Source: Actinosynnema sp. ALI-1.44 (lineage in GTDB: Bacteria > Actinomycetota > Actinomycetes > Mycobacteriales > Pseudonocardiaceae). Taken from it: a stretch of 64,000 nucleotides of DNA. Below the pieces are notes generated by a model, which was not told where the DNA came from, ran no database searches, and saw only the letters and a program-made list of their open reading frames with translations. Of this stretch, positions 1-64,000 are shown one piece after another. Position 1 is the first letter of the stretch. Every line of letters starts with the position of its first letter. Location of the stretch: the NCBI RefSeq assembly GCF_001984155.1, contig NZ_MTQO01000051.1, forward strand, positions 372,001 to 436,000, written 5' to 3'. Both the position numbers and the translations under genes were made by a program.

Positions 1-2
1 GG

Positions 3-3000
3 CTGGCGCTGGCAGGCGGGCGTGCGACCGAGCAGGGCGTCCTGGTCGACGCGGTCTGGGCCGGGGACCCGCCTGCCGACTCCACGCACGCCCTGCACGC
101 TCTGATCTCACGGCTGCGCCGGGCCCTCGGTTCGGCAGGCGACGTCACGCCGCTCGCAGGCGGTTACCGGCTGGCGGTGGACGCCGCCGACGTGGACGCG
201 CTGCGGTTCGAGCAACTCGCCGCCGCAGGCCGGGACCGCCTGCGGGCAGGCGACCCGAGCGCCGCGGCGGCCGTACTCGGCGAGGCCGTGGCACTGTGGG
301 GCCACTACCTCGGCGTCGAGCCCACGGCCGTCAACGCTGTCGCACCGGCCGTCGCGACCCGGCTGGCCCACGCCTCGATCGAGGCCGCCACGGACCTCGC
401 CGACGCCGAGCTGGCCCTGGGGCGCGCCGACGCGGCCAATACCCGCCTGACCGCCCTGTTGGCAGACCACCCCGTCCACGAACGGGCCGCCGGGTTGCTC
501 ATGGACGCGCTCGCAGCTCAGGGGCGCCAAGCCGAGGCCCTGGCCCGGTACGAACAAGTGCGGGAAACCCTGGCCGACGTCCTGGGCACCGATCCGGGGG
601 CCGCGCTGCGTGAGCGCCACCTGCGCCTGCTGCGCGGCGAGCCCGCCGTCGTGGCAGCCAAACCCGTCACGCGGACCAATTTGCCCGCGCCGTTGACCAG
701 CTTCGTCGGCCGTGACGACGACCTGGCCCGGATCGACACGCTGCTGGCCGCCGGGCGGCTGGTCGCCGTGCTCGGTCCAGGTGGTGCGGGCAAGACCCGC
801 CTCGCCTTGGAAGCCGCGCGCCGCCATCAGCATGAGTACCGCGACGGCTGCTGGTGGATCGACCTCTCATCGGTCACCGAGCCGACCAAGGTCGGCACGG
901 CACTGCTGGCCGCGATCGGACTGCGTGGCACGGGGTTGTTCGAGGCACCGGCCAAGCTGATCGACGACCTCGACGTGCTGGCGGACCAGCTGACCGGTCA
1001 GGAAAGCCTGCTGGTGGTGGACAACTGCGAGCACCTGGTCGACGCCGTGGCCCACTTGCTCTCGGCGTTGCTGGCACGCTGCGCGGGCCTGCGAGTGCTG
1101 GCCACCAGCAGAGAGCCGCTCGCCATCGACGGCGAGGCGCTGGTCCCGCTCGGCCCGCTCACCCTGCCCGAGCCGGACGCGGACGTCGAGCAGGCCCGCC
1201 GCACCGCGTCGGTCCGACTGTTCACCGAGCGGGCGGCGGCCGTGCGGCCCGGGTTCGACGTCGACAAGCGCAACCTCGGCGAAGTGGTGCGGATCGTCCG
1301 CAGCCTCGACGGCATGCCGCTGGCGCTGGAACTGGCCGCGGCCCGCCTGCGCACGCTCTCGCTGGCCGACCTGGCCACCGGGCTGTCCGACCGGTTCCGC
1401 CTGCTCACGACAGGCAGCCGCACTGCCTTCCCCCGGCACCGCACCCTGCGGGCGGTGATCGCGTGGAGCTGGGATGTGCTCGGCGAGGACGCGCGCACGG
1501 TCGCGGAGCGGATCTCGGTCCTGCCCGGCGGCGTCACGCTCGCCTCGGCCAGCGCGGTCTGCGCCGGTACGAAGGTACCGGCCGGTGAGGTCCGCGAGCT
1601 CCTGGGGGACCTCGTCGACCGGTCGTTGCTCCAGCTCGTACCGACAGTGCGCACCAAGGACGGCGGCCGTTATCGGATGCTCGAGACCATCCGGGAGTAC
1701 GGCCTGGAAAGCCTGGCCGAGCAGGGTGTTCTGACCGCCGTGAGGGACCTGGGTGCTCGTCACTTCGCGGACCTGGTCGCCCACTACGACTCGCTGCTGC
1801 GCGGCCCCGAGCAGCTTGACCCGCTCCACGTGCTGAGCGTCGAGTACGACAACGTGCTGGCCGCCCTGCGCCACCTCTGCGACATCGGGGACGCGGACGG
1901 CGCGCTCGGGCTCGCGGTGGATCTGACCTGGTACTGGTACATGCTCGGCCGCTATCCCGACGCGTCCTACTGGCTTGGCCAGGCGGTCGCGTTGCCGGCC
2001 AGGGAGCCGAGTGTGGACCGTGACATCGCGGAGGGGATGCTGCTGCTCGCCGCATACGGCGACCGGGGCGGACCGGTCGACGACTCGGCCAAGGAGCTCA
2101 CCGACAGGCTGCTGAGGCATCCGGAGCTGCCGGGCTGCGGCGTGCTGACCGTGGCCCGGCTGGCCGCACGGGCAGGGATCGAGGCGTTGCCGGTCATCGA
2201 GCGGCTGGTCGACGGCCCGGACAGGTGGCTGGCCGGGCTGGCCCGGATGGTCCGGGCCGAGCAAGCCGAGAATGCCGGTCACCTGGCCAAGGTCGGCGAC
2301 GACGTGGCCGTGGCACTGGACTGCTTCACCCAGGCTGGCGACAGGTGGAGCCTGGCCACCGCGCTGCCGCTGCGGGCGCTGCTCCGCCAGTACGACGGCG
2401 ATCTCGACGGCGCACTGGCCGACCTGACCGAGGCCAAGCGGCTGGCGGGGGAGTTCGGGTCGCTGAGCCACAGCGACGAGACCTTCATCGACCTGCGCCT
2501 GATCGACCTGCACGTGCGGCTCGGCCAGACCGAGCAGGCGGTGGCCGTGATCGCCGCGACCCGCGAGCGCGCGCCGCGCTCGACTCTGCCGGACATGGTG
2601 GTGCTGCTCGACGCCCGGGAAGCCAGCCTCCGGCTGCGGACCGGTGAACTGGACCGCGCGCGTGAGCTCGTCGAGGCGGCCGAGGCCGGGCTGTCCGGCC
2701 AGCTGCCGTTCGGCAACGACCACGGGCAGGCCCTGGTCAGTGCCGTGCGGGCCGGACTCTGTCTGGAACTCGGTGACGGCCCCGCCGCCGAGGCTGCGCT
2801 CGACCAGGCGTACGCGGCCGCGGTCAGCAGCAAGGACTTGCCGATCGTGGCAGTGGTCGCGGTGACCGTGGCCGGCCTCGCCGCGTTCCATGGACGTTTC
2901 CTCGACGCAGCCGTCGTGCTCGGCGCAGCGGCCCGCCTACGCGGCGCCCACGACCGCACCGATCTCCAAGTCCGCACGCTGAGCAGCCGCTGCCGGACCG

Positions 3001-3125
3001 CGCTCGGCGACGAAAGCTTCGGCGAGGCGTACGAGAGTGGCTGGCAACTCGCCGCGCCGACGGCCCTGATCCGTACCGATCCGGCACGGCTGCGCCGTAA
3101 GGCCCGCGGATCTGTTCGTCGGTGA
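3..3125 (+). CDS. SARP/AfsR-type transcriptional regulator, 5' end outside window
   Basis: The frame is open from the first bases, so the true start lies upstream; the visible part is 1040 residues. Residues 1-55 form the end of an OmpR-like winged-helix DNA-binding domain, followed by a bacterial transcriptional activation (BTAD) domain to about residue 210. An NB-ARC/AAA ATPase follows, with Walker A GPGGAGKT at about 258-265 and a Walker B-like LLVVDNCEH. The C-terminal half is an alpha-helical TPR-like sensor region without a LuxR HTH. Members of this family activate secondary-metabolite or morphology genes; no target cluster is visible beside it. It is intact apart from the window edge. 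The family call is firm; the regulated genes are unknown. Confidence 0.9.
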   Translation: MALAGGRATEQGVLVDAVWAGDPPADSTHALHALISRLRRALGSAGDVTPLAGGYRLAVDAADVDALRFEQLAAAGRDRLRAGDPSAAAAVLGEAVALWGHYLGVEPTAVNAVAPAVATRLAHASIEAATDLADAELALGRADAANTRLTALLADHPVHERAAGLLMDALAAQGRQAEALARYEQVRETLADVLGTDPGAALRERHLRLLRGEPAVVAAKPVTRTNLPAPLTSFVGRDDDLARIDTLLAAGRLVAVLGPGGAGKTRLALEAARRHQHEYRDGCWWIDLSSVTEPTKVGTALLAAIGLRGTGLFEAPAKLIDDLDVLADQLTGQESLLVVDNCEHLVDAVAHLLSALLARCAGLRVLATSREPLAIDGEALVPLGPLTLPEPDADVEQARRTASVRLFTERAAAVRPGFDVDKRNLGEVVRIVRSLDGMPLALELAAARLRTLSLADLATGLSDRFRLLTTGSRTAFPRHRTLRAVIAWSWDVLGEDARTVAERISVLPGGVTLASASAVCAGTKVPAGEVRELLGDLVDRSLLQLVPTVRTKDGGRYRMLETIREYGLESLAEQGVLTAVRDLGARHFADLVAHYDSLLRGPEQLDPLHVLSVEYDNVLAALRHLCDIGDADGALGLAVDLTWYWYMLGRYPDASYWLGQAVALPAREPSVDRDIAEGMLLLAAYGDRGGPVDDSAKELTDRLLRHPELPGCGVLTVARLAARAGIEALPVIERLVDGPDRWLAGLARMVRAEQAENAGHLAKVGDDVAVALDCFTQAGDRWSLATALPLRALLRQYDGDLDGALADLTEAKRLAGEFGSLSHSDETFIDLRLIDLHVRLGQTEQAVAVIAATRERAPRSTLPDMVVLLDAREASLRLRTGELDRARELVEAAEAGLSGQLPFGNDHGQALVSAVRAGLCLELGDGPAAEAALDQAYAAAVSSKDLPIVAVVAVTVAGLAAFHGRFLDAAVVLGAAARLRGAHDRTDLQVRTLSSRCRTALGDESFGEAYESGWQLAAPTALIRTDPARLRRKARGSVRR

Positions 3126-3229
3126 CCGTCGCGCTCATGGTGGTTCCCCAGGTCTCGATACGCTCGGCCAGCGAGACGATGATTCCCTCGGGTCCGCCGG
3201 GAGTAGGTCACCTGTCGAGGGATCCGCGA

Positions 3230-3706
3230 TCACGGCCGATGGTCGAAGCTGATGCGCATCAGCCGGCTGTCAGCCCAGTCTTCGAGCCGAGTCGGCCGGA
3301 TGGTGCCGGGGTCGTGGGGCTGATTGAGATCCGCCACGATCTGCGCCAGCACGGCCTGGCGTTCGGCTGGGTCGGTGACAGGCGTGGCCCGTGCGGGCAG
3401 ATCCGCACGGATCCCGTTCTTGAGGTGGAAGGTGAAGTGGGGATTGGCGAGAAGGTTCGCATGCCAGTCGGTAGCGGCACCGCCGGCGCCGCTACACAGG
3501 TAGGTGGTGCCCGCGGCTCGGTAGAAGAAGATCTCGATGCGGCGTGCTCGGCCGGTGCGGCGCCCCAGCGTCGTGATGTCGATGATCCGTTCCCTGGTGC
3601 CCGCGGCGGGGGTGATCTCGATGGCTCGTCGGATGTGGTTGGGCAGGTGGGACAAAGACGCGTCCCGTGCGGAGTCGTTCGCCCCGGTCGTGTCTGGAGT
3701 GCTCAT
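3230..3706 (-). CDS. Deazaflavin-dependent nitroreductase-family protein (Ddn/DUF385-like)
   Basis: This 158-residue protein has the compact split-barrel pattern of the F420-dependent nitroreductase (Ddn) family: a TTLGRRTGRARRIEIFF strand pair, then a YLCSGAGGAATDWHANLLANP segment typical of the cofactor-binding core. Such proteins use reduced F420 to reduce nitro compounds, quinones or enones; the substrate cannot be read here. Its ATG overlaps the stop of the upstream SDR gene by 4 bases (ATGA), so the two are translationally coupled. The longer open frame that continues upstream is not coding because the SDR occupies that DNA. Both genes are probably controlled by the divergent TetR regulator. 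Confidence 0.8.
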   Translation of the reverse strand: MSTPDTTGANDSARDASLSHLPNHIRRAIEITPAAGTRERIIDITTLGRRTGRARRIEIFFYRAAGTTYLCSGAGGAATDWHANLLANPHFTFHLKNGIRADLPARATPVTDPAERQAVLAQIVADLNQPHDPGTIRPTRLEDWADSRLMRISFDHRP

Positions 3707-4485
3707 GCTGTCTCGGTCTGAAGGGCGGGGCCGAGGAGGAGTCCACCGTCGATGACGTACTCCGACCCCGTGATGAACGACGCCTCCGATGACGTGAGGA
3801 ACAGCAGAAGACGGCTGACGTCGGTCGGCTCCCCGAGCCGGGGGATGGCGAACGGCTCGGGTGAGTAGAAGTCGGCGATTGCCGCGGTGGCGCCTGCTGC
3901 TGGTTCGTGGATGAAGGAGGTCGCGATCACGCCGGGGTGGATGGTGTTCACCCGGATGCGGTCGCGGCCGAGCTCGAGTGCTGCCGTTTGGGTGAGGCCT
4001 CGCACGGCCCACTTGCTGGCGACGTACGGCGCGTAGTGAGCCGTGCCGCCCAGGCCCATGGTCGAGGCGATGTTGACGATGGCTCCCCCTGCCGCGCGGC
4101 GCAGAGCGGGGGCTGCGACCTTGATGCCGAGGAAGGTCCCTGTGAGGTTGATGTCGAGGATGCGCGACCACGTGGCCTGCTCCGTGTTTTCGATTGTCGC
4201 TGGCGGGTTCTGCACGCCCGCGTTGTTGACGAGCACGTTCAGGGCGCCGAAGGCGCTCTCCGTGGCTAGCACAGCGGCGGACCACGAGCTCTCGTCGGTA
4301 ACGTCAAGGCGGGCGAAGCGAGCGCGGGTCCCGAGTTCGTCGGCGAGAGCGGCGCCGCGTTCGGCGTCGATGTCGCCGATCACCACGTTCGCGCCCTCCG
4401 CGTGAAAGGCGCGTACGTGGCTCGTTCCCTGGCCACCGGTCCCACCGGTCACGAGCACGGTCTGGTTGTCGAAGCGGGGCATCAA
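3703..4485 (-). CDS. SDR family NAD(P)-dependent oxidoreductase
   Basis: A classical short-chain dehydrogenase of 260 residues. The cofactor motif TGGTGGQG lies at 13-20 and GDID at 37-40, suggesting NAD preference through the Asp after beta-2. NNAG is at 87-90, catalytic Ser at 141 and YVASK at 154-158, so the catalytic set is complete. The C-terminal FITGSEYVIDGG is typical of glucose-1-dehydrogenase/3-oxoacyl reductase-like members. It is the first gene of a two-gene unit with the Ddn-like reductase and is transcribed away from a TetR gene across an intergenic region with two palindromes. Two adjacent Met codons could start it. The substrate is not predictable. Confidence 0.9.
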   Translation of the reverse strand: MMPRFDNQTVLVTGGTGGQGTSHVRAFHAEGANVVIGDIDAERGAALADELGTRARFARLDVTDESSWSAAVLATESAFGALNVLVNNAGVQNPPATIENTEQATWSRILDINLTGTFLGIKVAAPALRRAAGGAIVNIASTMGLGGTAHYAPYVASKWAVRGLTQTAALELGRDRIRVNTIHPGVIATSFIHEPAAGATAAIADFYSPEPFAIPRLGEPTDVSRLLLFLTSSEASFITGSEYVIDGGLLLGPALQTETA

Positions 4486-4541
4486 ATGTTCCTTCAGTAC
4501 GCGGGGGAATGACCGGGATCACCAGTGATGCACGACGGCCA

Positions 4542-4565
4542 ATGGTGAGCCGGTCGACTCACCAT
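4542..4565. promoter_or_regulatory. Palindromic operator 1 (TetR/SDR intergenic)
   Basis: A perfect inverted repeat ATGGTGAG-N8-CTCACCAT lies upstream of the SDR gene, between it and the divergent TetR gene. A second copy of the same half-site follows about 46 bp away. Two copies of one palindrome between a TetR gene and its divergent neighbour are the usual layout of an autoregulated TetR switch; assignment to this TetR is inference. Confidence 0.7.
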
Positions 4566-4587
4566 CCACGACACTAGGTCGGCGACA

Positions 4588-4609
4588 ATGGTGAGTCAAG
4601 CCACTCACC
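4588..4609. promoter_or_regulatory. Palindromic operator 2 (TetR/SDR intergenic)
   Basis: The half-sites GGTGAGT-N6-ACTCACC form the second copy of the GGTGAG/CTCACC palindrome. It ends about 15 bases before the TetR ATG at 4625, so binding there would block the TetR gene's own transcription start. Left-arm sequence identity with operator 1 extends to ATGGTGAG. Confidence 0.7.
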
Positions 4610-4624
4610 TCGTATGCTCGGTCC

Positions 4625-5269
4625 ATGAGCAGGGTCGTGACGACGTATCACCAGCGCGTCGCCCAGGAGAAGCGCGCGCTGATCGTGACAGCCGCGACCG
4701 CACTGTTTCTCGAGTTGGGCTACGACCGGACGTCGCTGGCGCGGATCGCAGAGCGCTCGGGCGTTTCGCGGGCCACCTTGTTCAAGCAGTTTCCGAGCAA
4801 AGCTGCCCTGTTCGACGCCATCGTGACCGAGTCCTGGTCGACCGCAGAGGAGGAGGACCCTCCACCAGCAGGCAACGTCGTCGACGGGCTCAGCATCATC
4901 GGTCGCCGTTACGCCGAACTGCTGGGCCGTGCCCAGATGACCGACCTGTTCAGGATCGTCATCGCCGAGCTGCCGCGGTTTCCTGAGCTGGCCCATGCGC
5001 AGTTCTCGCACGGGAAGATGCCCTACTTCGAGTCCGTACGCAGCTACCTCCTGGCTGAGCACGAGGCGGGAACGGTGCGGGTCGAGGACGTCGACCTCGC
5101 AGCCACCCAGTTCCTGGGCATGATCTCCAACTACGTCTTCTGGCCGACACTCCTGGTGCCGGGCTGGGAGGTGAGCGCCGAACGCGTCACCCAGGTAGTC
5201 GACGAGGCCGTCCGCACCATCGCCGCCCGGTACGCCGCGACCGGATCAGGGGCGTCCACCAACGCCTGA
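4625..5269 (+). CDS. TetR family transcriptional regulator
   Basis: 214 residues. The N-terminal TetR HTH spans about residues 15-60, with LFLELGYDRTSLARIAERSG and the recognition helix VSRATLFKQFPSKAALF. The C-terminal domain is the ligand-binding helical bundle. It is divergent from the SDR + Ddn-like reductase pair, and the intergenic DNA carries two copies of a palindromic operator, so it most likely represses both itself and the reductases until a xenobiotic or metabolite ligand binds. The ATG is the only start that clears the second operator. The ligand is unknown. Confidence 0.9.
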   Translation: MSRVVTTYHQRVAQEKRALIVTAATALFLELGYDRTSLARIAERSGVSRATLFKQFPSKAALFDAIVTESWSTAEEEDPPPAGNVVDGLSIIGRRYAELLGRAQMTDLFRIVIAELPRFPELAHAQFSHGKMPYFESVRSYLLAEHEAGTVRVEDVDLAATQFLGMISNYVFWPTLLVPGWEVSAERVTQVVDEAVRTIAARYAATGSGASTNA

Positions 5270-5609
5270 GTCCCGCGCGGGCGTGTCAGCTGAAGACGGC
5301 GATCTGACCGTCTTCGGCCTCCGGGAAACCGCCTGGGCGTCACGAATCAACTCGCCGCCCACATTCCGGTTGCGGATAACCCAATTAACAAGTATCAGCC
5401 CCGTTTTTGACACGCCGCTGATAAATTCCTGTGTCGATCATGCTGAACCGATTCGACGAAGTAGCCTCTTGAATCAAATTCTACTCCGAAGTAGGATACT
5501 TGCGGGCAGCCCTTTCGCGTCACCTTTCTGCTTCGCTGATACGCGATCCTGACGATCGTATTCGGAATTATGATTCCTGATGTAGCGCTCAGAGACAAGG
5601 AGGTTTCGC
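5270..5609. other. 340-bp AT-richer intergenic region, leader of the DUF6801-like gene
   Basis: No gene is supported here. From about 5345 to 5600 the DNA is clearly less GC-rich than its surroundings. The open frames present have no actinomycete codon bias. An AAGGAGG ribosome binding site sits just before the ATG at 5610, so the long leader probably carries that gene's promoter. Confidence 0.6.
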
Positions 5610-6797
5610 ATGTCAGACCGCTCACGTTTCTCCGGGCGAAGAATCGGTGCGATCGCCGCGGCTGCCCTGGTCGCGGCCAGCATGACGGTCACCGCTGGCT
5701 CGGCCGTCGCCGCGGGCCCGGCGGTTCTCGGGGAAATATCCAAGAACCTTACCTACAGATGCACGTTCCCGTTGGTCGGCCCGCAGGACGTAACGGGAGC
5801 GGTCCGCATCACTTTGCCGGACGCCGGGCAGGCGGGCGTGCGCATCGTTCCCAGCGACCTGTCGATCGACGTCGAACTGAGTGCGAACATCGTCGGGGCC
5901 CTGCGTGCTTTCCAGACCCATCACGCCGAGGGCACCGCGGTCGCGGACGTGGACACCGCATACGACGGCAAGCAGCTCACGCTCGGCCTGCCGGGCTTGA
6001 AGATCCCCAGGAAGGACATTCCGCCCAGCGGCACGCTGAAGCTGGCGATCACAGGCGCGATGCCGGACTTCGTCGTGTACGAGGCCGGGTCGCTGAGTCT
6101 CGCGGCGGGCACCCAGTTCAACGCGAAGGTGGACACCCGCAAGGCGGACAACACGCCAACCGCGCTCGGTGTCCTCAACGTGCCGTGCGTTGTCAAGGCG
6201 ACGACGCCGCCGCAGGACGTGCTCTTCGCCAACATTCCGATCTCCGGCTCGGTCGCCGAGACGGCCGCGCGTCCAGTGGCTACGCCGTTGGGTGACATCA
6301 GCAAGACGCTGACCTACTCCTGCCAGTTCCCGGATCCGGTTGGCCCGCAGGACGTCACCGGCACGCTCACCGGCACCATCCCCGACTCGGGCAAAGTGGG
6401 GCAGCGGTTGCAGATCACGAACCTGAAGATCGGGGCCGCGCTCAACGACACGATCACGAACGAGTTGCGGTCACGCCAGATGGCCTCCGTCGGGGGCAGT
6501 GGCAGGGCGGACGTCGACGCCGATTTCGAGGGAACCCGGCTGACGATCGGCATCCCGGGCACGGTCGCGCCGATCGCGGTGCCCGCCACCGGGCCGATGA
6601 CCGGCACGATCACACCGGACACGCCCAGCCTCGTCTTCCGCCAGCCCGGCACGGTCAACGTCGCTGCGGGACAAGGGCTCAACGGCCGGATCGACGGTTT
6701 CAAGGCCGATGGCTCCAGCGCGGGCCAGTTGCCGCTGACCTGCACCGTGGCGCCAGGTCAGGACCCGCACGTCGCCTCGGTGCCGATCACCGCGTGA
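5610..6797 (+). CDS. Secreted protein with two tandem DUF6801-like domains
   Basis: 395 residues with a classic Sec signal peptide: positively charged MSDRSRFSGRRIG, a hydrophobic alanine/valine core, and predicted cleavage after AVAAG near residue 36. The mature protein is an internal duplication. Each ~165-residue repeat begins GxISK-LTY-C-FP followed by a GPQDVTG motif, with one conserved Cys near each repeat start and a second Cys near each repeat end (NVPC and LPLTC), suggesting a disulfide in each beta-sandwich-like unit. I know this family only as a secreted actinobacterial domain of unknown function. Strong SD at 5595-5602. The protein is probably exported and cell-wall associated; no enzymatic motif is visible. 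Confidence 0.75.
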   Translation: MSDRSRFSGRRIGAIAAAALVAASMTVTAGSAVAAGPAVLGEISKNLTYRCTFPLVGPQDVTGAVRITLPDAGQAGVRIVPSDLSIDVELSANIVGALRAFQTHHAEGTAVADVDTAYDGKQLTLGLPGLKIPRKDIPPSGTLKLAITGAMPDFVVYEAGSLSLAAGTQFNAKVDTRKADNTPTALGVLNVPCVVKATTPPQDVLFANIPISGSVAETAARPVATPLGDISKTLTYSCQFPDPVGPQDVTGTLTGTIPDSGKVGQRLQITNLKIGAALNDTITNELRSRQMASVGGSGRADVDADFEGTRLTIGIPGTVAPIAVPATGPMTGTITPDTPSLVFRQPGTVNVAAGQGLNGRIDGFKADGSSAGQLPLTCTVAPGQDPHVASVPITA

Positions 6798-6841
6798 CCC
6801 GGGGCTCCGACCTCCTCCGAATCGTCGCGCACGCGGTTCGC

Positions 6842-6877
6842 CTGCCCCGGCCGAACGGACCTTTCGGGGCCGGGCAG
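6842..6877 (+). terminator. GC-rich hairpin terminator after the DUF6801-like gene
   Basis: CTGCCCCGGCC pairs with GGCCGGGCAG (one bulged C), forming a stable stem about 45 bases after the stop. There is no T-run, as is common for actinomycete intrinsic terminators. It separates two independently transcribed secreted-protein genes. Confidence 0.55.
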
Positions 6878-6925
6878 GGGACTGGTAGACGTTGACGTCA
6901 CCGTCTTGGGTGCGGAGGTTTCGGC

Positions 6926-8404
6926 ATGACCCTGCGACGCCGGCTCGTCGTGATCGCGGTGGCACTTGCGCTGGTGCCGGGTTTCTCACCGGCAGCCGCA
7001 GAGGAGGCGGTGCCTCCGAAGCTGACGTGGACCCGGTGCGGCAGCACGCCGGAAAGCCGCCTGGAGTGCGCGTCGTTGCGGGTGCCGCTGGACTACCGGC
7101 ACCCCCGCGGCCGGGCGATCGAGCTGGCGATCTCCCGGCTGCCCGCGGCGGATCCCGCCCGGCGCAAGGGAATCCTGCTGACCAACCCGGGCGGCCCCGG
7201 CGGGTCCGGGCTGGGGCTGCCCGAGCAGGTGCCGCAGTTGCTGGCCAGCCAGCCGGAGGCGCTCGCCCGGTACGACGTGATCGGTATGGATCCCCGGTTC
7301 ATCGGCAAGTCCACACCTGTCACTTGTGGACTCGACGGGAACGAGCTCGCGCTCCCGAACTGGCCGGGGCCGGGTGGTTTCGCCGCGACGGTGACCAGGG
7401 CGCGTAACGTCGTACGGAAATGCACGGACCGCGCCGCGTGGGCGATGCCGTACGCGACCACGGCGAACACCGCCCGCGACATGGACATGATCCGTGCCGT
7501 GCTCGGTGAGCCGAAATTGTCGTTCCTCGGCTACTCGTACGGCTCCGAGCTCGGCCGGGCGTATGTCGCACTGTTCCCGCGCCGAGTGGACCGGTTCGTC
7601 CTGGACAGCAACACCAACCCGCTGTGGACCGCCCGCGAGGCGGATCTTCGGTTCCCGCCCCATTTCGAGCGGATGTACGGCCTGTTCGCGGCCTTCGCGG
7701 CGCGGGACGACGCCCAGTACGGCCTCGGTACCGACGCGCGCACCGCCAGGGCCAGGGTGGACGGCCTGATCGCCGAAGCCGGGATCGCCCCGATCCCGTC
7801 CGGTGACGACGACCCGTACACCGCACTGGACATCCGTTCGATCGTGATGCGGTTGCTGTACGCGGAGAACCGGTTCCACTGGCTGGGGCGGTTCGTGGCC
7901 ACCCTGCGGGCCCGGCAGCCGCTGCCCGCCGACATCGCGTTCCTGGGCAACCTGCGCCGTTTCACGGCCCCGCCAGGAGTGCCGAAGGACAACTTCATCG
8001 CGGCGCACCTGCTGATCAAGTGCGGCGACGAGGCGTATCCCCGTGACATCGAGCAGTACCGGCGGGACTTCGAGGAAGGCAGCGCGCGGTACCCGTTCCT
8101 CGGCCCGGCCATGTCGGGCATCTCACCGTGCGCGTTCTGGCCGGTCCGCCCGCGTGAGCCGATCCCGTCGGTGGCGGGCAGCAGGGTCGGGGTGCTGCTG
8201 ATCAACTCGACGGGTGACCCCGCGACCCCGTACGACGGCGCGCTGGCCACCCGGCGGTTGATGCCGCGGTCGCGGCTGGTCACCGTCCCGGTCAGTCACC
8301 ACGCCGTGCTCGGCGAGTTCCCGAACGCGTGCGTCGAGCGGACCGCCGGTGCGTACCTGGTCAGCGGTGACCTGCCGGACCGGGACGTGTGGTGCGAGCC
8401 CTGA
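6926..8404 (+). CDS. Secreted alpha/beta-hydrolase, tripeptidyl-aminopeptidase (SlpD/SlpE, TAP) type
   Basis: 492 residues with an N-terminal signal sequence (MTLRRRLVVIAVALALVPG, cleavage near residue 25, no lipobox). The protein shows the oxyanion motif NPGGPGGSG, the nucleophile elbow GYSYGS, and a C-terminal TAP-like domain holding the Asp (STGDPATPYD) and the catalytic His (VSHHAVLGE). Family members release N-terminal tripeptides or act on proline-containing peptides outside the cell. Length matches the family (480-520). It stands alone after a hairpin terminator. An inverted repeat GAGTCAT...ATGACTC at 8403-8425 just after the stop may help end the transcript. Confidence 0.88.
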   Translation: MTLRRRLVVIAVALALVPGFSPAAAEEAVPPKLTWTRCGSTPESRLECASLRVPLDYRHPRGRAIELAISRLPAADPARRKGILLTNPGGPGGSGLGLPEQVPQLLASQPEALARYDVIGMDPRFIGKSTPVTCGLDGNELALPNWPGPGGFAATVTRARNVVRKCTDRAAWAMPYATTANTARDMDMIRAVLGEPKLSFLGYSYGSELGRAYVALFPRRVDRFVLDSNTNPLWTAREADLRFPPHFERMYGLFAAFAARDDAQYGLGTDARTARARVDGLIAEAGIAPIPSGDDDPYTALDIRSIVMRLLYAENRFHWLGRFVATLRARQPLPADIAFLGNLRRFTAPPGVPKDNFIAAHLLIKCGDEAYPRDIEQYRRDFEEGSARYPFLGPAMSGISPCAFWPVRPREPIPSVAGSRVGVLLINSTGDPATPYDGALATRRLMPRSRLVTVPVSHHAVLGEFPNACVERTAGAYLVSGDLPDRDVWCEP

Positions 8405-8493
8405 GTCATCAGTGAGGCATGACTCGGGAGAAGCCGTGGCCGTCGATCCGGCCGTCGATCCGGTCGTCGTGCGGAGTGCCGGATCAGGGCAGG

Positions 8494-8946
8494 TCAGGCC
8501 GTGACGTCGACGATCCAGGTGACGCCGAAGCGGTCGGCCAGCATCCCGAAGGCGGGCGCCCACTGGGCCGGACCGAACGCCTCGATCACGGTCGCGCCCT
8601 TGGCGAGGCCCTCCCACACCGGCGCGACCTCGTCGACGCTCTCGCCGCGCACGGAGAGGAAGAACGGCTCCCTGGTGATCGTGGTGCCGTTCTCGCGGCG
8701 CGTGGTGGGCACGCCCTCGGCCACCGGCTTGTGCTCGCCGGGCACGTCGTAGGCCATCACCCGGAAGCCGTTGTCGGCGACGACCTGGCCGAACACCACG
8801 TCGGCGGCACCAGGCGCCTCGGCGGGCATCCCGAAGTCGCCGTAGGTGGCGATGGTGAGCTGCCCGCCGAACACCGACTGGTAGAACTCCAGCGCCTCGC
8901 GGGCCTGGCCGTGGAAGTTCAAGTGGGCAACAGTGTTGAGCGACAT
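8494..8946 (-). CDS. VOC family protein (PhnB/glyoxalase-like)
   Basis: 150 residues made of two beta-alpha-beta-beta-beta modules of the vicinal-oxygen-chelate fold. HLNFHGQAREALEFYQSVFGG is the hallmark start of the PhnB-like subgroup, and FGMLADRFGVTWIVDV is its conserved end. The chosen ATG gives the canonical MSLNTVAHLNF start; the longer open frame upstream would run into the divergent regulator. PhnB-like proteins are mostly uncharacterised; metal binding and bleomycin-resistance-like roles are family possibilities only. It is divergent from the WYL regulator 113 bp away, which is the likely controller. Confidence 0.85.
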   Translation of the reverse strand: MSLNTVAHLNFHGQAREALEFYQSVFGGQLTIATYGDFGMPAEAPGAADVVFGQVVADNGFRVMAYDVPGEHKPVAEGVPTTRRENGTTITREPFFLSVRGESVDEVAPVWEGLAKGATVIEAFGPAQWAPAFGMLADRFGVTWIVDVTA

Positions 8947-9059
8947 AGCGTGCTGATCCTTCGCAAGCGGTTCTGGTGGCCGGAGGTCTCCGGCGACCAG
9001 AACGACACTGCCACCAGTACCGGTCAGGGAACGTCCTCTACTTGTGTCAGGCTGAAGAC

Positions 9060-10052
9060 ATGCCCATCGCCTCGTCGACGACGACCTCGAACCGCCTGCT
9101 GTCACTGCTGTCGATGCTGCAGGCTCGCCGCGACTGGCCCGGCGGCGCGCTGGCCGAACGTCTGGGCGTCAGCGAGCGGACGGTACGCCGCGACGTCGAC
9201 CGGCTGCGCGAACTCGGCTACCCCATCCGAGCCGTCAAAGGACCCGACGGCGGCTATCGGCTCGAAGCGGGCAGTCAGATGCCGCCGCTGCTGTTCGACG
9301 AGGACCAAGCGGTCGCGCTCGCGGTGGCGCTGCGGATCGCGGTGGGGACGGGCGCGGGCATCGAGGAGGCGGCGGCGCGGGCGTTGGCCACCGTGCGCCA
9401 GGTCCTGCCGTCGCGGTTGCGGCAACGCGTCGACGTGCTCGAGATCAGCGCGGCGGGGCGCGGTGCCGATCCTCAGGTCGACACCGACGTCCTGCTCACG
9501 TTGAGCACCGCGATCCGTGCGCGGGAGGAATTGCGGTTCGACTACCGGTCGCCGGGGCGTCCTGAACACACCGAGCCGCGCCCAATCCGCCGGGTGCAGC
9601 CACATCACCTCGTGGCTCGGGCTGGCCGCTGGTACCTGGTCGGCTGGGATCCCGAACGCGAGGACTGGCGGATCCACCGAGCCGACCGGATGACACCTCG
9701 TGTCCCCCATGGACCCCGGTTCGCTCGTCGCGAGCTGCCGGGCGGCGACGTGACCGCCTTCCTTTCGGCCCGGTTCAAGGGTTCCGACAACAGCACGGAC
9801 GAATGGCCCTGCCGCGGCGAGGTGATCCTGGACCTGCCCGCTGCGGAGGTCGCCCCGTTCGCGGGCGACGGGGTCGTCGAGGAAGTCGGCGCCACCCGGA
9901 CCAGGCTGACGACGGGGGCCTGGTCCTGGGCTGCTCTCGCCGCGGCGCTGGCCCGCTTCGACACCGAGATCGAGGTGATCGCCCCGCCGGACCTGCGTGC
10001 TGCGTTCGCCGAACTCTCCCGCCACGCCGACCGCGCCGCGGGAACCGGATGA
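9060..10052 (+). CDS. YafY/WYL-domain transcriptional regulator
   Basis: 330 residues. An N-terminal DeoR-like winged HTH (LLSMLQARRDWPGGALAERL and SERTVRRDVDRLRELGYPI) is followed by an inter-domain helical region and a WYL domain. The WYL motif reads VARAGRWYLVGWDPEREDWR, and the C-terminal WCX extension ends near SRHADRAAG. WYL domains sense small ligands or nucleic acids. ATG at 9060 is preferred because it leads directly into the HTH; the open frame extends 28 codons upstream. It is divergent from the VOC gene, suggesting a regulator-target pair. Confidence 0.9.
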   Translation: MPIASSTTTSNRLLSLLSMLQARRDWPGGALAERLGVSERTVRRDVDRLRELGYPIRAVKGPDGGYRLEAGSQMPPLLFDEDQAVALAVALRIAVGTGAGIEEAAARALATVRQVLPSRLRQRVDVLEISAAGRGADPQVDTDVLLTLSTAIRAREELRFDYRSPGRPEHTEPRPIRRVQPHHLVARAGRWYLVGWDPEREDWRIHRADRMTPRVPHGPRFARRELPGGDVTAFLSARFKGSDNSTDEWPCRGEVILDLPAAEVAPFAGDGVVEEVGATRTRLTTGAWSWAALAAALARFDTEIEVIAPPDLRAAFAELSRHADRAAGTG

Positions 10053-10100
10053 CCAATCGGGGCCTGCGCGACTCCGAACTCCCGTACTGTGAGCCCGACC

Positions 10101-10355
10101 ATGGACACGCCGGACAGCACCAGTCGCCCAAGCGCCCTGCGGACAGCGTTGCGGCGACTCGTGCTCGGCGCGTTTGTCTGCACCGCCATGGTGATCGTGG
10201 TGCTCGTCGGCGTGGCTGTGTTCAGCGCCACCGGACTGTCCACCGATCCGCACGGCTACGGGATGTTCGCAGGAATTCTGTTCGCGGCGGTCCTGTCACC
10301 GGTAGCGCTGGCGCTGTGGCTGCTGTACCGATCGATGCGGCGACGGGGCGGGTGA
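10101..10355 (+). CDS. Small two-helix membrane protein
   Basis: About 84 residues with two predicted transmembrane helices: VLGAFVCTAMVIVVLVGVAV and a second from MFAGILFAAVL through VALALWLLY. The ends are short, polar and Arg-rich, and a C-terminal RRRGG gives positive-inside topology. A GTG 12 bases upstream is an alternative start. No family is recognised. It lies 48 bp after the WYL regulator and may share its transcript. Confidence 0.6.
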   Translation: MDTPDSTSRPSALRTALRRLVLGAFVCTAMVIVVLVGVAVFSATGLSTDPHGYGMFAGILFAAVLSPVALALWLLYRSMRRRGG

Positions 10356-10496
10356 CTCAGCACACCGCCTGGCCGCGCGACTTCGTGGCGGTGTCGTCCG
10401 GGTCACATCGACTGGAACCTGACATCAGTGTCATCGAATAGCGTCGCGGCGTCCTCGGCCGACCGTCGGGTGAGGACGGTGCAGGAGGTATTCACG

Positions 10497-11423
10497 ATGA
10501 GCACAGCCTTGGGGTACCGGAGTTTCGGTGCGGCCGACGTCCAGGAGTTCGTGGAACGGCCGGAGCCGTCGCCCGGTCCAGCCGAGGTTCTCGTCCGCGT
10601 CGCGGCCGCGGGTGTGAACCCGCTCGATCACCTGCTGCGGTCCGGACACGTCCGTGACTTGAACGGCCACCTGCCCTTTCCTCAGGTCTTGGGGATGGAA
10701 GCGGCCGGAACGGTTCTGGCGGTCGGTGCCGACGTGGCCGGACTGGCTGTCGGCGACCGGGTCGCCGGGTTCGCGTTGACAGGAGCGGGCACGTACGCGG
10801 AAACGACCCTGCTACTCGGCGAGTCCACCGCCCGCATTCCCGACGCGTTGCCGTGGACCTGGGCGGCGACCATCCCCGTCGCGGGTACCACCGCGTTGGA
10901 CGTACTCGACCAGCTCGCCCTGCCCGCTGGGGCCTCGTTGCTGGTGAACGGGATCGGCGGGGGAGTCGGCATCGCGCTGGCCCAGCTCGCGCGTGATCGG
11001 GATCTGGTCGTGGTGGGCACGGGCAGTACGGCCAAACGGGATCTCGCGACGGCGACCGGTGCGAGCTTCGTCGACTACACCGCGGGTGACGTTGTGCAAC
11101 GGCTCCGCGTGCACGCCCCGGACAGGTTCGATGCCGTGGTCGACACAGTCGGCGGTCAGTCCCTGCGCGACATCGCCCCACTGGCGGCGAAGCCGGACAT
11201 GCTTGTCTCCGTTGGGGATCCGTCGGTGGCCGAGCTCGGAGGCGTGCCGGTCCACCGCCGCCTCGACAGGGCAAGCCTAGAACGCGTCGCCGAGCTGATG
11301 GTCACCGGCCGACTCGATCCGCACATCACACAGACCTACCCGCTCGCGCGGGCACAGGAGGCACTGGCAGTCGTCGAGTCCCGTGCTGCCACGGGCAAAC
11401 TCGTCATCGACATGAGTCTCTGA
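10497..11423 (+). CDS. NADP-dependent zinc-free quinone oxidoreductase (MDR family)
   Basis: 308 residues, medium-chain reductase without structural or catalytic zinc ligands. The N-terminal GroES-like domain contains GVNPLDHLLRSG and LGMEAAGTVLAVG; the Rossmann domain carries GIGGGVGIALAQLA, and the C-terminal ALAVVESRAATGKLVID is typical of NADPH:quinone reductases. The ATG at 10497 has a strong SD (CAGGAGGT) 8 bases upstream, favouring it over a 23-codon-longer frame. It converges on, and overlaps by 20 bp, a MerR gene. Role: two-electron reduction of quinones or enals with NADPH. Confidence 0.9.
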   Translation: MSTALGYRSFGAADVQEFVERPEPSPGPAEVLVRVAAAGVNPLDHLLRSGHVRDLNGHLPFPQVLGMEAAGTVLAVGADVAGLAVGDRVAGFALTGAGTYAETTLLLGESTARIPDALPWTWAATIPVAGTTALDVLDQLALPAGASLLVNGIGGGVGIALAQLARDRDLVVVGTGSTAKRDLATATGASFVDYTAGDVVQRLRVHAPDRFDAVVDTVGGQSLRDIAPLAAKPDMLVSVGDPSVAELGGVPVHRRLDRASLERVAELMVTGRLDPHITQTYPLARAQEALAVVESRAATGKLVIDMSL

Positions 11424-11832
11424 CGTCAGCGGCGCGATCACCCCGGCGCACGGCGAGCCTGTGCCGGGTGTTCGTCTCGATCAGCTCGTCGAGCGCGTCT
11501 CTGGCCTCGACGAGCCGGGTGATGTCGGCCGTCAGCCGGTCGCGCTCCCCGACCATCGTGGTGAAAGCCGCTTCGGAGACGCCGTCGTCGTCACTGTCCA
11601 CACAAGGCAGCAGCCGGGCGATCACCTTGCTGCTCAGGCCCGCGTCGAACAACTGCCGGACGATCGCGATCCGCGCCACCTCGTCCACACTGTAGAGGCG
11701 CTGGCCTCCGTCGGATCGCGTGCTGTGCACCAGGCCCTGTTGCTCGTAGTACCGCAGTGAGCGGGCGCTGACTCCCGTTCGCCGGGCCAGTTCACCGATC
11801 CGCATGGTCGAGGCGGGAGACGTCGTGGTCAT
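11404..11832 (-). CDS. MerR family transcriptional regulator
   Basis: 142 residues. The winged HTH MRIGELARRTGVSARSLRYY with the wing segment GGQRLYSVDEV lies at residues 10-60, then a long dimerisation coiled coil (TTMVGERDRLTADITRLVEA). The C-terminus lacks a cysteine-rich metal loop (one Cys at 86 and one at the end), so small-molecule or redox sensing is more likely than metal sensing. Met10 (11805) is an equally plausible start. It faces the quinone oxidoreductase tail-to-tail with a 20-bp overlap and overlaps the end of the HD gene upstream, so it may be co-transcribed with the HD gene. Confidence 0.88.
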   Translation of the reverse strand: MTTTSPASTMRIGELARRTGVSARSLRYYEQQGLVHSTRSDGGQRLYSVDEVARIAIVRQLFDAGLSSKVIARLLPCVDSDDDGVSEAAFTTMVGERDRLTADITRLVEARDALDELIETNTRHRLAVRRGDRAADVRDSCR

Positions 11833-12694
11833 GAAGCTGCCAGGTGTCGCACCCCGACGAGCTTAGCTCGCACCGCCGTGCCGGACGTGGTCGACGGTTG
11901 GCCAGCAGCCGGTGGACGCGCCGGACGGCGGCCCGGCGTTCGTTGCCGTTGACCGCGAGAGCGCGGACCACCGGGTCGTCGAGGCCACGCCGTTGACGGA
12001 TCTCGGCGAGCCGGGCGTCCAGCGTCGTCGGCTGACCGTCGGGACCGGTCATCATGTCGCTGTACCACAGCGCGTCCCTGAGGTGGCCGGGAACGTCGTC
12101 GAACTCCGCGAGCTCGTCGCCCAGCCCGACCTGCTCGGCGACCGCCGCCGCACCGGAGTGGTGCGCCACCAGGCCACAGACCTGCCGGGAGACACCGACC
12201 CGGCGCAGATACCGCGCGCCGTCGAGCGAGTGCAACCCCGTGTCGATCAGCTCCGGTGCGTAACCGATGTCGTGCAACCACGCCGCGGAGACAAGGATGC
12301 CGAGGTCCTCGGGCATCAGGATGCGCGCCACCTGCTCGGCCCGGCGTGCCACACCGCGGGTGTGCTCCCACCGCTGGGGCAGCGCCTGGGCGAGCAGCCG
12401 CCTCGCGGTGTTGTGCGCCCAGTTCGACGGGCACGTTGCCGACATGGCAGGCGAGTCGATGGCGAAGTCACGCGCGAACCCGCGCACCGCGCGTTCCACG
12501 AGCAAGGGGACGAAGTCTTGCACCGGGGCCGTGGCCAACCGTGCGTGCGCCCGCTCGACCCACTCGTGCAGCAGGCTTGGTGGCACACCGGCGTGTTCCC
12601 GGACCAGTTGGCTCTCCAAGCGCCTGATCTGTTTGTCCGTCCGACCCGGCACTACCACCTGATCCGGCGTTACCACCGACACGGTCGTCAGCAC
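11792..12694 (-). CDS. HD-domain phosphohydrolase with N-terminal three-helix-bundle dimerisation domain
   Basis: 300 residues. Residues ~25-75 match the actinobacterial three-helix-bundle dimerisation domain (RRLESQLVREHAGVPPSLL). Residues ~105-230 form an HD domain with WEHTRGVARRA supplying the first His, AAWLHDIGYAPE the HD pair, and LVAHHSGA a further His. Metal-dependent HD proteins hydrolyse phosphate esters, often (p)ppGpp or nucleotides; the substrate is not known. A fragment of a paralogous HD protein lies at 48964-49090, and a free-standing three-helix-bundle protein at 48434. The start is GTG with a GGTGGG ribosome site. Confidence 0.8.
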   Translation of the reverse strand: MLTTVSVVTPDQVVVPGRTDKQIRRLESQLVREHAGVPPSLLHEWVERAHARLATAPVQDFVPLLVERAVRGFARDFAIDSPAMSATCPSNWAHNTARRLLAQALPQRWEHTRGVARRAEQVARILMPEDLGILVSAAWLHDIGYAPELIDTGLHSLDGARYLRRVGVSRQVCGLVAHHSGAAAVAEQVGLGDELAEFDDVPGHLRDALWYSDMMTGPDGQPTTLDARLAEIRQRRGLDDPVVRALAVNGNERRAAVRRVHRLLANRRPRPARRCELSSSGCDTWQLHDHDVSRLDHADR

Positions 12695-12928
12695 GTCATC
12701 CCACCTCTCCCACGACGGTCACCGTATGTCTTTTCGCCGCTGTTGCTCAGGGCCACAAGACCTGTCTAGGTGGAATCGCGGTATGTCCCCGGCCGCCCGC
12801 CGGTTGCTCGACGACGTCGACGACCAAGTCCGCCACTTCACCGTCGTCGAGTGCGAAGATCACGAACAGGCTCCGTGATTGGTACTGTGGGCACGCCTGA
12901 TGCGCCCGCCGAGTCGAGGAGTGCTCGC

Positions 12929-13576
12929 TTGAGCCTGGCAGAGTACGTCAGCGACAACCTGGTCGAGATCTACAACGACGCGGTCCGGCACGCCAACCTG
13001 ACTCTCGTCGCGATGCTGATCGCCGTGCTGATCGGGGTGGCCGTCGGTGTGCTCACCTATCGACGAGTCGCCTTGGCGGCGCTGGTGACCACGACCACGG
13101 CGTCGTTCCTGACGATCCCCTCGATCGCGTTGCTCGGCATCCTCATCGCCCTCGTCGGTCTCGGGACGACGAACGTCCTGATCGCGCTCGTGGCGTACGC
13201 GCTGCTGCCGATCATCCGCAACACGATCGTCGGGCTGCGCGGCGTCGACAGGGCTGTTGTCGAAGCGGGGCAGGGGATGGGTATGGGCAGGTCCCGGTTG
13301 TTGTGGCGCGTGCGTCTGCCGTTGGCGTGGCCGGTCATCCTGTCCGGGGTGCGGGTGTCGACGCAGATGACGATCGGCATCGCGGCCATCGGCGCCTACG
13401 TGAAGGGACCGGGCCTGGGCAACCAGATCTTCGACGGTCTCGGCCGCTTCGGTGCGGCGAACTCGTTGAACCAGGTGCTGGTCGGGACGCTCGGCATCGT
13501 TGTGCTCGCGTTGCTGTTCGACCTGGCGTTCGGGCTGGTCGGCAGGCTGACGACATCGAGGGGGATCCGTGGCTGA
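12929..13576 (+). CDS. Glycine betaine/osmoprotectant ABC transporter permease (OpuCB-like)
   Basis: 215 residues with five to six membrane helices. The binding-protein-dependent transport (EAA) loop reads VEAGQGMGMGRSRLLWRVRLP, the usual ATPase contact. The TTG start at 12929 has a GAGGAG site 8 bases upstream and gives the normal OpuCB length; a longer open frame upstream has no family similarity. First gene of a four-gene operon: it overlaps the ATPase gene by 8 bases. With the second permease it forms the membrane channel for betaine/choline-type solutes. Confidence 0.88.
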   Translation: MSLAEYVSDNLVEIYNDAVRHANLTLVAMLIAVLIGVAVGVLTYRRVALAALVTTTTASFLTIPSIALLGILIALVGLGTTNVLIALVAYALLPIIRNTIVGLRGVDRAVVEAGQGMGMGRSRLLWRVRLPLAWPVILSGVRVSTQMTIGIAAIGAYVKGPGLGNQIFDGLGRFGAANSLNQVLVGTLGIVVLALLFDLAFGLVGRLTTSRGIRG

Positions 13577-14546
13577 GACGATCGAGCTCGAGGACGTCAG
13601 CAAGCTCTACGCAGGTCAGCCGAGCCCGGCGGTGGACGGGGTCACGATGCGGATCCCGGCGGGCGAGATCGTGGTGCTCGTCGGCCCGTCCGGCTGCGGC
13701 AAGAGCACGACGATGAAGATGATCAACAGGCTGATCGAGCCCACCTCGGGTCGGATCACCATCGGCGGCACCGACATCCTCACCCTCGACGTGGACGAGC
13801 ACCGCCGCAACATCGGGTACGTCATCCAGCACATCGGCCTGTTCCCGCACATGCGCGTGACCGACAACATCGCCACCGTGCCGCGGATGCTGGGCTGGGA
13901 TCGCAAGCGCATCACCGCGCGGGTGGGTGAGCTGCTCGAACTCGTCGGTCTACCGGCCGACTACGCCCGCCGCTACCCGCGCGAGCTGTCCGGCGGCCAG
14001 CAGCAGCGGGTGGGTGTGGCGCGTGCGCTGGCCGCGGATCCGCCTGTGATGCTGATGGACGAGCCGTTCGGCGCCACCGACCCGATCACCCGCGAGCGGT
14101 TGCAGAACGAGTTCCTGCGCCTGCAACGCGAACTGCGCAAGACGATCGTGTTCGTCACGCACGACTTCGACGAGGCGCTCAAGCTCGGTGACCGGATCGC
14201 GGTGTTGCGCCCGAGGTCGGTCATCGCCCAGTACGACACCCCAGAGGCGATTCTCGCCGCGCCTGCCGACGAGTACGTCGAAAGCTTCATCGGTGCGGGC
14301 GGGCACCTCAAGCAGCTCGCGTTGATGCGGGTGCGCGACGCCGACCTCGCCCCGGCGCCCAGCGACGCGGGCCAGTTGCCCACCATCCCGGCGGACGCGA
14401 CATTGCGCGACGCGCTGAACATCATGCTTGGCCAGAGCAGCGACACCGTGCTGGTCACCGAGGACGGGCGTGCTCTCGGCGTCCTGGACCTCGCGCACCT
14501 GAAGGCTGTGCTCCGCCCGGTTACCCAGACGGACGGCCAGGCATGA
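13569..14546 (+). CDS. Osmoprotectant ABC transporter ATP-binding protein (OpuCA/ProV-like)
   Basis: 325 residues. Walker A GPSGCGKST at 39-47, Q-loop in VIQHIGLFPHM, signature LSGGQQQR, Walker B VMLMDEPFGATDP (Thr where Leu is usual) and the switch His in FVTHDFDEA. After residue ~240 the tail is a shortened CBS-like region (ATLRDALNIML...TVLVTEDGRALGVLD), which in OpuCA-type transporters senses ionic strength or cyclic-di-AMP. The start is GTG, inside the preceding permease gene. It powers uptake through both adjacent permeases. Confidence 0.92.
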   Translation: MAETIELEDVSKLYAGQPSPAVDGVTMRIPAGEIVVLVGPSGCGKSTTMKMINRLIEPTSGRITIGGTDILTLDVDEHRRNIGYVIQHIGLFPHMRVTDNIATVPRMLGWDRKRITARVGELLELVGLPADYARRYPRELSGGQQQRVGVARALAADPPVMLMDEPFGATDPITRERLQNEFLRLQRELRKTIVFVTHDFDEALKLGDRIAVLRPRSVIAQYDTPEAILAAPADEYVESFIGAGGHLKQLALMRVRDADLAPAPSDAGQLPTIPADATLRDALNIMLGQSSDTVLVTEDGRALGVLDLAHLKAVLRPVTQTDGQA

Positions 14547-15352
14547 CCGCCGTCGATCCGAACCGGGACCCTGGCGACTTCGACGCGGGCGCGGCACCGG
14601 GCACCGCACCGCCGGTCGCCGGGCGGACGCGCGCGGGCCTGCGCGGACTGGTGATCCGGCCGATCCTGATCGCGGTCGCCATGGTCACGCTTTACCTTGT
14701 CGTGCGGGGACTTCCGGCCGACTCCATCGAGGCGCGCTACCTCAACGCCGACGAACTCACCCGTGAGTTGCTCGAGCACGTACGGCTGTCGATCATCTCG
14801 ACCGTCTGCACGATCGTCATCGCCGTCCCGATCGGTGTTCTGATCACGCGCCCCGGGGCTCGCTGGATCAAGCCCGTGGGACTGGGGCTGGGCAACCTCG
14901 GCCAGTCGGTCCCGTCCATCGGACTGGTCGTGCTCCTGGCGCTGTGGATGGGGACCGGAGTCACGACCGTGGTGGTGGCGCTCGTCGTCTACGCGGTACT
15001 GCCCGTGCTGCGCAACACGATCGTCGGGCTGGAGGGCGTGGACCGGACGATCATCGAATCGGCACGGGGTATGGGGATGTCGAAGCTGGCCGTGCTCGCC
15101 CGGATCGAGCTGCCGCTGGCCGTCCCGGTGATCCTCGCCGGGATCCGCACCGCACTGGTGCTCACCTTCGCCAGCGCGACGCTCGCGACCTTCGTCGGCG
15201 GGGGCGGCCTCGGCGGCGGGCTCGTCGCGGGCATCGGGCTTGACCGGCCGGTCCTGAGCGTCACCTACGGGATCATCGTTGCCGCTCTGGCCCTCTTCGC
15301 CGACTGGCTGGGGCTCGTCGCGGAGGAGGTACTGCGGCCGAGGGGAATTTGA
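14543..15352 (+). CDS. Osmoprotectant ABC transporter permease (OpuCD-like)
   Basis: 269 residues with a ~45-residue polar N-terminus, then six predicted transmembrane helices. The EAA loop is IIESARGMGMSKLAVLARIELP. The ATG overlaps the ATPase stop by 4 bases (ATGA), giving translational coupling. It is paralogous to the first permease; having two different permeases flanking the ATPase is the usual OpuC arrangement. The extended N-terminal leader is longer than in most OpuCD proteins. Confidence 0.88.
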   Translation: MTAVDPNRDPGDFDAGAAPGTAPPVAGRTRAGLRGLVIRPILIAVAMVTLYLVVRGLPADSIEARYLNADELTRELLEHVRLSIISTVCTIVIAVPIGVLITRPGARWIKPVGLGLGNLGQSVPSIGLVVLLALWMGTGVTTVVVALVVYAVLPVLRNTIVGLEGVDRTIIESARGMGMSKLAVLARIELPLAVPVILAGIRTALVLTFASATLATFVGGGGLGGGLVAGIGLDRPVLSVTYGIIVAALALFADWLGLVAEEVLRPRGI

Positions 15353-15387
15353 TAACCGGTTCGACCGACACCAGGAGGACGAGTCAC

Positions 15388-16362
15388 ATGCACATCACTC
15401 GACGCCCGTTGGCGGCGGCGCTCGCGCTCGTCATGGCGGCCACCGTCGCCACCGGGTGCACGATCGAGACGGCGCCGGACAAGACGGCGGTCGGCGCGGG
15501 GTCGATCAAGAAGATCGACGCACTGGCGGGCGCCAAGATCAGGGTCAGCTCGAAGGAGTTCGACGAACAGCTGCTGCTCGGCCAGATCGCCATCGTCGCG
15601 TTGCGGGCGGCGGGCGCGGATCCGGAGGACAAGACCAACATCACCGGTTCCGCCAACGTCCGGCAGGCGTTGACCAGCGGCGCCGTCGACCTCTACTGGG
15701 AGTACACCGGAACCGCCTGGGTCACCTATCTCAAGAACACCAAGCCGATCCCGGACGCCCAGGCACAGTACGACGCGGTGAAGCAGGGCGATGCGGCGAA
15801 CGAGATCGTCTGGTGGGCGCGCTCGCCCGCGAACGACACCTACGCGATCGCGGTCAACCAGGAAGCGCTGACGAAGTACGGCACGAAGACCCTGTCGGAC
15901 TACGCGGCGCTGGCCAAGCGGGATCCCGCGGCCGCGTCCACCTGCATCGGACCGGAGTTCAAGAGCCGCGACGACGGGTTTCCCGGGCTGCAGAAGGCCT
16001 ACGACTTCACCCTGCCGGACGCGCAGATCCACCTGCTCAACGACGCGGTGATCTACCCGACGGCAGGCAAGGGCGGCACGTGCAACTTCGGTGAGGTCGC
16101 CACGACCGACGGCCGGGTCCCGGCGCAGAACCTGACTCCACTGGAGGACGACAAGAAGTTCTTCCCCGTCTACAACCCGGCCATCACGATCCGCTCATCG
16201 GTGGCCAAGCAGTACCCGCAGCTGGAGCAGGTCTTCGACTCGATCGCGGGGAAACTCGACACCAAGGTGCTCACCGGGCTGAACAAGAAGGTCAGCGTCG
16301 AAGGGGTCAAACCCGCGGCCGTCGCCACCGAGTGGTTGAAGTCCGAGGGCTTCATTTCCTGA
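15388..16362 (+). CDS. Osmoprotectant-binding lipoprotein (OpuCC/ProX-like)
   Basis: 324 residues. A lipoprotein signal peptide ends in the lipobox VATGC with Cys24 as the lipidated residue. The mature part is a periplasmic-binding-protein-type II domain, with KEFDEQLLLGQI, DLYWEYTGTAW (aromatic ligand-cage region) and SDYAALAKRDPAA typical of the OpuAC/ProX quaternary-amine binders. The ATG at 15388 follows a clear AGGAGG, so the 13-codon-longer frame is rejected. Last gene of the opuC operon; it captures betaine, choline or carnitine-type solutes outside the membrane. Confidence 0.9.
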   Translation: MHITRRPLAAALALVMAATVATGCTIETAPDKTAVGAGSIKKIDALAGAKIRVSSKEFDEQLLLGQIAIVALRAAGADPEDKTNITGSANVRQALTSGAVDLYWEYTGTAWVTYLKNTKPIPDAQAQYDAVKQGDAANEIVWWARSPANDTYAIAVNQEALTKYGTKTLSDYAALAKRDPAAASTCIGPEFKSRDDGFPGLQKAYDFTLPDAQIHLLNDAVIYPTAGKGGTCNFGEVATTDGRVPAQNLTPLEDDKKFFPVYNPAITIRSSVAKQYPQLEQVFDSIAGKLDTKVLTGLNKKVSVEGVKPAAVATEWLKSEGFIS

Positions 16363-16379
16363 CAGGGCAGTCGACCGCG

Positions 16380-16871
16380 TCACGGCTTGGCTTGGTGGTC
16401 GATCTGCTCGCGGAGGATGTCGCCGTGACCCGCGTGCCGCGCGAACTCCTCGATCATGGCGAGCAGGGTCCACCGCATGCTGACTGTTCCCTCGCGGGGA
16501 TTGTCCTTGGTGTCGTCGAGGTCGAAGCGGGCGGCGATCTCGCGTGATCGTTGGCTCGCGCGCTCGAACTCCGCGATCACGTCAGCCAGGCTTTCGTCGT
16601 CGGTGACGGTGAAGGTGCCCTCGTCGCGCGCGGAGTACCCGTCGCATTCGGACTCGTCCAGATCCGCCCAGAACCGTTGGAACCAGATCCGTTCGGCCGC
16701 CGCGGCGTGCTTGATCAACGAGATGGGTGTCGTCAGCGACGGGACGAGCCTGCGGCGGGCGTCGGCTTCGGACAGGTCACGCACGGTCGCGATCAGGGCT
16801 TCACGGTTGCGATCGAGCATGTTCTCGATGATCGCTCGTTCGTTGCCGTCGGTGATCCTGGTGGTGGTCAC
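16380..16871 (-). CDS. DinB family protein (DUF664)
   Basis: 163 residues predicted as a four-helix bundle. LIKHAAAAERIWFQRFW and LAMIEEFARHAGHGDILREQID are the two His-containing helices characteristic of DinB/YfiT-like metal-binding proteins (SLIKH and ARHAGH supply the usual metal ligands). Proteins of this group include mycothiol-dependent isomerases and thiol transferases, so a bacillithiol/mycothiol-linked role is possible but unproven. It converges with the opuC operon, 17 bp from its stop, with no obvious hairpin between. Confidence 0.85.
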   Translation of the reverse strand: MTTTRITDGNERAIIENMLDRNREALIATVRDLSEADARRRLVPSLTTPISLIKHAAAAERIWFQRFWADLDESECDGYSARDEGTFTVTDDESLADVIAEFERASQRSREIAARFDLDDTKDNPREGTVSMRWTLLAMIEEFARHAGHGDILREQIDHQAKP

Positions 16872-17175
16872 GAGTTCTGCTCCATTTGATCATTCTGGAC
16901 GGTGACCGGGACACGAGCAACCGGCGGGCCCCGTGGACGATCCGTGTCCCACCGGGAGTGAGAACGCGGTCAACCGTCCCTGCTCAGCGGATTCCACGTC
17001 CTCCGCCGCCACCACCGCAGCCGCTGCTGCCTGGTGAGCACCGTGGCGGGTTGCCGTCGATGACGTCCACTTGCCGGTCGACGAAGGCGGCCGTGGCCTG
17101 AGGGCCGAGCACGGCGACGTCCAGCGTGCACGCCTCCACCCAGAAGGGTTTCAGAACACCGGCCCTGCGGCAGGT

Positions 17176-17301
17176 GCCGCGGACGCGTTCAGCGTGGCCT
17201 GGTGGCCGGAGAGCGACCGGACAGGGTCACGCGTGCAGCGCGAAGTCGCCGGATACGAGCTCACCGTGCGCGACCTGCGTCCGGCGACGACCTACCGTTT
17301 C
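17176..17301 (+). pseudogene. Fibronectin type III-like domain fragment
   Basis: About 42 codons read FSVAWWPESDR ... YELTVRDLRPATTYRF, the strand pattern and TxY motif of an FN3 module. No start or flanking domains remain, and the frame degenerates immediately on both sides. Read as the scrap of a secreted or surface protein; weak but specific. Confidence 0.4.
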
Positions 17302-17456
17302 TGCTGGGCCTGCTGCGGGAGACCACAGGGGCGTGGTCGGTGCCGATCCTGGTCATAGTTGGCGTCTGCCTGCTCCGGATCTGCCTGTCGCTCGCTGCGG
17401 GACGACCACGGTTCGCGCAGTGCAAGCCATCCGCGAACCGCTACGCGCTGAGGTGA
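17292..17456 (+). pseudogene. MFS transporter C-terminal remnant (CynX/NimT type)
   Basis: A ~40-codon stretch reads LGLLRETTGAWSVPILV, then a hydrophobic helix and AAGRPRF, matching the last helices of CynX/NimT-family major facilitator transporters (which typically have GLLHDATGGWTVP). Only the final ~10% of such a gene is present. It abuts the FN3 fragment in a different frame, so the 16.9-17.5 kb gap is a deletion scar made of several unrelated gene ends. I see nothing else assignable between 16872 and 17566. Confidence 0.55.
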
Positions 17457-17566
17457 TCGGCCCCGCTCGCGCCCTGGGCGCAGTCGATGAACAATCTCCC
17501 TGACGGACTGCGACGTGGCGTGGCCACGGGCGGCAGGTGATCATCCGCGTGAAAGGCGGCTCAGGC

Positions 17567-19189
17567 GTGCTCGACCGGCTGCTCGACAGGGTCCTGGGGC
17601 TTCCCCCGGCCGAAGGTCCCGCCCCCTCGGTGACCAAGGCGATCCCCGTCTCGATGTCCGACGGTGTCCGGCTGCTGGCCGATCGCTACGCCGTCCCCGG
17701 GGACACGCCGCGCCCGGTGGTGCTGATCCGCACGCCGTACGGCCGCAAGGGCCTGATGGGCAGGATCTTCGGGGAGACGTTCGCGCGGCACGGGTTGCAG
17801 ACGGTCCTGCAGAGCACGCGCGGTACCTTCGGTTCCGGTGGCGAGTTCCGGCCGTTCCACCTGGAGAGGGAAGACGGCCTCGACACCGTCGCCTGGCTGC
17901 GCGCGCAGCCGTGGTGTGACGGCCGGGTCGCGACGGCGGGTGCGAGCTACCTCGGGCACACGCAGTGGTCGGTCGCGCCGTATCTCGACGAGCCGCTCGA
18001 GGCGCTGTGTCTCGCGATCACCGCGTCGGAGTTCGTCTCGACGTTCTATCCGGGCGGGATCCTCGCGGTCGACAACATGGTCTCGTGGTCGGCGCTGATC
18101 GGACGTCAGGAAGGCCGGTTCGCGGGGGTGCCGAACCCGTGGCAGACGAAGAAGACCCGCGCGGCCATGGCGCACCTGCCGGTGTCCGGCGCGGACGTCG
18201 CCGCGATCGGCAAGCAGGTGCGGTTCCTGCAGGACGTTTCCGCACACGCCGAGCCCGGTGACGACTTCTGGGCGCCGTCGGATCACAGCGCGCGGGTGGC
18301 CGGGCTGACGACGCCGGTGTCGATGGTGACCGGCTGGTACGACCTGTTCATCTCCGCCCAACTGCGCGACTTCAAGGAACTGGCCGCCGCCGGGCGTGCG
18401 CCGCGGATCACCATCGGCCCATGGGCGCACGGCGAGCCCGCCAGTCTCAGGATCCTGGTGCGCGACCAGATCGGCTTCCTGTCCGCCCATCTGCTCGGCG
18501 ACACCGCGCAGCTGCGCCAGGCTCCCGTGCGCCTGTACCTCCAGGGCGCCGGGCGCTGGCTGGACTTCGACAGCTGGCCGCCGAAGTCCGTATCCACGCC
18601 GTACTTCCTGCGCCCCGGTGGGCTTTCCCCTGCCGGGCCGGTGGAGTCGAAGCCGGGCACGTTCACCTTCGACCCGGCTGATCCGACGCCGACCGTCGGC
18701 GGCCCGCTCCTTTCCGGCGTGCGGAAACAGCGCGACAACAAGCTCGTCGAGCAACGCAGGGACGTCCTGCTCTTCACCGGTGACCCGCTGGTCGACGACC
18801 TCGACGTCATCGGAGAGGTCTCCGCGCTCGTGCACGTCCGGACCGACCTCGGCCACGGCGACGTGTTCGTCCGCCTGTGCGATGTGGACCGGCACGGGGT
18901 CTCCCGCAACGTCACCGACGGCATCCTCCGCCTGCGACCGGGAATCCCGGAGTCCGACGAGGACGGTGTGGTCGCGGCCGAGGTCCGGCTCGACCCCACC
19001 GCCTACCGGTTCCGGCGCGGGCACCGGCTGCGGGTGCAGGTGGCGGGTGGAGCGTTCCCCCGCTTCGCCCGCAACCATGGCACCGACGAGCCGACGTTCA
19101 CCGCGGTGGACGGGAAACCCGTGCGGTTCGAGGTCTTCCACGACCCCGCGCGGTCGTCCAGGATCACCCTTCCGGTGTTCGGCGGCTGA
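17567..19189 (+). CDS. CocE/NonD family hydrolase (X-Pro dipeptidyl-peptidase-like)
   Basis: 540 residues from a GTG that gives the family-typical start VLDRLLDRVLGLPP. The alpha/beta-hydrolase domain has the nucleophile in GASYLGHTQW, the Asp in GWYDLFISAQL and the His in IGPWAHGE, so the catalytic triad is complete. The C-terminal third is the jelly-roll domain (VRLYLQGAGRWLDFDSWPP onward) found in cocaine esterase and glutaryl-7-ACA acylase relatives. No signal peptide is visible, so it is cytoplasmic. An upstream GTG at 17537 is an alternative start. It stands alone, downstream of the deletion scar. Confidence 0.88.
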   Translation: MLDRLLDRVLGLPPAEGPAPSVTKAIPVSMSDGVRLLADRYAVPGDTPRPVVLIRTPYGRKGLMGRIFGETFARHGLQTVLQSTRGTFGSGGEFRPFHLEREDGLDTVAWLRAQPWCDGRVATAGASYLGHTQWSVAPYLDEPLEALCLAITASEFVSTFYPGGILAVDNMVSWSALIGRQEGRFAGVPNPWQTKKTRAAMAHLPVSGADVAAIGKQVRFLQDVSAHAEPGDDFWAPSDHSARVAGLTTPVSMVTGWYDLFISAQLRDFKELAAAGRAPRITIGPWAHGEPASLRILVRDQIGFLSAHLLGDTAQLRQAPVRLYLQGAGRWLDFDSWPPKSVSTPYFLRPGGLSPAGPVESKPGTFTFDPADPTPTVGGPLLSGVRKQRDNKLVEQRRDVLLFTGDPLVDDLDVIGEVSALVHVRTDLGHGDVFVRLCDVDRHGVSRNVTDGILRLRPGIPESDEDGVVAAEVRLDPTAYRFRRGHRLRVQVAGGAFPRFARNHGTDEPTFTAVDGKPVRFEVFHDPARSSRITLPVFGG

Positions 19190-19288
19190 CCGGTCCGGGG
19201 AGTTCGCCGGTGATGCGAGCGAGCCACGATCCCGGTGCGCGCCGTGCTCGAAGACATCCTTCAGCAGCGAACGGCCCGACGGTGAACC

Positions 19289-20767
19289 TCATGTCCCGCT
19301 ACGGCTGGACACGTCTCCTTGCGCCGACAGGGGAGTGGCCACGTCCTCCAGTGAGCGCCGTGCGGCTTCCACACCCAGCACGAGTTCGGCGACACCGCCG
19401 ACGATCATCACACCCGCGCCGATGACGTAGCCGATCGCGACGTTGCCGGGACTGCCGCTTTCGACCAGGGCACCGAACAGCAGCGGTCCGATGATGCCGC
19501 CGAGGCCGGTGCCGACGGCGTAGAACAGGGCGATGCACATCGCGCGGATCTCCATCGGGAAGATCTCCGACACCGTCAGGTATGCCGCGCTCGCCCCGGA
19601 TGAGGCGAAGAAGAAGATGACCGCCCACGCGATCGCCAGCGTCCACGCGGACAGCGCACCGGCCGAGAACAGCCACGCGGTGCCGAGCAACAGCACACCG
19701 GAGCCCAGATAGCTGACGCTGATCATCGTGCGGCGTCCGATGCTGTCGAACAGGCGACCGAGCACGAGCGGCCCGATCAGACTGCCCAACGCCAAGGGGA
19801 TCAGGTACAGGCCGGACTGCGCGCTGGGGACACCGAAGAACGTGGCGAGCACCAGCGCGAAGGTGAAGTACACGGCGTTGTACAGGAATGCCTGTCCGAC
19901 GAAGAGCGCCAGGCCGAGCAGCGTGCGCCGGGGATAGGTGCGCAGCACGGTCCTGGCGATCTCGCCGAATCCGGTGCTGTGCCGCTGGCGCACTTTCAGC
20001 GTGTCGTGGACGGGGTCCAGCGGGCGCCCGGTGTCCTGTTCGATCTTGCGTTCGATCGAGCCGACGAGTTCCTCGGCGGCTTCGTTGTGGCCGTGGGTGT
20101 AGAGCCAGCGCGGACTCTCCGGGAGGTTGCGGCGGACGAGCAGGATGACCAGCCCCAGTACCGCGCCGAGCCCGAACGCGATGCGCCACCCGACATCGGC
20201 GGAGAACACCGCTGGGTCGAGCAACACCAACGTGAGCGCGGCGCCGACGGCGGCACCGCCCCAGTACGAACCGTTGACCGCCAACGACACCGTCGCCCGC
20301 AGCCGGGCGGGCACGAGTTCGTCGATGGCCGAGTTGATCGCGGCGTACTCGCCGCCGATCCCGGCGCCGGTCAGGAACCGCATCGCGACGAAGAACCAGA
20401 CGTCGAACGAGAACGCGGTGGCGGTCGTCGCCGCCAGGTAGAGCCCGAGCGTGAGGAGGAACAGCTTCTTGCGGCCCAGCCGGTCGGTGAGATAACCGAA
20501 CACCAGCGAGCCGACCACCGCGCCCGCGACGTACATCGACGCGGCCAGACCGACCTGGGCGTCAGTCAGGGCCAGGCCGCTGTCGGGCTCGGTGAGCCGC
20601 TCGGCCAACGCCCCGACGATGGTGACTTCGAGTCCGTCGAGAATCCACACCGTGCCGAGTCCGGCCAGCACCAGCCAGTGCCACCGGGCCCACGGCAGCC
20701 GGTCCATCCTGGCCGGGACGTCCGTGGTGACGGTGTCCTGCGATCGACCGGCCGAAGTCTGTGTCAT
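19289..20767 (-). CDS. MFS transporter, sugar/metabolite:H+ symporter type
   Basis: 492 residues with 12 predicted transmembrane helices and a ~30-residue polar N-terminus. Family signatures: the loop 2-3 motif GYLTDRLGRKKLF and its second-half counterpart GRLFDSIGRRTM, plus the ESPRWLYTHG motif after helix 6. DGLEVTIVGAL in helix 1 fits the aromatic-acid/metabolite:H+ symporter branch. Start at ATG 20767; the 48-codon-longer frame crosses into the divergent CDF promoter. The substrate is unknown. Shares a 76-bp divergent intergenic region with the broken CDF gene. Confidence 0.85.
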   Translation of the reverse strand: MTQTSAGRSQDTVTTDVPARMDRLPWARWHWLVLAGLGTVWILDGLEVTIVGALAERLTEPDSGLALTDAQVGLAASMYVAGAVVGSLVFGYLTDRLGRKKLFLLTLGLYLAATTATAFSFDVWFFVAMRFLTGAGIGGEYAAINSAIDELVPARLRATVSLAVNGSYWGGAAVGAALTLVLLDPAVFSADVGWRIAFGLGAVLGLVILLVRRNLPESPRWLYTHGHNEAAEELVGSIERKIEQDTGRPLDPVHDTLKVRQRHSTGFGEIARTVLRTYPRRTLLGLALFVGQAFLYNAVYFTFALVLATFFGVPSAQSGLYLIPLALGSLIGPLVLGRLFDSIGRRTMISVSYLGSGVLLLGTAWLFSAGALSAWTLAIAWAVIFFFASSGASAAYLTVSEIFPMEIRAMCIALFYAVGTGLGGIIGPLLFGALVESGSPGNVAIGYVIGAGVMIVGGVAELVLGVEAARRSLEDVATPLSAQGDVSSRSGT

Positions 20768-20843
20768 GTCCCCGAATTGCCACACCCCCGTCGGCTGAAA
20801 CGTCTTACTGGTTGCGGCGCGCGCCGCGCGGGTACCCGTTGGG

Positions 20844-21825
20844 GTGGGCAAGGACGACCGCAGCCTGATCACCGTTCTGGTCGCGTTGGCGGCGAACCTG
20901 GGCGTCGGCATCGCGAAGCTCGTGGCCGGGCTGCTGTCCGGCTCCGGCGCCCTGTTGTCCGAGGCCGCGCACTCGGTCGGTGACGTGTCGACCCAGGTCC
21001 TGCTGCTGGCCGCGGTCCGCCGGTCGCAGCGGCCCGCGGATCGGCGCTACCCCTTCGGGTACGGCAAGGAACGCTACTTCCTTCTGGTCGCTGCTCGCCG
21101 CGATGGGGATTCTCGCCTCCGGCGCGGCGTTCTCGACGTACGAAGGCATCCACACGATCACCGCCGGTGGCGGGCAGGTCGAGTACGCGTGGGTGAACTA
21201 CCTCGTGCTCGGGATTGCCCTGCTGATGGAAGGCACTTCGCTGTTGCAGGCGACGCGGCAGGTCAGGCAGGACGCGACAGACCACCGGCGATCGGTCCGG
21301 CAACAACTGGCGGCCAGCGACGACCCGACGCCACGCGCGGTGTTCACCGAGGACAGCGCGGCCGTGATCGGCGTTCTGCTCGCCGCCGCGGGTGTCGCGC
21401 TGCACCAGGTGACCGGATCGGCTGTGTGGGACGGGATCGCGTCCGTCCTGATCGGACTGCTGCTGGCGTGCGTCGCCGTGCTGCTCGCCCGGACGAGCAA
21501 GCGCCTGCTGCTGGGCAGGCAGGCCGACACGCGGATGATCCGGGCGATCGAGCAACGCCTCGAACAGCAGCCGGAGATCGACGACGTCGTGGACCTGTTG
21601 ACCATGATGACCGGGACCGATCGCGTGCTGCTCTGCGCGCGGGTCGATTTCGTGGACACCTACACGGCAGGGGACATCGAGCATGCCTGTGTCCGGATCG
21701 ACGACGACCTGCGGGCCGAGTTCGGGGACCTTGACGAGATCTTCATCCAACCGGTTCCCCGGACCGACCAGGACCTGCGCGACCGGGTGTTGCGTCGGTA
21801 CGGTCAGGTGTTGGCGGACGAGTGA
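20844..21825 (+). pseudogene. Cation diffusion facilitator transporter, frameshifted
   Basis: The reading frame begins at GTG 20844 with a good CDF N-terminus (LVALAANLGVGIAKLVAGLLSGS, then SEAAHSVGD with the metal-site residues). It runs to GYGKERYF at 21080, then leaves the family frame. The rest of the protein, WSLLAAMGILASGAAFSTYEG through the C-terminal cytoplasmic domain to 21825, continues in the +1 frame. At the junction the bases CTTC occur twice in tandem (21077-21084); removing one copy restores a complete ~325-residue CDF protein. This is a 4-bp slippage duplication or, less likely, an assembly error. As given, no full-length Zn/Fe/Mn exporter is made. Confidence 0.85.
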
Positions 21826-23117
21826 CTCAGACCGCTGAGCCTGTCGAACGGCGTCACGAGGCCGTCCTTGACCGTCCGGCCGGTATCCCGGTAACGCAGC
21901 GTCAGCCGGACAAGCGCGAGCACGATGTAGAGCGCGGACAACCCGACGATGACCCACCGGTTCGCGTCGCCCGACAGCACCAGGCTGGCCGTGAACTGCA
22001 CGGCGAAGAGTCCGAACAGGACACCCGCTGCCAGGCCGGTGAGCACGCGGTCGAGCAGGATGCTGACGGCGAACAACGACTGGGCGGCGGTGAGCAGCAA
22101 CTCCAGCCGCTGGTGTCCGTCGATCGGCAGCCCGCTGACCGTGCCCGAGGACACCGCGAACACCACCGGGATCGTGCCGACCAGCAGTGTCCACTGGTTG
22201 ACCTTGCTGGACAGCAACGTCGCCAGGGACTGCGAGGCCGCGAGGCGCGCGGCGTACAGGCAGGCCACGATCAGCTCGGGGGACTCACTGGCCAGCGGCG
22301 CCACCCACTGGACCAGGAGGAACTTGTCGACGCCGAGCTGCTCGCCGGTGCTCACCAGGCTTTCGGCGAAGTGTTCCGCGCTGGCCAGGATGATCAGACC
22401 CGCGACGGCGAACATGCCGATGACGAAACCCCGCCGGGCCCTGGTGGCCTTGCGGCCGACCCAGTCCGCGACGCCGATCAGGTTCGGCTCCTCGGGAGGC
22501 GCCTGGGCCAGGCGCCACCCGTACGCGGCGAAGATCCCCACGAACACGACGGCGTCGACGAGCGTCAGGGAACTGCGGAGCGGCAACGTCAGGGAGTACA
22601 GCGTGGCGATACCCAGGAACGCCAGCTCCACCGAGATCGCGGGCTGGAACTCCACCCGTCCGGGCCTCGGAGTGCGCGACTTCGCTCGCGCGGCGGCGAT
22701 ACCGGCCACCAGAACCACCAGCGGCCAGCCGAAGCCGACGAGAATCCGGTTCGCCCCGGTCATGTTCGCCAACGCCAGCGAACACGGATTGTCGCCACCG
22801 GCGGGACAGTGCCCCTGGTTGGCGAACACCTGGCCCGCGTCGTAGGTGAAAACCAGGTCGACGGCGTACTCCGGCAACACCGCGACGATCGCCAGCAACG
22901 CGATGGCCAGTCCCGCTGAGATGTCCACTTGCGCCGCCTCGGCGGCCCAGGACAACAGGAACGCCGCGCCCACGATGGCCGCGCCGAACACCAACGCGGC
23001 CAGCGCCGGGGGCAACTCGGGATGGGGCAACGCCAGGTAGTCGGCGATCCCGAGGTAGGTACCGGCCAGCGCGGCACCGACGGCAAGAGGAAGTTGGACG
23101 GGAGTGTTCCCGAGCAC
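21804..23117 (-). CDS. CaCA-family cation exchanger (sodium/calcium exchanger-like)
   Basis: About 437 residues with 10-11 predicted membrane helices arranged as two inverted halves. The alpha-repeat signatures are ALLAIVAVLPEYAVDL and APLASESPELIVACL, carrying the Glu/Ser residues that bind cation. A cysteine-containing loop (GHCPAGGDNPCSLALANMTG) is inserted in the first half, as in the actinobacterial 'sodium:proton exchanger' branch. GTG 23117 is chosen for its AAGGGG site; longer frames exist. Its 3' end overlaps the CDF gene by 22 bp, convergently. Likely exports Ca2+ or exchanges Na+/H+. Confidence 0.82.
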   Translation of the reverse strand: MLGNTPVQLPLAVGAALAGTYLGIADYLALPHPELPPALAALVFGAAIVGAAFLLSWAAEAAQVDISAGLAIALLAIVAVLPEYAVDLVFTYDAGQVFANQGHCPAGGDNPCSLALANMTGANRILVGFGWPLVVLVAGIAAARAKSRTPRPGRVEFQPAISVELAFLGIATLYSLTLPLRSSLTLVDAVVFVGIFAAYGWRLAQAPPEEPNLIGVADWVGRKATRARRGFVIGMFAVAGLIILASAEHFAESLVSTGEQLGVDKFLLVQWVAPLASESPELIVACLYAARLAASQSLATLLSSKVNQWTLLVGTIPVVFAVSSGTVSGLPIDGHQRLELLLTAAQSLFAVSILLDRVLTGLAAGVLFGLFAVQFTASLVLSGDANRWVIVGLSALYIVLALVRLTLRYRDTGRTVKDGLVTPFDRLSGLSHSSANT

Positions 23118-23241
23118 CCGGTACCCCTTCACCCGACGACAACCGGTCTGTGGGGGAGTGCCCGCAACCGGCACCGCGAAACCGTGTACGCGGAGCTCAC
23201 AGCGGGTAGGCCTCTGCGGACCGGCTCCACAAGGTATCGAG

Positions 23242-24579
23242 GTGGGTTCATTGACAAGCACAGGCCGTCGTCCCCGGATCGTCGTGGTCGGCACCGGATT
23301 CGCGGGCTACCACTGTCTGCGCACACTGGAACGACGCCTCCCCGCCGACGCGGCCGACCTGGTCGCGGTGAATCCCACCGACTACATGCTGTACGTCCCG
23401 CTGCTGCCGGAGGTCGCGGGTGGCACGCTCGACCCCCGTCGAGTGGCGGTCCCGCTGCGTAGCAAGCTGTCCCGGACCCGTCTCGTGCAGGGCCACGCGA
23501 CCGCTGTGGACACGGACGCCCGCACCTGCACGGTGGTTGACGTCGAAGGTCACTCGCACGTGCTGGAGTGGGACTACCTCGTGCTCACCGTGGGTAGCGT
23601 GACGCGGCTGTTGTCCATCCCCGGGGTGGCCGAGCACGCGATCGGATTCAAGTCGGTGGCCGAAGGCATCTTTGTCCGTGACCACGTGTTGCGGCAACTC
23701 GAACTCGCCGAGCAGACCGACGATCCCGCCGAACGGGCCGCTCGCGCCACGTTCGTGGTGGTCGGCGCCGGGTACACGGGCACCGAGCTGGTCGCACAGG
23801 GCCACCAGCTCACCAGGGAGGCGCTGCGCGACCGCAGGACGCTGACCGAGCGGGACGTCCGCTGGATCCTGGTGGACATCGCGCCGCGCGTCCTGCCGGG
23901 CTTGAACAAGCGGTTGTCCGGGCCGGCCGAACGCGTGCTCCGCGACCGTGGCGTCGACGTACGACTGGGAACCAGCGTCGCGGAGATCACCGAGACCTGT
24001 GTCCGCTTGGAAGACGGCAGCGAGATCCCCAGCCGGACCGTGGTGTGGTGCGTCGGTGTCCGCCCCGACCCGCTTGTCGAGGCACTGGACCTGCCGGACC
24101 GGAAAGGCAGGCTCGCCGTCACCGGTCACCTGCGCGTGCCTGGACCGCCAGGGGTGTACGCCGCCGGTGACGTGGCTGCCGTTTCCGATGCGTTCCATCC
24201 GGGCGAGCTGTGCCCGATGACCGCTCAGCACGCTCAACGCCAGGGCCGGGTCGCGGCGCTCAACATCGCGGCGGCACTGGGCCACGGGAAGCCGCGGCTG
24301 TATCGGCACCGGGACCTCGGGTTCGTGGTCGATCTCGCCGCGGGGCAAGCGGTGGCTGACCCGTTGCACGTGCCGCTGCGCGGCTGGCCTGCCAAGGTGA
24401 TCACCCGCGGCTATCACCTGTTGGCGTTGCCTGCCAACCGGCTGCGCGTGGCCGTGGAATGGGCAGTGGACCTGGTGGCACGGCGTCAGGTCGTGCAGTT
24501 CGGCTTCGTACCGCCGCAGCGAGCCACCATCGCCGACGCCGACAAGGCCCCAGAGCCGACTCCAGCAGGACGTGGCTAG
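23242..24579 (+). CDS. Type II NADH:quinone oxidoreductase-like FAD protein
   Basis: 445 residues. The first dinucleotide fold IVVVGTGFAGYHCLRTL binds FAD, the second VVVGAGYTGTELVAQ binds NAD(P)H, and GVYAAGDVAAV closes the FAD site. LPEVAGGTLDPRRVAVPLR is typical of NDH-2. The C-terminal amphipathic segment (KVITRGYHLLALPANRLRV) would anchor it to the inner face of the membrane. It feeds electrons from NADH to menaquinone without proton pumping. GTG 23242 with AAGG upstream is preferred; TTG 23251 is possible. Divergent from the CaCA exchanger; its stop overlaps that of the convergent MerR gene by 4 bases. Confidence 0.88.
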   Translation: MGSLTSTGRRPRIVVVGTGFAGYHCLRTLERRLPADAADLVAVNPTDYMLYVPLLPEVAGGTLDPRRVAVPLRSKLSRTRLVQGHATAVDTDARTCTVVDVEGHSHVLEWDYLVLTVGSVTRLLSIPGVAEHAIGFKSVAEGIFVRDHVLRQLELAEQTDDPAERAARATFVVVGAGYTGTELVAQGHQLTREALRDRRTLTERDVRWILVDIAPRVLPGLNKRLSGPAERVLRDRGVDVRLGTSVAEITETCVRLEDGSEIPSRTVVWCVGVRPDPLVEALDLPDRKGRLAVTGHLRVPGPPGVYAAGDVAAVSDAFHPGELCPMTAQHAQRQGRVAALNIAAALGHGKPRLYRHRDLGFVVDLAAGQAVADPLHVPLRGWPAKVITRGYHLLALPANRLRVAVEWAVDLVARRQVVQFGFVPPQRATIADADKAPEPTPAGRG

Positions 24580-25451
24580 GCCGTCCGCGGCTCGTCGACA
24601 GCGGCTTTGACGAAGCCAAGTGCGGCGTCAAGGTCGTCGACGACACGCGCGGGGACGTCCGAGCCGTCCTGCCACCCCGGCCCGGCCAGGATCAGCGGCA
24701 CCTGACGATCGTGCAACCGACGTGCCAGGTCGTGCGAGGCGTTCTCGCGCCGCAGGGCCCACAACACGGCCGTCGCGGGCCGCAGCCGGCGTTCCGCCGC
24801 CAGAGCGGCGTCAATGGGCACCGTGTCACCCAGGAACGCCGTGGGAACGGATCGTTCGTGCAGAGCAGCGGCCAACACCCGCAACGGGAGCGCATGGCGT
24901 TCCTGCGGGCAACAGAGCAGCAGCGCGGGGCGCCGATCCGCAGGAGCCGCGTGTGTGTGCATGACGCGGTCGAGCGCGGTCGCGATCGACTCCGCGAGCG
25001 TCCATTCCACGTCGCGGCACTGCGCGTCGTGCACTGACCGAGCACCGACAGCGCGGACGACAGGGCGAAGCACGTCGTGCCATGTACCGCACACGCCTCG
25101 CGACTGGAAGAACGCGTCGAGCAGGTCGGCCATGATGTCCGTCCGGAGCGACTCGGCCGCGTGGTTCAGGCTGTCGACCAGGTCGGAACCGGCGGTGTCG
25201 CCAGCCTGAACCACGCGGCCGACGGCCAGGTCAGCGGCCTCCCGGGGTTTGGTGCCCGCCGCGATGAGCCGTTGCATGATCCGCAGGCGTTCGACGTCTC
25301 CGGCGGTGTAGCGCCGGTGACGACCGGGTTCCCGGTCCGACGCGCCGATGCCGTACCGCGCGTCCCAGGTGCGTAGGGTCGTCGGTGAAATGCCGAGCCG
25401 GCGAGCCACCCAGCCGGTCGGCCACGATGCTTGGGTGGACCGATGCCTCAT
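24576..25451 (-). CDS. MerR-family regulator with cobalamin-binding-like C-terminal domain
   Basis: 291 residues. MerR HTH at ~10-75 (GWVARRLGISPTTLRTWDARYG, RHRRYTAGDVERLR), then a helical bundle and a Rossmann-like B12-binding fold as in CarH/LitR. The lower-ligand motif is recognisable as ERHALPL (D/E-x-H-x-x-G family), although the Gly is replaced. The helical-bundle motif W-x9-E-H of light-sensing CarH appears here as S-x9-E-W, so canonical adenosylcobalamin photochemistry is doubtful. Such regulators often control carotenoid or stress genes. ATG 25451 is the MerR-like start; a 25-codon extension is open. Confidence 0.82.
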   Translation of the reverse strand: MRHRSTQASWPTGWVARRLGISPTTLRTWDARYGIGASDREPGRHRRYTAGDVERLRIMQRLIAAGTKPREAADLAVGRVVQAGDTAGSDLVDSLNHAAESLRTDIMADLLDAFFQSRGVCGTWHDVLRPVVRAVGARSVHDAQCRDVEWTLAESIATALDRVMHTHAAPADRRPALLLCCPQERHALPLRVLAAALHERSVPTAFLGDTVPIDAALAAERRLRPATAVLWALRRENASHDLARRLHDRQVPLILAGPGWQDGSDVPARVVDDLDAALGFVKAAVDEPRTA

Positions 25452-25636
25452 CGCTAGCCTGCCCCTCACCGTCGTGGCGACACCCCCGGGTAGCCCTTTA
25501 CGAGGCAGATGAACGTCCGACGGCACGTGCGTCGATTCCGAGTCGTTTCATCGTGCGGACGCACCTGTTGTCGGTTACGTTGAGAGCGCGGGTCCAGCAG
25601 CGTGGCTCCTACGGCACACGATGCTGAGGAGTCGAC

Positions 25637-26857
25637 ATGATCCGCGGAGGCCAGTCCATGATCGGCATATCGCACCCGAGGTCACACCTCCGGATCACCG
25701 CCGAGATGCGCTCCGGCGGTGTGCTGGTGGTGCGGGTGCGTGGGGAGGTCGACGCGGACAGCAGCCGGACCTTCGACCACTACCTGCGTACCCGGCTGCC
25801 CAGCGAAGCGCACCACGTCGTGGTCGACACCAGCGACATCACGTTGCTGAGCGCACGGGGCATCCGGACGTTGATCGAGCACACGGATCGGCTGGCACGA
25901 CAAGGCCACCACCTGGTGATCGTGCAATCGACTCCGCATGTGCGACGTGTGGTCGAAGCGACGCACGCGGCCGCCAACCTCCACCTGCACGACAGCCTGC
26001 CGCTGGCGCTCGAAGCTTGCGCGGATTCCGGGAAACAGTACGACCGTCTCCCGGAGACGCCTCGAAACACCGACGAATCCGCCGACGAAGTGACCGCCTT
26101 GCGGCAGAAACTCCAAGGGCTCCTGGTCGCGTCGCGAACCAAGCTGGTCGTGGCGAGAGCCATGGGTGTCGTGCAAGAGCGTTATCGCCTGGACCCCGAG
26201 ATGGCCTGCGAGGTCGTGCGGCTCAGCGCGGAACACCACCACCTCCGTATGTACACGTTGGCAACCGCGCTGCTCCACACCGCGCCGCCGGACGGACCGA
26301 CTTGGTTCCCCGGGCGGACTCGTAGACCGGCGCCATCGCTGTCCTTCACCGAACTGCGGCGCAACCGTCGAGGTGACCGCAGTGCGGTCGTGGGCACGCT
26401 GCTCAAGGCAGCCACCGAGTACATGCGACCAGAAGCAGCAGCCGTGTACCTGGTAGAGCAGCCGGCGAACGTCCTGCGCCTGGAACTGTCGTCGAACATG
26501 TCGACCTCGCTGGTGAACCACCTTGCCGGTGCGGACGATCCCACACCTACCCACAACACAACGGCACAAGTCGTCGTGACCGACATCGCCGCGGAGTCCC
26601 ACTCGCCTGCACGGCACGCGTTGCTCAGCGCAGGCATTCGGGCGATGCACAGCATGCCGTTGCTGACGGGCGACAACCACTGTGTCGGCGTAGTGAACAC
26701 CTATCACACTGATGTCGGCCACGTGCCCACCCGCCTGCAATGCGCCCGGTTGGATTACGCCGCGACGGAAGTCGCGACATGGCTCGACTGGCACAGCAAC
26801 ACAGTGGTTCGTGACGCGTTGGAACGCGTCCACACCAGCGCGACAGCATTACGCTGA
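25637..26857 (+). CDS. STAS-ANTAR-GAF regulatory protein
   Basis: 406 residues with three signalling domains. A STAS (anti-sigma-antagonist) fold spans ~15-115 (RVRGEVDADSSRTFDHYL, VVVDTSDITLLSARGIRTL); the usual DSSG phospho-serine site reads SARG. An ANTAR RNA-binding domain spans ~147-205 (LVVARAMGVVQERYRLDPEMACEVV). A GAF-like domain fills ~240-395 and lacks the Cys/His heme or chromophore ligands I would look for. ANTAR proteins act by transcription antitermination on paired RNA hairpins; STAS domains talk to sigma-factor partner switches. SD GAGGAG 7 bases before the ATG. Head of the stress-gene block. Confidence 0.83.
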   Translation: MIRGGQSMIGISHPRSHLRITAEMRSGGVLVVRVRGEVDADSSRTFDHYLRTRLPSEAHHVVVDTSDITLLSARGIRTLIEHTDRLARQGHHLVIVQSTPHVRRVVEATHAAANLHLHDSLPLALEACADSGKQYDRLPETPRNTDESADEVTALRQKLQGLLVASRTKLVVARAMGVVQERYRLDPEMACEVVRLSAEHHHLRMYTLATALLHTAPPDGPTWFPGRTRRPAPSLSFTELRRNRRGDRSAVVGTLLKAATEYMRPEAAAVYLVEQPANVLRLELSSNMSTSLVNHLAGADDPTPTHNTTAQVVVTDIAAESHSPARHALLSAGIRAMHSMPLLTGDNHCVGVVNTYHTDVGHVPTRLQCARLDYAATEVATWLDWHSNTVVRDALERVHTSATALR

Positions 26858-26971
26858 CACGTCAGGGTCATCCGTGGTGTGTGCCAGCCCGCCCGCCGCC
26901 GTGCGCAGCGACCAATGTGGACGGTAAAGGACCGCGTGCGCTGGGTATCCGGCAGTCACGGACGACGAGAA

Positions 26972-26996
26972 GATTCGCCCGTGCGTTTTCGGGTAC
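26972..26996 (+). promoter_or_regulatory. Candidate sigma-B/F-type stress promoter
   Basis: GATT (26972-26975), a 15-bp spacer and GGGTAC (26991-26996) match the actinobacterial general-stress consensus GNNT-N14/16-GGGTA. It ends 48 bases before the ATG of the flavodoxin-fold reductase at 27045. Confidence 0.5.
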
Positions 26997-27044
26997 GCGG
27001 TCGAAGGTGACAACCGATGATCCAGCACGGACCAGGAGGTCTTC

Positions 27045-27650
27045 ATGGCACTGCGAGCTGTCGCGTTCGTCTGCAGTCTCAAGCCGTCCCCGGCGTCGTC
27101 CAGCAGTGAACTGATCGCCCGTCAGCTGCTCGACGAGCTGTCCGCGTACGACGTGGGCGGCGAGATCGTCCGCGTGGTCGACCACGACGTCCGGCCGGGG
27201 GTCGAGAACGACATGGGCAACGGCGACGCATGGCCACGCCTGCGGCAGAAGATCCTGGACGCGGACATCTTCATCCTGTCCACCCCGACGTGGGTCGGCC
27301 ACATGTCCAGCGTCGCGCAGCGCGTGCTCGAACGGCTCGACGCCGCGTTGTCGGACACCGACGACGCCGACCGGCCGATTCTGTTCGACAAGGTCGCGCT
27401 GGCCGCGGTGGTCGGCAACGAGGACGGCGCGCACAAGATCGTCGCCGACCTGTTCCAGGCCCTCAACGACACCGGGTTCACCATCCCGGCGCAGGGCTGT
27501 ACCTACTGGAACGGCGAGGCCATGCAGGGCGGCGACTACAACGACCTCGACGACACACCGGACGCGGTCAAGTCGGCCAACTCCATGGCTGTCCGCAACG
27601 CCGCACACCTCGCCCAACTCCTGCGGAGCAACGCATATCCAGCGAAGTAG
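27045..27650 (+). CDS. Flavodoxin-fold NAD(P)H-dependent oxidoreductase
   Basis: 201 residues. The N-terminal SLKPSPASSSSELIA is the FMN phosphate-binding loop, and STPTWVGHMSSVAQRVLERLD contains the TPTWxGxxS motif of NADPH-dependent FMN reductase/multimeric flavodoxin proteins. The C-terminal WNGEAMQGGDYNDLDDTP is shared with an actinobacterial subgroup often found near stress genes. Soluble, probably a quinone or FMN reductase. AGGAGG 8 bases before ATG, and a sigma-B-like promoter upstream. Convergent with the antiporter gene. Confidence 0.87.
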   Translation: MALRAVAFVCSLKPSPASSSSELIARQLLDELSAYDVGGEIVRVVDHDVRPGVENDMGNGDAWPRLRQKILDADIFILSTPTWVGHMSSVAQRVLERLDAALSDTDDADRPILFDKVALAAVVGNEDGAHKIVADLFQALNDTGFTIPAQGCTYWNGEAMQGGDYNDLDDTPDAVKSANSMAVRNAAHLAQLLRSNAYPAK

Positions 27651-27671
27651 CCCTGCCAGGCAGGGGCACGT

Positions 27672-28907
27672 TCACGGGGTACGGCCCCTGCTTCTGTCCA
27701 GGAACCGCATGGACGGCGAGGCCGTGATTCCATGCAGGACGATGGATCCGATCACCACGATGGCCACGATCCGCCAGAGCGCGCGCGGATCGCCGAACTC
27801 CCCGGCCTGCAGCGCGTAGGTGAGGTAGAACAGCGAGCCCACGCCCCGGACACCGAAGAACGAGATCACGGCTCGTTCCCGTGGCCCGGTTCGGCGACCG
27901 GTCAAGGCGATCAGCCCGGCGAGCGGTCGGACGACCAGCAGGACCGCTGCGGCAACGAGGATCTCCTGCCAGGTGACACCGGCGAGCAGGCCGGTCGCGG
28001 CGGCGCCACCGAGCAGGAAGATGACCACCACGGTCAGCATCCGCTCGGTCTGCTCGATGTACTGGTGCAGCACACGGTGGTAGCCGTGGGACCGTTCCGC
28101 CGCGCGAATGGTGCAGCCGCACACGAAAACGGCGACGAAGCCGTACCCTTCGGCGAGTTCGGTCAAGCCGAAGGTCAGGAACGTCGCGGCGAGTGCGACG
28201 AACCCCTCGGCGTGCTCGGCGAGCCGGAACTTCGTCGACGGCGCGGAGAAGAACAACTTCCCGAGCAGCCACCCGATCAGCAGTCCGCACACGACGCCGA
28301 CAGCCAGCCGCCACAGCACGTCGACGGCCAACCAGGTCCACACCCAATCCGCCTGAGCGGCAGTCAAAGCAATAGCGGCGTAGACGAACGGGAACGCCAA
28401 ACCGTCGTTCAGCCCCGCCTCGGCGGTCAGGGCGTGCCGGGTCTCGTCGTCGTCGTTCTCGTCGTCGTCCTCGCTGTCGGCGGGCTCCGCGACCTGGACC
28501 TCCGTCGCCAGAACGGGATCAGTCGGCGCGAGCACAGCCGCGAGCAGGACGGCGGCCGCGAGGCCCAACCCGAGCACCGCCCAACCGAGCACACCCACCG
28601 CGATCATCGACACGGGCATCGCGATGGCCAGCAATCGCCACGTCGTCGCCCACCGGCGCAGACCGACCGGCCGGTTGAGGGCGAGCCCGGCACCCATCAG
28701 CGAGATGATCACGCACAGTTCGGTGAGGTGCTGCGTCACCGACGCGTACCGGACCGGATCCGGGTCGGGCAGCGACGCGATGGTGCCGAACGACACCGCC
28801 CCGACAGCGAGGAACACCATCGGCATGGAGAACGGCGCCTTGCCCAGCAGCCGGGGCAACAGCGCCGCCGCCAACATGGCCGCGCCCGCGGCAGCGTAGA
28901 TCAGCAA
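27672..28907 (-). CDS. Cation:proton antiporter, CPA1 (NhaP) family
   Basis: 411 residues with about 12 membrane helices. The key motifs are LAPTDPVLA, the ion-binding TAEAGLNDGLAFPF (Asn-Asp), and FFGVRGVGSLFYL near the C-terminus, all as in NhaP/NhaK Na+(K+)/H+ antiporters. A very acidic insert (EDDDENDDDE) sits between the TDP helix and the ND helix, an unusual cytoplasmic loop that could sense cations. No large C-terminal cytoplasmic domain. It begins 36 bp after the molybdopterin oxidoreductase stop on the same strand, so the two are probably co-transcribed. Role: pH and salt homeostasis. Confidence 0.9.
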   Translation of the reverse strand: MLIYAAAGAAMLAAALLPRLLGKAPFSMPMVFLAVGAVSFGTIASLPDPDPVRYASVTQHLTELCVIISLMGAGLALNRPVGLRRWATTWRLLAIAMPVSMIAVGVLGWAVLGLGLAAAVLLAAVLAPTDPVLATEVQVAEPADSEDDDENDDDETRHALTAEAGLNDGLAFPFVYAAIALTAAQADWVWTWLAVDVLWRLAVGVVCGLLIGWLLGKLFFSAPSTKFRLAEHAEGFVALAATFLTFGLTELAEGYGFVAVFVCGCTIRAAERSHGYHRVLHQYIEQTERMLTVVVIFLLGGAAATGLLAGVTWQEILVAAAVLLVVRPLAGLIALTGRRTGPRERAVISFFGVRGVGSLFYLTYALQAGEFGDPRALWRIVAIVVIGSIVLHGITASPSMRFLDRSRGRTP

Positions 28908-28943
28908 CGTCGAACCGGCCCTACTCGCGAGCGTTCCGCGCGG

Positions 28944-31376
28944 TCACGACTCATCGACATCAGCGTGGGAGCCGCCCTCGGTAGCGGGAACACCGGGGGA
29001 GGTCGGCGCCGATGCCGTGGTGGTCGGGGCGGAGGATGGTCCGTCGCACGGGGCCAGTCGGCGAACGGCCGCCGCGCCGGTTTTGAACAGGGGCTGCTTG
29101 GACGCGGGATCCCACTCGGTCGGTGTGAGCTCGTTGGCGGCGCGCTGCCCGTCGCGCCCGCTCGGATCGCCGGTGTCCCAGTAGCCGTAGTGGAACGGCA
29201 GGAAAACCACACCTTCGCGGATCCGGCAGACGCGAGCCCGTGCGTGCACAGTCGCGCGGGGACTGCGGATCTCGGTGAGGTCGCCTTCGGCGATCCCGAG
29301 CTGGTCGGCGTCCTTCTCGGAGATCTCGGCCCACACTTCCGGGGCCGCCTTGACCAGTTGCGGGACACGTCCGGTCTTGGTGCGGGTGTGGAAGTGGTAG
29401 AGCGTGCGGCCGGTGATCAGCATGAACGGGTACTCGTCGGTCGCTGCCTCACGCGCGGGCAGGTACTCGGCCGCCTTGATCATGGCCTTGCCGTGGGGGT
29501 TCATCGCCCGGTACCGGTCGGCGTCGACGGGGTCGCCAGTGGTCAGGTCGCGGCCGTAGCTTTCGCAGTAGTCCGGTTGTGCGGGGAAGTGCCCGTCGAC
29601 GTACAACCGTTCGGTGCCGTCAGGGTGCTGCGCGTCGCACGGCCATTGAATCCCGCCGACCGTGCGGAGCTGGTCGTAGCTCAAGCCCGAGTAGTCGCAT
29701 GGTCGTCCTTCCGACGCTGCTTTCCATGCGTCGAAGGCCGATTCGGGGTCGTTCCACGGTGGGAACGGGTTGCCGTCCTTGTCGCGGAAGCCCATGCGAC
29801 GGGCGTAGTCGATGAAGATGTCCAAGTCGGGCCGCGCGCCCCCGGGCGGGGCCACCGCCTTGTCGGACAGGTGCACCGTGCGGTCGGCGTTGGTGAACGT
29901 CCCGGTCTTCTCGCCCCACATGGCCGCGGGCAGCACCACGTCCGCGAGTTCGGCCGTCTCGGTCATGAAGCAGTCCTGCACGACGAGGAAAAGCCGTTCC
30001 TGGCCGAGGATGGAGCGTACGCGGCGCAGTTCGGGCAACGACACCGCCGGATTCGTCGCGGACACCCACAGCATCCGGATCTTCCCGTTCTCGGCGAGAC
30101 GCAGCATTTCCATCGCGTGGGTGGGCGGTCCGTCGTGCGGGATCCAGCCCGGGGCGAGGTTCCACAGCCGTGCGAGGTCGGCGACATGCGTTTCGTTGGC
30201 CCAGTTGCGGAATCCGGTGAGATCTCCGTCGGCGCCGCACTCGCGGGTGTTCTGAGCGGTCGGCTGGCCGTTCATCTGCAGCACACCGGCACCCGGCCGC
30301 CCGATCATGCCCCGGATCAGGTTCAGGTTGTTCACCTGTACCGCCGCCGCGGTGGCCTGATGCGACTGGTAGAAGCCCTGCAGAACAGTGCACAGCAGAC
30401 GGTCTGCCTGCCCCAGCAGCGTCGCGGCTTCGCGGATCTCACCGGCGGATATCCCGCAGACGGGCGCGACACGGTCCGGTGGGTAACCGGCGACCTGCCG
30501 GACGAGCTCGTCGAAACCGATGGTGTACCGGTGGACGTAGTCGTGATCGACCCGGCCATGCTCGATCACCTCGTGCAGGAGGCTGTTCATCAGCGCCACG
30601 TTCGTGCCGGGCAGCGGTGCGAGGTGGACCGCGGACGCTCGGGCGACCGGCGTGTCACGGGGGTCGACGCAGAGCAACGCCGGGGGATTCGGCCCGGCCA
30701 GCCGATCGAGGATCCGGTCCCACAGCACCGCTTGCGTCTCCGCGACGTTGTGCCCGAACAGGGCGATGACGTCGGCGTGGTCCACGTCGGTGTACGAAGC
30801 GGGCTGACCGTCGCAGCCGAAGGACTCCTTGAGCGCCTCCGCCGCTGTCGCGGTGCACAAACGCGTGTTGCCGTCGAGGTGACTGGTCCCGATCGCGCCG
30901 TGCGCGATCGCCGCGAGGGTGTAGTACTCCTCGGCGAAGAGTTGACCGCTGGTGTAGAAGCCCAGCGCGCCGGGGCCCTGGTCGTCCAGCAGGGCCTTGC
31001 TGTGATCGACGATGCGCCCCATCGCGTCGTCCCACGTGGCCTCGACCAGTACGCCGTCCTGGCGTACCCGGGGAACGGTCAGGCGATCGGGGGAGTGGTT
31101 GGCTTGCCAGGCGAACAGGTCCTTCGGGTCCAGCCTGCCGTGGTTGACGCGATCGTCGGCCCGGCCCCGCACCCCCACGACGCGGCCGTCGCGCACAGCG
31201 AGGTCCATCCCGTCGCCGTTGGAGTGCAGCACTGCGGCCGTACGCACCCAAGCGTCCACTTCGCCGGGGTGCACACCGTCCGCGAAGTGACTGTCGACGC
31301 GCACCGGCCAGCGTTCTCCACGAGCGTAGGGAGTCCTTGTGCCCCACGGCTGCCCGATACCGTCCCTGGCCGTCAC
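28944..31376 (-). CDS. Molybdopterin-dependent oxidoreductase lacking the N-terminal [4Fe-4S] site
   Basis: 810 residues of the DMSO-reductase superfamily. Recognisable elements: FYTSGQLFAEEYYTLA, GNTRLCTATAA, PLPGTNVALMNSLLHEVIEHG, the NGQPTAQNTRECGADGDL segment, and the C-terminal molybdopterin-guanine-dinucleotide domain (FMLITGRTLYHFHTRTKTGR, VFLPFHYGYWD). The first 80 residues have no Cys motif, so the usual FS0 cluster is absent; the family normally reads CxxCxxxC there. This cluster-less branch occurs in Actinobacteria and is annotated as nitrate-reductase/formate-dehydrogenase-like, with the physiological substrate unclear. No twin-arginine leader, so cytoplasmic. GTG start with GAGAGGA site; a stress-type promoter lies at 31413-31437. 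Confidence 0.87.
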   Translation of the reverse strand: MTARDGIGQPWGTRTPYARGERWPVRVDSHFADGVHPGEVDAWVRTAAVLHSNGDGMDLAVRDGRVVGVRGRADDRVNHGRLDPKDLFAWQANHSPDRLTVPRVRQDGVLVEATWDDAMGRIVDHSKALLDDQGPGALGFYTSGQLFAEEYYTLAAIAHGAIGTSHLDGNTRLCTATAAEALKESFGCDGQPASYTDVDHADVIALFGHNVAETQAVLWDRILDRLAGPNPPALLCVDPRDTPVARASAVHLAPLPGTNVALMNSLLHEVIEHGRVDHDYVHRYTIGFDELVRQVAGYPPDRVAPVCGISAGEIREAATLLGQADRLLCTVLQGFYQSHQATAAAVQVNNLNLIRGMIGRPGAGVLQMNGQPTAQNTRECGADGDLTGFRNWANETHVADLARLWNLAPGWIPHDGPPTHAMEMLRLAENGKIRMLWVSATNPAVSLPELRRVRSILGQERLFLVVQDCFMTETAELADVVLPAAMWGEKTGTFTNADRTVHLSDKAVAPPGGARPDLDIFIDYARRMGFRDKDGNPFPPWNDPESAFDAWKAASEGRPCDYSGLSYDQLRTVGGIQWPCDAQHPDGTERLYVDGHFPAQPDYCESYGRDLTTGDPVDADRYRAMNPHGKAMIKAAEYLPAREAATDEYPFMLITGRTLYHFHTRTKTGRVPQLVKAAPEVWAEISEKDADQLGIAEGDLTEIRSPRATVHARARVCRIREGVVFLPFHYGYWDTGDPSGRDGQRAANELTPTEWDPASKQPLFKTGAAAVRRLAPCDGPSSAPTTTASAPTSPGVPATEGGSHADVDES

Positions 31377-31412
31377 TTGGTTCCTCTCGCTGATCGTTCT
31401 TTCGGGGCGTCC

Positions 31413-31437
31413 CTACCCGGTGGAGCGGAGGTGAAAC
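31413..31437 (-). promoter_or_regulatory. Candidate sigma-B/F-type stress promoter for the molybdopterin oxidoreductase
   Basis: On the minus strand GTTT, a 15-bp spacer and GGGTAG fit the consensus very closely. The -10 box ends 36 bases upstream of the GTG start codon. It would also drive the downstream antiporter. Confidence 0.6.
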
Positions 31438-31438
31438 A

Positions 31439-32494
31439 TCAGGGCTTCTCGCCGACGCCTGTCCTGATCTCGGCCAGCCTGCCGCCGTCCAGCCGGGGAG
31501 CCAGAGGAGCGGTCGGCGAACCCGCGCCCTGGCGAAGCCCTTGCATGAACTCGTCGACCGCGTCCTTCGCGCTGTGGCGGGGTGTCCAGCCCAACTCGCT
31601 GCGGGCGCGACTCGTGTCCATCACCGGCACGCGCAGCACAGTGTCGAACAGGCCAGGGCTGGCGGGGACGATGTGCAGCCGCCATGCCGTGGCCAGCGCG
31701 ACGCGCACGGGCCATGCGGGGATCCGGAGCACCTGCGCACGGAGGTACTCCGCGAGCAGTCGCGCGTCCACCACAGGATCGGCCGCGAGGTTGAACGGAC
31801 CGCGTACGTCCCCGACAGCGGCCAGCCGATATGCCTCAGCAGCGTCCTGTGTGTGCAACGCCTGGAAGACCAGCCCGGGAAGATCGGGGACGACAGCGAT
31901 CAAGCTCGGCCGGACCAGCCGGTGGGGCAGGAACGGACCGGCGAACAACCGGCGCTGCTGGCTGGCGGCACCGCGCTGGAACAGGAACGCGGGACGCATC
32001 CGCACGACCCTGATCGAAGGGTGGCTGGTCTCGAAAGCGTCGAGCACCCTCTCCAAATAGGCTTTCTCCCTCGGGTACGCGGCGCCGGGCCACCCGTGCG
32101 TCGGCCAACTCTCGTCGACCGGGCGATCCTTCGGCCCCGGCGAATAGGCGCCGACCGAGGACGCGTGGACCAGCGCGGGGACACCGGCGTCGGCGACGGC
32201 CCGGAACACCCGGATGCTGCCCTCGACGTTGTTCGCCCAGGTGACTTCGGGTCGGTGCGTCGGCTGGAACAGCCACGCCAAGTGGATGACCACATCCGCG
32301 CCGCGCAGGATCCCGTTCAGGTCGTCCGTCCGGACGTCCGCCGACGCCCAGGTGAGTTTCGGCAGAGTCCAGTCCGGTATGCGACGGGCGACCCCGACCA
32401 CCGACATTACGCCGGGATCCTCGGTCAGTTTCCGTATCACGCTGGTGCCGACGTTTCCGGTGGCGCCTATGACGACAACGCGTTCGACTGTCAT
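31439..32494 (-). CDS. NAD-dependent epimerase/dehydratase family protein (extended SDR)
   Basis: 351 residues from Met 32494. The Rossmann motif VVVIGATGNVGTSV is at the N-terminus, followed by DVRTDDL, VVIHLAWLFQPTH and the active-site SSVGAYSPG with YPREK (Tyr-x-x-x-Lys). The C-terminal half is substrate-binding and ends FMQGLRQGAG. Extended SDRs of this type act on nucleotide sugars, sterols or lipid-like ketones; no sugar genes are nearby. GGGTAC lies nine bases before the ATG, so the mRNA may be leaderless. An in-frame GTG two codons upstream is possible. Codirectional with the molybdopterin gene, 62 bp upstream. Confidence 0.85.
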   Translation of the reverse strand: MTVERVVVIGATGNVGTSVIRKLTEDPGVMSVVGVARRIPDWTLPKLTWASADVRTDDLNGILRGADVVIHLAWLFQPTHRPEVTWANNVEGSIRVFRAVADAGVPALVHASSVGAYSPGPKDRPVDESWPTHGWPGAAYPREKAYLERVLDAFETSHPSIRVVRMRPAFLFQRGAASQQRRLFAGPFLPHRLVRPSLIAVVPDLPGLVFQALHTQDAAEAYRLAAVGDVRGPFNLAADPVVDARLLAEYLRAQVLRIPAWPVRVALATAWRLHIVPASPGLFDTVLRVPVMDTSRARSELGWTPRHSAKDAVDEFMQGLRQGAGSPTAPLAPRLDGGRLAEIRTGVGEKP

Positions 32495-32657
32495 GCGCAC
32501 CGCGTACCCGGTACGACGCCAATTCCACCGAATCGCGGCGGAATCCCTCGAACACGCATCGTTATCCGCAACGGGGTGTAACCACGCGACGCGCAGGGAA
32601 TGTCCGCCATAGGCGACCGGTTGGTTGAACAGTCAGCCGACTGGTCGTCGCACATGC

Positions 32658-33134
32658 TCATCCGGGTGACGGACGCGAGGCAGTTGGAGCGGAGGCCGTG
32701 CGGACCGGTCGATGTGGGTGTGCGGCCTTGGCCGCCGTGATGGCCAACACCGCGAGAACGACGGCTGCGATCGCGTGCAGCCACACATCGGCCTGGTTGA
32801 TGGCCAACGGGTCCGTGCCGGTTCGCACCGAGAGCGACACGATGTCGTAGATCAGGACCGCGGCGAAAGCGCCCGCCATCGTCCACACGAGCATCCTCGT
32901 CCGGGTGACGACAGTCCCTGCCACGATCGTGAGCGCTCCGAACAGGAGGTGGATGAAGTTCAGCACGGTGTTGACGCTGAACAGACCCCACAGCAGGTCG
33001 GCTTCGTTCCCACCACGCAGGTTCCCCCCGACCGTCGTCTCGTCGCTGATCGACGCGAACCCCGCGATGGCGAGGACGACGAAAAACAGGCCGACCGCCG
33101 TGACGGCCCACCGTGCAGCTACGCGCGTAGACAT
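32658..33134 (-). CDS. DUF4383 membrane protein
   Basis: 158 residues with four predicted membrane helices. VLNFIHLLFGALTIVAG and NQADVWLHAIAAVVLAVLAI carry the two conserved His positions (NxxHLLFG and DxWLH) that define DUF4383. The ATG has GGAGG upstream and a well-formed stress-type promoter 26-50 bases upstream. The family is unstudied; its members are often co-induced with osmotic and oxidative stress genes. The C-terminal tail is a basic, proline-rich cytoplasmic stretch. Confidence 0.8.
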   Translation of the reverse strand: MSTRVAARWAVTAVGLFFVVLAIAGFASISDETTVGGNLRGGNEADLLWGLFSVNTVLNFIHLLFGALTIVAGTVVTRTRMLVWTMAGAFAAVLIYDIVSLSVRTGTDPLAINQADVWLHAIAAVVLAVLAITAAKAAHPHRPVRTASAPTASRPSPG

Positions 33135-33159
33135 GAGAACTCCCTTCTTCCTCCGATGG

Positions 33160-33184
33160 ATACCCTGACTGGCGCCACTCACAC
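33160..33184 (-). promoter_or_regulatory. Candidate sigma-B/F-type stress promoter for DUF4383 gene
   Basis: On the minus strand GTGT, a 15-bp spacer and GGGTAT sit 25 bases upstream of the ATG at 33134. Fits GNNT-N14/16-GGGTAT. Confidence 0.55.
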
Positions 33185-33238
33185 CGTCGGCCTGCTCCCA
33201 GTTGGGTTCCGGACATCGGTCGCGCGTCGGTCGGGGGC

Positions 33239-35341
33239 CTAGCCGGCGGGTGGGACAGCCGACGCCATGACCAGTTCGGCGCGATCCCATGCGCGGTGCA
33301 GCCCCAGCGCGGTGACCAAGGACGCGGTGAAGTCGTCGTCCACCTTCTTGCCGAGCACCACGCCAGGGGCGTCGAGAACGATTCCGGCGGCCCGCAGGAT
33401 GTCCTGTCCAGTGCCCCAGGCGCCGATGGCCTTGCAGTGCCGGAACGCCTCCTGCAACAGCAGCACGAGTTTGACGTCGTTGGTCGGTGCCGTGGCACCG
33501 GCGACCACGACGGCGTCGAACTCGATCGAACGGGCGGTCAACAGCGTCCGTTCAACGATCTGCTGGGTACGGCCACGGCCGAGGAGACCACCGACAGGAG
33601 CGATGACCTGCACGACCGCCCCGAGCTGCGTCGCCTCGGCGCGGAGCGCGGTGATTCCGGCCATGTCCGCGTCCGCACTGGCGACCACGCCGATCTTGCG
33701 GCCCGCGATGGGGCCGGGGCTCGTGATCACCTGGGACAGCGCGGGCGACGGCGTGACGTCGTTGGCCGGTTCACCCTCCGGTGCGGGCAGACCCAGCCCG
33801 GCCGCGACCTGTTCGCACAGGTCCGCGTCCACCATGGACAGGACGAGCAGTTCGCGCTCCTTGATCGCCTGCTCGTAGCACTTGCCCAGCTCGAACGTGA
33901 ACGCCTCGACCAGGTGGACCCGTTCGACCGGGCTGAGGCTGCGGTAGAACATCGTGGCCTGGGAGAAGTGGTCGTCGAACGAGACGGGATTGGCCCGCAC
34001 CGCGGGGCCCTCGATCGGCCGGGGAACCTGCACGTAGCCGTGGTCCTCGGCGGGCGCGGGCCGGGGAAGGCAGGCGTCGATGCTGTTGGGGCGGTACGGA
34101 GCCGTGCCCGGGTGCACGGCGTGCTGGTGCATGCCGTCGCGGAACATGTCGTTGACCGGGCACCGCGGCCGGTTGATCGGCAACTGGGCGAAGTTCGGGC
34201 CGCCCAGCCTGGTCAGCTGGGTGTCGAGGTAGGAGAACAGCCGCGCCTGCATCAGCGGATCGTTGGTGACCTCGATTCCGGGCACGAGGTGGCCGGTGTG
34301 GAAGGCGACCTGTTCGGTCTCGGCGAAGTAGTTGGTCGGGTTGCGGTTCAGCGTGAGTTTGCCGATCAGCCGTACCGGCGCCACCTCCTCCGGCACGATC
34401 TTGGTCGGGTCGAGCAGGTCGATGCCGTCGAAGCTGTCGCTGCCGTCGTCCGGCAGGACCTGGATGCCCAGCTCGTACTCGGGGAAGGCACCCGCGTCGA
34501 TGCTGTCGGCCAGGTCTCGGCGGTGGAAGTCCGGATCGACTCCCGCGGCGATCTGGGCCTCCTCCCACACCAGCGAGTGGATACCGGCGACCGGCTTCCA
34601 GTGGAACTTCACCAGGCTGGTCTCCCCGGAGTCGGCGACGAGGCGGAAGGCGTGCACCCCGAAGCCCTCCATCGTCCGGTACGACCGCGGGATCCCCCTG
34701 TCGCTCATGGCCCACATCACGTGGTGGGTGGCCTCGGTGTGCAGGGAGACGAAGTCCCAGAACGTGTCGTGCGCGGACTGGGCCTGCGGGATCTCCCGAT
34801 CCGGGTGCGGCTTGCCCGCGTGGATGATGTCGGGGAACTTGATCCCGTCCTGGATGAAGAACACCGGGATGTTGTTGCCGACCAGGTCGAACGTGCCTTC
34901 CTCGGTGTGGAACTTCACCGCGAAGCCCCGCGTGTCACGAACCGTGTCGGCCGAACCACGCGAGCCCAGCACTGTGGAGAAGCGGACGAAGACCTGGGTC
35001 TGCCGCCCCTTCTCCGCGAGGAAGTGCGCTTTGGTCACGTCCTTGGCGGTGCCGTAGGACTCGAACACGCCGTGTGCGGCGGCTCCGCGAGCGTGCACCA
35101 CCCGTTCGGGGATGCGCTCGTGGTCGAAGTGCGTGATCTTCTCCCGGAGGTGGAAGTCCTCCAGCAGGGTGGGCCCGCGTTGCCCGGCCTTCAACGAGTG
35201 GTCGGTGTCCGGCAGGCGCAACCCTTGGGCCGTGGTCAGGAACTCGCCTTCCTGACGCAACGCGTTCTCGGGCACGACCTCGGTCTGCGGCTCAGTGCTG
35301 GGCGTGGAACCGTTGCGAGCGGACTTGCGACGCGATGCCAT
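33239..35341 (-). CDS. katE: Large-subunit catalase (HPII/KatE clade) with C-terminal GATase1-like domain
   Basis: 700 residues from ATG 35341. The N-terminal polar arm is followed by the heme catalase core: distal His83 in [11 protein letters not shown], the NADP/heme-region [17 protein letters not shown], and the proximal tyrosine Tyr371 in RLFSYLDTQ. After about residue 530 there is a flavodoxin/DJ-1-like domain ([26 protein letters not shown]) that marks clade-2 large catalases such as E. coli HPII. Cytoplasmic tetramer that dismutates hydrogen peroxide. A GTTT-N16-GGATAC promoter lies upstream. The 16-codon-longer frame is not supported. Divergent from a stress-type SDR. Confidence 0.93.
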
Positions 35342-35412
35342 GATCAGTCCTTGGTAGACGAACGGAATGCTTGCGTGAACACCGGGCACGCCTTGGCCCG
35401 ATGCCTTGTGCT

Positions 35413-35438
35413 GTATCCGGGTGAATGCCCGGTGAAAC
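35413..35438 (-). promoter_or_regulatory. Candidate sigma-B/F-type stress promoter for catalase
   Basis: On the minus strand GTTT, a 16-bp spacer and GGATAC. The spacer includes part of a palindromic stretch (GGTTTCACC/GGGC). The -10 box ends 71 bases before the catalase ATG. Confidence 0.45.
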
Positions 35439-35701
35439 CACCGGCAAACCCGAAGTGATCCGCCTGTTGTCCCAGTACACCATGGTGTCGTGGTCGCGGA
35501 AGCCGACCTCCTCGGGTGGTGCCCTCACGTGGTGACCGGGGTAGCGTTTGCGGTCGCCACCGACCCGCCGTACTGTGAGGCAGGTCGGATATGTGGGCCA
35601 GTGCGGTTGAACACGCAGCCGAGAACCGAACTTTGCCGTTGCTGCGCACTTGTGGTCAGGGCCGGTCCGTCAGCAACTCACCCCGGGAGCGTGGAACCGA
35701 G

Positions 35702-36601
35702 ATGACCAAGGACCAGTACGCGCAGCAGGACCCGAGGTCGCAGTACTTCCGGCCAGACAGTCAGCAGGCGCAGGAACAAGGCCACCCGGGCACGGGGGAG
35801 CGGATGGGGCCGCGCCCGGATCACGGTGAGGAGTCCTACCGGGGCAGTGGCCGACTGGTGGACCGCAAGGCCGTCATCACGGGTGGCGACTCGGGGATCG
35901 GCCGGGCGGTCGCGCTGGCCTTCGCCAGGGAGGGCGCGGACGTTCTGCTGTCCTATTTGGAGGAAGAGCGGGACGACGCCGACCAGACCGCGGAACTGGT
36001 GCGCGAGGCGGGCAGGCAGGCGGTGCTGGTACCGGGTGACATCCGCGCGGAGGAGCAATGCCATCGGGTCGTCGAGCGGGCGGTCGCCGAATTCGGCCGG
36101 ATCGACGTGCTGGTGAACAACGCCGCGTACCAGATGTCGCAGGACGGCGGCCTGCTCGAGATCAGCACCGAGCAGTTCGACCGGGTGATGAGGACGAACC
36201 TGTACGCCTTGTTCTGGATGTGCAAGGCGGCGGTGCCGCACATGCGACCGGGCGCGACGATCATCAACACCTCCTCGATCCAGGCGTTCCAGCCCTCGGC
36301 GCACCTGCTGGACTACGCCACCACCAAGGCGGGGATCGTGAACTTCACCAAGGGCCTCTCAGCCGACCTGATCGGCAAGGGCATCCGGGTCAACTCGGTC
36401 GCTCCCGGTCCGGTGTGGACACCCCTGATCCCGGCGACCATGCCTGCGGACAAAGTGGACTCGTTCGGCGCTCAGTCACCGCTCGGCCGAGCGGCGCAGC
36501 CTGCGGAACTGGCACCGGCCTACGTGTACTTCGCCTCGCAGGAATCCAGCTACGTCACCGGCGAGGTGCTGGGGGTCACCGGCGGGCAACCGATCACGTG
36601 A
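35702..36601 (+). CDS. SDR family oxidoreductase, YhxC/YghA general-stress type
   Basis: 299 residues. A ~50-residue polar N-terminal extension (QYFRPDSQQAQEQGHPGTG) precedes the Rossmann motif ITGGDSGIGRAVALAFAREGADV. The catalytic set is NNAAYQM, the SSIQAFQPS serine and YATTKAG. The extension and NNAAYQM are hallmarks of the YhxC/YghA subgroup, whose members are general-stress proteins. ATG 35702 follows GGAGCG; the open frame extends 37 codons upstream without similarity. Divergent from catalase, which supports a stress role. C-terminal GEVLGVTGGQPIT is the usual end. Confidence 0.88.
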   Translation: MTKDQYAQQDPRSQYFRPDSQQAQEQGHPGTGERMGPRPDHGEESYRGSGRLVDRKAVITGGDSGIGRAVALAFAREGADVLLSYLEEERDDADQTAELVREAGRQAVLVPGDIRAEEQCHRVVERAVAEFGRIDVLVNNAAYQMSQDGGLLEISTEQFDRVMRTNLYALFWMCKAAVPHMRPGATIINTSSIQAFQPSAHLLDYATTKAGIVNFTKGLSADLIGKGIRVNSVAPGPVWTPLIPATMPADKVDSFGAQSPLGRAAQPAELAPAYVYFASQESSYVTGEVLGVTGGQPIT

Positions 36602-36629
36602 CAGTGCGGGTGGTCGGGTAGAACTGGCG

Positions 36630-37103
36630 ATGCAGACCTTCCTTCCGTTCGCCGACTTCCGTGCCACTGCGGCTGTGCTCGACGCACGGAGGTTGGGCAA
36701 ACAACGTGTCGAGACCATCCAGGTGCTTCGGGCGCTCACGGTTGTGGGCTACGGGTGGCGGCACCACCCAGCGGCGTCCATGTGGGCGGGCTACGAGGAG
36801 GCGCTCACCAGGTACGGACTGGACATCTGCGCGCAGTGGTGCGCGGCCGGTCGCCAGGACACCTGCGCCGCCACACTGCTGAACGATCTCCGGCACACCG
36901 TCGGCCTGGTCGACGTCCGCGGTCAGGAGGCCCTTGGCGCCGCCGACGAACTGCCGCCGTGGCTGGGGAACCCCGCGTTCCACGCCAGTCACCAGTCCGC
37001 GTTGGTCCGCAAGGATCCCGTGCACTACCGCCCGCATTTCCCTGGTATACCCGATGACCTGCCGTACGTGTGGCCACCGTCGGATCGCCCGCGCCGGATC
37101 TGA
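36630..37103 (+). CDS. MSMEG_6728-type protein (pyrimidine-dimer glycosylase/DUF-like)
   Basis: 157 residues. MQTFLPFADFRATAAVLDARRLGKQRVE matches the N-terminus of the actinobacterial MSMEG_6728 family, which is distantly related to T4 endonuclease V-like pyrimidine-dimer DNA glycosylases (LDxxRLGKQRVE is the shared core). The middle is W-rich (WRHHPAASMWAGYEEAL) and the C-terminus has the HASHQSALVRKDPVHYRPHFPG motif. It starts 28 bp after the SDR stop and may share its transcript. A DNA-repair role is suggested by the fold relationship only. Confidence 0.75.
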   Translation: MQTFLPFADFRATAAVLDARRLGKQRVETIQVLRALTVVGYGWRHHPAASMWAGYEEALTRYGLDICAQWCAAGRQDTCAATLLNDLRHTVGLVDVRGQEALGAADELPPWLGNPAFHASHQSALVRKDPVHYRPHFPGIPDDLPYVWPPSDRPRRI

Positions 37104-37105
37104 GG

Positions 37106-37130
37106 GTGTGCCACTGCCGAACCGGGGTAT
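37106..37130 (+). promoter_or_regulatory. Candidate sigma-B/F-type promoter, probably giving a leaderless mRNA
   Basis: GTGT, a 15-bp spacer and GGGTAT (37125-37130). The GTG start codon of the next gene is only nine bases after the -10 box, about where transcription would begin. Confidence 0.5.
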
Positions 37131-37139
37131 CGTCCCTCT

Positions 37140-38207
37140 GTGACGTGTGGTGTCGAAGAAGAGTTCCTGCTGGTGGACGTGGGTTCACGCAAGACAGTGA
37201 GCCGGGCGGACACCGTCATCAAACGCGTCGACCGAACGCGGTTGCCCACTGGTGCCCATGTGCACCACGAGTTGCTCAACAGCCAGGTGGAGTTCGCGAC
37301 CGGCGTGTGCATGTCGGCGGCCGAGGTCCGTCGTCAGCTCGTCGCCGGACGTGCTGTGCTGGCCGCGGCGGCGCGGGAGGAGGGCCTGGCCCTGGTCTCC
37401 GCCGGGACGGCGGTGCTCTCCGGCCCGGATGTCGCTGTCACCGAAGGCGAACGGTACCACCGGATCACGGCGACCTACGCGCGGGTCATGCGCGACTACC
37501 AGGTCTCCGGCTGCCACGTACACATCGGACTGTCCGATCGGGACACAGCGGTCGCTGTGATCAACCACCTGGCGTTCTGGTTGCCGTCGTTGTTGGCCCT
37601 GTCGGCGAACTCGCCGTTCGATCACGGCCGGGACACCGGCTACGCCAGTTGGCGCACAGTTCAGCAGTCGCTCCTGCCCGGCAACGGCCTCACGCCGTGG
37701 TTCTCCTCCGCGGCCGACTACGACACCGCGCTGGCCCAGCTCGTGGACTGCGGCGTGCTTGTGGACGAGTCCATGAACTTCTGGCTCGCCCGCCCGTCAC
37801 CGCGATACCCGACTGTGGAGGTCCGCGTGGCTGACGCGGTCGCCACAGCGGACGAGGCCGTGCTCCAAACCTTGCTCACCGACGGCCTTGTCCAACACGC
37901 GCTGACGGAACTGGCGTCGGGCAAAGAAGCGCCACCGTTGCCGGAGCACCTTCGGGCGGCGGCAGTGTGGACAGCGTCCCGGTACGGCATGGAAGGGCCC
38001 GCGATCGACCTGCGGTCCGGTCGGCAAGTGCCGGCGCGGTACCTGCTGACCGAGCTGATCGACCTCGTGCGGCCGTACGTCGAGGTTCGTGACCTGGTGC
38101 GCGGGGTGTTGGTTCGCGGGACGGGCGTGCAACGCCAGCGCCGCGCGGGTGGTCCCGCCGCTGCCGTCGATGAGCTCATCGCCTTGGCCACTATGGAGGA
38201 GATGTGA
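37140..38207 (+). CDS. Carboxylate-amine ligase, YbdK type (glutamate-cysteine ligase family 2)
   Basis: 355 residues. CGVEEEFLLVD at the very N-terminus is the metal/ATP motif (GxExE) of the YbdK/GCS2 family; SGCHVHIGLSD and LLALSANSPFDHG are further signatures. The enzyme couples glutamate (or another carboxylate) to an amine with ATP; members include gamma-glutamylcysteine synthetases and the ergothioneine enzyme EgtA's relatives, so a thiol-protectant role beside catalase is plausible but inferred. The protein begins directly at the motif, with no SD, consistent with a leaderless GTG. The C-terminal 20 residues are Arg/Ala-rich and unconserved. Confidence 0.87.
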   Translation: MTCGVEEEFLLVDVGSRKTVSRADTVIKRVDRTRLPTGAHVHHELLNSQVEFATGVCMSAAEVRRQLVAGRAVLAAAAREEGLALVSAGTAVLSGPDVAVTEGERYHRITATYARVMRDYQVSGCHVHIGLSDRDTAVAVINHLAFWLPSLLALSANSPFDHGRDTGYASWRTVQQSLLPGNGLTPWFSSAADYDTALAQLVDCGVLVDESMNFWLARPSPRYPTVEVRVADAVATADEAVLQTLLTDGLVQHALTELASGKEAPPLPEHLRAAAVWTASRYGMEGPAIDLRSGRQVPARYLLTELIDLVRPYVEVRDLVRGVLVRGTGVQRQRRAGGPAAAVDELIALATMEEM

Positions 38208-38270
38208 CGGGACAGGCGTAAGTCCCTTCTTGCGCGAGGCGAGCTGCGACCTGTGTGGTAGTTGAAGGTG

Positions 38271-38488
38271 TCACGCGGTCACGTCGCCGCGATCGGCGGG
38301 CAGTTCTCCTGCCAGCACAAGCAGCAGTGTCGACTTCCCCGTGCCGTTCTCGCCGATGATCCCGAACAACTCACCGGGGCGCAGTTCGAACTCCACCCGC
38401 TGAGCACAGTGCGGTTGCGGAACGCCTTGTGCAGCTTCACCACCCGCAACGGACGCGGTTCACCGTGCACGATCACCTCCCGGACCAT
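38271..38488 (-). pseudogene. ABC transporter ATP-binding protein, truncated and frameshifted
   Basis: Starting 10 bases after the lanC stop, the frame reads [20 protein letters not shown] and [11 protein letters not shown]. Then one base appears to be missing and the family frame resumes as [23 protein letters not shown] (Walker A), ending [12 protein letters not shown] and a stop. Only ~75 residues of a normal ~230-300-residue ATPase are present; Q-loop, signature and Walker B are gone. Its position right after lanC suggests it was the exporter ATPase of a lanthipeptide locus. Confidence 0.75.
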
Positions 38489-38498
38489 GCCGTGGCGT

Positions 38499-39260
38499 TC
38501 AGGACAAAGCCAAGCAGCGCAACCAGTCCCGGTTCGCGCCGTTGACGGTCAACAAGGCGGCGAGCACACCGCACGCGCCTGTCAACAGGCTCATGTCGGA
38601 CTCGGCCAGCCGCCGCAGGTCGTCGAGATCGCTCCACAACCACTCGGCCAGCCGGTCGCGCAGCACTGCCGCCTGCGGAACCGCGGCGTGCCGGGCGAAG
38701 GCGTCGGCGACGAGCATTACCCCTGCGGCTCCGTGACAGACGCTGAAGGGGTGGACGTCGAGGTGGAAGCCTGGGTCGAAACCGTCGCACAACGTCCGGA
38801 AGGCGGCCACCGCGGTGTCGCACAACGCCTGTCCCGCGCTCAGACCCGCTCGTGCCATGGCCTGACCGGCTGTCCACAGTGCCCAACTGACACCGGGATT
38901 GCCGTAACACCAGGCCTGCCGGGGCGGGCAGTCGGTGCCGGTGTCGCATCGCGGCCACGTGGCGATGCCCTTGCGGTCGGTCACCACACCCGCCACACCG
39001 TGTGCCAGCCCGGTGACAATGCCTCCTTGTGTCCATGACGCCAGCGGATGCCCTTCGTGTGCGCCGATCCGCAACTTGTCTGGCTGGGAACCGAGGTCGG
39101 CGAGGTGCGCCACGAGCGCGGCGGTGTGCTGGTGGCGTCCTGGCGGGCCACCGACCGAATGCGCGAGCAACAGTCCGGCTGGGCCGCTGATCAGGTCGTA
39201 GTCGACGAACCCGACCGCTCGGCGCCGCCATCCCCGGACAGCGCCGAGAGACGCGACCAC
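38499..39260 (-). CDS. Lanthionine synthetase C-like cyclase (LanC), N-terminally clipped
   Basis: From the first GTG it is 253 residues; homology extends in-frame about 28 codons further ([17 protein letters not shown]) to ~39345, where a start codon is missing and the ispG fragment begins. The zinc ligands and catalytic residues are all present: AWCYGNPG (Cys), SVCHGAAGV (Cys-His), and the upstream GLAHGVAG His. Full LanC proteins are ~400 residues, so roughly the first third of the alpha/alpha barrel is lost. LanC enzymes add Cys thiols to dehydro-residues in precursor peptides. No precursor or LanB dehydratase is visible nearby, so it is probably an orphan pseudogene although its active site is conserved. 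Confidence 0.75.
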
Positions 39261-39339
39261 TCGGTCGGCCGCGGGGGTGACGGCCGGTTGGGCGCCGGTC
39301 AGCAGCCGGAGTCCGGCCGGGACCCCCGCCGTCCCACCG

Positions 39340-39435
39340 AAAAGCCCGGCGCCGGTCGTGATGGTGCACGCGTACCGGCAACTGGCGCAGCAGTGCGACT
39401 ACCCGCTGCACCTCGGTGTGACCGAGGCCGGTCCG
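39340..39435 (+). pseudogene. ispG: Fragment of ispG (GcpE), MEP isoprenoid pathway
   Basis: About 32 codons read [15 protein letters not shown] then [12 protein letters not shown], an almost perfect match to the central segment of 4-hydroxy-3-methylbut-2-enyl-diphosphate synthase. Nothing of IspG remains on either side: the bases before match lanC (opposite strand) and those after match the terpene synthase (opposite strand). An ispG paralogue beside terpene-cyclase genes is a known way to raise precursor supply, so this is a relic of such a gene. Confidence 0.75.
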
Positions 39436-39449
39436 CGTACGCATGCGGG

Positions 39450-40069
39450 CGAATCCCTCTCGGTCGCGGGCACTTCCTTGCCGTGGGCGATTTCCAGGAG
39501 CGCGATGGTAGGCGGCCCGCCCGCGCTGCCCAGTCGCATGGCGAGGTACTCGTCCACAGCGGGCATCCGGTCTCGGGCCCGGTTGCCGATCTGCCATGCC
39601 ACGCAGTACAGCCAATGCCGGTGCGCGTCGATGAAGCGCTGCACCTGGGTGGGCGTGGCGCAGGCCCGCATCCGCGTCATGATGTCGTGCAGGGCCTTGG
39701 TGAATGGTTCCGCCGGGGGAGTGGACGCCGTCATCGACCGGTGCAACTCGCCGCGATGGCCACGAACTTCGCGGGATCCGCGCTGAGCGGTCCACTGTCA
39801 CAACAGGCGTCGTCGAAGAGGAAGCCCCAGTAGACCCACAGCACCGCGACCAGTAGGCCGTCGACCGGAGCCGATGGCGAGAACCTCCCGTAGAACTCGG
39901 CACTGTTGGTCGCGATCGCCCGCATCCGGTCTCGCTCTGTCCGGCACAGTCCGGTCTGGTCGATCCATTCGATGGCCTGGCGCCGCACCTCGTCCACCGC
40001 CGGGTGAATGGCAGGCGGGATGGGGCAGTAGAACGGCGGTGCGCCGAAATCCAGATCTGTGGTCGTCAT
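39450..40069 (-). pseudogene. Class I terpene synthase, frameshifted and truncated
   Basis: The frame starting at 40069 gives a good bacterial terpene synthase N-terminus (FGAPPFYCPIPPAIHPAVDE) and the metal-binding acidic motif in FLFDDACCD. At about 39735-39745 the frame is lost, and the homology continues in another frame as [15 protein letters not shown] ... [21 protein letters not shown] and [11 protein letters not shown], ending near ATERDSPA. The second metal motif (NSE triad) and the C-terminal ~120 residues are missing. It cannot encode an active cyclase. Confidence 0.8.
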
Positions 40070-40501
40070 GGTGTCTCCCGTGAATCGGAACGAGTGACTT
40101 CACCCTAAGTGGACAGATCAGTCGCACGCATCGTGTTGCTCCAAAAGGAGAAAGTGCTGTGCGCCGATGCCGATGACCTGAGCGCCCGGTCACGGCCGGG
40201 CTCGCTCGGACAGGTGAGGCGGGTACCTCGTTCCGGGTGCGTCGGCGGCGTTCGCGACGCTCGCGGATTCCGATCCGGACACCATCACGCAAGGTGATGT
40301 TTGGATTCTGAATAGGACGACTCGGCTGCCCCGTGGAATTAACCCGGTTGCCGGGCCTGTGTGCCGTCCTGCTTCGTTGTTACGTTCGAGCGGTTCGCCG
40401 AATGTGCGGCGGCGCCGCCCGGATCACGGGCGGACTCGACACCAAGACCCCGGAGGGCGTCTCACCCTGCCCGGAAATCGCATCGAAGGAACGGTGATCG
40501 G
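40070..40501. other. Divergent intergenic region of the decayed terpenoid locus
   Basis: 432 bp between the terpene synthase remnant (minus) and the geranylgeranyl-reductase remnant (plus). It probably held their promoters. A small frame at 40154-40297 (47 codons, starting VLCADADDLSARSRPG) follows a good AAAAGGAG site, but matches no family I recognise and turns Arg-rich; I treat it as a possible truncated gene start only. Confidence 0.4.
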
Positions 40502-41130
40502 ATGACAACGGGCCGGTTCGGCGGACAGCTATGGGACGTGGTGGTCGTGGGTGCCGGTCCGGCCGGGGCCACCGCGGCCCGGGTGGCGGCGGAGGCCGGG
40601 TGTGACGTGTTGTTGCTGGAACGCGCCGCCGTGCCGCGGTACAAGACCTGTGGCGGCGGACTGATCGGGTGCTCGCAGGCGTTCCTGCCCGCCGGACTGG
40701 GGACCGCTGCCCGGCTCGTTCGGCTGGGTCTTCCCCAAGGACGGCGTCTGCACGGCTGGTGTGGTCGCTGCCCGCGGACAAGGCGACGCTACCAGGGCGT
40801 ACATGCGGGAGTTCCTGAAGCGCCATGGCTTTGCGAATCGCACGCCGCTGCACGACACGGGCGACAACATCCGCGCGCGGGCGGTCGGGACCTACACCCA
40901 GGTGTTGCGCTCCGATCTCGACACCGAGATGCGTGCGTCTCGCAGGATCATGGACGTCTTCACCAAAACGTCCCGGCGTGGTCCACACCGCGCTGACCGC
41001 CTGCCCGCCGGTGTGGCGCAGGGTCGACTCGTATCTCGGCGGTGACCCCACGATCCCCGCGCTGCTCGGCAACCCGGTCGCGCGCGTGGCGCTCAACGCG
41101 GTCGGACTCTTCATCTATGTCTACTCAGGA
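40502..41130 (+). pseudogene. Geranylgeranyl reductase family protein, internally deleted
   Basis: The start has GAAGGA upstream and an intact FAD-binding Rossmann motif ([39 protein letters not shown]). After ~65 codons about 150 residues are missing; the family resumes in another frame at [34 protein letters not shown] and [12 protein letters not shown]. It then jumps to [23 protein letters not shown], then shifts frame again to [20 protein letters not shown]. Total length is about half that of a functional enzyme (~390 residues). The original enzyme would have saturated a polyprenyl chain. It ends 23 bp before the PKS start. Confidence 0.8.
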
Positions 41131-41153
41131 CTAAATCGGAAAGGAACCACAGC

Positions 41154-44100
41154 ATGGACGAGGATTCGGCTACCGGCAGACAGACTCCGGTCGCGATCAT
41201 CGGAACGGCGTGCCGGGCTCCCGGCGGAGTGACCTCGGCGCAGGAGCTTTGGCAACTGCTTCTGGACCGGCGTGATGTCGTGCGCGGCAGCGACCCCGGC
41301 AGGCGGTGGTCCGACCGCGAGCGGGTGGTTCCCGCCGATCTGGCGAACGCGGCTGCCCTGCGCAGCGGTTCCTTCCTCGACGACATCGACCTGTTCGATC
41401 CGGGCTTCTTCGGCGTGCCCGCTCGTGAGGCGGCGAGTGTCGACCCGCAACACCGGTTGTTGCTGGAGACCATGTGGGAGACACTGGAAGACGCGGGGGT
41501 GCCGCCGCGTTCGCTGGCGGGGTCGCGGACCGGCGTGTTCATCGGCATCTCGGGGGCCGACTACGCCAGGCGGTTCAAGCTGGCGGACTTCGACGTCCAC
41601 CACGGCATCTCGGCGGTCGCGTCGGGCGCGCCGGGCCGGATCTCCTACATCCTCGACGTCAACGGGCCGTCGTTGGCGGTGGACGGCGCCTGCGCCTCGT
41701 CGCTGATGGCTGTGCACCTCGCATGTCGTTCCCTCCACAATGGAGAGTCTGATCTCGCGCTAGCGGGCGGTGTCACCGTGCAGCTGGAATGGGGTGGCCT
41801 CATCGGTTTCGCCAGGGCGGGGGCGTTGTCCACGCGTGGGCGGTGCGCGGCCTTCGACGAGAGCGCGGACGGTTTCGTGCGCGGGGAGGGCTGCGGGATG
41901 GTGGCGTTGAAGCGGTTGACCGACGCCCAGCGCGACGGTGACCACGTGTTGGCGGTGATCACCGGGACGGCCATCAACCACGCGGGACGGGTGCAGGGCA
42001 TCACCCAACCATCTCGCGGTGCGCAGCACGCCGTCATCATGGCGGCCATGCGCGCGGCAGGAGTCACGCCCCACGATGTCGGGTATGTGGAGGCGCACGG
42101 CAGCGGTACCCCAGTGGGGGATCCGATCGAGTTCGCCGCGTTAACCGACGCGTACGGCAAATCCGGTGGTCCGTGCGTGCTGGGCTCGCTCAAGACCAAC
42201 ATCGGCCACCCGGAGAGCGCGGCCGGTGTGCTCGGGCTGATCAAGGCCGCGCTGGCGGTCCAGCGGGGCACCATCCCGGCGAATCTGCACTTCACCCGGT
42301 GGAATCCCGTGATCGACACCGACGGGACCCGGTTCGTCGTACCCACCGCCACCATGCCGTGGGACAACTCCGGCCGCCCCCGTCGCGCAGGTGTGTCCGC
42401 GTTCGGTGTCACAGGGGCGAACGCCCACGCCATCGTCGAACAGGCGCCGCAGACGCTGGCACCATCCCGGCGCCCATGGGCTTTCAGCGATCAGGCGATG
42501 GTGTTCCCGGTGTCGGCCGCGTCCACTGGCGGACTGGCTGCCACGGCGCGCCGCCTGGCCAGTCACGTGGAGGCCACACGTGACCCCGCGGCCGATGTGG
42601 CGCGCACCCTTGCCGCGCACCGCAGTCATCTGTCCACACGAGCCTGTGTCGTGGCATCCGGCCGTGCAGAACTGGTGAGCGCTCTGCGCTCGGTGGCCGA
42701 CCGGCAGGACCACCCGGACGTCGTCACCGGACCGACAACCGGTCCCGGCATGCCGGTGTGGGTGTTCTCCGGGCACGGCTCGCAATGGCCCGGCATGGCG
42801 CGCGACCTCCTCGACCAGGAACCCGCGTTCACCCGCATGATCGACCGGCTCGATGCCGTCGCGTCGGACGCGGGCGTGCCCGTGCGGCGACTGCTGGCGT
42901 CCGGCGAGAACCTGGAGCGGATGGACGTGGTCCAGCCGGTGATCTTCGCGGTGCAGACGGCGCTCGCGCGGATGTGGCGGGACTGGGGCCTGCGTCCGGC
43001 CGCGGTGGTGGGTCATTCGATGGGGGAGGCCGCGGCCGCCGTCGCGGCGGGCATGCTGACACCCGAGGACGGCATGCGGATCACGCTGGCCCGTTCATCG
43101 CTGCTGCAACGGGTCGCGGGCGGCTGCATGGCGGTCGTCGCGCTCCCGGTCGAGCAGGTCGACGCCGAGATCGCCGACGTCGACGGCGTGTCCGTCGCCG
43201 TGGTGACAGCACCGGCGTCCACGGTCGTCGCTGGTGACGGCCCGGTTGTGGCGGACCTACTGCGCCGCTGGCAGGACCGCGGCGTGTTCTGCAAGCAGAT
43301 CGCCGTGGTGGTCGCCGCGCACTCGCCCCAGGTCGACCCGATCCTGACCGAGATCGCCGACCGGACGTCGTGGCTGAAGGGGACACCGGCGACGACGCCG
43401 TTCTACTCCACCGCGGGGGATCCGCGCGAGACCGTGACCTTCGACAACAAGTACTGGGCTCGGAACCTGCGCGCGCCGGTGCGCTTCGACCGGGCGTGCC
43501 GGGCGCTGATCGAGGACGGGCACCGCGTCTTCCTGGAGCTGTCGCCGCACCCGTTGCTGACTCAGGCCGTGGAGGAGACCGCGTCGGCGATGGGAGTGCC
43601 GGTGGTGACCACAGGCTCGCTGACCCGCGACCAGAACGGGCGTGCGGCGGTGTGCCGGGCGGCCGCCGCGCTGCACGTGGTCGGCGCGCCGGTGGATCTC
43701 GTCGCCGTCAACGGCGGTGGAACACGGGTGGTGTTGCCGCCCACGGCGTTCGACCGGTCCAGCTACTGGCAAGAGCCCGGGTACGGGCCACGGGACGCGA
43801 CGGCGCACATGTGGCTGGGCGAGTGCTCGGCCGTGCCGGATGCCGACGCCGAGGACGGCACGCGGCACGTATGGCCCGCTGATCTGGGCACCGACCGTGT
43901 CGAATGGCTGGCGCAGCACACCATGCGTGGCATCCCGTTGGTGCCCGGCGCCGCACATGTCGAGTTGATCGTGGCCGCCTCCGCAGCGGTCCTGGGCTGT
44001 GCGCTGGACGAGATCCGCCTGACCGACGTGCGGTTCGAGCGGATGTTGCCGCTGGCCGCCGCCGTGCCCGTCCAGGTCTCGGCCACGCGGAGCGGTGGTC

Positions 44101-47100
44101 GGCTGGCGGTCGAGGTCATCCAGCACACCGGCAGCGGATGGGACCGAGCGGCGGCAGCGACGGCCGCCCGGTTCGAAGGACCGGTCGACCTCAACCCGGC
44201 ACTACACCCACCTGAGAACGTCGCGGCGCCTGACGAGTTGTACGCGTCGTTCCGCCGGATCGGACTGGACACCGGCCCGGCCTTCCACTCGATCACCGCC
44301 ACCACCGACGACGGGATCACCCGGGTCGAGGTGCCCGCCGACGCGGCGATCCGGACCAGCGCACCCCACGTGCACCCGGTGATGTTCGACGGGTGGGTGT
44401 TGTCCGTCGCGGCCTGCCTGGTCCGTGACGATGCCCTCGATGACAGCGATGAGCCGTGGTTGCCCACCGGGATCGGCAAGGTGGTGCTGCCCGCCGAGCC
44501 CGGCCGCGTCGCGTGGGTTCGCTCCGAAGCGAGACGCGAGGGGGCCGCCGTAACCGGGAGCGCCGCCCTCTACGACGAGGCCGGGCAATGGGTCGGCGCG
44601 CTCTACGACGTCACCCTTATCCGCAACACCCGGACCATGAACACCAATACGCGACTCGACCACCGGTTGTTCGAGATCTCCTTGCGCCAGCTTCCCTTGC
44701 CGGAACAGCCGACCACAGGCACAACCGGCGAATGGGTCGTGGTCAGGGAACCAGGCGACGATGACGGTGTCGCCGAGCGCGTGGCGGCGGCGCTGTCCAA
44801 GGCTGGCACGCGAGTCACGGTCCACACTGATCTCTCGGCTGTTCCGGCGTGCGCAGGCGCGGTCGTGTGGTGCGCGACGGGAGACCTGGACGACTTGGAC
44901 CGGGTCACCAAGGTGACCACGCTACTCCGTGCCGCGGGACAACCGTCCCGGACGTGGTTGCTCAGCCAGAACGCGAGGCCAGTGCTCGACGGCGATAGGA
45001 CCAACCCGGGAGTGTGCGCGCTGCGCGGGCTGCTGCGCGTGGCCGCCATCGAACAACCCGAGTCGGCGATGACCTGGGTCGACAGCGGCGGTGGCACAGC
45101 CGGGGACGTGGCCGATATCGTCGCGGAGCTGACCGCAGGCACTGCCGAGACGGAGGTGGCCTGGCGGGCGGGGCAGCGCTACGTGGCCAGGATGACCCGG
45201 GCGCCACTGGCGAGCAGGCCGCCGCGGTCGGCCCGCGAGATCGACGTGGTCGTCGGCGAGGACGAGTTCGTCCTGCGGCCCCACCCGGACGGCGGCCTGG
45301 ACCAACTGCACCTGGTCGCGACCGATCAGCCGCCGCCCGTGCCGGGACCCGGCCAGGTGCTGGTGCGCCCGGAAGCGTGCACGGTGCACTTCCGCGAGAT
45401 CCTGATCGCGCTGGGCATCTACCCGACCGACGACGGGACACCGCCCGCGCTCGGCTCGGACGCCGCAGGCGTGGTCGTGGCGGTCGGTGACGGCGTCGAC
45501 GACCTGCGACCTGGTGACAGGGTCACCACCGTGATCACCGACGGTAGCGGGTCGATGGCCGCGCACTGCCTGGTCCGAGCCGATCTGACCGCACGCGTTC
45601 CCGACGGCTTCGCCGCGGTGGACATCGTCCCCTCAGTGCTGACGTACATCACTGCGTGGCATTCGCTGCACGACCTCGCACGGCTGCGGGCGGGCGAGAC
45701 TGTGCTGGTGCACTCTGCGGCCGGGGGCACCGGACTCGCCGCGATCGAGGTCGCCCGGCTGCTCGGGGCCGAGGTCATCGGCACCGCCGGGACCGAGGCC
45801 AAGCGCAGGCACCTGCGCGAGCACGGTGTGCGGCACGTGTTCGACTCCCGCAGCCTGGATTTCGCCGAACAGGTGTCGGCGGCCACCGGCGGACGCGGTG
45901 TCGACGTCGTGCTCAACTCGCTGACCGGACCGGCCATGCGAGCGTCGCTGGATCTGCTCGCCCCGGCTGGACGCTTCATCGAGATCGGCAAACGCGACCT
46001 GTACGACGGCGCACGCATGGACCTCGGGAAGTTCCGGCACGGCAACACCTACACCGCCCTGGACTTGGTGCTCACCGCGAACGAGCAACCAGCGGTGTTC
46101 CGAGCGGCGATGCGACGAGTGCTGGCTGAGATCGCGGACGGCAGGCTGCCCTTGTTGCCCAGCGTGGTGGTTCCGGTGACCGATGCGTCGGAGGCGTTCA
46201 AGCAGTTGGCTTCCGGCGACCTCATCGGCCGTGTGACCCTCACTTTCCCACCGGTCGGACAGCGGATCCGCGTGCACGCACCCACTCCGGGGCAGGTGGT
46301 ACGCGAAGGAGCCGCCTACATCGTCACCGGCGGCACGCGGGGGTTGGGCCTCGAAGCAGCGCGGTGGCTGGCCGAATCCGGTGCAGGTCGCGTCGTTCTC
46401 GGAGGCCGCAGTGAACTCACGCCTGACGCCGCCGATGTGCTCGACGCTGTCGCGGCAACCGGGTGCGCGGTGGAGGTTGTGCGGGGTGACGTGACTGACC
46501 CGGACACGGCCCGGCGCTTGGTCTCGGCGGCAGGCGCGAACCTGCGGGGCATCCTGCACACCGCCGTGGTGCTCGACGACGCACCGCTGAACGCCATGAG
46601 CCCGGACAAGCTGGCCCGTGCGTGGCACCCGAAGGTCACCGGCCTGCTGAACCTCCACCACGCCGTGCAAGACATCCCACTGGACTGGCTTGTCGTCTTC
46701 TCCTCCATGTCGGCCATGCTGGGCAACGCCGGACAGGCCAACTACGCCGCAGCCGGTTCGTGGGTGGACGCCTTCGCGCGATGGCGTCACGACCAGGGAC
46801 TGGCCACCCTGTCGGTGGACTGGGGCGCCTGGGGAGAAGCGGGCCGTGCGACGGACTTCGCCGCGCGCGGGTTCGACACGATCGCGACGGCCGACGGGTT
46901 CGCCGCGCTGACCGCGCTGCTGCGCCACCAACGGGTGAATGTCGGCGTGTTCGACTACCAACCCGAGTTGCTGTTCCGGGCCTTCCCGCATGCGCTGGAC
47001 CACCCGCTGCTGGCGGACCTGCGTACCGGTGAGGCCGTCGACCGCGCAGCGACATCGACGCTCGAGTTGCGTCTCGAACAACCAGGACCGGCACGGGCCA

Positions 47101-47327
47101 GCATGGTGCGGGACGCGGTGGTACACAGCCTCGCGGCGCTGCTCGGTGCCCAGCCCTCAACCGTCGCGGCACACGCGAAGTTCACCGACCTCGGACTGGA
47201 CTCGCTGCTCGCCGTCGCGCTCACCAGGAAGCTGCACGTCGACCTCGGCATCGCGGTCACTCCGGCGGACGTCTGGGCGCACCCGTCACCGGCCGAACTG
47301 GCCAAGCACATCGATTCGTCGCTGTGA
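41154..47327 (+). CDS. Single-module fully reducing type I polyketide synthase (KS-AT-DH-ER-KR-ACP)
   Basis: 2057 residues, with AAAGGA before the ATG. KS ~12-440: catalytic Cys180 in VDGACASS, His in EAHGSGTPVGD and KTNIGHPES. AT ~565-880: Ser622 in GHSMGEA; the specificity region reads RMDVVQ upstream and AAHS downstream, closer to methylmalonyl-type than malonyl-type, but not decisive. DH ~900-1110: His922 in HTMRGIPLVP and Asp1079. ER ~1385-1700 with HSAAGGTG at 1520-1527. KR ~1720-1900: TGGTRGLG, Ser1851, Tyr1864, and LDD (B-type). ACP with Ser2017 in DLGLDSLLAV. No thioesterase or docking domain. Order and size equal mycocerosic acid synthase, so iterative chain elongation is likely. 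Leu330 is a TTA codon. Confidence 0.93.
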   Translation: MDEDSATGRQTPVAIIGTACRAPGGVTSAQELWQLLLDRRDVVRGSDPGRRWSDRERVVPADLANAAALRSGSFLDDIDLFDPGFFGVPAREAASVDPQHRLLLETMWETLEDAGVPPRSLAGSRTGVFIGISGADYARRFKLADFDVHHGISAVASGAPGRISYILDVNGPSLAVDGACASSLMAVHLACRSLHNGESDLALAGGVTVQLEWGGLIGFARAGALSTRGRCAAFDESADGFVRGEGCGMVALKRLTDAQRDGDHVLAVITGTAINHAGRVQGITQPSRGAQHAVIMAAMRAAGVTPHDVGYVEAHGSGTPVGDPIEFAALTDAYGKSGGPCVLGSLKTNIGHPESAAGVLGLIKAALAVQRGTIPANLHFTRWNPVIDTDGTRFVVPTATMPWDNSGRPRRAGVSAFGVTGANAHAIVEQAPQTLAPSRRPWAFSDQAMVFPVSAASTGGLAATARRLASHVEATRDPAADVARTLAAHRSHLSTRACVVASGRAELVSALRSVADRQDHPDVVTGPTTGPGMPVWVFSGHGSQWPGMARDLLDQEPAFTRMIDRLDAVASDAGVPVRRLLASGENLERMDVVQPVIFAVQTALARMWRDWGLRPAAVVGHSMGEAAAAVAAGMLTPEDGMRITLARSSLLQRVAGGCMAVVALPVEQVDAEIADVDGVSVAVVTAPASTVVAGDGPVVADLLRRWQDRGVFCKQIAVVVAAHSPQVDPILTEIADRTSWLKGTPATTPFYSTAGDPRETVTFDNKYWARNLRAPVRFDRACRALIEDGHRVFLELSPHPLLTQAVEETASAMGVPVVTTGSLTRDQNGRAAVCRAAAALHVVGAPVDLVAVNGGGTRVVLPPTAFDRSSYWQEPGYGPRDATAHMWLGECSAVPDADAEDGTRHVWPADLGTDRVEWLAQHTMRGIPLVPGAAHVELIVAASAAVLGCALDEIRLTDVRFERMLPLAAAVPVQVSATRSGGRLAVEVIQHTGSGWDRAAAATAARFEGPVDLNPALHPPENVAAPDELYASFRRIGLDTGPAFHSITATTDDGITRVEVPADAAIRTSAPHVHPVMFDGWVLSVAACLVRDDALDDSDEPWLPTGIGKVVLPAEPGRVAWVRSEARREGAAVTGSAALYDEAGQWVGALYDVTLIRNTRTMNTNTRLDHRLFEISLRQLPLPEQPTTGTTGEWVVVREPGDDDGVAERVAAALSKAGTRVTVHTDLSAVPACAGAVVWCATGDLDDLDRVTKVTTLLRAAGQPSRTWLLSQNARPVLDGDRTNPGVCALRGLLRVAAIEQPESAMTWVDSGGGTAGDVADIVAELTAGTAETEVAWRAGQRYVARMTRAPLASRPPRSAREIDVVVGEDEFVLRPHPDGGLDQLHLVATDQPPPVPGPGQVLVRPEACTVHFREILIALGIYPTDDGTPPALGSDAAGVVVAVGDGVDDLRPGDRVTTVITDGSGSMAAHCLVRADLTARVPDGFAAVDIVPSVLTYITAWHSLHDLARLRAGETVLVHSAAGGTGLAAIEVARLLGAEVIGTAGTEAKRRHLREHGVRHVFDSRSLDFAEQVSAATGGRGVDVVLNSLTGPAMRASLDLLAPAGRFIEIGKRDLYDGARMDLGKFRHGNTYTALDLVLTANEQPAVFRAAMRRVLAEIADGRLPLLPSVVVPVTDASEAFKQLASGDLIGRVTLTFPPVGQRIRVHAPTPGQVVREGAAYIVTGGTRGLGLEAARWLAESGAGRVVLGGRSELTPDAADVLDAVAATGCAVEVVRGDVTDPDTARRLVSAAGANLRGILHTAVVLDDAPLNAMSPDKLARAWHPKVTGLLNLHHAVQDIPLDWLVVFSSMSAMLGNAGQANYAAAGSWVDAFARWRHDQGLATLSVDWGAWGEAGRATDFAARGFDTIATADGFAALTALLRHQRVNVGVFDYQPELLFRAFPHALDHPLLADLRTGEAVDRAATSTLELRLEQPGPARASMVRDAVVHSLAALLGAQPSTVAAHAKFTDLGLDSLLAVALTRKLHVDLGIAVTPADVWAHPSPAELAKHIDSSL

Positions 47328-47328
47328 C

Positions 47329-47350
47329 TTGTCGAGTTTGGACTCGACAA
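47329..47350. terminator. Perfect hairpin directly after the PKS stop
   Basis: TTGTCGAGT-TTGG-ACTCGACAA, nine paired bases around a 4-base loop, starts two bases after the PKS stop codon. It may end the PKS transcript, although its right half overlaps a candidate promoter for the protease, so an operator role is also possible. Confidence 0.6.
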
Positions 47351-47360
47351 CCCCGGGTAG
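47336..47360 (+). promoter_or_regulatory. Candidate sigma-B/F-type promoter for the secreted protease
   Basis: GTTT (47336-47339), 15-bp spacer, GGGTAG (47355-47360), 44 bases before the protease ATG. The -35 element is inside the hairpin loop/right arm. Confidence 0.5.
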
Positions 47361-47404
47361 TCGATGAGTGTCCCTGTGCGACAACGGATGCAGAGGAGTT
47401 CACC

Positions 47405-48352
47405 ATGTGGCGGTCACGATCGTGGCGATGGCTGGCCGGTGCGGCGGCAGGCGTCGTGTCGCTGACTCTCGCGGTCGTTCCCGTGCACGCGGGTCCCGTT
47501 GGTGGCCCTGTCGCGACGACGCACCAGGCGGCGGACACCCCGGAATCCGCCGCCGCGGTGACGGAGTACTGGACTCCAGGGCGAATGCGTGACGCCGTGC
47601 CGATGGAGATGAACCTCCCGGCCGGGCAGCAGCTGCCGACGGCGTGGCTGACACCGCAGGCGGCGCAGGCGGGTGACCAGCACGGTGGCCCGTGGACGGC
47701 CGGGGGAGAGGTCGTCAAGACGGTGGGGCGAGTGTTCTTCACCTTCGAGGGCAAGCAGGCCTCGTGCAGTGGTGCGGCGGTGACGAGCGCGAACAAGAGC
47801 GTGGTGGTCACCGCCGGGCACTGTGTGCGGATGAAGGGGAACTGGCACCCGGACTGGGTGTTCGTTCCCGGCTACGTCGACGGCAACGCTCCGCACGGCA
47901 AGTGGCCCGCGAAGCAGTTGCAGGCCACGCCGCAGTGGACAGCGAAAGAGGAACTCAACTTCGACATGGGCGTCGCCGTGGTCAACCAGGTGGACGGCAA
48001 GAATCTCACCGACGTGGTCGGCGCGCAGGAGATCGCGTTCAACGAGCCGCGCAACCAGCGGATGCATTCGTTCGGCTACCCGGCGAAACCGCCCTACGAC
48101 GGCGCCAAACTCATCTACTGCAGCGGGGGGACGTTCACCGACATCCTGTTGACCCGCGACCACGGAATGCGGTGCAACCAGACCGGCGGGGCGAGCGGCG
48201 GTCCTTGGTTCCTCAGGTTCGACGAGGCCACCGGCAAGGGTGTGGTGAACTCCGTGAACAGCTTCAAGTACGGCATCATCAGCTTCTTGATGTTCGGGAC
48301 GTACTTCGGCAACGAGGCCAAGGCGGTGTACGAAGCCGCGCAGAAGGTCTGA
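47405..48352 (+). CDS. Secreted trypsin-like serine protease (S1 family)
   Basis: 315 residues. Signal peptide MWRSRSWRWLAGAAAGVVSL with cleavage after VPVHAG, then a ~80-residue propeptide. The catalytic triad is His in VVTAGHC, Asp in NFDMGVAVV and Ser in GGASGGPW. Cys pairs flank His (SCSGAAV...HC) and Ser (YCSGG...RCNQ), as in extracellular bacterial glutamyl-endopeptidase-like proteases. Strong SD (GAGGAG) 7 bases before the ATG. Exported nutrient-scavenging or signalling protease. Confidence 0.9.
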   Translation: MWRSRSWRWLAGAAAGVVSLTLAVVPVHAGPVGGPVATTHQAADTPESAAAVTEYWTPGRMRDAVPMEMNLPAGQQLPTAWLTPQAAQAGDQHGGPWTAGGEVVKTVGRVFFTFEGKQASCSGAAVTSANKSVVVTAGHCVRMKGNWHPDWVFVPGYVDGNAPHGKWPAKQLQATPQWTAKEELNFDMGVAVVNQVDGKNLTDVVGAQEIAFNEPRNQRMHSFGYPAKPPYDGAKLIYCSGGTFTDILLTRDHGMRCNQTGGASGGPWFLRFDEATGKGVVNSVNSFKYGIISFLMFGTYFGNEAKAVYEAAQKV

Positions 48353-48433
48353 CCCGTCGGCGCGGTGGAATCGTTTCGCCGGGCTGGGCAGCGGGCAACC
48401 CATTGTCGGATGGATCGACCAAAAGGAGGAGTT

Positions 48434-48676
48434 GTGGCCGCGACTCTCGACGGGCACCTGGTCCGCGATCCGCACGACCTGCACGCCAAGGTCGAAGCGC
48501 AACTCGACGTGGCCGCGGCCGAGGTCATGCGTCGATGCGCGAACGAGGTGGACTATCAGGTGGTTCGCCAGGCTGTTTCCGCCGCGTACGGCAGGCTGGC
48601 CGGTGAGGCCAGATTCCAGAGCTTCCTGCCGATCCTCGCTGCCAGGGCCGCGCACCGGGACCTCTGCGCGGAGTGA
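48434..48676 (+). CDS. Small three-helix-bundle dimerisation domain protein
   Basis: 80 residues from GTG with AGGAGGA upstream. LHAKVEAQLDVAAAEVMRRCA ... VDYQVVRQAVSAAYGRL ... FLPILAARAAHRDL has the three amphipathic helices of the domain that precedes the HD domain in the protein at 11792-12694. In Pseudonocardiales these domains often occur alone or fused to HD or STAS-like modules. Function unknown. Confidence 0.7.
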   Translation: MAATLDGHLVRDPHDLHAKVEAQLDVAAAEVMRRCANEVDYQVVRQAVSAAYGRLAGEARFQSFLPILAARAAHRDLCAE

Positions 48677-48963
48677 GTGCGTGCACCGAGCCGCGGTTGC
48701 CGGTGGCACGCAACAACGTTCGGGACAGGCGAACTGGCGACACGGCGGTCACCGGCCGGTACCCACACGAAGCTGACCCCGTCCCGGTCAGCACTGCGGT
48801 GAAGTCGGGTGCGTCAGGATCAGACCAGTCCGCAGGCCAGCAACCGCCCCCAAGTCCGGTCCACCGCACCGATCTGTTCGTTCGCCGCGGCCGGAGCGCC
48901 AGGGCTGCCGGATGACGGCGGTCGCGGTGACGCCGGGTCTGGGTGAGCCGTTCGCGGACTGTC
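48677..48963. other. Non-coding or decayed stretch
   Basis: No supported gene between the three-helix-bundle protein and the HD remnant. Open frames exist on both strands but none shows a domain, a ribosome site or consistent codon bias. Confidence 0.4.
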
Positions 48964-49090
48964 CTATGCCGTCCGAGCGAGTGAATGGTGCGCCACCAGG
49001 TTCGCCAACCGCGCCGGTGCGCTGGTGTCGCGCAGAAAGCGTGCCCCGTCCAACGGGTGGAACCCGGTGTCGGCGATGGTCGGCGGCAGA
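48964..49090 (-). pseudogene. Remnant of an HD-domain phosphohydrolase
   Basis: About 34 codons read TGFHPLDGARFLRDTSAPAR then LANLVAHHS. The segment aligns with DTGLHSLDGARYLRRVG ... CGLVAHHSG of the HD protein at 11792-12694. Only the central part of the HD domain is left, ended by a stop. It lies directly behind the cation exporter, so a deletion joined the two. Confidence 0.6.
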
Positions 49091-49777
49091 TCAGCAGCAG
49101 TGGTGACCACGCCAGGCCGCGCGGCCTTCCTTCGCGGCGACACCGGCGATGACGAGGGCGACGATCGGGTCGGCCCATGACCAGCCGAACAGCGAGTTGA
49201 CCAGCAGGCCGACCAGCAGCACGCCGGACAAGTAAGTGCACAGCAAGGTCTGCTTGGAATCGGCGACGGCGCTGGCCGAGCCGAGCTCGCGTCCGGCGTG
49301 CCGTTGCGCGGCCGACAAGAACGGCATGACCACCAGCGATACGGCCGCGAGCACGATGCCAACCGTGGAGTGGTCCGCGTCCTCGGCGCCGAGTAGGGAA
49401 CGCACGGATTCGACGGTGACGTAGGCGGCGAGCGCGAAGAACGACACCGCGATCACCTTCAACGCGGTCCGTTCGCGCCTCTCGGGATCGGTGCCGGAGA
49501 ACTGCCAAGCCACTGCGGTCGCTGAGGCGACCTCGATGACGGAGTCCAGGCCGAAGCCGATGAGTGCGGTGGAGGAGGCGATGGACCCGGCGGTGATGGC
49601 GACGATCGCTTCGATGACGTTGTAGGTGATGGTCGCGGCGACCAGCAACCGCACCCGGCGGTTGAGCGTCAGGCGTCGCTGCGGGTCCAGCGCCGTGAGT
49701 GGGGCGCGGCAGCCGTCCACCGGTGTGGCAGCAGCGGCGGTCAGGGGAAGGTTGATCCGTCCTGGCTCCGTGCTCAT
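49091..49777 (-). CDS. Cation diffusion facilitator-type metal transporter
   Basis: 228 residues with about six membrane helices. It follows the short actinobacterial cation-transporter form: RLLVAATITYNVIEAIVAITAG, the metal-site region STALIGFGLDSVIEVAS, and SAVADSKQTLLCTYLSG in the second half, ending WRGHHCC. The C-terminal Cys-Cys-His could bind metal. There is no large cytoplasmic domain, unlike classic CDF proteins. The start overlaps the CmtR-like gene stop by 4 bases, so it is co-transcribed with the metal sensor and presumably exports Cd2+/Pb2+ or Zn2+. Confidence 0.88.
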   Translation of the reverse strand: MSTEPGRINLPLTAAAATPVDGCRAPLTALDPQRRLTLNRRVRLLVAATITYNVIEAIVAITAGSIASSTALIGFGLDSVIEVASATAVAWQFSGTDPERRERTALKVIAVSFFALAAYVTVESVRSLLGAEDADHSTVGIVLAAVSLVVMPFLSAAQRHAGRELGSASAVADSKQTLLCTYLSGVLLVGLLVNSLFGWSWADPIVALVIAGVAAKEGRAAWRGHHCC

Positions 49778-50124
49778 CGTGACGTCTCCGCTGGTGCCTG
49801 CTCGCGGTGGTCGTTGCGGCAGGGCTCGGCGGTGTCGACGGCGAGCACGACTTTGACCAGCTCGCGTAGTGCTCGTGCGAGGTGGGCGTCGGCCAGGGTG
49901 TAGTGGACCTGGCGGCCTGCGTAGGTGGCCACGACCAGGCCGCAGCCGCGCAGGCAGGACAGGTGGTTGGACACGTTGGAGCGGGTCAGCTCCAGGTGGT
50001 CGGCGAGTTGTGCCGGGTAGCAGATCCCGTCCAGCAGCGCGACGAGGATGCGGCAGCGGGTGGGGTCGGCCAGTGCTTTGCCCAGCCGGGCCAGGGCGTC
50101 TTCCCGGACTTCACACTTCAGCAC
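49774..50124 (-). CDS. cmtR: Cadmium/lead-sensing ArsR/SmtB repressor, CmtR-like
   Basis: 116 residues. The winged HTH contains DPTRCRILVALLDGICYPAQLADHL and SNVSNHLSCLRGCGLV. Cys57, Cys61 and Cys102 are exactly the three metal ligands of mycobacterial CmtR (Cys57/61 in the recognition helix, Cys102 in the C-terminal tail), and the whole sequence is close to that family. It represses its own operon with the downstream transporter and is released by Cd(II) or Pb(II). A perfect inverted repeat ten bases upstream of the ATG is the probable operator. Confidence 0.92.
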   Translation of the reverse strand: MLKCEVREDALARLGKALADPTRCRILVALLDGICYPAQLADHLELTRSNVSNHLSCLRGCGLVVATYAGRQVHYTLADAHLARALRELVKVVLAVDTAEPCRNDHREQAPAETSR

Positions 50125-50133
50125 GCGTCGAAC

Positions 50134-50153
50134 AGTACAGCGTTCACTGTACT
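50134..50153. promoter_or_regulatory. Palindromic operator of the cmtR-exporter operon
   Basis: AGTACAG-N6-CTGTACT is a perfect 7-bp inverted repeat immediately upstream of the cmtR ATG. Its location and symmetry fit an ArsR-family dimer site; the TAC-rich arms overlap the expected promoter. Confidence 0.72.
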
Positions 50154-50239
50154 AAGTCACGCCGCTGGTTCATGGGGTTTCGCGCCGTCCGCCGCTACGA
50201 TCCAGTGCTGTGGTTGGCAGGCAGGCTCTTCATCCGCCC

Positions 50240-50746
50240 GTGAGCCCGGAGCGGATCACCGTGCTGAGCCGTGACGTGCCGCATCCGGGTGTCAGGGCCG
50301 GCCGGGTCGCCGCCTTCGAGTACGACATTCCCGAAGGCCGCTACGTCCGGCCGGGCGCTGGGCGCAGGCAGCGCGCTTTCCTGCTGCTCGACGAGTCGGC
50401 CCAGCTCTGCCAGCCGGTGATGTTCAAGCCGGAGCGAGCGGGCTGGTGGTACGTCGACCTGGTGGACATCCGCGAACAGGAGGACACCGTCCACGTGGTC
50501 GACCACTACGTGGACTTCATCGTCGGCCCGCCGGGACTTCCTTACCGGATACTGGATCTGCACGAGCTGGGTGAGGCGTTGACCTCCGGGGAGCTGACAC
50601 CCCACCAGGTCGCGCACGTCCTGGCCGCCATTCAGACGTTCGCCGACCGGCACCTGCAGGGCAAGGGCCACCACGGGCCCCAGTGGCCGGACTTCCCGCC
50701 GGCCGCGCTCGGGCCGGTGCGTGACATCGCGATCCCCAGGCCTTGA
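50240..50746 (+). CDS. DUF402 domain protein
   Basis: 168 residues (a GTG at 50210 would add ten). WWYVDLVDIREQEDTVHVVDHYVDFIV is the DUF402 core, with the DxYxD acidic cluster that binds divalent metal in FomD-like phosphatases/nucleotidases. The C-terminal ALTSGELTPHQVAHVLAAIQTF helix is also family-typical. FomD releases nucleotides from CMP-linked intermediates; here a general nucleotide/phosphate hydrolase role is inferred. Divergent from cmtR. Confidence 0.75.
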   Translation: MSPERITVLSRDVPHPGVRAGRVAAFEYDIPEGRYVRPGAGRRQRAFLLLDESAQLCQPVMFKPERAGWWYVDLVDIREQEDTVHVVDHYVDFIVGPPGLPYRILDLHELGEALTSGELTPHQVAHVLAAIQTFADRHLQGKGHHGPQWPDFPPAALGPVRDIAIPRP

Positions 50747-50826
50747 CCCAGTGGCGCGGGCGACTTCCCCGGAAGGTGCACCGGGACGCAGTTCCAGCGT
50801 CCGCGGTCACGCGACCTGGCAGGGCG

Positions 50827-51576
50827 TCAGCCGTAGCACGCGCCGACGGAGATGTTGACCTGAGTCGACGTGATGCTGCGGCCCATGTCCGACGCGACGA
50901 ACACGGCGACGTTGCCCACGTCGGCCATTGTCGCTGCGCGCTTGAACGGCGACGCGCCGATGATGCCCTGCCTGGCCCCTTCCCACTCGGGGCTGTCCGG
51001 GAAGGTGTCGACGATGCCCCCGGTCAGCAGCGTCACGGTGCGGATGCCGTGCGGCGCCAACTCCGCTGCCCACTGCCTGCGCAGCGACTCGACGGCGTCC
51101 ATGCCGATCTGCACGTTGCCCATGCTGGGGCTGGTGTTGGCGTGGTCCGACCCGCCGAAGAACAGCAGCACTCCGGACTGCTGCTTCACCATGTGCCGGG
51201 CCGCGGCCTTCGTCGTGATCAGCTGCGTGGTCAGCGCCTTGCCGATGGCCGCGACGAAGTCGGACGTCGAGATGTCGGCCAGCGGCTGGAAGATCGCCTC
51301 CTGGGTGATCAGGTTGATCGAGATGTCCACACTGCCGGTCTTCTCCGCGACGGCGTCGATGTGGTCGTTCACAGCCGACGCGTCCAGCGCGTCGACCACG
51401 GCTGTCTCGGCCTGGCCGCCCGCGGCGCGGATGCTGTCCGCGACCGTGTCGAGCTTCGCCGGCGTCCGACCGGCGAGGAACACCCGTGCGCCCTCGGCGG
51501 CGAAGGCACCTGCCATGGCGCCACCGATCGAGCCGCCGCCACCGTAGACCACCGCGGTCCTGTTCTCCAGCATCAT
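50827..51576 (-). CDS. SDR-fold protein lacking the canonical catalytic residues
   Basis: 249 residues. The nucleotide-binding motif is GGGGSIGGAMA, so NAD(P) binding is likely. The NNAG motif is replaced by INLI, the catalytic Ser region reads FFGGSDHAN, and where YxxxK should be the sequence is NVQIGMDAVE, so both Tyr and Lys are absent. The rest of the fold, including PHGIRTVTLLTGGIVDT, is well preserved, which argues for a functional non-classical SDR rather than decay. Two adjacent Met codons with GGAGAAG upstream. It follows the LAL regulator by 101 bp on the same strand. Confidence 0.8.
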   Translation of the reverse strand: MMLENRTAVVYGGGGSIGGAMAGAFAAEGARVFLAGRTPAKLDTVADSIRAAGGQAETAVVDALDASAVNDHIDAVAEKTGSVDISINLITQEAIFQPLADISTSDFVAAIGKALTTQLITTKAAARHMVKQQSGVLLFFGGSDHANTSPSMGNVQIGMDAVESLRRQWAAELAPHGIRTVTLLTGGIVDTFPDSPEWEGARQGIIGASPFKRAATMADVGNVAVFVASDMGRSITSTQVNISVGACYG

Positions 51577-51677
51577 CAGCTTCTCCTTTCGTTGCCGGAA
51601 AAGCTACGACCTGGTCACACCGGTTCACATCGGTCACGTGACTGGTGTGCGACCGCGTCGCCGGACTGGCGACCAAG

Positions 51678-54401
51678 TCATCCGAGACCGAGCTGCGCCA
51701 GTTCGATCCTTCGGGTGACGCCCAGTTTCGGGTAGGCGCGATACAGGTGATGTCCGATGGTGCGTGGGCTGAGGAACAGCTGTGCGCCGATCTCCTTGTT
51801 GCTCAGCCCGGTCGCCGCCAGTCGAACGACTTGCACTTCCTGCGGCGTCAGCCTCCTCAGCGGGTCATCGGCCATCGGCTCGAGCGTCGGGCGCTCGCCG
51901 AGCGCGGTGAGTTCGCTCGTCGCGCGCGCTTCCCAGGTCGACGCGCCCAGCCGCTGGAACCTGGTTCGCGCGGCGTCCAGTTCCGCCCGTGCTTCGCTTC
52001 GGCGGCGTCTGCGGCGCAACCATTCGCCGTACAGCAACTGCGTCTTGGCCTGGTCGAACGGGCCGCCATGCGCGCTGTGCAGGTCGAGCGCCGCCCGGTA
52101 GTGCTCCTCGGAGTCCTCGAGCATCGCCTGGCAGCGCCGCAGCAGCGCGGTCGCGACCGGACTGGCCACGTGCACGGCCCACCGTTCGAACGCCTCGAAC
52201 TGCTCGGCACACTGGGCGGGGTCGCCGTTCCGGATCGCTGCCTCCACGAGGTCCGGGACCGCGCGGATGAGGAAGTCGTACTTGGCCGGGCCCACACACA
52301 CGGTGTACAGCGCGTCGAACGCGTCGCGGTACCGTCCCGCGGCGAGGTCGAGCAGCCCCAGACCCCAGGACGTCAGCGCGGTGCCGACGGCGTGCCGTCC
52401 TTCGAGGACCGGAAGCACCTCGGCGGCCAGCGCACGGCATCGCGGTTCGTCACCTGTCGCCGCGGCAAGCCACACGGACGTCGCCCGCAGCACCGCGACT
52501 TCCAACTCCATCCCGAACTCGGTGCTGAGCGCCACTGCCTCGGCCAGGCAGGCCTCCGCGGTGCGGAAGTGACCACGCAGCGCGTGGGCCAACGCGATGA
52601 TCTCCTGCGCGTACGGAATCCACGTCAACGCGCCGCTGGCTCGCACATCGGCCAGCAACGTCTCCATCACCGCGATGGTCGTCGTTTCCTCGGCCAGCAT
52701 CAGCCCGCTGAACCCGGCCACGATCCGGTGGACGAACTCCGCGTCACCCGCCCGACTGGCATCGAGCACGGCGCGAAGCGGAGCGGCGGCGTTCTCCGGC
52801 CTGCCAGCGAGCAGGTCACCCCAGCTGACCTGTGCCTCGGCGGACGCACGCAGCCGGGACTCCGGCCGCAGCCGCAACTCGCCCATCAGCCGCCCGCCCT
52901 CGGCGACGAGGTGCAGCGCGCCCGCGTCCCGGCTGGCGCAGATCATCTCGGTCAACATGACGACCGCACGGGCGGGGTCGCTGGCCATGACCAACCGCGC
53001 GGCCTCGGACGCGAGGGTGGCATCGGCTTCGGGAGAGGTTCGCTCGTATTCGATCTGACCGCGCAACAACGTCGCCTCCGCGAGGACGCCGGGCTCGGTG
53101 GTCAGCGCTGTCACCTCGACAGCCAGGCGCGCCGCGCGGTCGGGTTTGCCCGCGTCGTAGGCGGCGAGCGCGGCCTTGGCGATGCGACGGGCCTTGAGCT
53201 CGGGATCCACGCTCAACCGGCCCGCACGGTCGTACGCGGCGGACACTGCCATGGCCCCGCCGCGGCGTTCTGCCCGTTGTGCGGTCCGTTCGAGCTCGGC
53301 GGCCACCGCCTCGTCCGGCTCGGTGGTGGCCGCCGCGAGGTGCCAGGCCCGGCGGTCGAGGACGTCCGGGGCAGTGAGTGTTTCGGCGAACGCCCGGTGG
53401 ACCGCGATCCGCTGGTGGTGGGTGGCGCACTGGTAGGCGGCGGCACGCACCAGCGGATGCCGGAACGCCAACTCCCCGTCGGTCACGCTGATCAGCCCCG
53501 CCCGCTCGGCCGCGTCCAGGTCGGACGTGCCGGCACCGACCGCACGGCCGACGCGTAGCACCGTGTCCATCCCGGCGAAGCGGTCGGCCGCGGCGACCAA
53601 GAGGATCGACTGGGACGGCTCGGGCAGGCCGACGATCTGGTCGCGGAACTTCTCCTGCACTCGTCGGGTGACCGGCAACGGGCCGACTTGGTGCGCGAGC
53701 TCCGCACGACCTTCCCGTTGCGCCACCAGACGAGCCGCGCCGAGTTCGAGCAACGCGAGCGGGTTCCCGTCGGCCTCCTCCAGGACCCGTGCCCGCGTCG
53801 GTGCTGTCAACCCGGGACTCCTGTGGTCGAGCAACTCGGATGCCGAGTCGGACGACAAGCCCGGCAGTCTCAACTCGTCCACGCCGGGGGTGTGAAACGG
53901 CACTGCCGTGTCACGGACCGCGAACAGCATCGCGACCCGGTCCGCGTGGAACCGCCGGGTGGCGAAGAGCAACGCGTCCGACGACCCGCGGTCCAGCCAC
54001 TGTGCGTCATCGACCATGCACAACAACGGCTTCTCCACCGCCAGTTCGGCGAGCAACGTCAGTACCGCCGCGCCGATCAGGAACGGATTGGTCGCCGTAT
54101 CGCCGCACAACCCGAACGCGCCGCGCAACGCGGCTGCCTGTGGGCCGGGCAGCAGGTCGAGTCGAGCAAGATACGGGTACAGCAGCAAATGCAGAGCGCC
54201 GAACGCCAACTCGGCCTCGGACTCGATACCGACGCCGCGCACCACACGCATGCCATGAGCCGAAGCCACAGCATGGTCAAGAAGCGCGGACTTGCCTATC
54301 CCCGCCTCGCCTCGGACGACCAACGCCGCGCTGTGACCGGAAGACGCCTGCTCCAGCAATCGCTCGACGTGGCCGCGTTCCTCAACCCGGCCGACCAACA
54401 T
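51678..54401 (-). CDS. LuxR-family LAL regulator with N-terminal AAA ATPase
   Basis: 907 residues. Walker A GEAGIGKS at 31-38 and Walker B-like LLCMVDDAQWLD define the ATPase half; a long TPR-like middle follows. The C-terminal LuxR HTH occupies 851-907 (LTPQEVQVVRLAATGLSNKEIG, SPRTIGHHLYRAYPKLGV). Large ATP-binding LuxR (LAL) proteins activate secondary-metabolite or sugar-utilisation operons in response to an inducer. The start gives the standard MLVGRVEE. The co-directional SDR-fold gene downstream is the nearest candidate target. Confidence 0.9.
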   Translation of the reverse strand: MLVGRVEERGHVERLLEQASSGHSAALVVRGEAGIGKSALLDHAVASAHGMRVVRGVGIESEAELAFGALHLLLYPYLARLDLLPGPQAAALRGAFGLCGDTATNPFLIGAAVLTLLAELAVEKPLLCMVDDAQWLDRGSSDALLFATRRFHADRVAMLFAVRDTAVPFHTPGVDELRLPGLSSDSASELLDHRSPGLTAPTRARVLEEADGNPLALLELGAARLVAQREGRAELAHQVGPLPVTRRVQEKFRDQIVGLPEPSQSILLVAAADRFAGMDTVLRVGRAVGAGTSDLDAAERAGLISVTDGELAFRHPLVRAAAYQCATHHQRIAVHRAFAETLTAPDVLDRRAWHLAAATTEPDEAVAAELERTAQRAERRGGAMAVSAAYDRAGRLSVDPELKARRIAKAALAAYDAGKPDRAARLAVEVTALTTEPGVLAEATLLRGQIEYERTSPEADATLASEAARLVMASDPARAVVMLTEMICASRDAGALHLVAEGGRLMGELRLRPESRLRASAEAQVSWGDLLAGRPENAAAPLRAVLDASRAGDAEFVHRIVAGFSGLMLAEETTTIAVMETLLADVRASGALTWIPYAQEIIALAHALRGHFRTAEACLAEAVALSTEFGMELEVAVLRATSVWLAAATGDEPRCRALAAEVLPVLEGRHAVGTALTSWGLGLLDLAAGRYRDAFDALYTVCVGPAKYDFLIRAVPDLVEAAIRNGDPAQCAEQFEAFERWAVHVASPVATALLRRCQAMLEDSEEHYRAALDLHSAHGGPFDQAKTQLLYGEWLRRRRRRSEARAELDAARTRFQRLGASTWEARATSELTALGERPTLEPMADDPLRRLTPQEVQVVRLAATGLSNKEIGAQLFLSPRTIGHHLYRAYPKLGVTRRIELAQLGLG

Positions 54402-54752
54402 GGACCAAGCCTAGCCGTTCGAGGATCATGGAGTTCGTCGTTCACCAGCCGGGCAGTGCCGTCACACGAACCGGTAAGTGACTGTCCTGACAGCCAGGAA
54501 GCTGGTGGCTGCGGGATTCGCGGTGCCTGTGGCCACCCGCGCGCCTCCACATTGCTGGTGAGCGACGCCGCCATGTCGCACCAGACCCGGAACAGCGCGT
54601 CCGGGTCGAGTGCGATGTCCGCTGTGCCAACGGTTTCTGTCTCGACCGCCGCGTAGGTGTAGCCGACCGGAGCGATACGACACCTGCACTCGCGCTGCTT
54701 CAGTGTCCTATGTGGAAGATTCGGCCCCCTGGTCCGCGAGGTGCCGTGGCCA
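54402..54752. other. Intergenic region between SARP and LAL genes
   Basis: 351 bp without a supported gene. On the minus strand a frame from about 54690 reads VGTADIALDPDALFRVWCDMAA with plausible codon use, but it runs into the LAL gene and matches no family I know, so I do not call it. The region must contain the LAL promoter. Confidence 0.4.
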
Positions 54753-56936
54753 TCAGGGCGCCGCGTGACCGGCGCCGGTGATCGCCGTGCCGAGACTGGC
54801 CAGCGCCACCATCTCACCCGACTGGAACGCCGTTTCGAAGATCTCCGTGCTCTCGTGCCACGCCACCCGGTGGTCCAGGAACGTGGCCATGGCCAGCACG
54901 ATCCGCCACGCGTGACCGCCCCAGCCGTGCGTGGCGGCACACCGGACGACCGCCTGCAACACGTCGAACTCCCGCTCGAACCAGGCAATCGCCTCGTGCT
55001 GGTCGGCGGGCCGGGGCGGCGCGACCCTCGGCGCGAACGGGGAGACGACATCGCGATGCCGTCCCGGTCGCAGCACCGAATCAGCACTGACCGCGGCGTG
55101 CAGGTACCAGTCCAGGACACGGTGGAGGGCGGCGCGCCTGGCCTTCGCGCTTTCGTTTCGACGGGCCTCCTCGGCCGCGTACAGTCGAATGAGGTCGTGC
55201 AGCTCGTACCGGTCCGGCCGCGGCTGCTCCACCAGGTGCTCGTCGACCAGTTGATCAAGCACCTGCCTCGCCTCCGCCACTCCGAGGTCCGCCACGGCCG
55301 CGGCGGCGTCGACGCACATCGAACCCGCCGGGTGCACTCCGAGCCTGCGGAACATCGCGGCGGACGTCGGCCCGAGGTTCCGGTAGGACCGCGAAAGCGC
55401 CGCGTACAACTCCTTGCCCACACCGGAACCGAAGGCGTCAGGCCCGTTCATCTCATCGGTGAGGATCTGGGCCACTGCGCCGAGCGAGCTCGCGCGCTGG
55501 GCGTGTTCGGCCACGATGACCAACGCCAGCGGCACGCCGCCGCACAACTCCGCCAGCCGCTTCGCGGCCAGCGGCTCGGCCGCGACCCGGGCGGAGCCGA
55601 GCGCGGCCCCGAGCAGGTCGACGGCATCGTCGGTGCACAGCCGTGGCAGGCTGAGTCGTTCCGCGCCATCCCGGATGGACAGTTCCCGCAACTGGTTGCG
55701 GCTGGTGACGATCACCAGACTGCTGTCGCTGGGGCACAACGCGCGTACCTGACGGGCGTCGCGAGCGTCGTCCAGCAGGACAAGGCTTCTGCGGCCCGCG
55801 AGAGTGCTGCGCAGCAGCGCCGTTCGCTCGTCGAGATCCGCCGGTATGCGCTCGGTGGGCACTCCGAGCGAGCGCAGCACCGCCCCGATGGCGGCGGACG
55901 GCCGGAGCTGGTCGTCTCCTGAATGGCCGCGCAGGTTCAGGTAGATCTGAGCGTCGGGGTACCGGTCCACCATCCGATGGGCCCAGTGCACGGCGAGTGT
56001 CGTCTTGCCGATGCCAGGCGCGCCGTCGATCGCCACGATGACCGTCGGCTGTTCGCCGCCGTCGCGGGAGTTGTGCACGCTGTCGACCATGCGCTCCAAC
56101 TGCGCGAGGACGTCGGTCCTGCCGACGAACTTGACGTTGTCAGGGGGAAGCTGATGTGGCGCGAGGGTGGTCCGGTGATCCGGTTCTTCGACATCCGCGT
56201 CCGAGAGGTCACGCAGGACACGCTGGTGCACAGCCTGCAACTTCTCGCCGGGCTCGATGCCCAGTTCCTCCCGCAGAGTCGCACGAACATGCTGGTAGGC
56301 GGCCAAGGCGTCGGCGCGGCGGCCAGACCGCCGCAACGCTTCGATCAGCCGGGACCAGAGCGATTCACGCAGGGGGTAGGCGGACGTCAACTCCGACAAC
56401 TGGGCGATCAGCTCGCGGAACGCGCCCTTGGCGATCTCCAGGTCGATGCGCCGTTCGGTCGCCGCGAACCACTCCTCGGTGAGCAGGGGAACGATGCCGT
56501 GGTCCAGCCAGTCGGACGCCACCCCGGTGAAGGGCCGCCCCCGCCACAGGCCGAGTGCCTGCCGCAGCAGGTCGAGCTCCGCGTCGGCGGTGGGCGCGTC
56601 CTGGGCCTGGCGCAGAAGACGGCGGAACCGGTACAGATCCACCCCGTCCTCGTCCACGGTCAACTGGTAGCCACCACCCGGGTAGGTCACGATGGCCGAC
56701 TTGCCCAGGACACCCCGCAGGCGCGTCACGTAGGTCGAGAGGGTCGCCCGCACGTTCGCGGGCGGCCGGTCACCCCAGAGGTGCGTGGCCAGGGTGTCGT
56801 TCGCCACCGGGCGCCCGGCCGACAACAGCAGTGCGGACAGCAACGCGCGTTGGTGTCCCGGTGGCACCGCGACGTCGCGGTGATCCACGGAGACCTCCCA
56901 TGAGCCGAGTACGTTGACGTGGACCTGCGGAGTCAC
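54753..56936 (-). CDS. SARP-family regulator with NB-ARC domain and shortened C-terminus
   Basis: About 727 residues from GTG 56936, which gives the usual VHVNVLGSWEV start. The OmpR-like winged helix covers ~1-95 (GHQRALLSALLLSAGRPV, LSTYVTRLRGVLG); BTAD ~95-240; NB-ARC from ~270, with Walker A GAPGIGKTT near 305 and LVLLDDARDARQV. AfsR-type proteins normally continue with several TPRs to ~950-1000 residues; this one stops soon after the first helical repeat (HESTEIFETAFQSGEMVAL). It may be constitutively active or simply truncated. The open frame extends 105 codons upstream without similarity. Confidence 0.85.
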   Translation of the reverse strand: MTPQVHVNVLGSWEVSVDHRDVAVPPGHQRALLSALLLSAGRPVANDTLATHLWGDRPPANVRATLSTYVTRLRGVLGKSAIVTYPGGGYQLTVDEDGVDLYRFRRLLRQAQDAPTADAELDLLRQALGLWRGRPFTGVASDWLDHGIVPLLTEEWFAATERRIDLEIAKGAFRELIAQLSELTSAYPLRESLWSRLIEALRRSGRRADALAAYQHVRATLREELGIEPGEKLQAVHQRVLRDLSDADVEEPDHRTTLAPHQLPPDNVKFVGRTDVLAQLERMVDSVHNSRDGGEQPTVIVAIDGAPGIGKTTLAVHWAHRMVDRYPDAQIYLNLRGHSGDDQLRPSAAIGAVLRSLGVPTERIPADLDERTALLRSTLAGRRSLVLLDDARDARQVRALCPSDSSLVIVTSRNQLRELSIRDGAERLSLPRLCTDDAVDLLGAALGSARVAAEPLAAKRLAELCGGVPLALVIVAEHAQRASSLGAVAQILTDEMNGPDAFGSGVGKELYAALSRSYRNLGPTSAAMFRRLGVHPAGSMCVDAAAAVADLGVAEARQVLDQLVDEHLVEQPRPDRYELHDLIRLYAAEEARRNESAKARRAALHRVLDWYLHAAVSADSVLRPGRHRDVVSPFAPRVAPPRPADQHEAIAWFEREFDVLQAVVRCAATHGWGGHAWRIVLAMATFLDHRVAWHESTEIFETAFQSGEMVALASLGTAITGAGHAAP

Positions 56937-57136
56937 GATGGCGGGACCTGGGCGAGGGCCGTGCTTGCGATCATGGTCGCCAGCCTGGGACGGCGATCTT
57001 GAGGAATCATTGAATCGAGCATGTGGGCGCCGTCGGCAGCGCACTTCTGCTTGGCGGCGCCCGGTGGGTTCTGGTCGCCCCGCACACCAGGGACGACGCG
57101 CGGCTCCGGGAGGTAGCCGATCATGCTGAGCGGCCG

Positions 57137-57814
57137 TCAGTCGCTGCCCGTGCGTTTCGCTGAACGTCGCCGGGGCCGAGGAGGGGGCCCGGAGTTGGCC
57201 GCCGGGGCGGTGGGTTCGATTCCGAGGGCGAGGTGGAGTTGGCGTGTCCACCAGTGGACCTGCGTGGCGGAGTCGTCGGCCGCGGCGCCGGTGATGCCGG
57301 CGCTACGGCGGAAGTCGCTTCCGTAGAGGGCGTCCGTCGCCATCGCTTGGTGGAGGGCCGCGACGGCGAGGCGCGTGTCGTCGAGCGAGCTCCCGGGCGG
57401 GCGGAGCCGGTGCAGGGCGTCGACGACCGGATCGAGCATGCCTGCGCCCGGGTCGCGCCAGCCCGCCGTGTGCAGCGCTACCGCGAGCTCGCCGTACCCG
57501 CGCCGGTACAGGGATTCGAGAGACTCGACGAGTTCGAGGAGATCGGCGCCGCGGTCCAGCCACGCTGCCAGGACATCCTCGAGCGCGGCCCGGAGCCGTC
57601 GTCCACCGTGTCGGAGGAGTTCGGCGAGCAGCTTCTCGCGATTGCCGAAGTGGTGCGTGACACCGGCGTCGGTCATGCCGACCCGCGTGGCCACCGCGCG
57701 CACCTGTACGGCGGCGACGCCGCCTTCGGCGAGCAGTGCGGCCGCGGCGTCCATGATCAACCGGCGAGCCTCTTCCGGGGGCCTTCGCGTGCGTGAGGCG
57801 GTCACGGCGGGCAT
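57137..57814 (-). CDS. TetR family transcriptional regulator
   Basis: 225 residues from ATG 57814. The HTH spans ~15-65: IMDAAAALLAEGGVAAVQVRAVA, then RVGMTDAGVTHHFGNREKLL. The C-terminal ligand domain is followed by a basic, proline-rich tail. Two palindromes with the same TACCTTGG/CCAAG half-sites lie between it and the divergent SRPBCC gene, so it probably represses itself, the SRPBCC gene and the FAD-monooxygenase remnant beyond it. The 98-codon-longer frame overlaps the operators and the SRPBCC gene and is rejected. Confidence 0.9.
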   Translation of the reverse strand: MPAVTASRTRRPPEEARRLIMDAAAALLAEGGVAAVQVRAVATRVGMTDAGVTHHFGNREKLLAELLRHGGRRLRAALEDVLAAWLDRGADLLELVESLESLYRRGYGELAVALHTAGWRDPGAGMLDPVVDALHRLRPPGSSLDDTRLAVAALHQAMATDALYGSDFRRSAGITGAAADDSATQVHWWTRQLHLALGIEPTAPAANSGPPPRPRRRSAKRTGSD

Positions 57815-57816
57815 CT

Positions 57817-57836
57817 TACCTTGACACGCCAAGATC
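57817..57836. promoter_or_regulatory. Imperfect palindromic operator near the TetR start
   Basis: TACCTTG-N5/6-CCAAG matches the perfect palindrome at 57844-57863 at most positions. It sits immediately upstream of the TetR ATG, where binding would cause autorepression. Confidence 0.6.
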
Positions 57837-57843
57837 ATCATTG

Positions 57844-57863
57844 TACCTTGGCGGCCCAAGGTA
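57844..57863. promoter_or_regulatory. Perfect palindromic operator between TetR and SRPBCC genes
   Basis: TACCTTGG-CGGC-CCAAGGTA, eight-base arms around four bases. It is 33 bases upstream of the SRPBCC GTG and 30 from the TetR ATG, in the core of the divergent promoter. Confidence 0.72.
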
Positions 57864-57896
57864 GATTGGGACGGGACTGTGGGAGGGTGCGTCATC

Positions 57897-58370
57897 GTGT
57901 CTGTAGGGAAACTCGACCTCGCACAGGCTCCCGCCGCGTATGCGTGCATGATCGTCCGTAGGCCCGCGGCGGAGGCGTTCCAGGCGTTCGCGGATCCGGC
58001 CGTCACCGCACGTTTCTGGTACAGCAGGAGCAGCGGCCCAATGGTCGCGGGAGCCGACCTGCGCTGGGAGTGGGAGACGTATGGCGCGTCCGTCGAGGTT
58101 CGGGTCAAGGAGGTGCGGGAAGGCCGCCTGATCCGGTTCGAGTGGCGGAGCTACGAACAGCCGACCACGGTCGAGCTGCGGTTCACCCCGCACGCGGAGG
58201 ATGCCACGTTCGTCGAGGTCAGCGAGTCCGGTTTCCAGGGCTCAGTGGACGACACCGTCCGTTGGATCAACGACACCGTCGGCGGCTTCAGTACCGCCTT
58301 GTGCGCGATGAAGGCCCTGCTCGAGCACGGCGTTGAGCTCAACGCCGTCGCTGACCACCACCCCGCCTGA
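57897..58370 (+). CDS. SRPBCC (START/Bet v1-like) family protein
   Basis: 157 residues. CMIVRRPAAEAFQAFADPAVTARFW is the first strand-helix unit of the AHSA1/SRPBCC fold, and LIRFEWRSYEQPTTVELRFTP plus FVEVSESGFQG and a long C-terminal helix (WINDTVGGFSTALCAMKALLEHG) complete it. These proteins bind hydrophobic ligands in a deep cavity and may act as cyclases, aromatases or co-chaperones. GTG 57897 with GGGAGG upstream is preferred; 57879 is possible. Divergently controlled with the TetR gene; the FAD-monooxygenase remnant follows 29 bp later. Confidence 0.85.
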   Translation: MSVGKLDLAQAPAAYACMIVRRPAAEAFQAFADPAVTARFWYSRSSGPMVAGADLRWEWETYGASVEVRVKEVREGRLIRFEWRSYEQPTTVELRFTPHAEDATFVEVSESGFQGSVDDTVRWINDTVGGFSTALCAMKALLEHGVELNAVADHHPA

Positions 58371-58399
58371 GGATCAGCGAGGATCGAAGGACCCCACCT

Positions 58400-59077
58400 A
58401 TGACGACCTCACCCCGCATCGTCATCGTCGGCGGGGGACCAGCCGGCTTGATGTGCGCGCGTGTCCTGCAGAGGCAAGGCATCCGGCCGGTGGTCTACGA
58501 CGCGGGCACCACCGTGCGGGGCCAGGCCGGGACTGGCCGGGATCGCCACCGCAGCGCCCTGGCCGAGTTCATTCCCGCCGATGGCGACCAGATCGACCGC
58601 GGCCAGCTGCGGATCCTGCTCCACCAGCCGCTGAAGCCCGGTACAGTCCACTGGGGACACGAACTCGTCCACGTCGCCCCACTCGGCGGAGGGGTGCACC
58701 GACTGGAGTTCGCCAACGGCGTCAGCGCGGAAGCCGATCTCGTCATCGGTGCCGACGGTGCGTGGTCAACGGTCCGCCCCCTGCTCACCGACGCGGTGCA
58801 GCGCGGCTTCTGGACCCCACCCGCCCCGCTGACCTGGGACCACGTCCCCGGTGCCACCCTGATCGGCGACGCCGCCCACCTGACGGGACCCTTCAGTGGC
58901 CACGGCATGAGTCGCGCGATGCTCGACGGCGCGGAACTCGCGCACGCCATCACCGAGGAGGACAATCTCGACGACGCGGTCGCGCGCTACGAGGCAGCGA
59001 TGTTCCCGCGATCCGGGGAACTCGCCGTGAGGACGTGTACCCCATCCCAGCGCCGATCTTCGCGTGCTCCCCGGTGA
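58400..59077 (+). pseudogene. FAD-dependent monooxygenase, internally deleted
   Basis: The start (MTTSPRIVIVGGGPAGLMCARVLQRQG) is a normal Rossmann FAD motif of the TetX/salicylate-hydroxylase class. Then ~50 residues are missing; PADGDQIDRGQLRILLHQPL and EADLVIGADGAWSTVRPLL are in place. The next ~110 residues, including the substrate barrel, are gone before GATLIGDAAHLTGPFSGHGM (second FAD motif). The C-terminus is out of frame after FPRSGELA. It is 225 residues instead of ~390, so probably inactive despite an open frame. Likely the former target of the TetR/SRPBCC unit. Confidence 0.75.
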
Positions 59078-60431
59078 GACCGCAGACCAGGGCTGTTCGT
59101 GCCAGCGCCGTGTTCGTCTCGTGTGAGCAACCCCCCCGGTACGCCAGGGCGTGGCTGGAGCGGTGGGGGTTGCGTCGTGTTCGATAAGGACAGAGGTTTC
59201 CTGGTCAGCCCGTTCAACACCCGTGCCGGGTTCGACTGGCCGGATCCGATGGAGATCGTCGACAGCACGTTGCGCAAGACCTGTTCACCGCGGGTACATT
59301 GACTACAATGGACGGTTTGTGCGGATCGCCGAGCAACTCGCGCTCGAACTCCTGCGCACCATCGGCGCTCGGGACTTCGGGTTCAGCCCGCTCGCGCCGG
59401 GTGTCGTGCCCGCGCCGGACGGCCACGCCCGCGCACGTCAGCTCGACGAGATGGCCGATTTGTTCGACGTGGCAAGGAGTCTCGGCGTCGGCGTGACGAT
59501 CACGTCGCCACAACGGGTCTTCGCGACTTCGACGAACTCGTGACTGTGACGAACCGCGCGATCGGACTCGGGGCGGTGCGGCTGGACCTGATGGACTCGC
59601 TGAGCAGCCTCGGCCCGGAGGCCATGACGGTGTTCCTCCGGCAGTTGCGGGCGCGGTGGTCCGCGCGGAGCTCGGCAAGATCGTGCACCTCCGCCTCCGG
59701 CGCATGATCGCGTCGCTGACCGGGTGGTGCATTCCGTCCATTGTGGAGATTGAGCGATGCCTGTGCCCGTCGGCGTGACCCGCGTGAGCGGGCCATGGAG
59801 GGTACGCGTGTCGGTGGCGGCGGGCTCGCTGACGACAAAGATCTGCAGCTATGCGCATGTGACATTGCGCCCCGGGTGAGCTCGTAGCAGAAATGACCGG
59901 TGGAGCGCCAGGGGTGCGCCACTGGATGGGATGTCAACGGTGCTATGGGCAGCGATAACACGAGTGGTACCACCGACGGCCACCGCCGATCGGCCCGATA
60001 ACGTTGACATCAGTGATCACTCTGTCGATGACGATCTCGTCGCCGGTCGGATGATCAAATTCGGTATCGGAACCTCGCGTGGCACCGCCTTCAGTATGAT
60101 GGGACGAGTCGACAGTGGTATGTCGCTACTGTCGGCATTTCTCGTCGATCGAAGTCACTCGTCTGGAGCAATCCTTGATCACCGGGTATTGGCTCTACAC
60201 ATCGCCGTGCCACAATCGCGCAGACCGCCAACTACGAGGATTGACCCGAGTCGGTATGCGTGGCAACATCCTGCAAGGCCAATACCGGGGGGAACACCGT
60301 GCGGAAGTATCGATCATCGCGCCTGAATGATTCTGCCTGCCTCTGGCGTGCAATGCTTGCGACAGAGAGACCCGCGCCGGTCCACATTCGACGGTCGCCG
60401 ATCGTGGTGACCAGCGCGGTCGTGAGCAACA
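59078..60431. other. 1.35-kb region of unidentified decayed coding and intergenic DNA
   Basis: Short plus-strand stretches look protein-like (VVFDKDRGFLVSPFNTRAGF at ~59176-59299; RIAEQLALELLRTIGARDFG onward at ~59321-59540; then, in another frame, DFDELVTVTNRAIGLG to ~59660). None has a start, a complete domain or a family I can name, and they change frame, so they read as gene debris. From about 59930 to 60431 the base composition is lower in G+C and no gene is visible; it probably includes the promoter of the MFS gene. Confidence 0.45.
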
Positions 60432-61685
60432 ATGGTTGTTGAGGAGCACCCGTCGGTCATCCAGACGCTTCGGGGGATGTCGCGACCCGTCTGGCTCCTG
60501 CTGATCGGCACCCTGATCAACCGGTTGGGCAGCTTCCTCCAGGTCTACCTGGTGTTGTACCTGACCGCCCGCGGATTCTCGACCGGCAGTGCCGGACTTG
60601 CCTTGGGAGCCTTCGGTTTGGGCTCCGTGATCGGTGTCATCGTCGGTGGCTCGGTGACCGACCGGCTCGGCTACCGCCGCACGATCGTCAGCTCCATGCT
60701 GGTCGCGGGCGTACTCACAGTCGCACTGGCACACTTGACGAACATCGCGCTGGTGGTCGTCGTCGCCGGCGCCATCGGCCTCACCTCGCAGGCGTACCGC
60801 CCGGCCGCGTCGGCGCTGCTCATCGACCTGACTCCACCGGCGCAGCACATCATGGTGTTCGCCGCTTACCGGCTCGCCTACAACGTGGGCACAGTGGCCG
60901 GTCCATTGCTGGGCGCGCTGCTGATCACCTACTCATACCAAACGATGTTTTACGGCAATGCGATCGCCCTCGTGGCATTCGGATTGCTCGCGTTCAGCCT
61001 GCCGCACTACGCGAATGCCCCGAGGTCGGCGCACGCCGACGACGACGAGCAGGCGGACACGTCGGAACCGCTGAGCCCCGGCGGCAGGCCACCGTCCTAT
61101 TGGGCCGTGCTGACCGACACTCGTTTCCTCGTGTTCAACATCTCGATGCTCCTCATCGGGTTGGTGTACATCCAGAGCATTTCGACGCTGTCCCTGCACG
61201 TGACGGCATCGGGGCACTCGCCGGCTTTCTACGCGGTGCTGCTGTCGGTGAACGCATTCGTGATCACCATCTTCGAGCTGCCGCTCACCAGGTTCGTCCA
61301 GCGGATGTCCGACCGGGCGACCATCGCACTCGGCAACGCACTCGTCGGCGCCGGAATGGCGATGTACCTGGTCGGCCCCTCCGCGGTGGTGCTCGTGGTC
61401 GCGACGCTCGTGTGGACCGTGGGCGAGATGGTCGGAACGCCCACCATGTCGGCGTATCCGGGCCGGATAGCGCCGCCGGGACTACGTGGACGCTATATAG
61501 CGTTGTCGGAGTTCGCGACCCAGGTCGGCTACGGGGCCGGCCCGGCCCTGGGCGTCGCCCTGTGGGCCGTGTGGCCGACCGGGGTCTGGTGGATATGCGG
61601 GGTGCTGACCGTGGTCTCGGTCTTCGGCTCCATGGTCTCGATGCCCGAGACGCGCGGCCGGGCCCGGCGGCCACGCGACGGTTAG
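60432..61685 (+). CDS. MFS transporter, DHA1-like multidrug/exporter type
   Basis: 417 residues with 12 predicted membrane helices. The N-half signature GGSVTDRLGYRRTIV is motif A, and LIGTLINRLGSFLQVYLVLYL forms helix 1. A charged central loop (DDDEQADTSEPLSPGG) separates the halves. MFS antiporters of this type export drugs or small metabolites. It starts cleanly at ATG 60432. Downstream lie an IS256 remnant and a strong hairpin. No regulator is adjacent except the atypical response regulator 670 bp further on. Confidence 0.85.
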   Translation: MVVEEHPSVIQTLRGMSRPVWLLLIGTLINRLGSFLQVYLVLYLTARGFSTGSAGLALGAFGLGSVIGVIVGGSVTDRLGYRRTIVSSMLVAGVLTVALAHLTNIALVVVVAGAIGLTSQAYRPAASALLIDLTPPAQHIMVFAAYRLAYNVGTVAGPLLGALLITYSYQTMFYGNAIALVAFGLLAFSLPHYANAPRSAHADDDEQADTSEPLSPGGRPPSYWAVLTDTRFLVFNISMLLIGLVYIQSISTLSLHVTASGHSPAFYAVLLSVNAFVITIFELPLTRFVQRMSDRATIALGNALVGAGMAMYLVGPSAVVLVVATLVWTVGEMVGTPTMSAYPGRIAPPGLRGRYIALSEFATQVGYGAGPALGVALWAVWPTGVWWICGVLTVVSVFGSMVSMPETRGRARRPRDG

Positions 61686-61753
61686 GACGCGTTTCATCGG
61701 CGCCCTGGCCGGGAGTGTGGTGAACCGAGCTGAAGAACAGGGGTGTTGGGGAT

Positions 61754-62075
61754 GTGTTGACGGTGGCGTGTGACGGGGTGATCGGGTGGCCAGACGCGAT
61801 CATCACCGTTTGGCCGAAGACCACCACGCAGATGTGCGGCGTTCAGTTGCCGCGCAACGGTTTCCGGTATGCTGGACGGCAGCGCGGCGACCCGATCGCC
61901 CAGGCCGCCGCCCGGATGCGGGACAACGCCTGGGCGCGAGTTCGTGCCGTTGTTGGCGTTTGTCGCGGCGGTCCGGCGAGTGATCTGCTTGATCAACGCC
62001 ATCGAAAGCGCGCACGCCCGGGTCCGCCGGGCAGGCGAAGCCCATAGGCCCGCGTTGAACGCCGGGCGCGAATAA
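61754..62075 (+). mobile_element. IS256-family transposase remnant
   Basis: Frame 1 reads VACDGVIGWPDAIITVWPKT then QLPRNGFRYAGRQ, the conserved region around the second catalytic Asp of IS256 transposases (normally DGLxGLPDAI...VHLIRNSxRY). After a deletion and frame change, FVPLLAFVAAVRRVICLINA and ESAHARVRRA match the later I(C/Y)xTNAIESxNxxxR motif with the catalytic Glu. Only ~100 of ~410 codons survive and no terminal inverted repeats are evident. Confidence 0.75.
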
Positions 62076-62131
62076 CCGCAGCTCAACCGGAGTCGCACCG
62101 CTTGTTCGACAGTTCTGTCAGGTCAGCGTGT

Positions 62132-62168
62132 GGCCACTCCAATTGGCCCGATGCCAATTGGAGTGGCC
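62132..62168. terminator. Strong perfect hairpin (15-bp arms)
   Basis: GGCCACTCCAATTGG, a 7-base loop, then CCAATTGGAGTGGCC: a perfect 15-bp inverted repeat followed by GGGATCTTT. It lies between the IS256 remnant and the response regulator and probably works as a bidirectional terminator or insulator. Confidence 0.7.
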
Positions 62169-62353
62169 GGGATCTTTCCGACCGGGTCGGGATTCGGCGC
62201 GTATCCCGCCAGGTGGTGAGTCGGCAATAATGAAAACGTGAAGACCACCTAGTCAATGGCCGCGGATACGTGCCGGGTACGGCTCCGCACCAGGCCTGGA
62301 GAAGCGGCTCGATTGTGGTACACGAATACGGTGGACTGGGGAGGGGCTGTCCG

Positions 62354-63115
62354 ATGAGTCGCACGGTGGACGGCCCGGGGGCAGGGCAGGGGCTCAGGGT
62401 CGTTGTGGTGTCCCCGGTACGGATCTACCGCCAGGGGCTGGCGCACCTGCTCGACATCGAGGACGGGTTCGAACTGGTCGGCAGTGCGTCCGGAGTGGAC
62501 ACAGCGGTGGCGTTGCTCAGGCAGCCGAAGGTGGATGTCGTGCTGCTCGACATGACAGGCGACATGGCAGGCAGCCACGGTCTGGAGACGCTGCACAGGC
62601 TGGCCGGGCTCAGCGACGTTCCCTGTGTGGTGATGGGGATTCCGGAGCGGACGGCGGATGTGGTGTCCTACGCCGAGGCGGGGATAGCTGGCTACGTCAC
62701 CAATGAGAACTCCTTCACCGATCTGCTGGACACGCTGCGCTCGGCGAGCCGGGGTGAGTTCGCGTGCAAGGGGAGTGTCGCCGCCGGGCTCGTGGAACGG
62801 CTGTCGGTACTGGCCAGGGAACGCCGGGCCGTGCCCCTGCCGCAGCTCACCGCACGCGAGCAGGAGATCGCGGTATTGCTGGAATCCGGCCTGTCCAACA
62901 AGCAGATCGCAGGCCTGCTGCACGTCCAGCTCACGACGGTGAAGAACCACGTGCACAACATCCTGGAGAAGCTCGGCGTCCGGGGACGTGCCGAAGCGGC
63001 CGACATGGTCCGCAGGCACCGGCTGGCCGAGGCGAGATCCGGATCGTTGAAGGGATCCAATACGGATCCGCGGGATTCATGCCCGTCGCAGCGGGTGTCG
63101 GCAGAATCGCCTTGA
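62354..63115 (+). CDS. NarL/LuxR-type response regulator with atypical receiver domain
   Basis: 253 residues from ATG 62354 (GAGGGG upstream). Receiver domain ~12-135 and LuxR HTH ~165-230 (LTAREQEIAVLLESGLSNKQIAG, TTVKNHVHNILEKLGV). In the receiver the phospho-acceptor Asp is kept (VVLLDMTG), but the Mg-binding acidic pair at the N-terminus is replaced by Ser-Pro (VVVVSPVRIYRQGL) and the conserved Lys region reads YVTNEN. No sensor kinase is adjacent. It probably acts without conventional phosphorylation, by ligand or constitutively, as known for several actinomycete pathway regulators. The C-terminal 20 residues are unconserved. Confidence 0.83.
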   Translation: MSRTVDGPGAGQGLRVVVVSPVRIYRQGLAHLLDIEDGFELVGSASGVDTAVALLRQPKVDVVLLDMTGDMAGSHGLETLHRLAGLSDVPCVVMGIPERTADVVSYAEAGIAGYVTNENSFTDLLDTLRSASRGEFACKGSVAAGLVERLSVLARERRAVPLPQLTAREQEIAVLLESGLSNKQIAGLLHVQLTTVKNHVHNILEKLGVRGRAEAADMVRRHRLAEARSGSLKGSNTDPRDSCPSQRVSAESP

Positions 63116-64000
63116 CTGATACCCGGTTGGGCGGAGGCCGAGGTGTTCGTACAAGCCACAGGAAGCACACCAGGACAGGCACGCGGTGGCACGTCATTGC
63201 CCGCCGCGCCGGCGGCGCGAGTGGGCGCTCAGCCGGTGTGCGGGCACACGCGAGGCGGGCACTTCGGCCGGTCGTTCCCAGTTGCCGCACGAGATCATCC
63301 GCACGTCGCAGCGGTAGCGGCCGGGAATTGCGTCCGATTATGATGTCCTGCAACGAATGCGGGCCAGATCGTTGTCGCGGGGGCGGCTGCGGTGCCGGGT
63401 GTGCCCGGCAGTGGACTGGTGTCGTTGCGTGACCCAACCTTTTCGTGCCGGACTTCTTCGGCTTCACCGACTTCGCTGAAAAGCGAGTTCGTGCCGCCGG
63501 TGGCGAGGCTGGCCGCGGCCACGGCGCGGTGCGTCAGGATCCAGTGGATCAGCAGACGGGCCAAGGGATTGCGTGCGCGTCTCCTCGTCCACCGGTCGGC
63601 GACGATCGCCTGCTGACGTGAAGCCGCGGACCGGGCAGCCGGTGTTCGTCCTGTCGCGAGCGGGAGCGGGGCGGCGATGCGGGTCGCCGCGAACGTCAGG
63701 GTAAGCTTCCGTCCGGCGCGCGGGGTGAGTTGTTCGGTTGGCCCGTTTCCCTTCCCAGCAAGCAAGTCCTGACTTGGCCACGCCAGGTCCGCGCGGAGCT
63801 GCGAGGGCGTCGTGTCCGACCAGCTCGGCGCTCGGTTCTTCTTCGAACACGTCGACGCGATCAACGCCCCTGCCTGCGGCCGATCACCAGGCGGCGTCGG
63901 TCCAGGCGTCACCGTCGTCGACGACCAAGCACGCGTGAACCACCCTGCCCTGTTCGCGCTGCCCTGAGCGGGGACCACGCGGGATCCAGATCCAGATCCC
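63116..64000. other. 885-bp region without an assignable gene
   Basis: Several frames are open on both strands but none carries a recognisable domain. Two plus-strand patches look protein-like (LFVPDFFGFTDFAEKRVRAA near 63437, and DQLGARFFFEHVDAI near 63818), in separate frames with no start codon, and may be debris of an unknown gene. The sequence runs to the window edge. Confidence 0.4.

Follow-up and report, generated by a model that had tools for sequence, protein, structure and literature searches.

The window analysed here is a stretch of 64,000 nucleotides from Actinosynnema sp. ALI-1.44, located within a 614-kb contig of an 11.7-Mb draft genome in 54 contigs. Packed into 2.9 kb of it (38271-41112) are remnants of an ABC ATPase, a LanC cyclase, ispG, a terpene synthase (TS) and a geranylgeranyl reductase-family enzyme (GGR), with an intact PKS beside them (Table 1). 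An earlier note, made from the letters alone, had described these five damaged genes and their intact neighbour; all five proved to be real homologies, and the PKS is read in one whole frame.

Table 1. Positions in the window of the gene remnants, of the features between them and of the adjoining PKS.
Feature	Positions	Strand	Description
ABC ATPase remnant	38271..38488	-	first ~63 codons; frame change near 38397; permease and rest gone
LanC remnant	38499..39353	-	~62 N-terminal and 28-32 internal residues missing; CYG and CHG motifs kept
ispG remnant	39352..39437	+	~29 codons from the middle of a ~380-codon gene; DNA homology
TS remnant	39441..40069	-	~210 of 355 residues; one base missing near 39748; C-terminal third gone
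Divergent intergenic region	40070..40501	.	between TS (-) and GGR (+)
GGR-family reductase remnant	40502..41112	+	two internal deletions and one base gained
Junction of the 395-bp GGR deletion	40694..40701	+	8 bp common to both flanking alignments; imperfect repeat
Intact one-module PKS	41154..47327	+	KS, AT, DH, ER, KR, ACP; 2057 aa

The ABC ATPase remnant matches ABC_tran (Pfam, E 4.4e-11). It had been read as cut after Walker A, and indeed Walker A is present and the homology stops at codon 63 of a 282-aa relative. The LanC remnant matches LANC_like (Pfam, E 2.3e-15) and has an open frame of more than 250 codons, with an in-frame internal gap at about 38978. It was thought to lack its N-terminal third, but this size is wrong; as the LanC homology continues in frame as far as 39353, only ~62 of the 395 residues are gone from the N-terminus, besides the ~30 internal ones. 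The window therefore does not hold the whole LanC cyclase of a working class I lanthipeptide cluster. LanB of Actinophytocola gossypii found no match in this genome in a search that was run without a positive control, and no second LanC was found in it at E 1e-15, a threshold at which the remnant matches 21 of 297 family genomes (this genome included).

The ispG piece, ~86 bp in length, matches GcpE/IspG (Pfam, E 1.2e-9). The LanC and ispG homologies meet at 39352-39353, and the gap between the ispG and TS homologies is at most about 8 bases. The piece is 88% identical to an ispG of another genome, G002. The possibility that it is a recent copy from its own genome was rejected because it is only 85% and 83% identical to the two ispG genes present there.

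For the TS remnant, the C-terminal piece matches Terpene_syn_C_2 (Pfam, E 8.3e-23), while the N-terminal piece has no match in Pfam and matches the selinadiene-synthase-type models of NCBIfam (E 6.3e-12). The reported frameshift corresponds to one base missing relative to the genus-mate G003. The reported absence of the NSE motif was also confirmed, as the sequence ends at about residue 210-214 of 355 (at 39445 by DNA homology, 39441 by protein), before the N-D-L-x-S-x-x-K-E of its relatives and hence before the second of the two metal-binding motifs of a class I terpene synthase. No other TS was detected in this genome at E 1e-60, a cut-off that also misses the broken copy of the window; at this cut-off the family is present in 57 of 297 family genomes. 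In G003 the TS is intact and stands alone. The left end of the divergent intergenic region (to 40121) is also conserved ahead of that intact TS, and its right part (from 40285 on) ahead of the PKS in G005, another genome of the genus.

The GGR remnant matches the family TIGR02032 (NCBIfam, E 3.6e-18). Compared with G295, it has lost 395 bp (frame-shifting) and 171 bp (in frame) and has gained one base near 40966. An internal loss had been noted before and is real, but its size is ~190 of 393 residues rather than ~150. At the junction of the 395-bp deletion the window reads GGACTGGG, which forms a short imperfect repeat.

GGR had also been taken as the partner of ispG and TS. It goes with the PKS instead. 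Part of the PKS, used as a query, matched 17 of 297 genomes at E <= 1e-108 (this genome, G005 and 15 others), and GGR lies directly ahead of the PKS in all 11 of those 15 relatives that were examined at length, G244 included. In G126, G265 and G244, the GGR-PKS pair comes after TS, prenyl synthase, ABC and permease genes. G276, whose PKS is broken, has the same four genes behind the pair. G057 and G260 have prenyl synthase, ABC and permease ahead of it and no TS in that stretch; in A. gossypii (G037), ~50 kb separate GGR-PKS from a LanBAC-TS cluster. At the level of whole genomes, TS (E 1e-60) was found in 14 of 15 GGR-PKS genomes, all except G260, versus 43 of 280 others (Fisher p 3e-10, with 295 family genomes and kinship ignored). 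The expectation within genera was 4.3 versus the 14 observed (p 1e-8), with kinship below the genus uncorrected, genus sizes counted by hand from match listings, and 11 genomes absent from the PKS listing. G000 and G005 were left out of the co-occurrence test; G005, whose PKS is accompanied by neither GGR nor TS (at 1e-60), would bring the count to 14 of 16. Since GGR-PKS and TS co-occur even when their genes are far apart, a shared product is a testable idea.

Other relatives join TS to ispG. IspG adjoins TS in 5 of 30 TS loci fetched with 1.5-kb flanks (G231 and four genomes of another genus), substantiating the claim that it belongs beside a TS of this family. G231 carries a tight DXS-IspG-TS operon opposite prenyl synthase, ABC and permease genes, although this permease may be broken because its match falls in two overlapping frames. 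The orientation also differs there, since IspG and TS point the same way and not toward each other. In the window, ispG has the orientation that DXS has in A. gossypii, that is, toward a convergent TS.

The lanthipeptide genes were traced by a contig profile search with an alignment of five LanB proteins, yielding 25 loci; in the flank survey of the TS and LanB loci, tblastn rows below 50% identity for the PKS and below 40% for ABC were dropped. Within the fetched flanks, DXS adjoins LanB in four of the 25 (A. gossypii, A. oryzae, A. fastidiosa and Actinokineospora spheciospongiae), and the prenyl synthase, ABC and permease of the TS-cluster family are present in two, those of A. gossypii and A. 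spheciospongiae. TS is whole in the former, and only its last ~90 residues are left in the latter. The A. gossypii cluster, in which all genes have open frames, reads TS, DXS (on the other strand), prenyl synthase, a 76-residue secreted-looking protein, the C-terminal part of LanB, its N-terminal part, LanA, LanC, ABC and permease. Written from the other end, its strands are permease(-)-ABC(-)-LanC(-)-LanA-LanB(-)-prenyl synthase(-)-DXS(+)-TS(-), which matches the ABC(-)-LanC(-)-ispG(+)-TS(-) of the window; the cluster has no ispG. Its LanA, recognised by inspecting the sequence that separates LanB from LanC, is MQPTMELNELEELVSHLDTRISETEMTSEAQTPSLLLCSFGCGNHSWYWHC. Related peptides occupy the same position in A. 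spheciospongiae, A. oryzae, A. fastidiosa, a Saccharothrix MAG and Amycolatopsis tucumanensis, and four peptides from this position had no significant match when tried against Pfam. With LanA, LanB and LanC together, the A. gossypii locus is predicted from its sequence to be a class I lanthipeptide cluster. The idea of a lanthipeptide module made up of lanC and an exporter stands insofar as ABC adjoins LanC in A. gossypii, but the ABC exporter also goes with the terpene module.

Several side observations were made at these loci. In A. oryzae and A. fastidiosa, DXS lies beside LanBAC (L117:6907-8766 and L118:6561-8591) with no TS or prenyl synthase of the TS-cluster family in the fetched flanks, and this arrangement could be either the remains of the same composite cluster or a separate link between DXS and the peptide. 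A small secreted-looking protein with two cysteines, which has no match in Pfam or NCBIfam, recurs beside the TS family (L105:13643-13873, minus strand, the 76-aa protein of A. gossypii; also L154, L155 and L174), including at places without lanthipeptide genes. Near the A. gossypii cluster there is also a 70% match to the Pyr_excise gene of the window (36630-37103), but it lies on the opposite relative strand; this weak resemblance was not used.

Whole modules have been lost elsewhere in the cluster family: GGR in G005, the PKS in G276, DXS in G287 and TS in A. spheciospongiae. In G005 (L034:9121-9475), nearly all of GGR was lost independently, leaving ~20 codons followed by an intact PKS, so that the old upstream region of GGR is now directly ahead of the PKS. 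The PKS of G276 (L096:8175-10902) has frame changes and lacks roughly residues 815-1959, and GGR, TS, prenyl synthase, ABC and permease there still match over nearly their full length. In G287 (L175:10255-10359), 35 codons of DXS remain between TS and prenyl synthase, a parallel to the ispG remnant of the window. The genes on the left flank (SDR, Pyr_excise and a carboxylate-amine ligase) and on the right flank are mostly at separate places where they were found in seven other genomes of the genus, and the window's next gene after the PKS is found in G005 ~14 kb away, on the other side of the PKS. The neighbourhood of the site is shown to be fluid. However, the turnover hotspot proposed earlier was not shown, because the flanking genes are scattered in the genus and what recurs is module loss within the cluster family. 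Elsewhere in the window (58400-59077, plus strand), a 225-aa FAD-monooxygenase-like frame matches Pfam over the first ~30 positions only; by eye, its N-terminal part jumps to a late motif as if ~150 residues had been lost in frame, possibly another recent internal deletion.

Estimates of dN/dS (Nei-Gojobori) were 0.25 for the TS pieces against G003, 0.16 for the GGR pieces pooled against G295 (0.07, 0.12 and 0.43 singly) and 0.38 for the LanC remnant against A. gossypii. Intact comparison pairs gave 0.38 for TS, 0.30 for GGR and 0.55 for LanC, and the PKS gave 0.20 against G005; all values are rough, as synonymous divergence is high (0.4-1.0). As constraint at the protein level is still visible in the remnants (0.16-0.38), the genes look as if they had been under selection for most of the divergence and had broken late.

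Taken together, these comparisons suggest that the 2.9-kb stretch is very probably the deletion-collapsed relic of a composite terpene-lanthipeptide biosynthetic cluster. At its core, the earlier proposal of a combined terpenoid/lanthipeptide locus that deletions have collapsed is supported in that the fragments are homologous to intact genes of relatives and each module is intact in some of them. The intact ispG-TS-GGR-lanC-ABC cluster that was expected in a relative was found module by module; no single relative among those found has every module contiguous, and these show only overlapping combinations. The relic is a genuine fossil, because its crushed genes stand intact in the combined terpene and lanthipeptide clusters of related bacteria.

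The ancestral order would have been, from left to right, permease(-), ABC(-), LanC(-), LanA and LanB(-), probably prenyl synthase(-) and DXS(+), then IspG(+), TS(-), GGR(+) and PKS(+). One deletion, of several kilobases, would have run from about codon 62 of LanC to the middle of ispG; a second would have joined mid-ispG to about codon 214 of TS; and a third would have taken out the permease together with most of the ABC ATPase. GGR, TS, LanC and ABC would also have suffered smaller deletions and single-base changes, and the PKS alone would have remained under selection. If the ancestor resembled A. gossypii with dxs-ispG in place of dxs, the first two deletions give the LanC-ispG-TS succession; at least two deletions would then be multi-kilobase, which contradicts the notion of a collapse by small deletions. 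Repair would have been of the end-joining type, a route that is available since the genome has three Ku matches, although its actual role here is an inference. The tight junctions, with at most about 8 unassigned bases, speak for this history. Against a one-cluster ancestor are the following: its prenyl synthase and DXS left no trace in the window; TS is alone in G003; and A. gossypii has no ispG and carries GGR-PKS ~50 kb off.

Some of these points would also suit a different origin, in which pieces from unrelated loci were joined by insertion and repair, the ispG piece being end-joining filler from elsewhere. The shortness of that piece, the solitary TS of G003, the scattered flanking genes and the Ku matches agree with such a patchwork. 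We nevertheless regard it as quite unlikely, since the ispG piece is closer to the gene of G002 than to either gene of its own genome, and ispG, TS, LanC and ABC are neighbours in relatives, in matching order. It is very improbable that the genes are whole and their breaks are errors of assembly or sequencing. The genome is a draft, and three lesions come down to a single base, but the majority are either gene-to-gene fusions or losses of tens to hundreds of bases, inside a 614-kb contig, and the single-contig genome G005 has its own, different loss of GGR ahead of the same PKS. Even less credible is continued use of the LanC remnant (or of another piece), for instance as a protein acting alone. 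The CYG and CHG motifs retained in LanC, its long open frame and a dN/dS below 1 would allow this; yet the remnant lacks the N-terminus and ~30 internal residues, no LanB partner was matched in the genome (by the search without positive control), and a low dN/dS is equally compatible with recent loss.

Considered as a composite-cluster relic, the locus resembles several known systems. Class I lanthipeptide clusters contain LanA, LanB, LanC and an exporter, and in the relatives a LanB made up of two proteins and a LanC accordingly flank a Cys-containing precursor peptide; in A. gossypii and A. spheciospongiae, however, these genes sit between the prenyl synthase and the ABC pair that other genomes carry with TS and without LanBAC, and the window retains only part of LanC. 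As for selinadiene-synthase-type sesquiterpene clusters, TS is nearest to NF041565 (selina-4(15),7(11)-diene synthase), far below its cut-off, and it has MEP-pathway genes beside it, as some actinobacterial terpenoid clusters do; the difference lies in a conserved prenyl synthase-ABC-permease partner and the optional LanBAC or GGR-PKS additions. The relic itself belongs to a familiar category. Decayed actinobacterial biosynthetic clusters and pseudogenes leave broken remnants of secondary-metabolite genes like those of the window, but here intact counterparts of each module were found and the order is explicable by few deletions. Finally, a passage of PMC12466573 mentions 'lanthipeptide-terpene' regions named by genome-mining software, e.g. 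in Streptomyces venezuelae, with both gene kinds within one called region. The label as it appears in that passage marks neighbourhood, whereas here prenyl synthase and ABC enclose the peptide genes on one strand.

The gene combination was not described in the titles and abstract openings of the open-licence PMC literature searched, which does not imply absence from print, and the fossil points to a little-studied kind of natural-product cluster. In the living relatives, DXS/IspG would increase the flux of precursor, from which prenyl synthase and TS would form a terpene; the LanA peptide would be cyclised by LanB/LanC, and export of the product would fall to the ABC pair. A bolder proposal, which we consider unlikely, is that of an unrecognised modular family whose terpene module (TS, prenyl synthase, DXS/IspG and ABC) would combine with a lanthipeptide or GGR-PKS module to yield one putative joined product, e.g. 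a lanthipeptide bearing a terpenoid or else a terpenyl polyketide lipid; on that view the present genome would be a natural knock-out that keeps only the PKS. Fossil clusters are usually too damaged to interpret. The one in this window led to living relatives predicted by its content, among them a terpene locus with a lanthipeptide precursor nested inside it, and to a cluster family in which whole modules are combined and lost.
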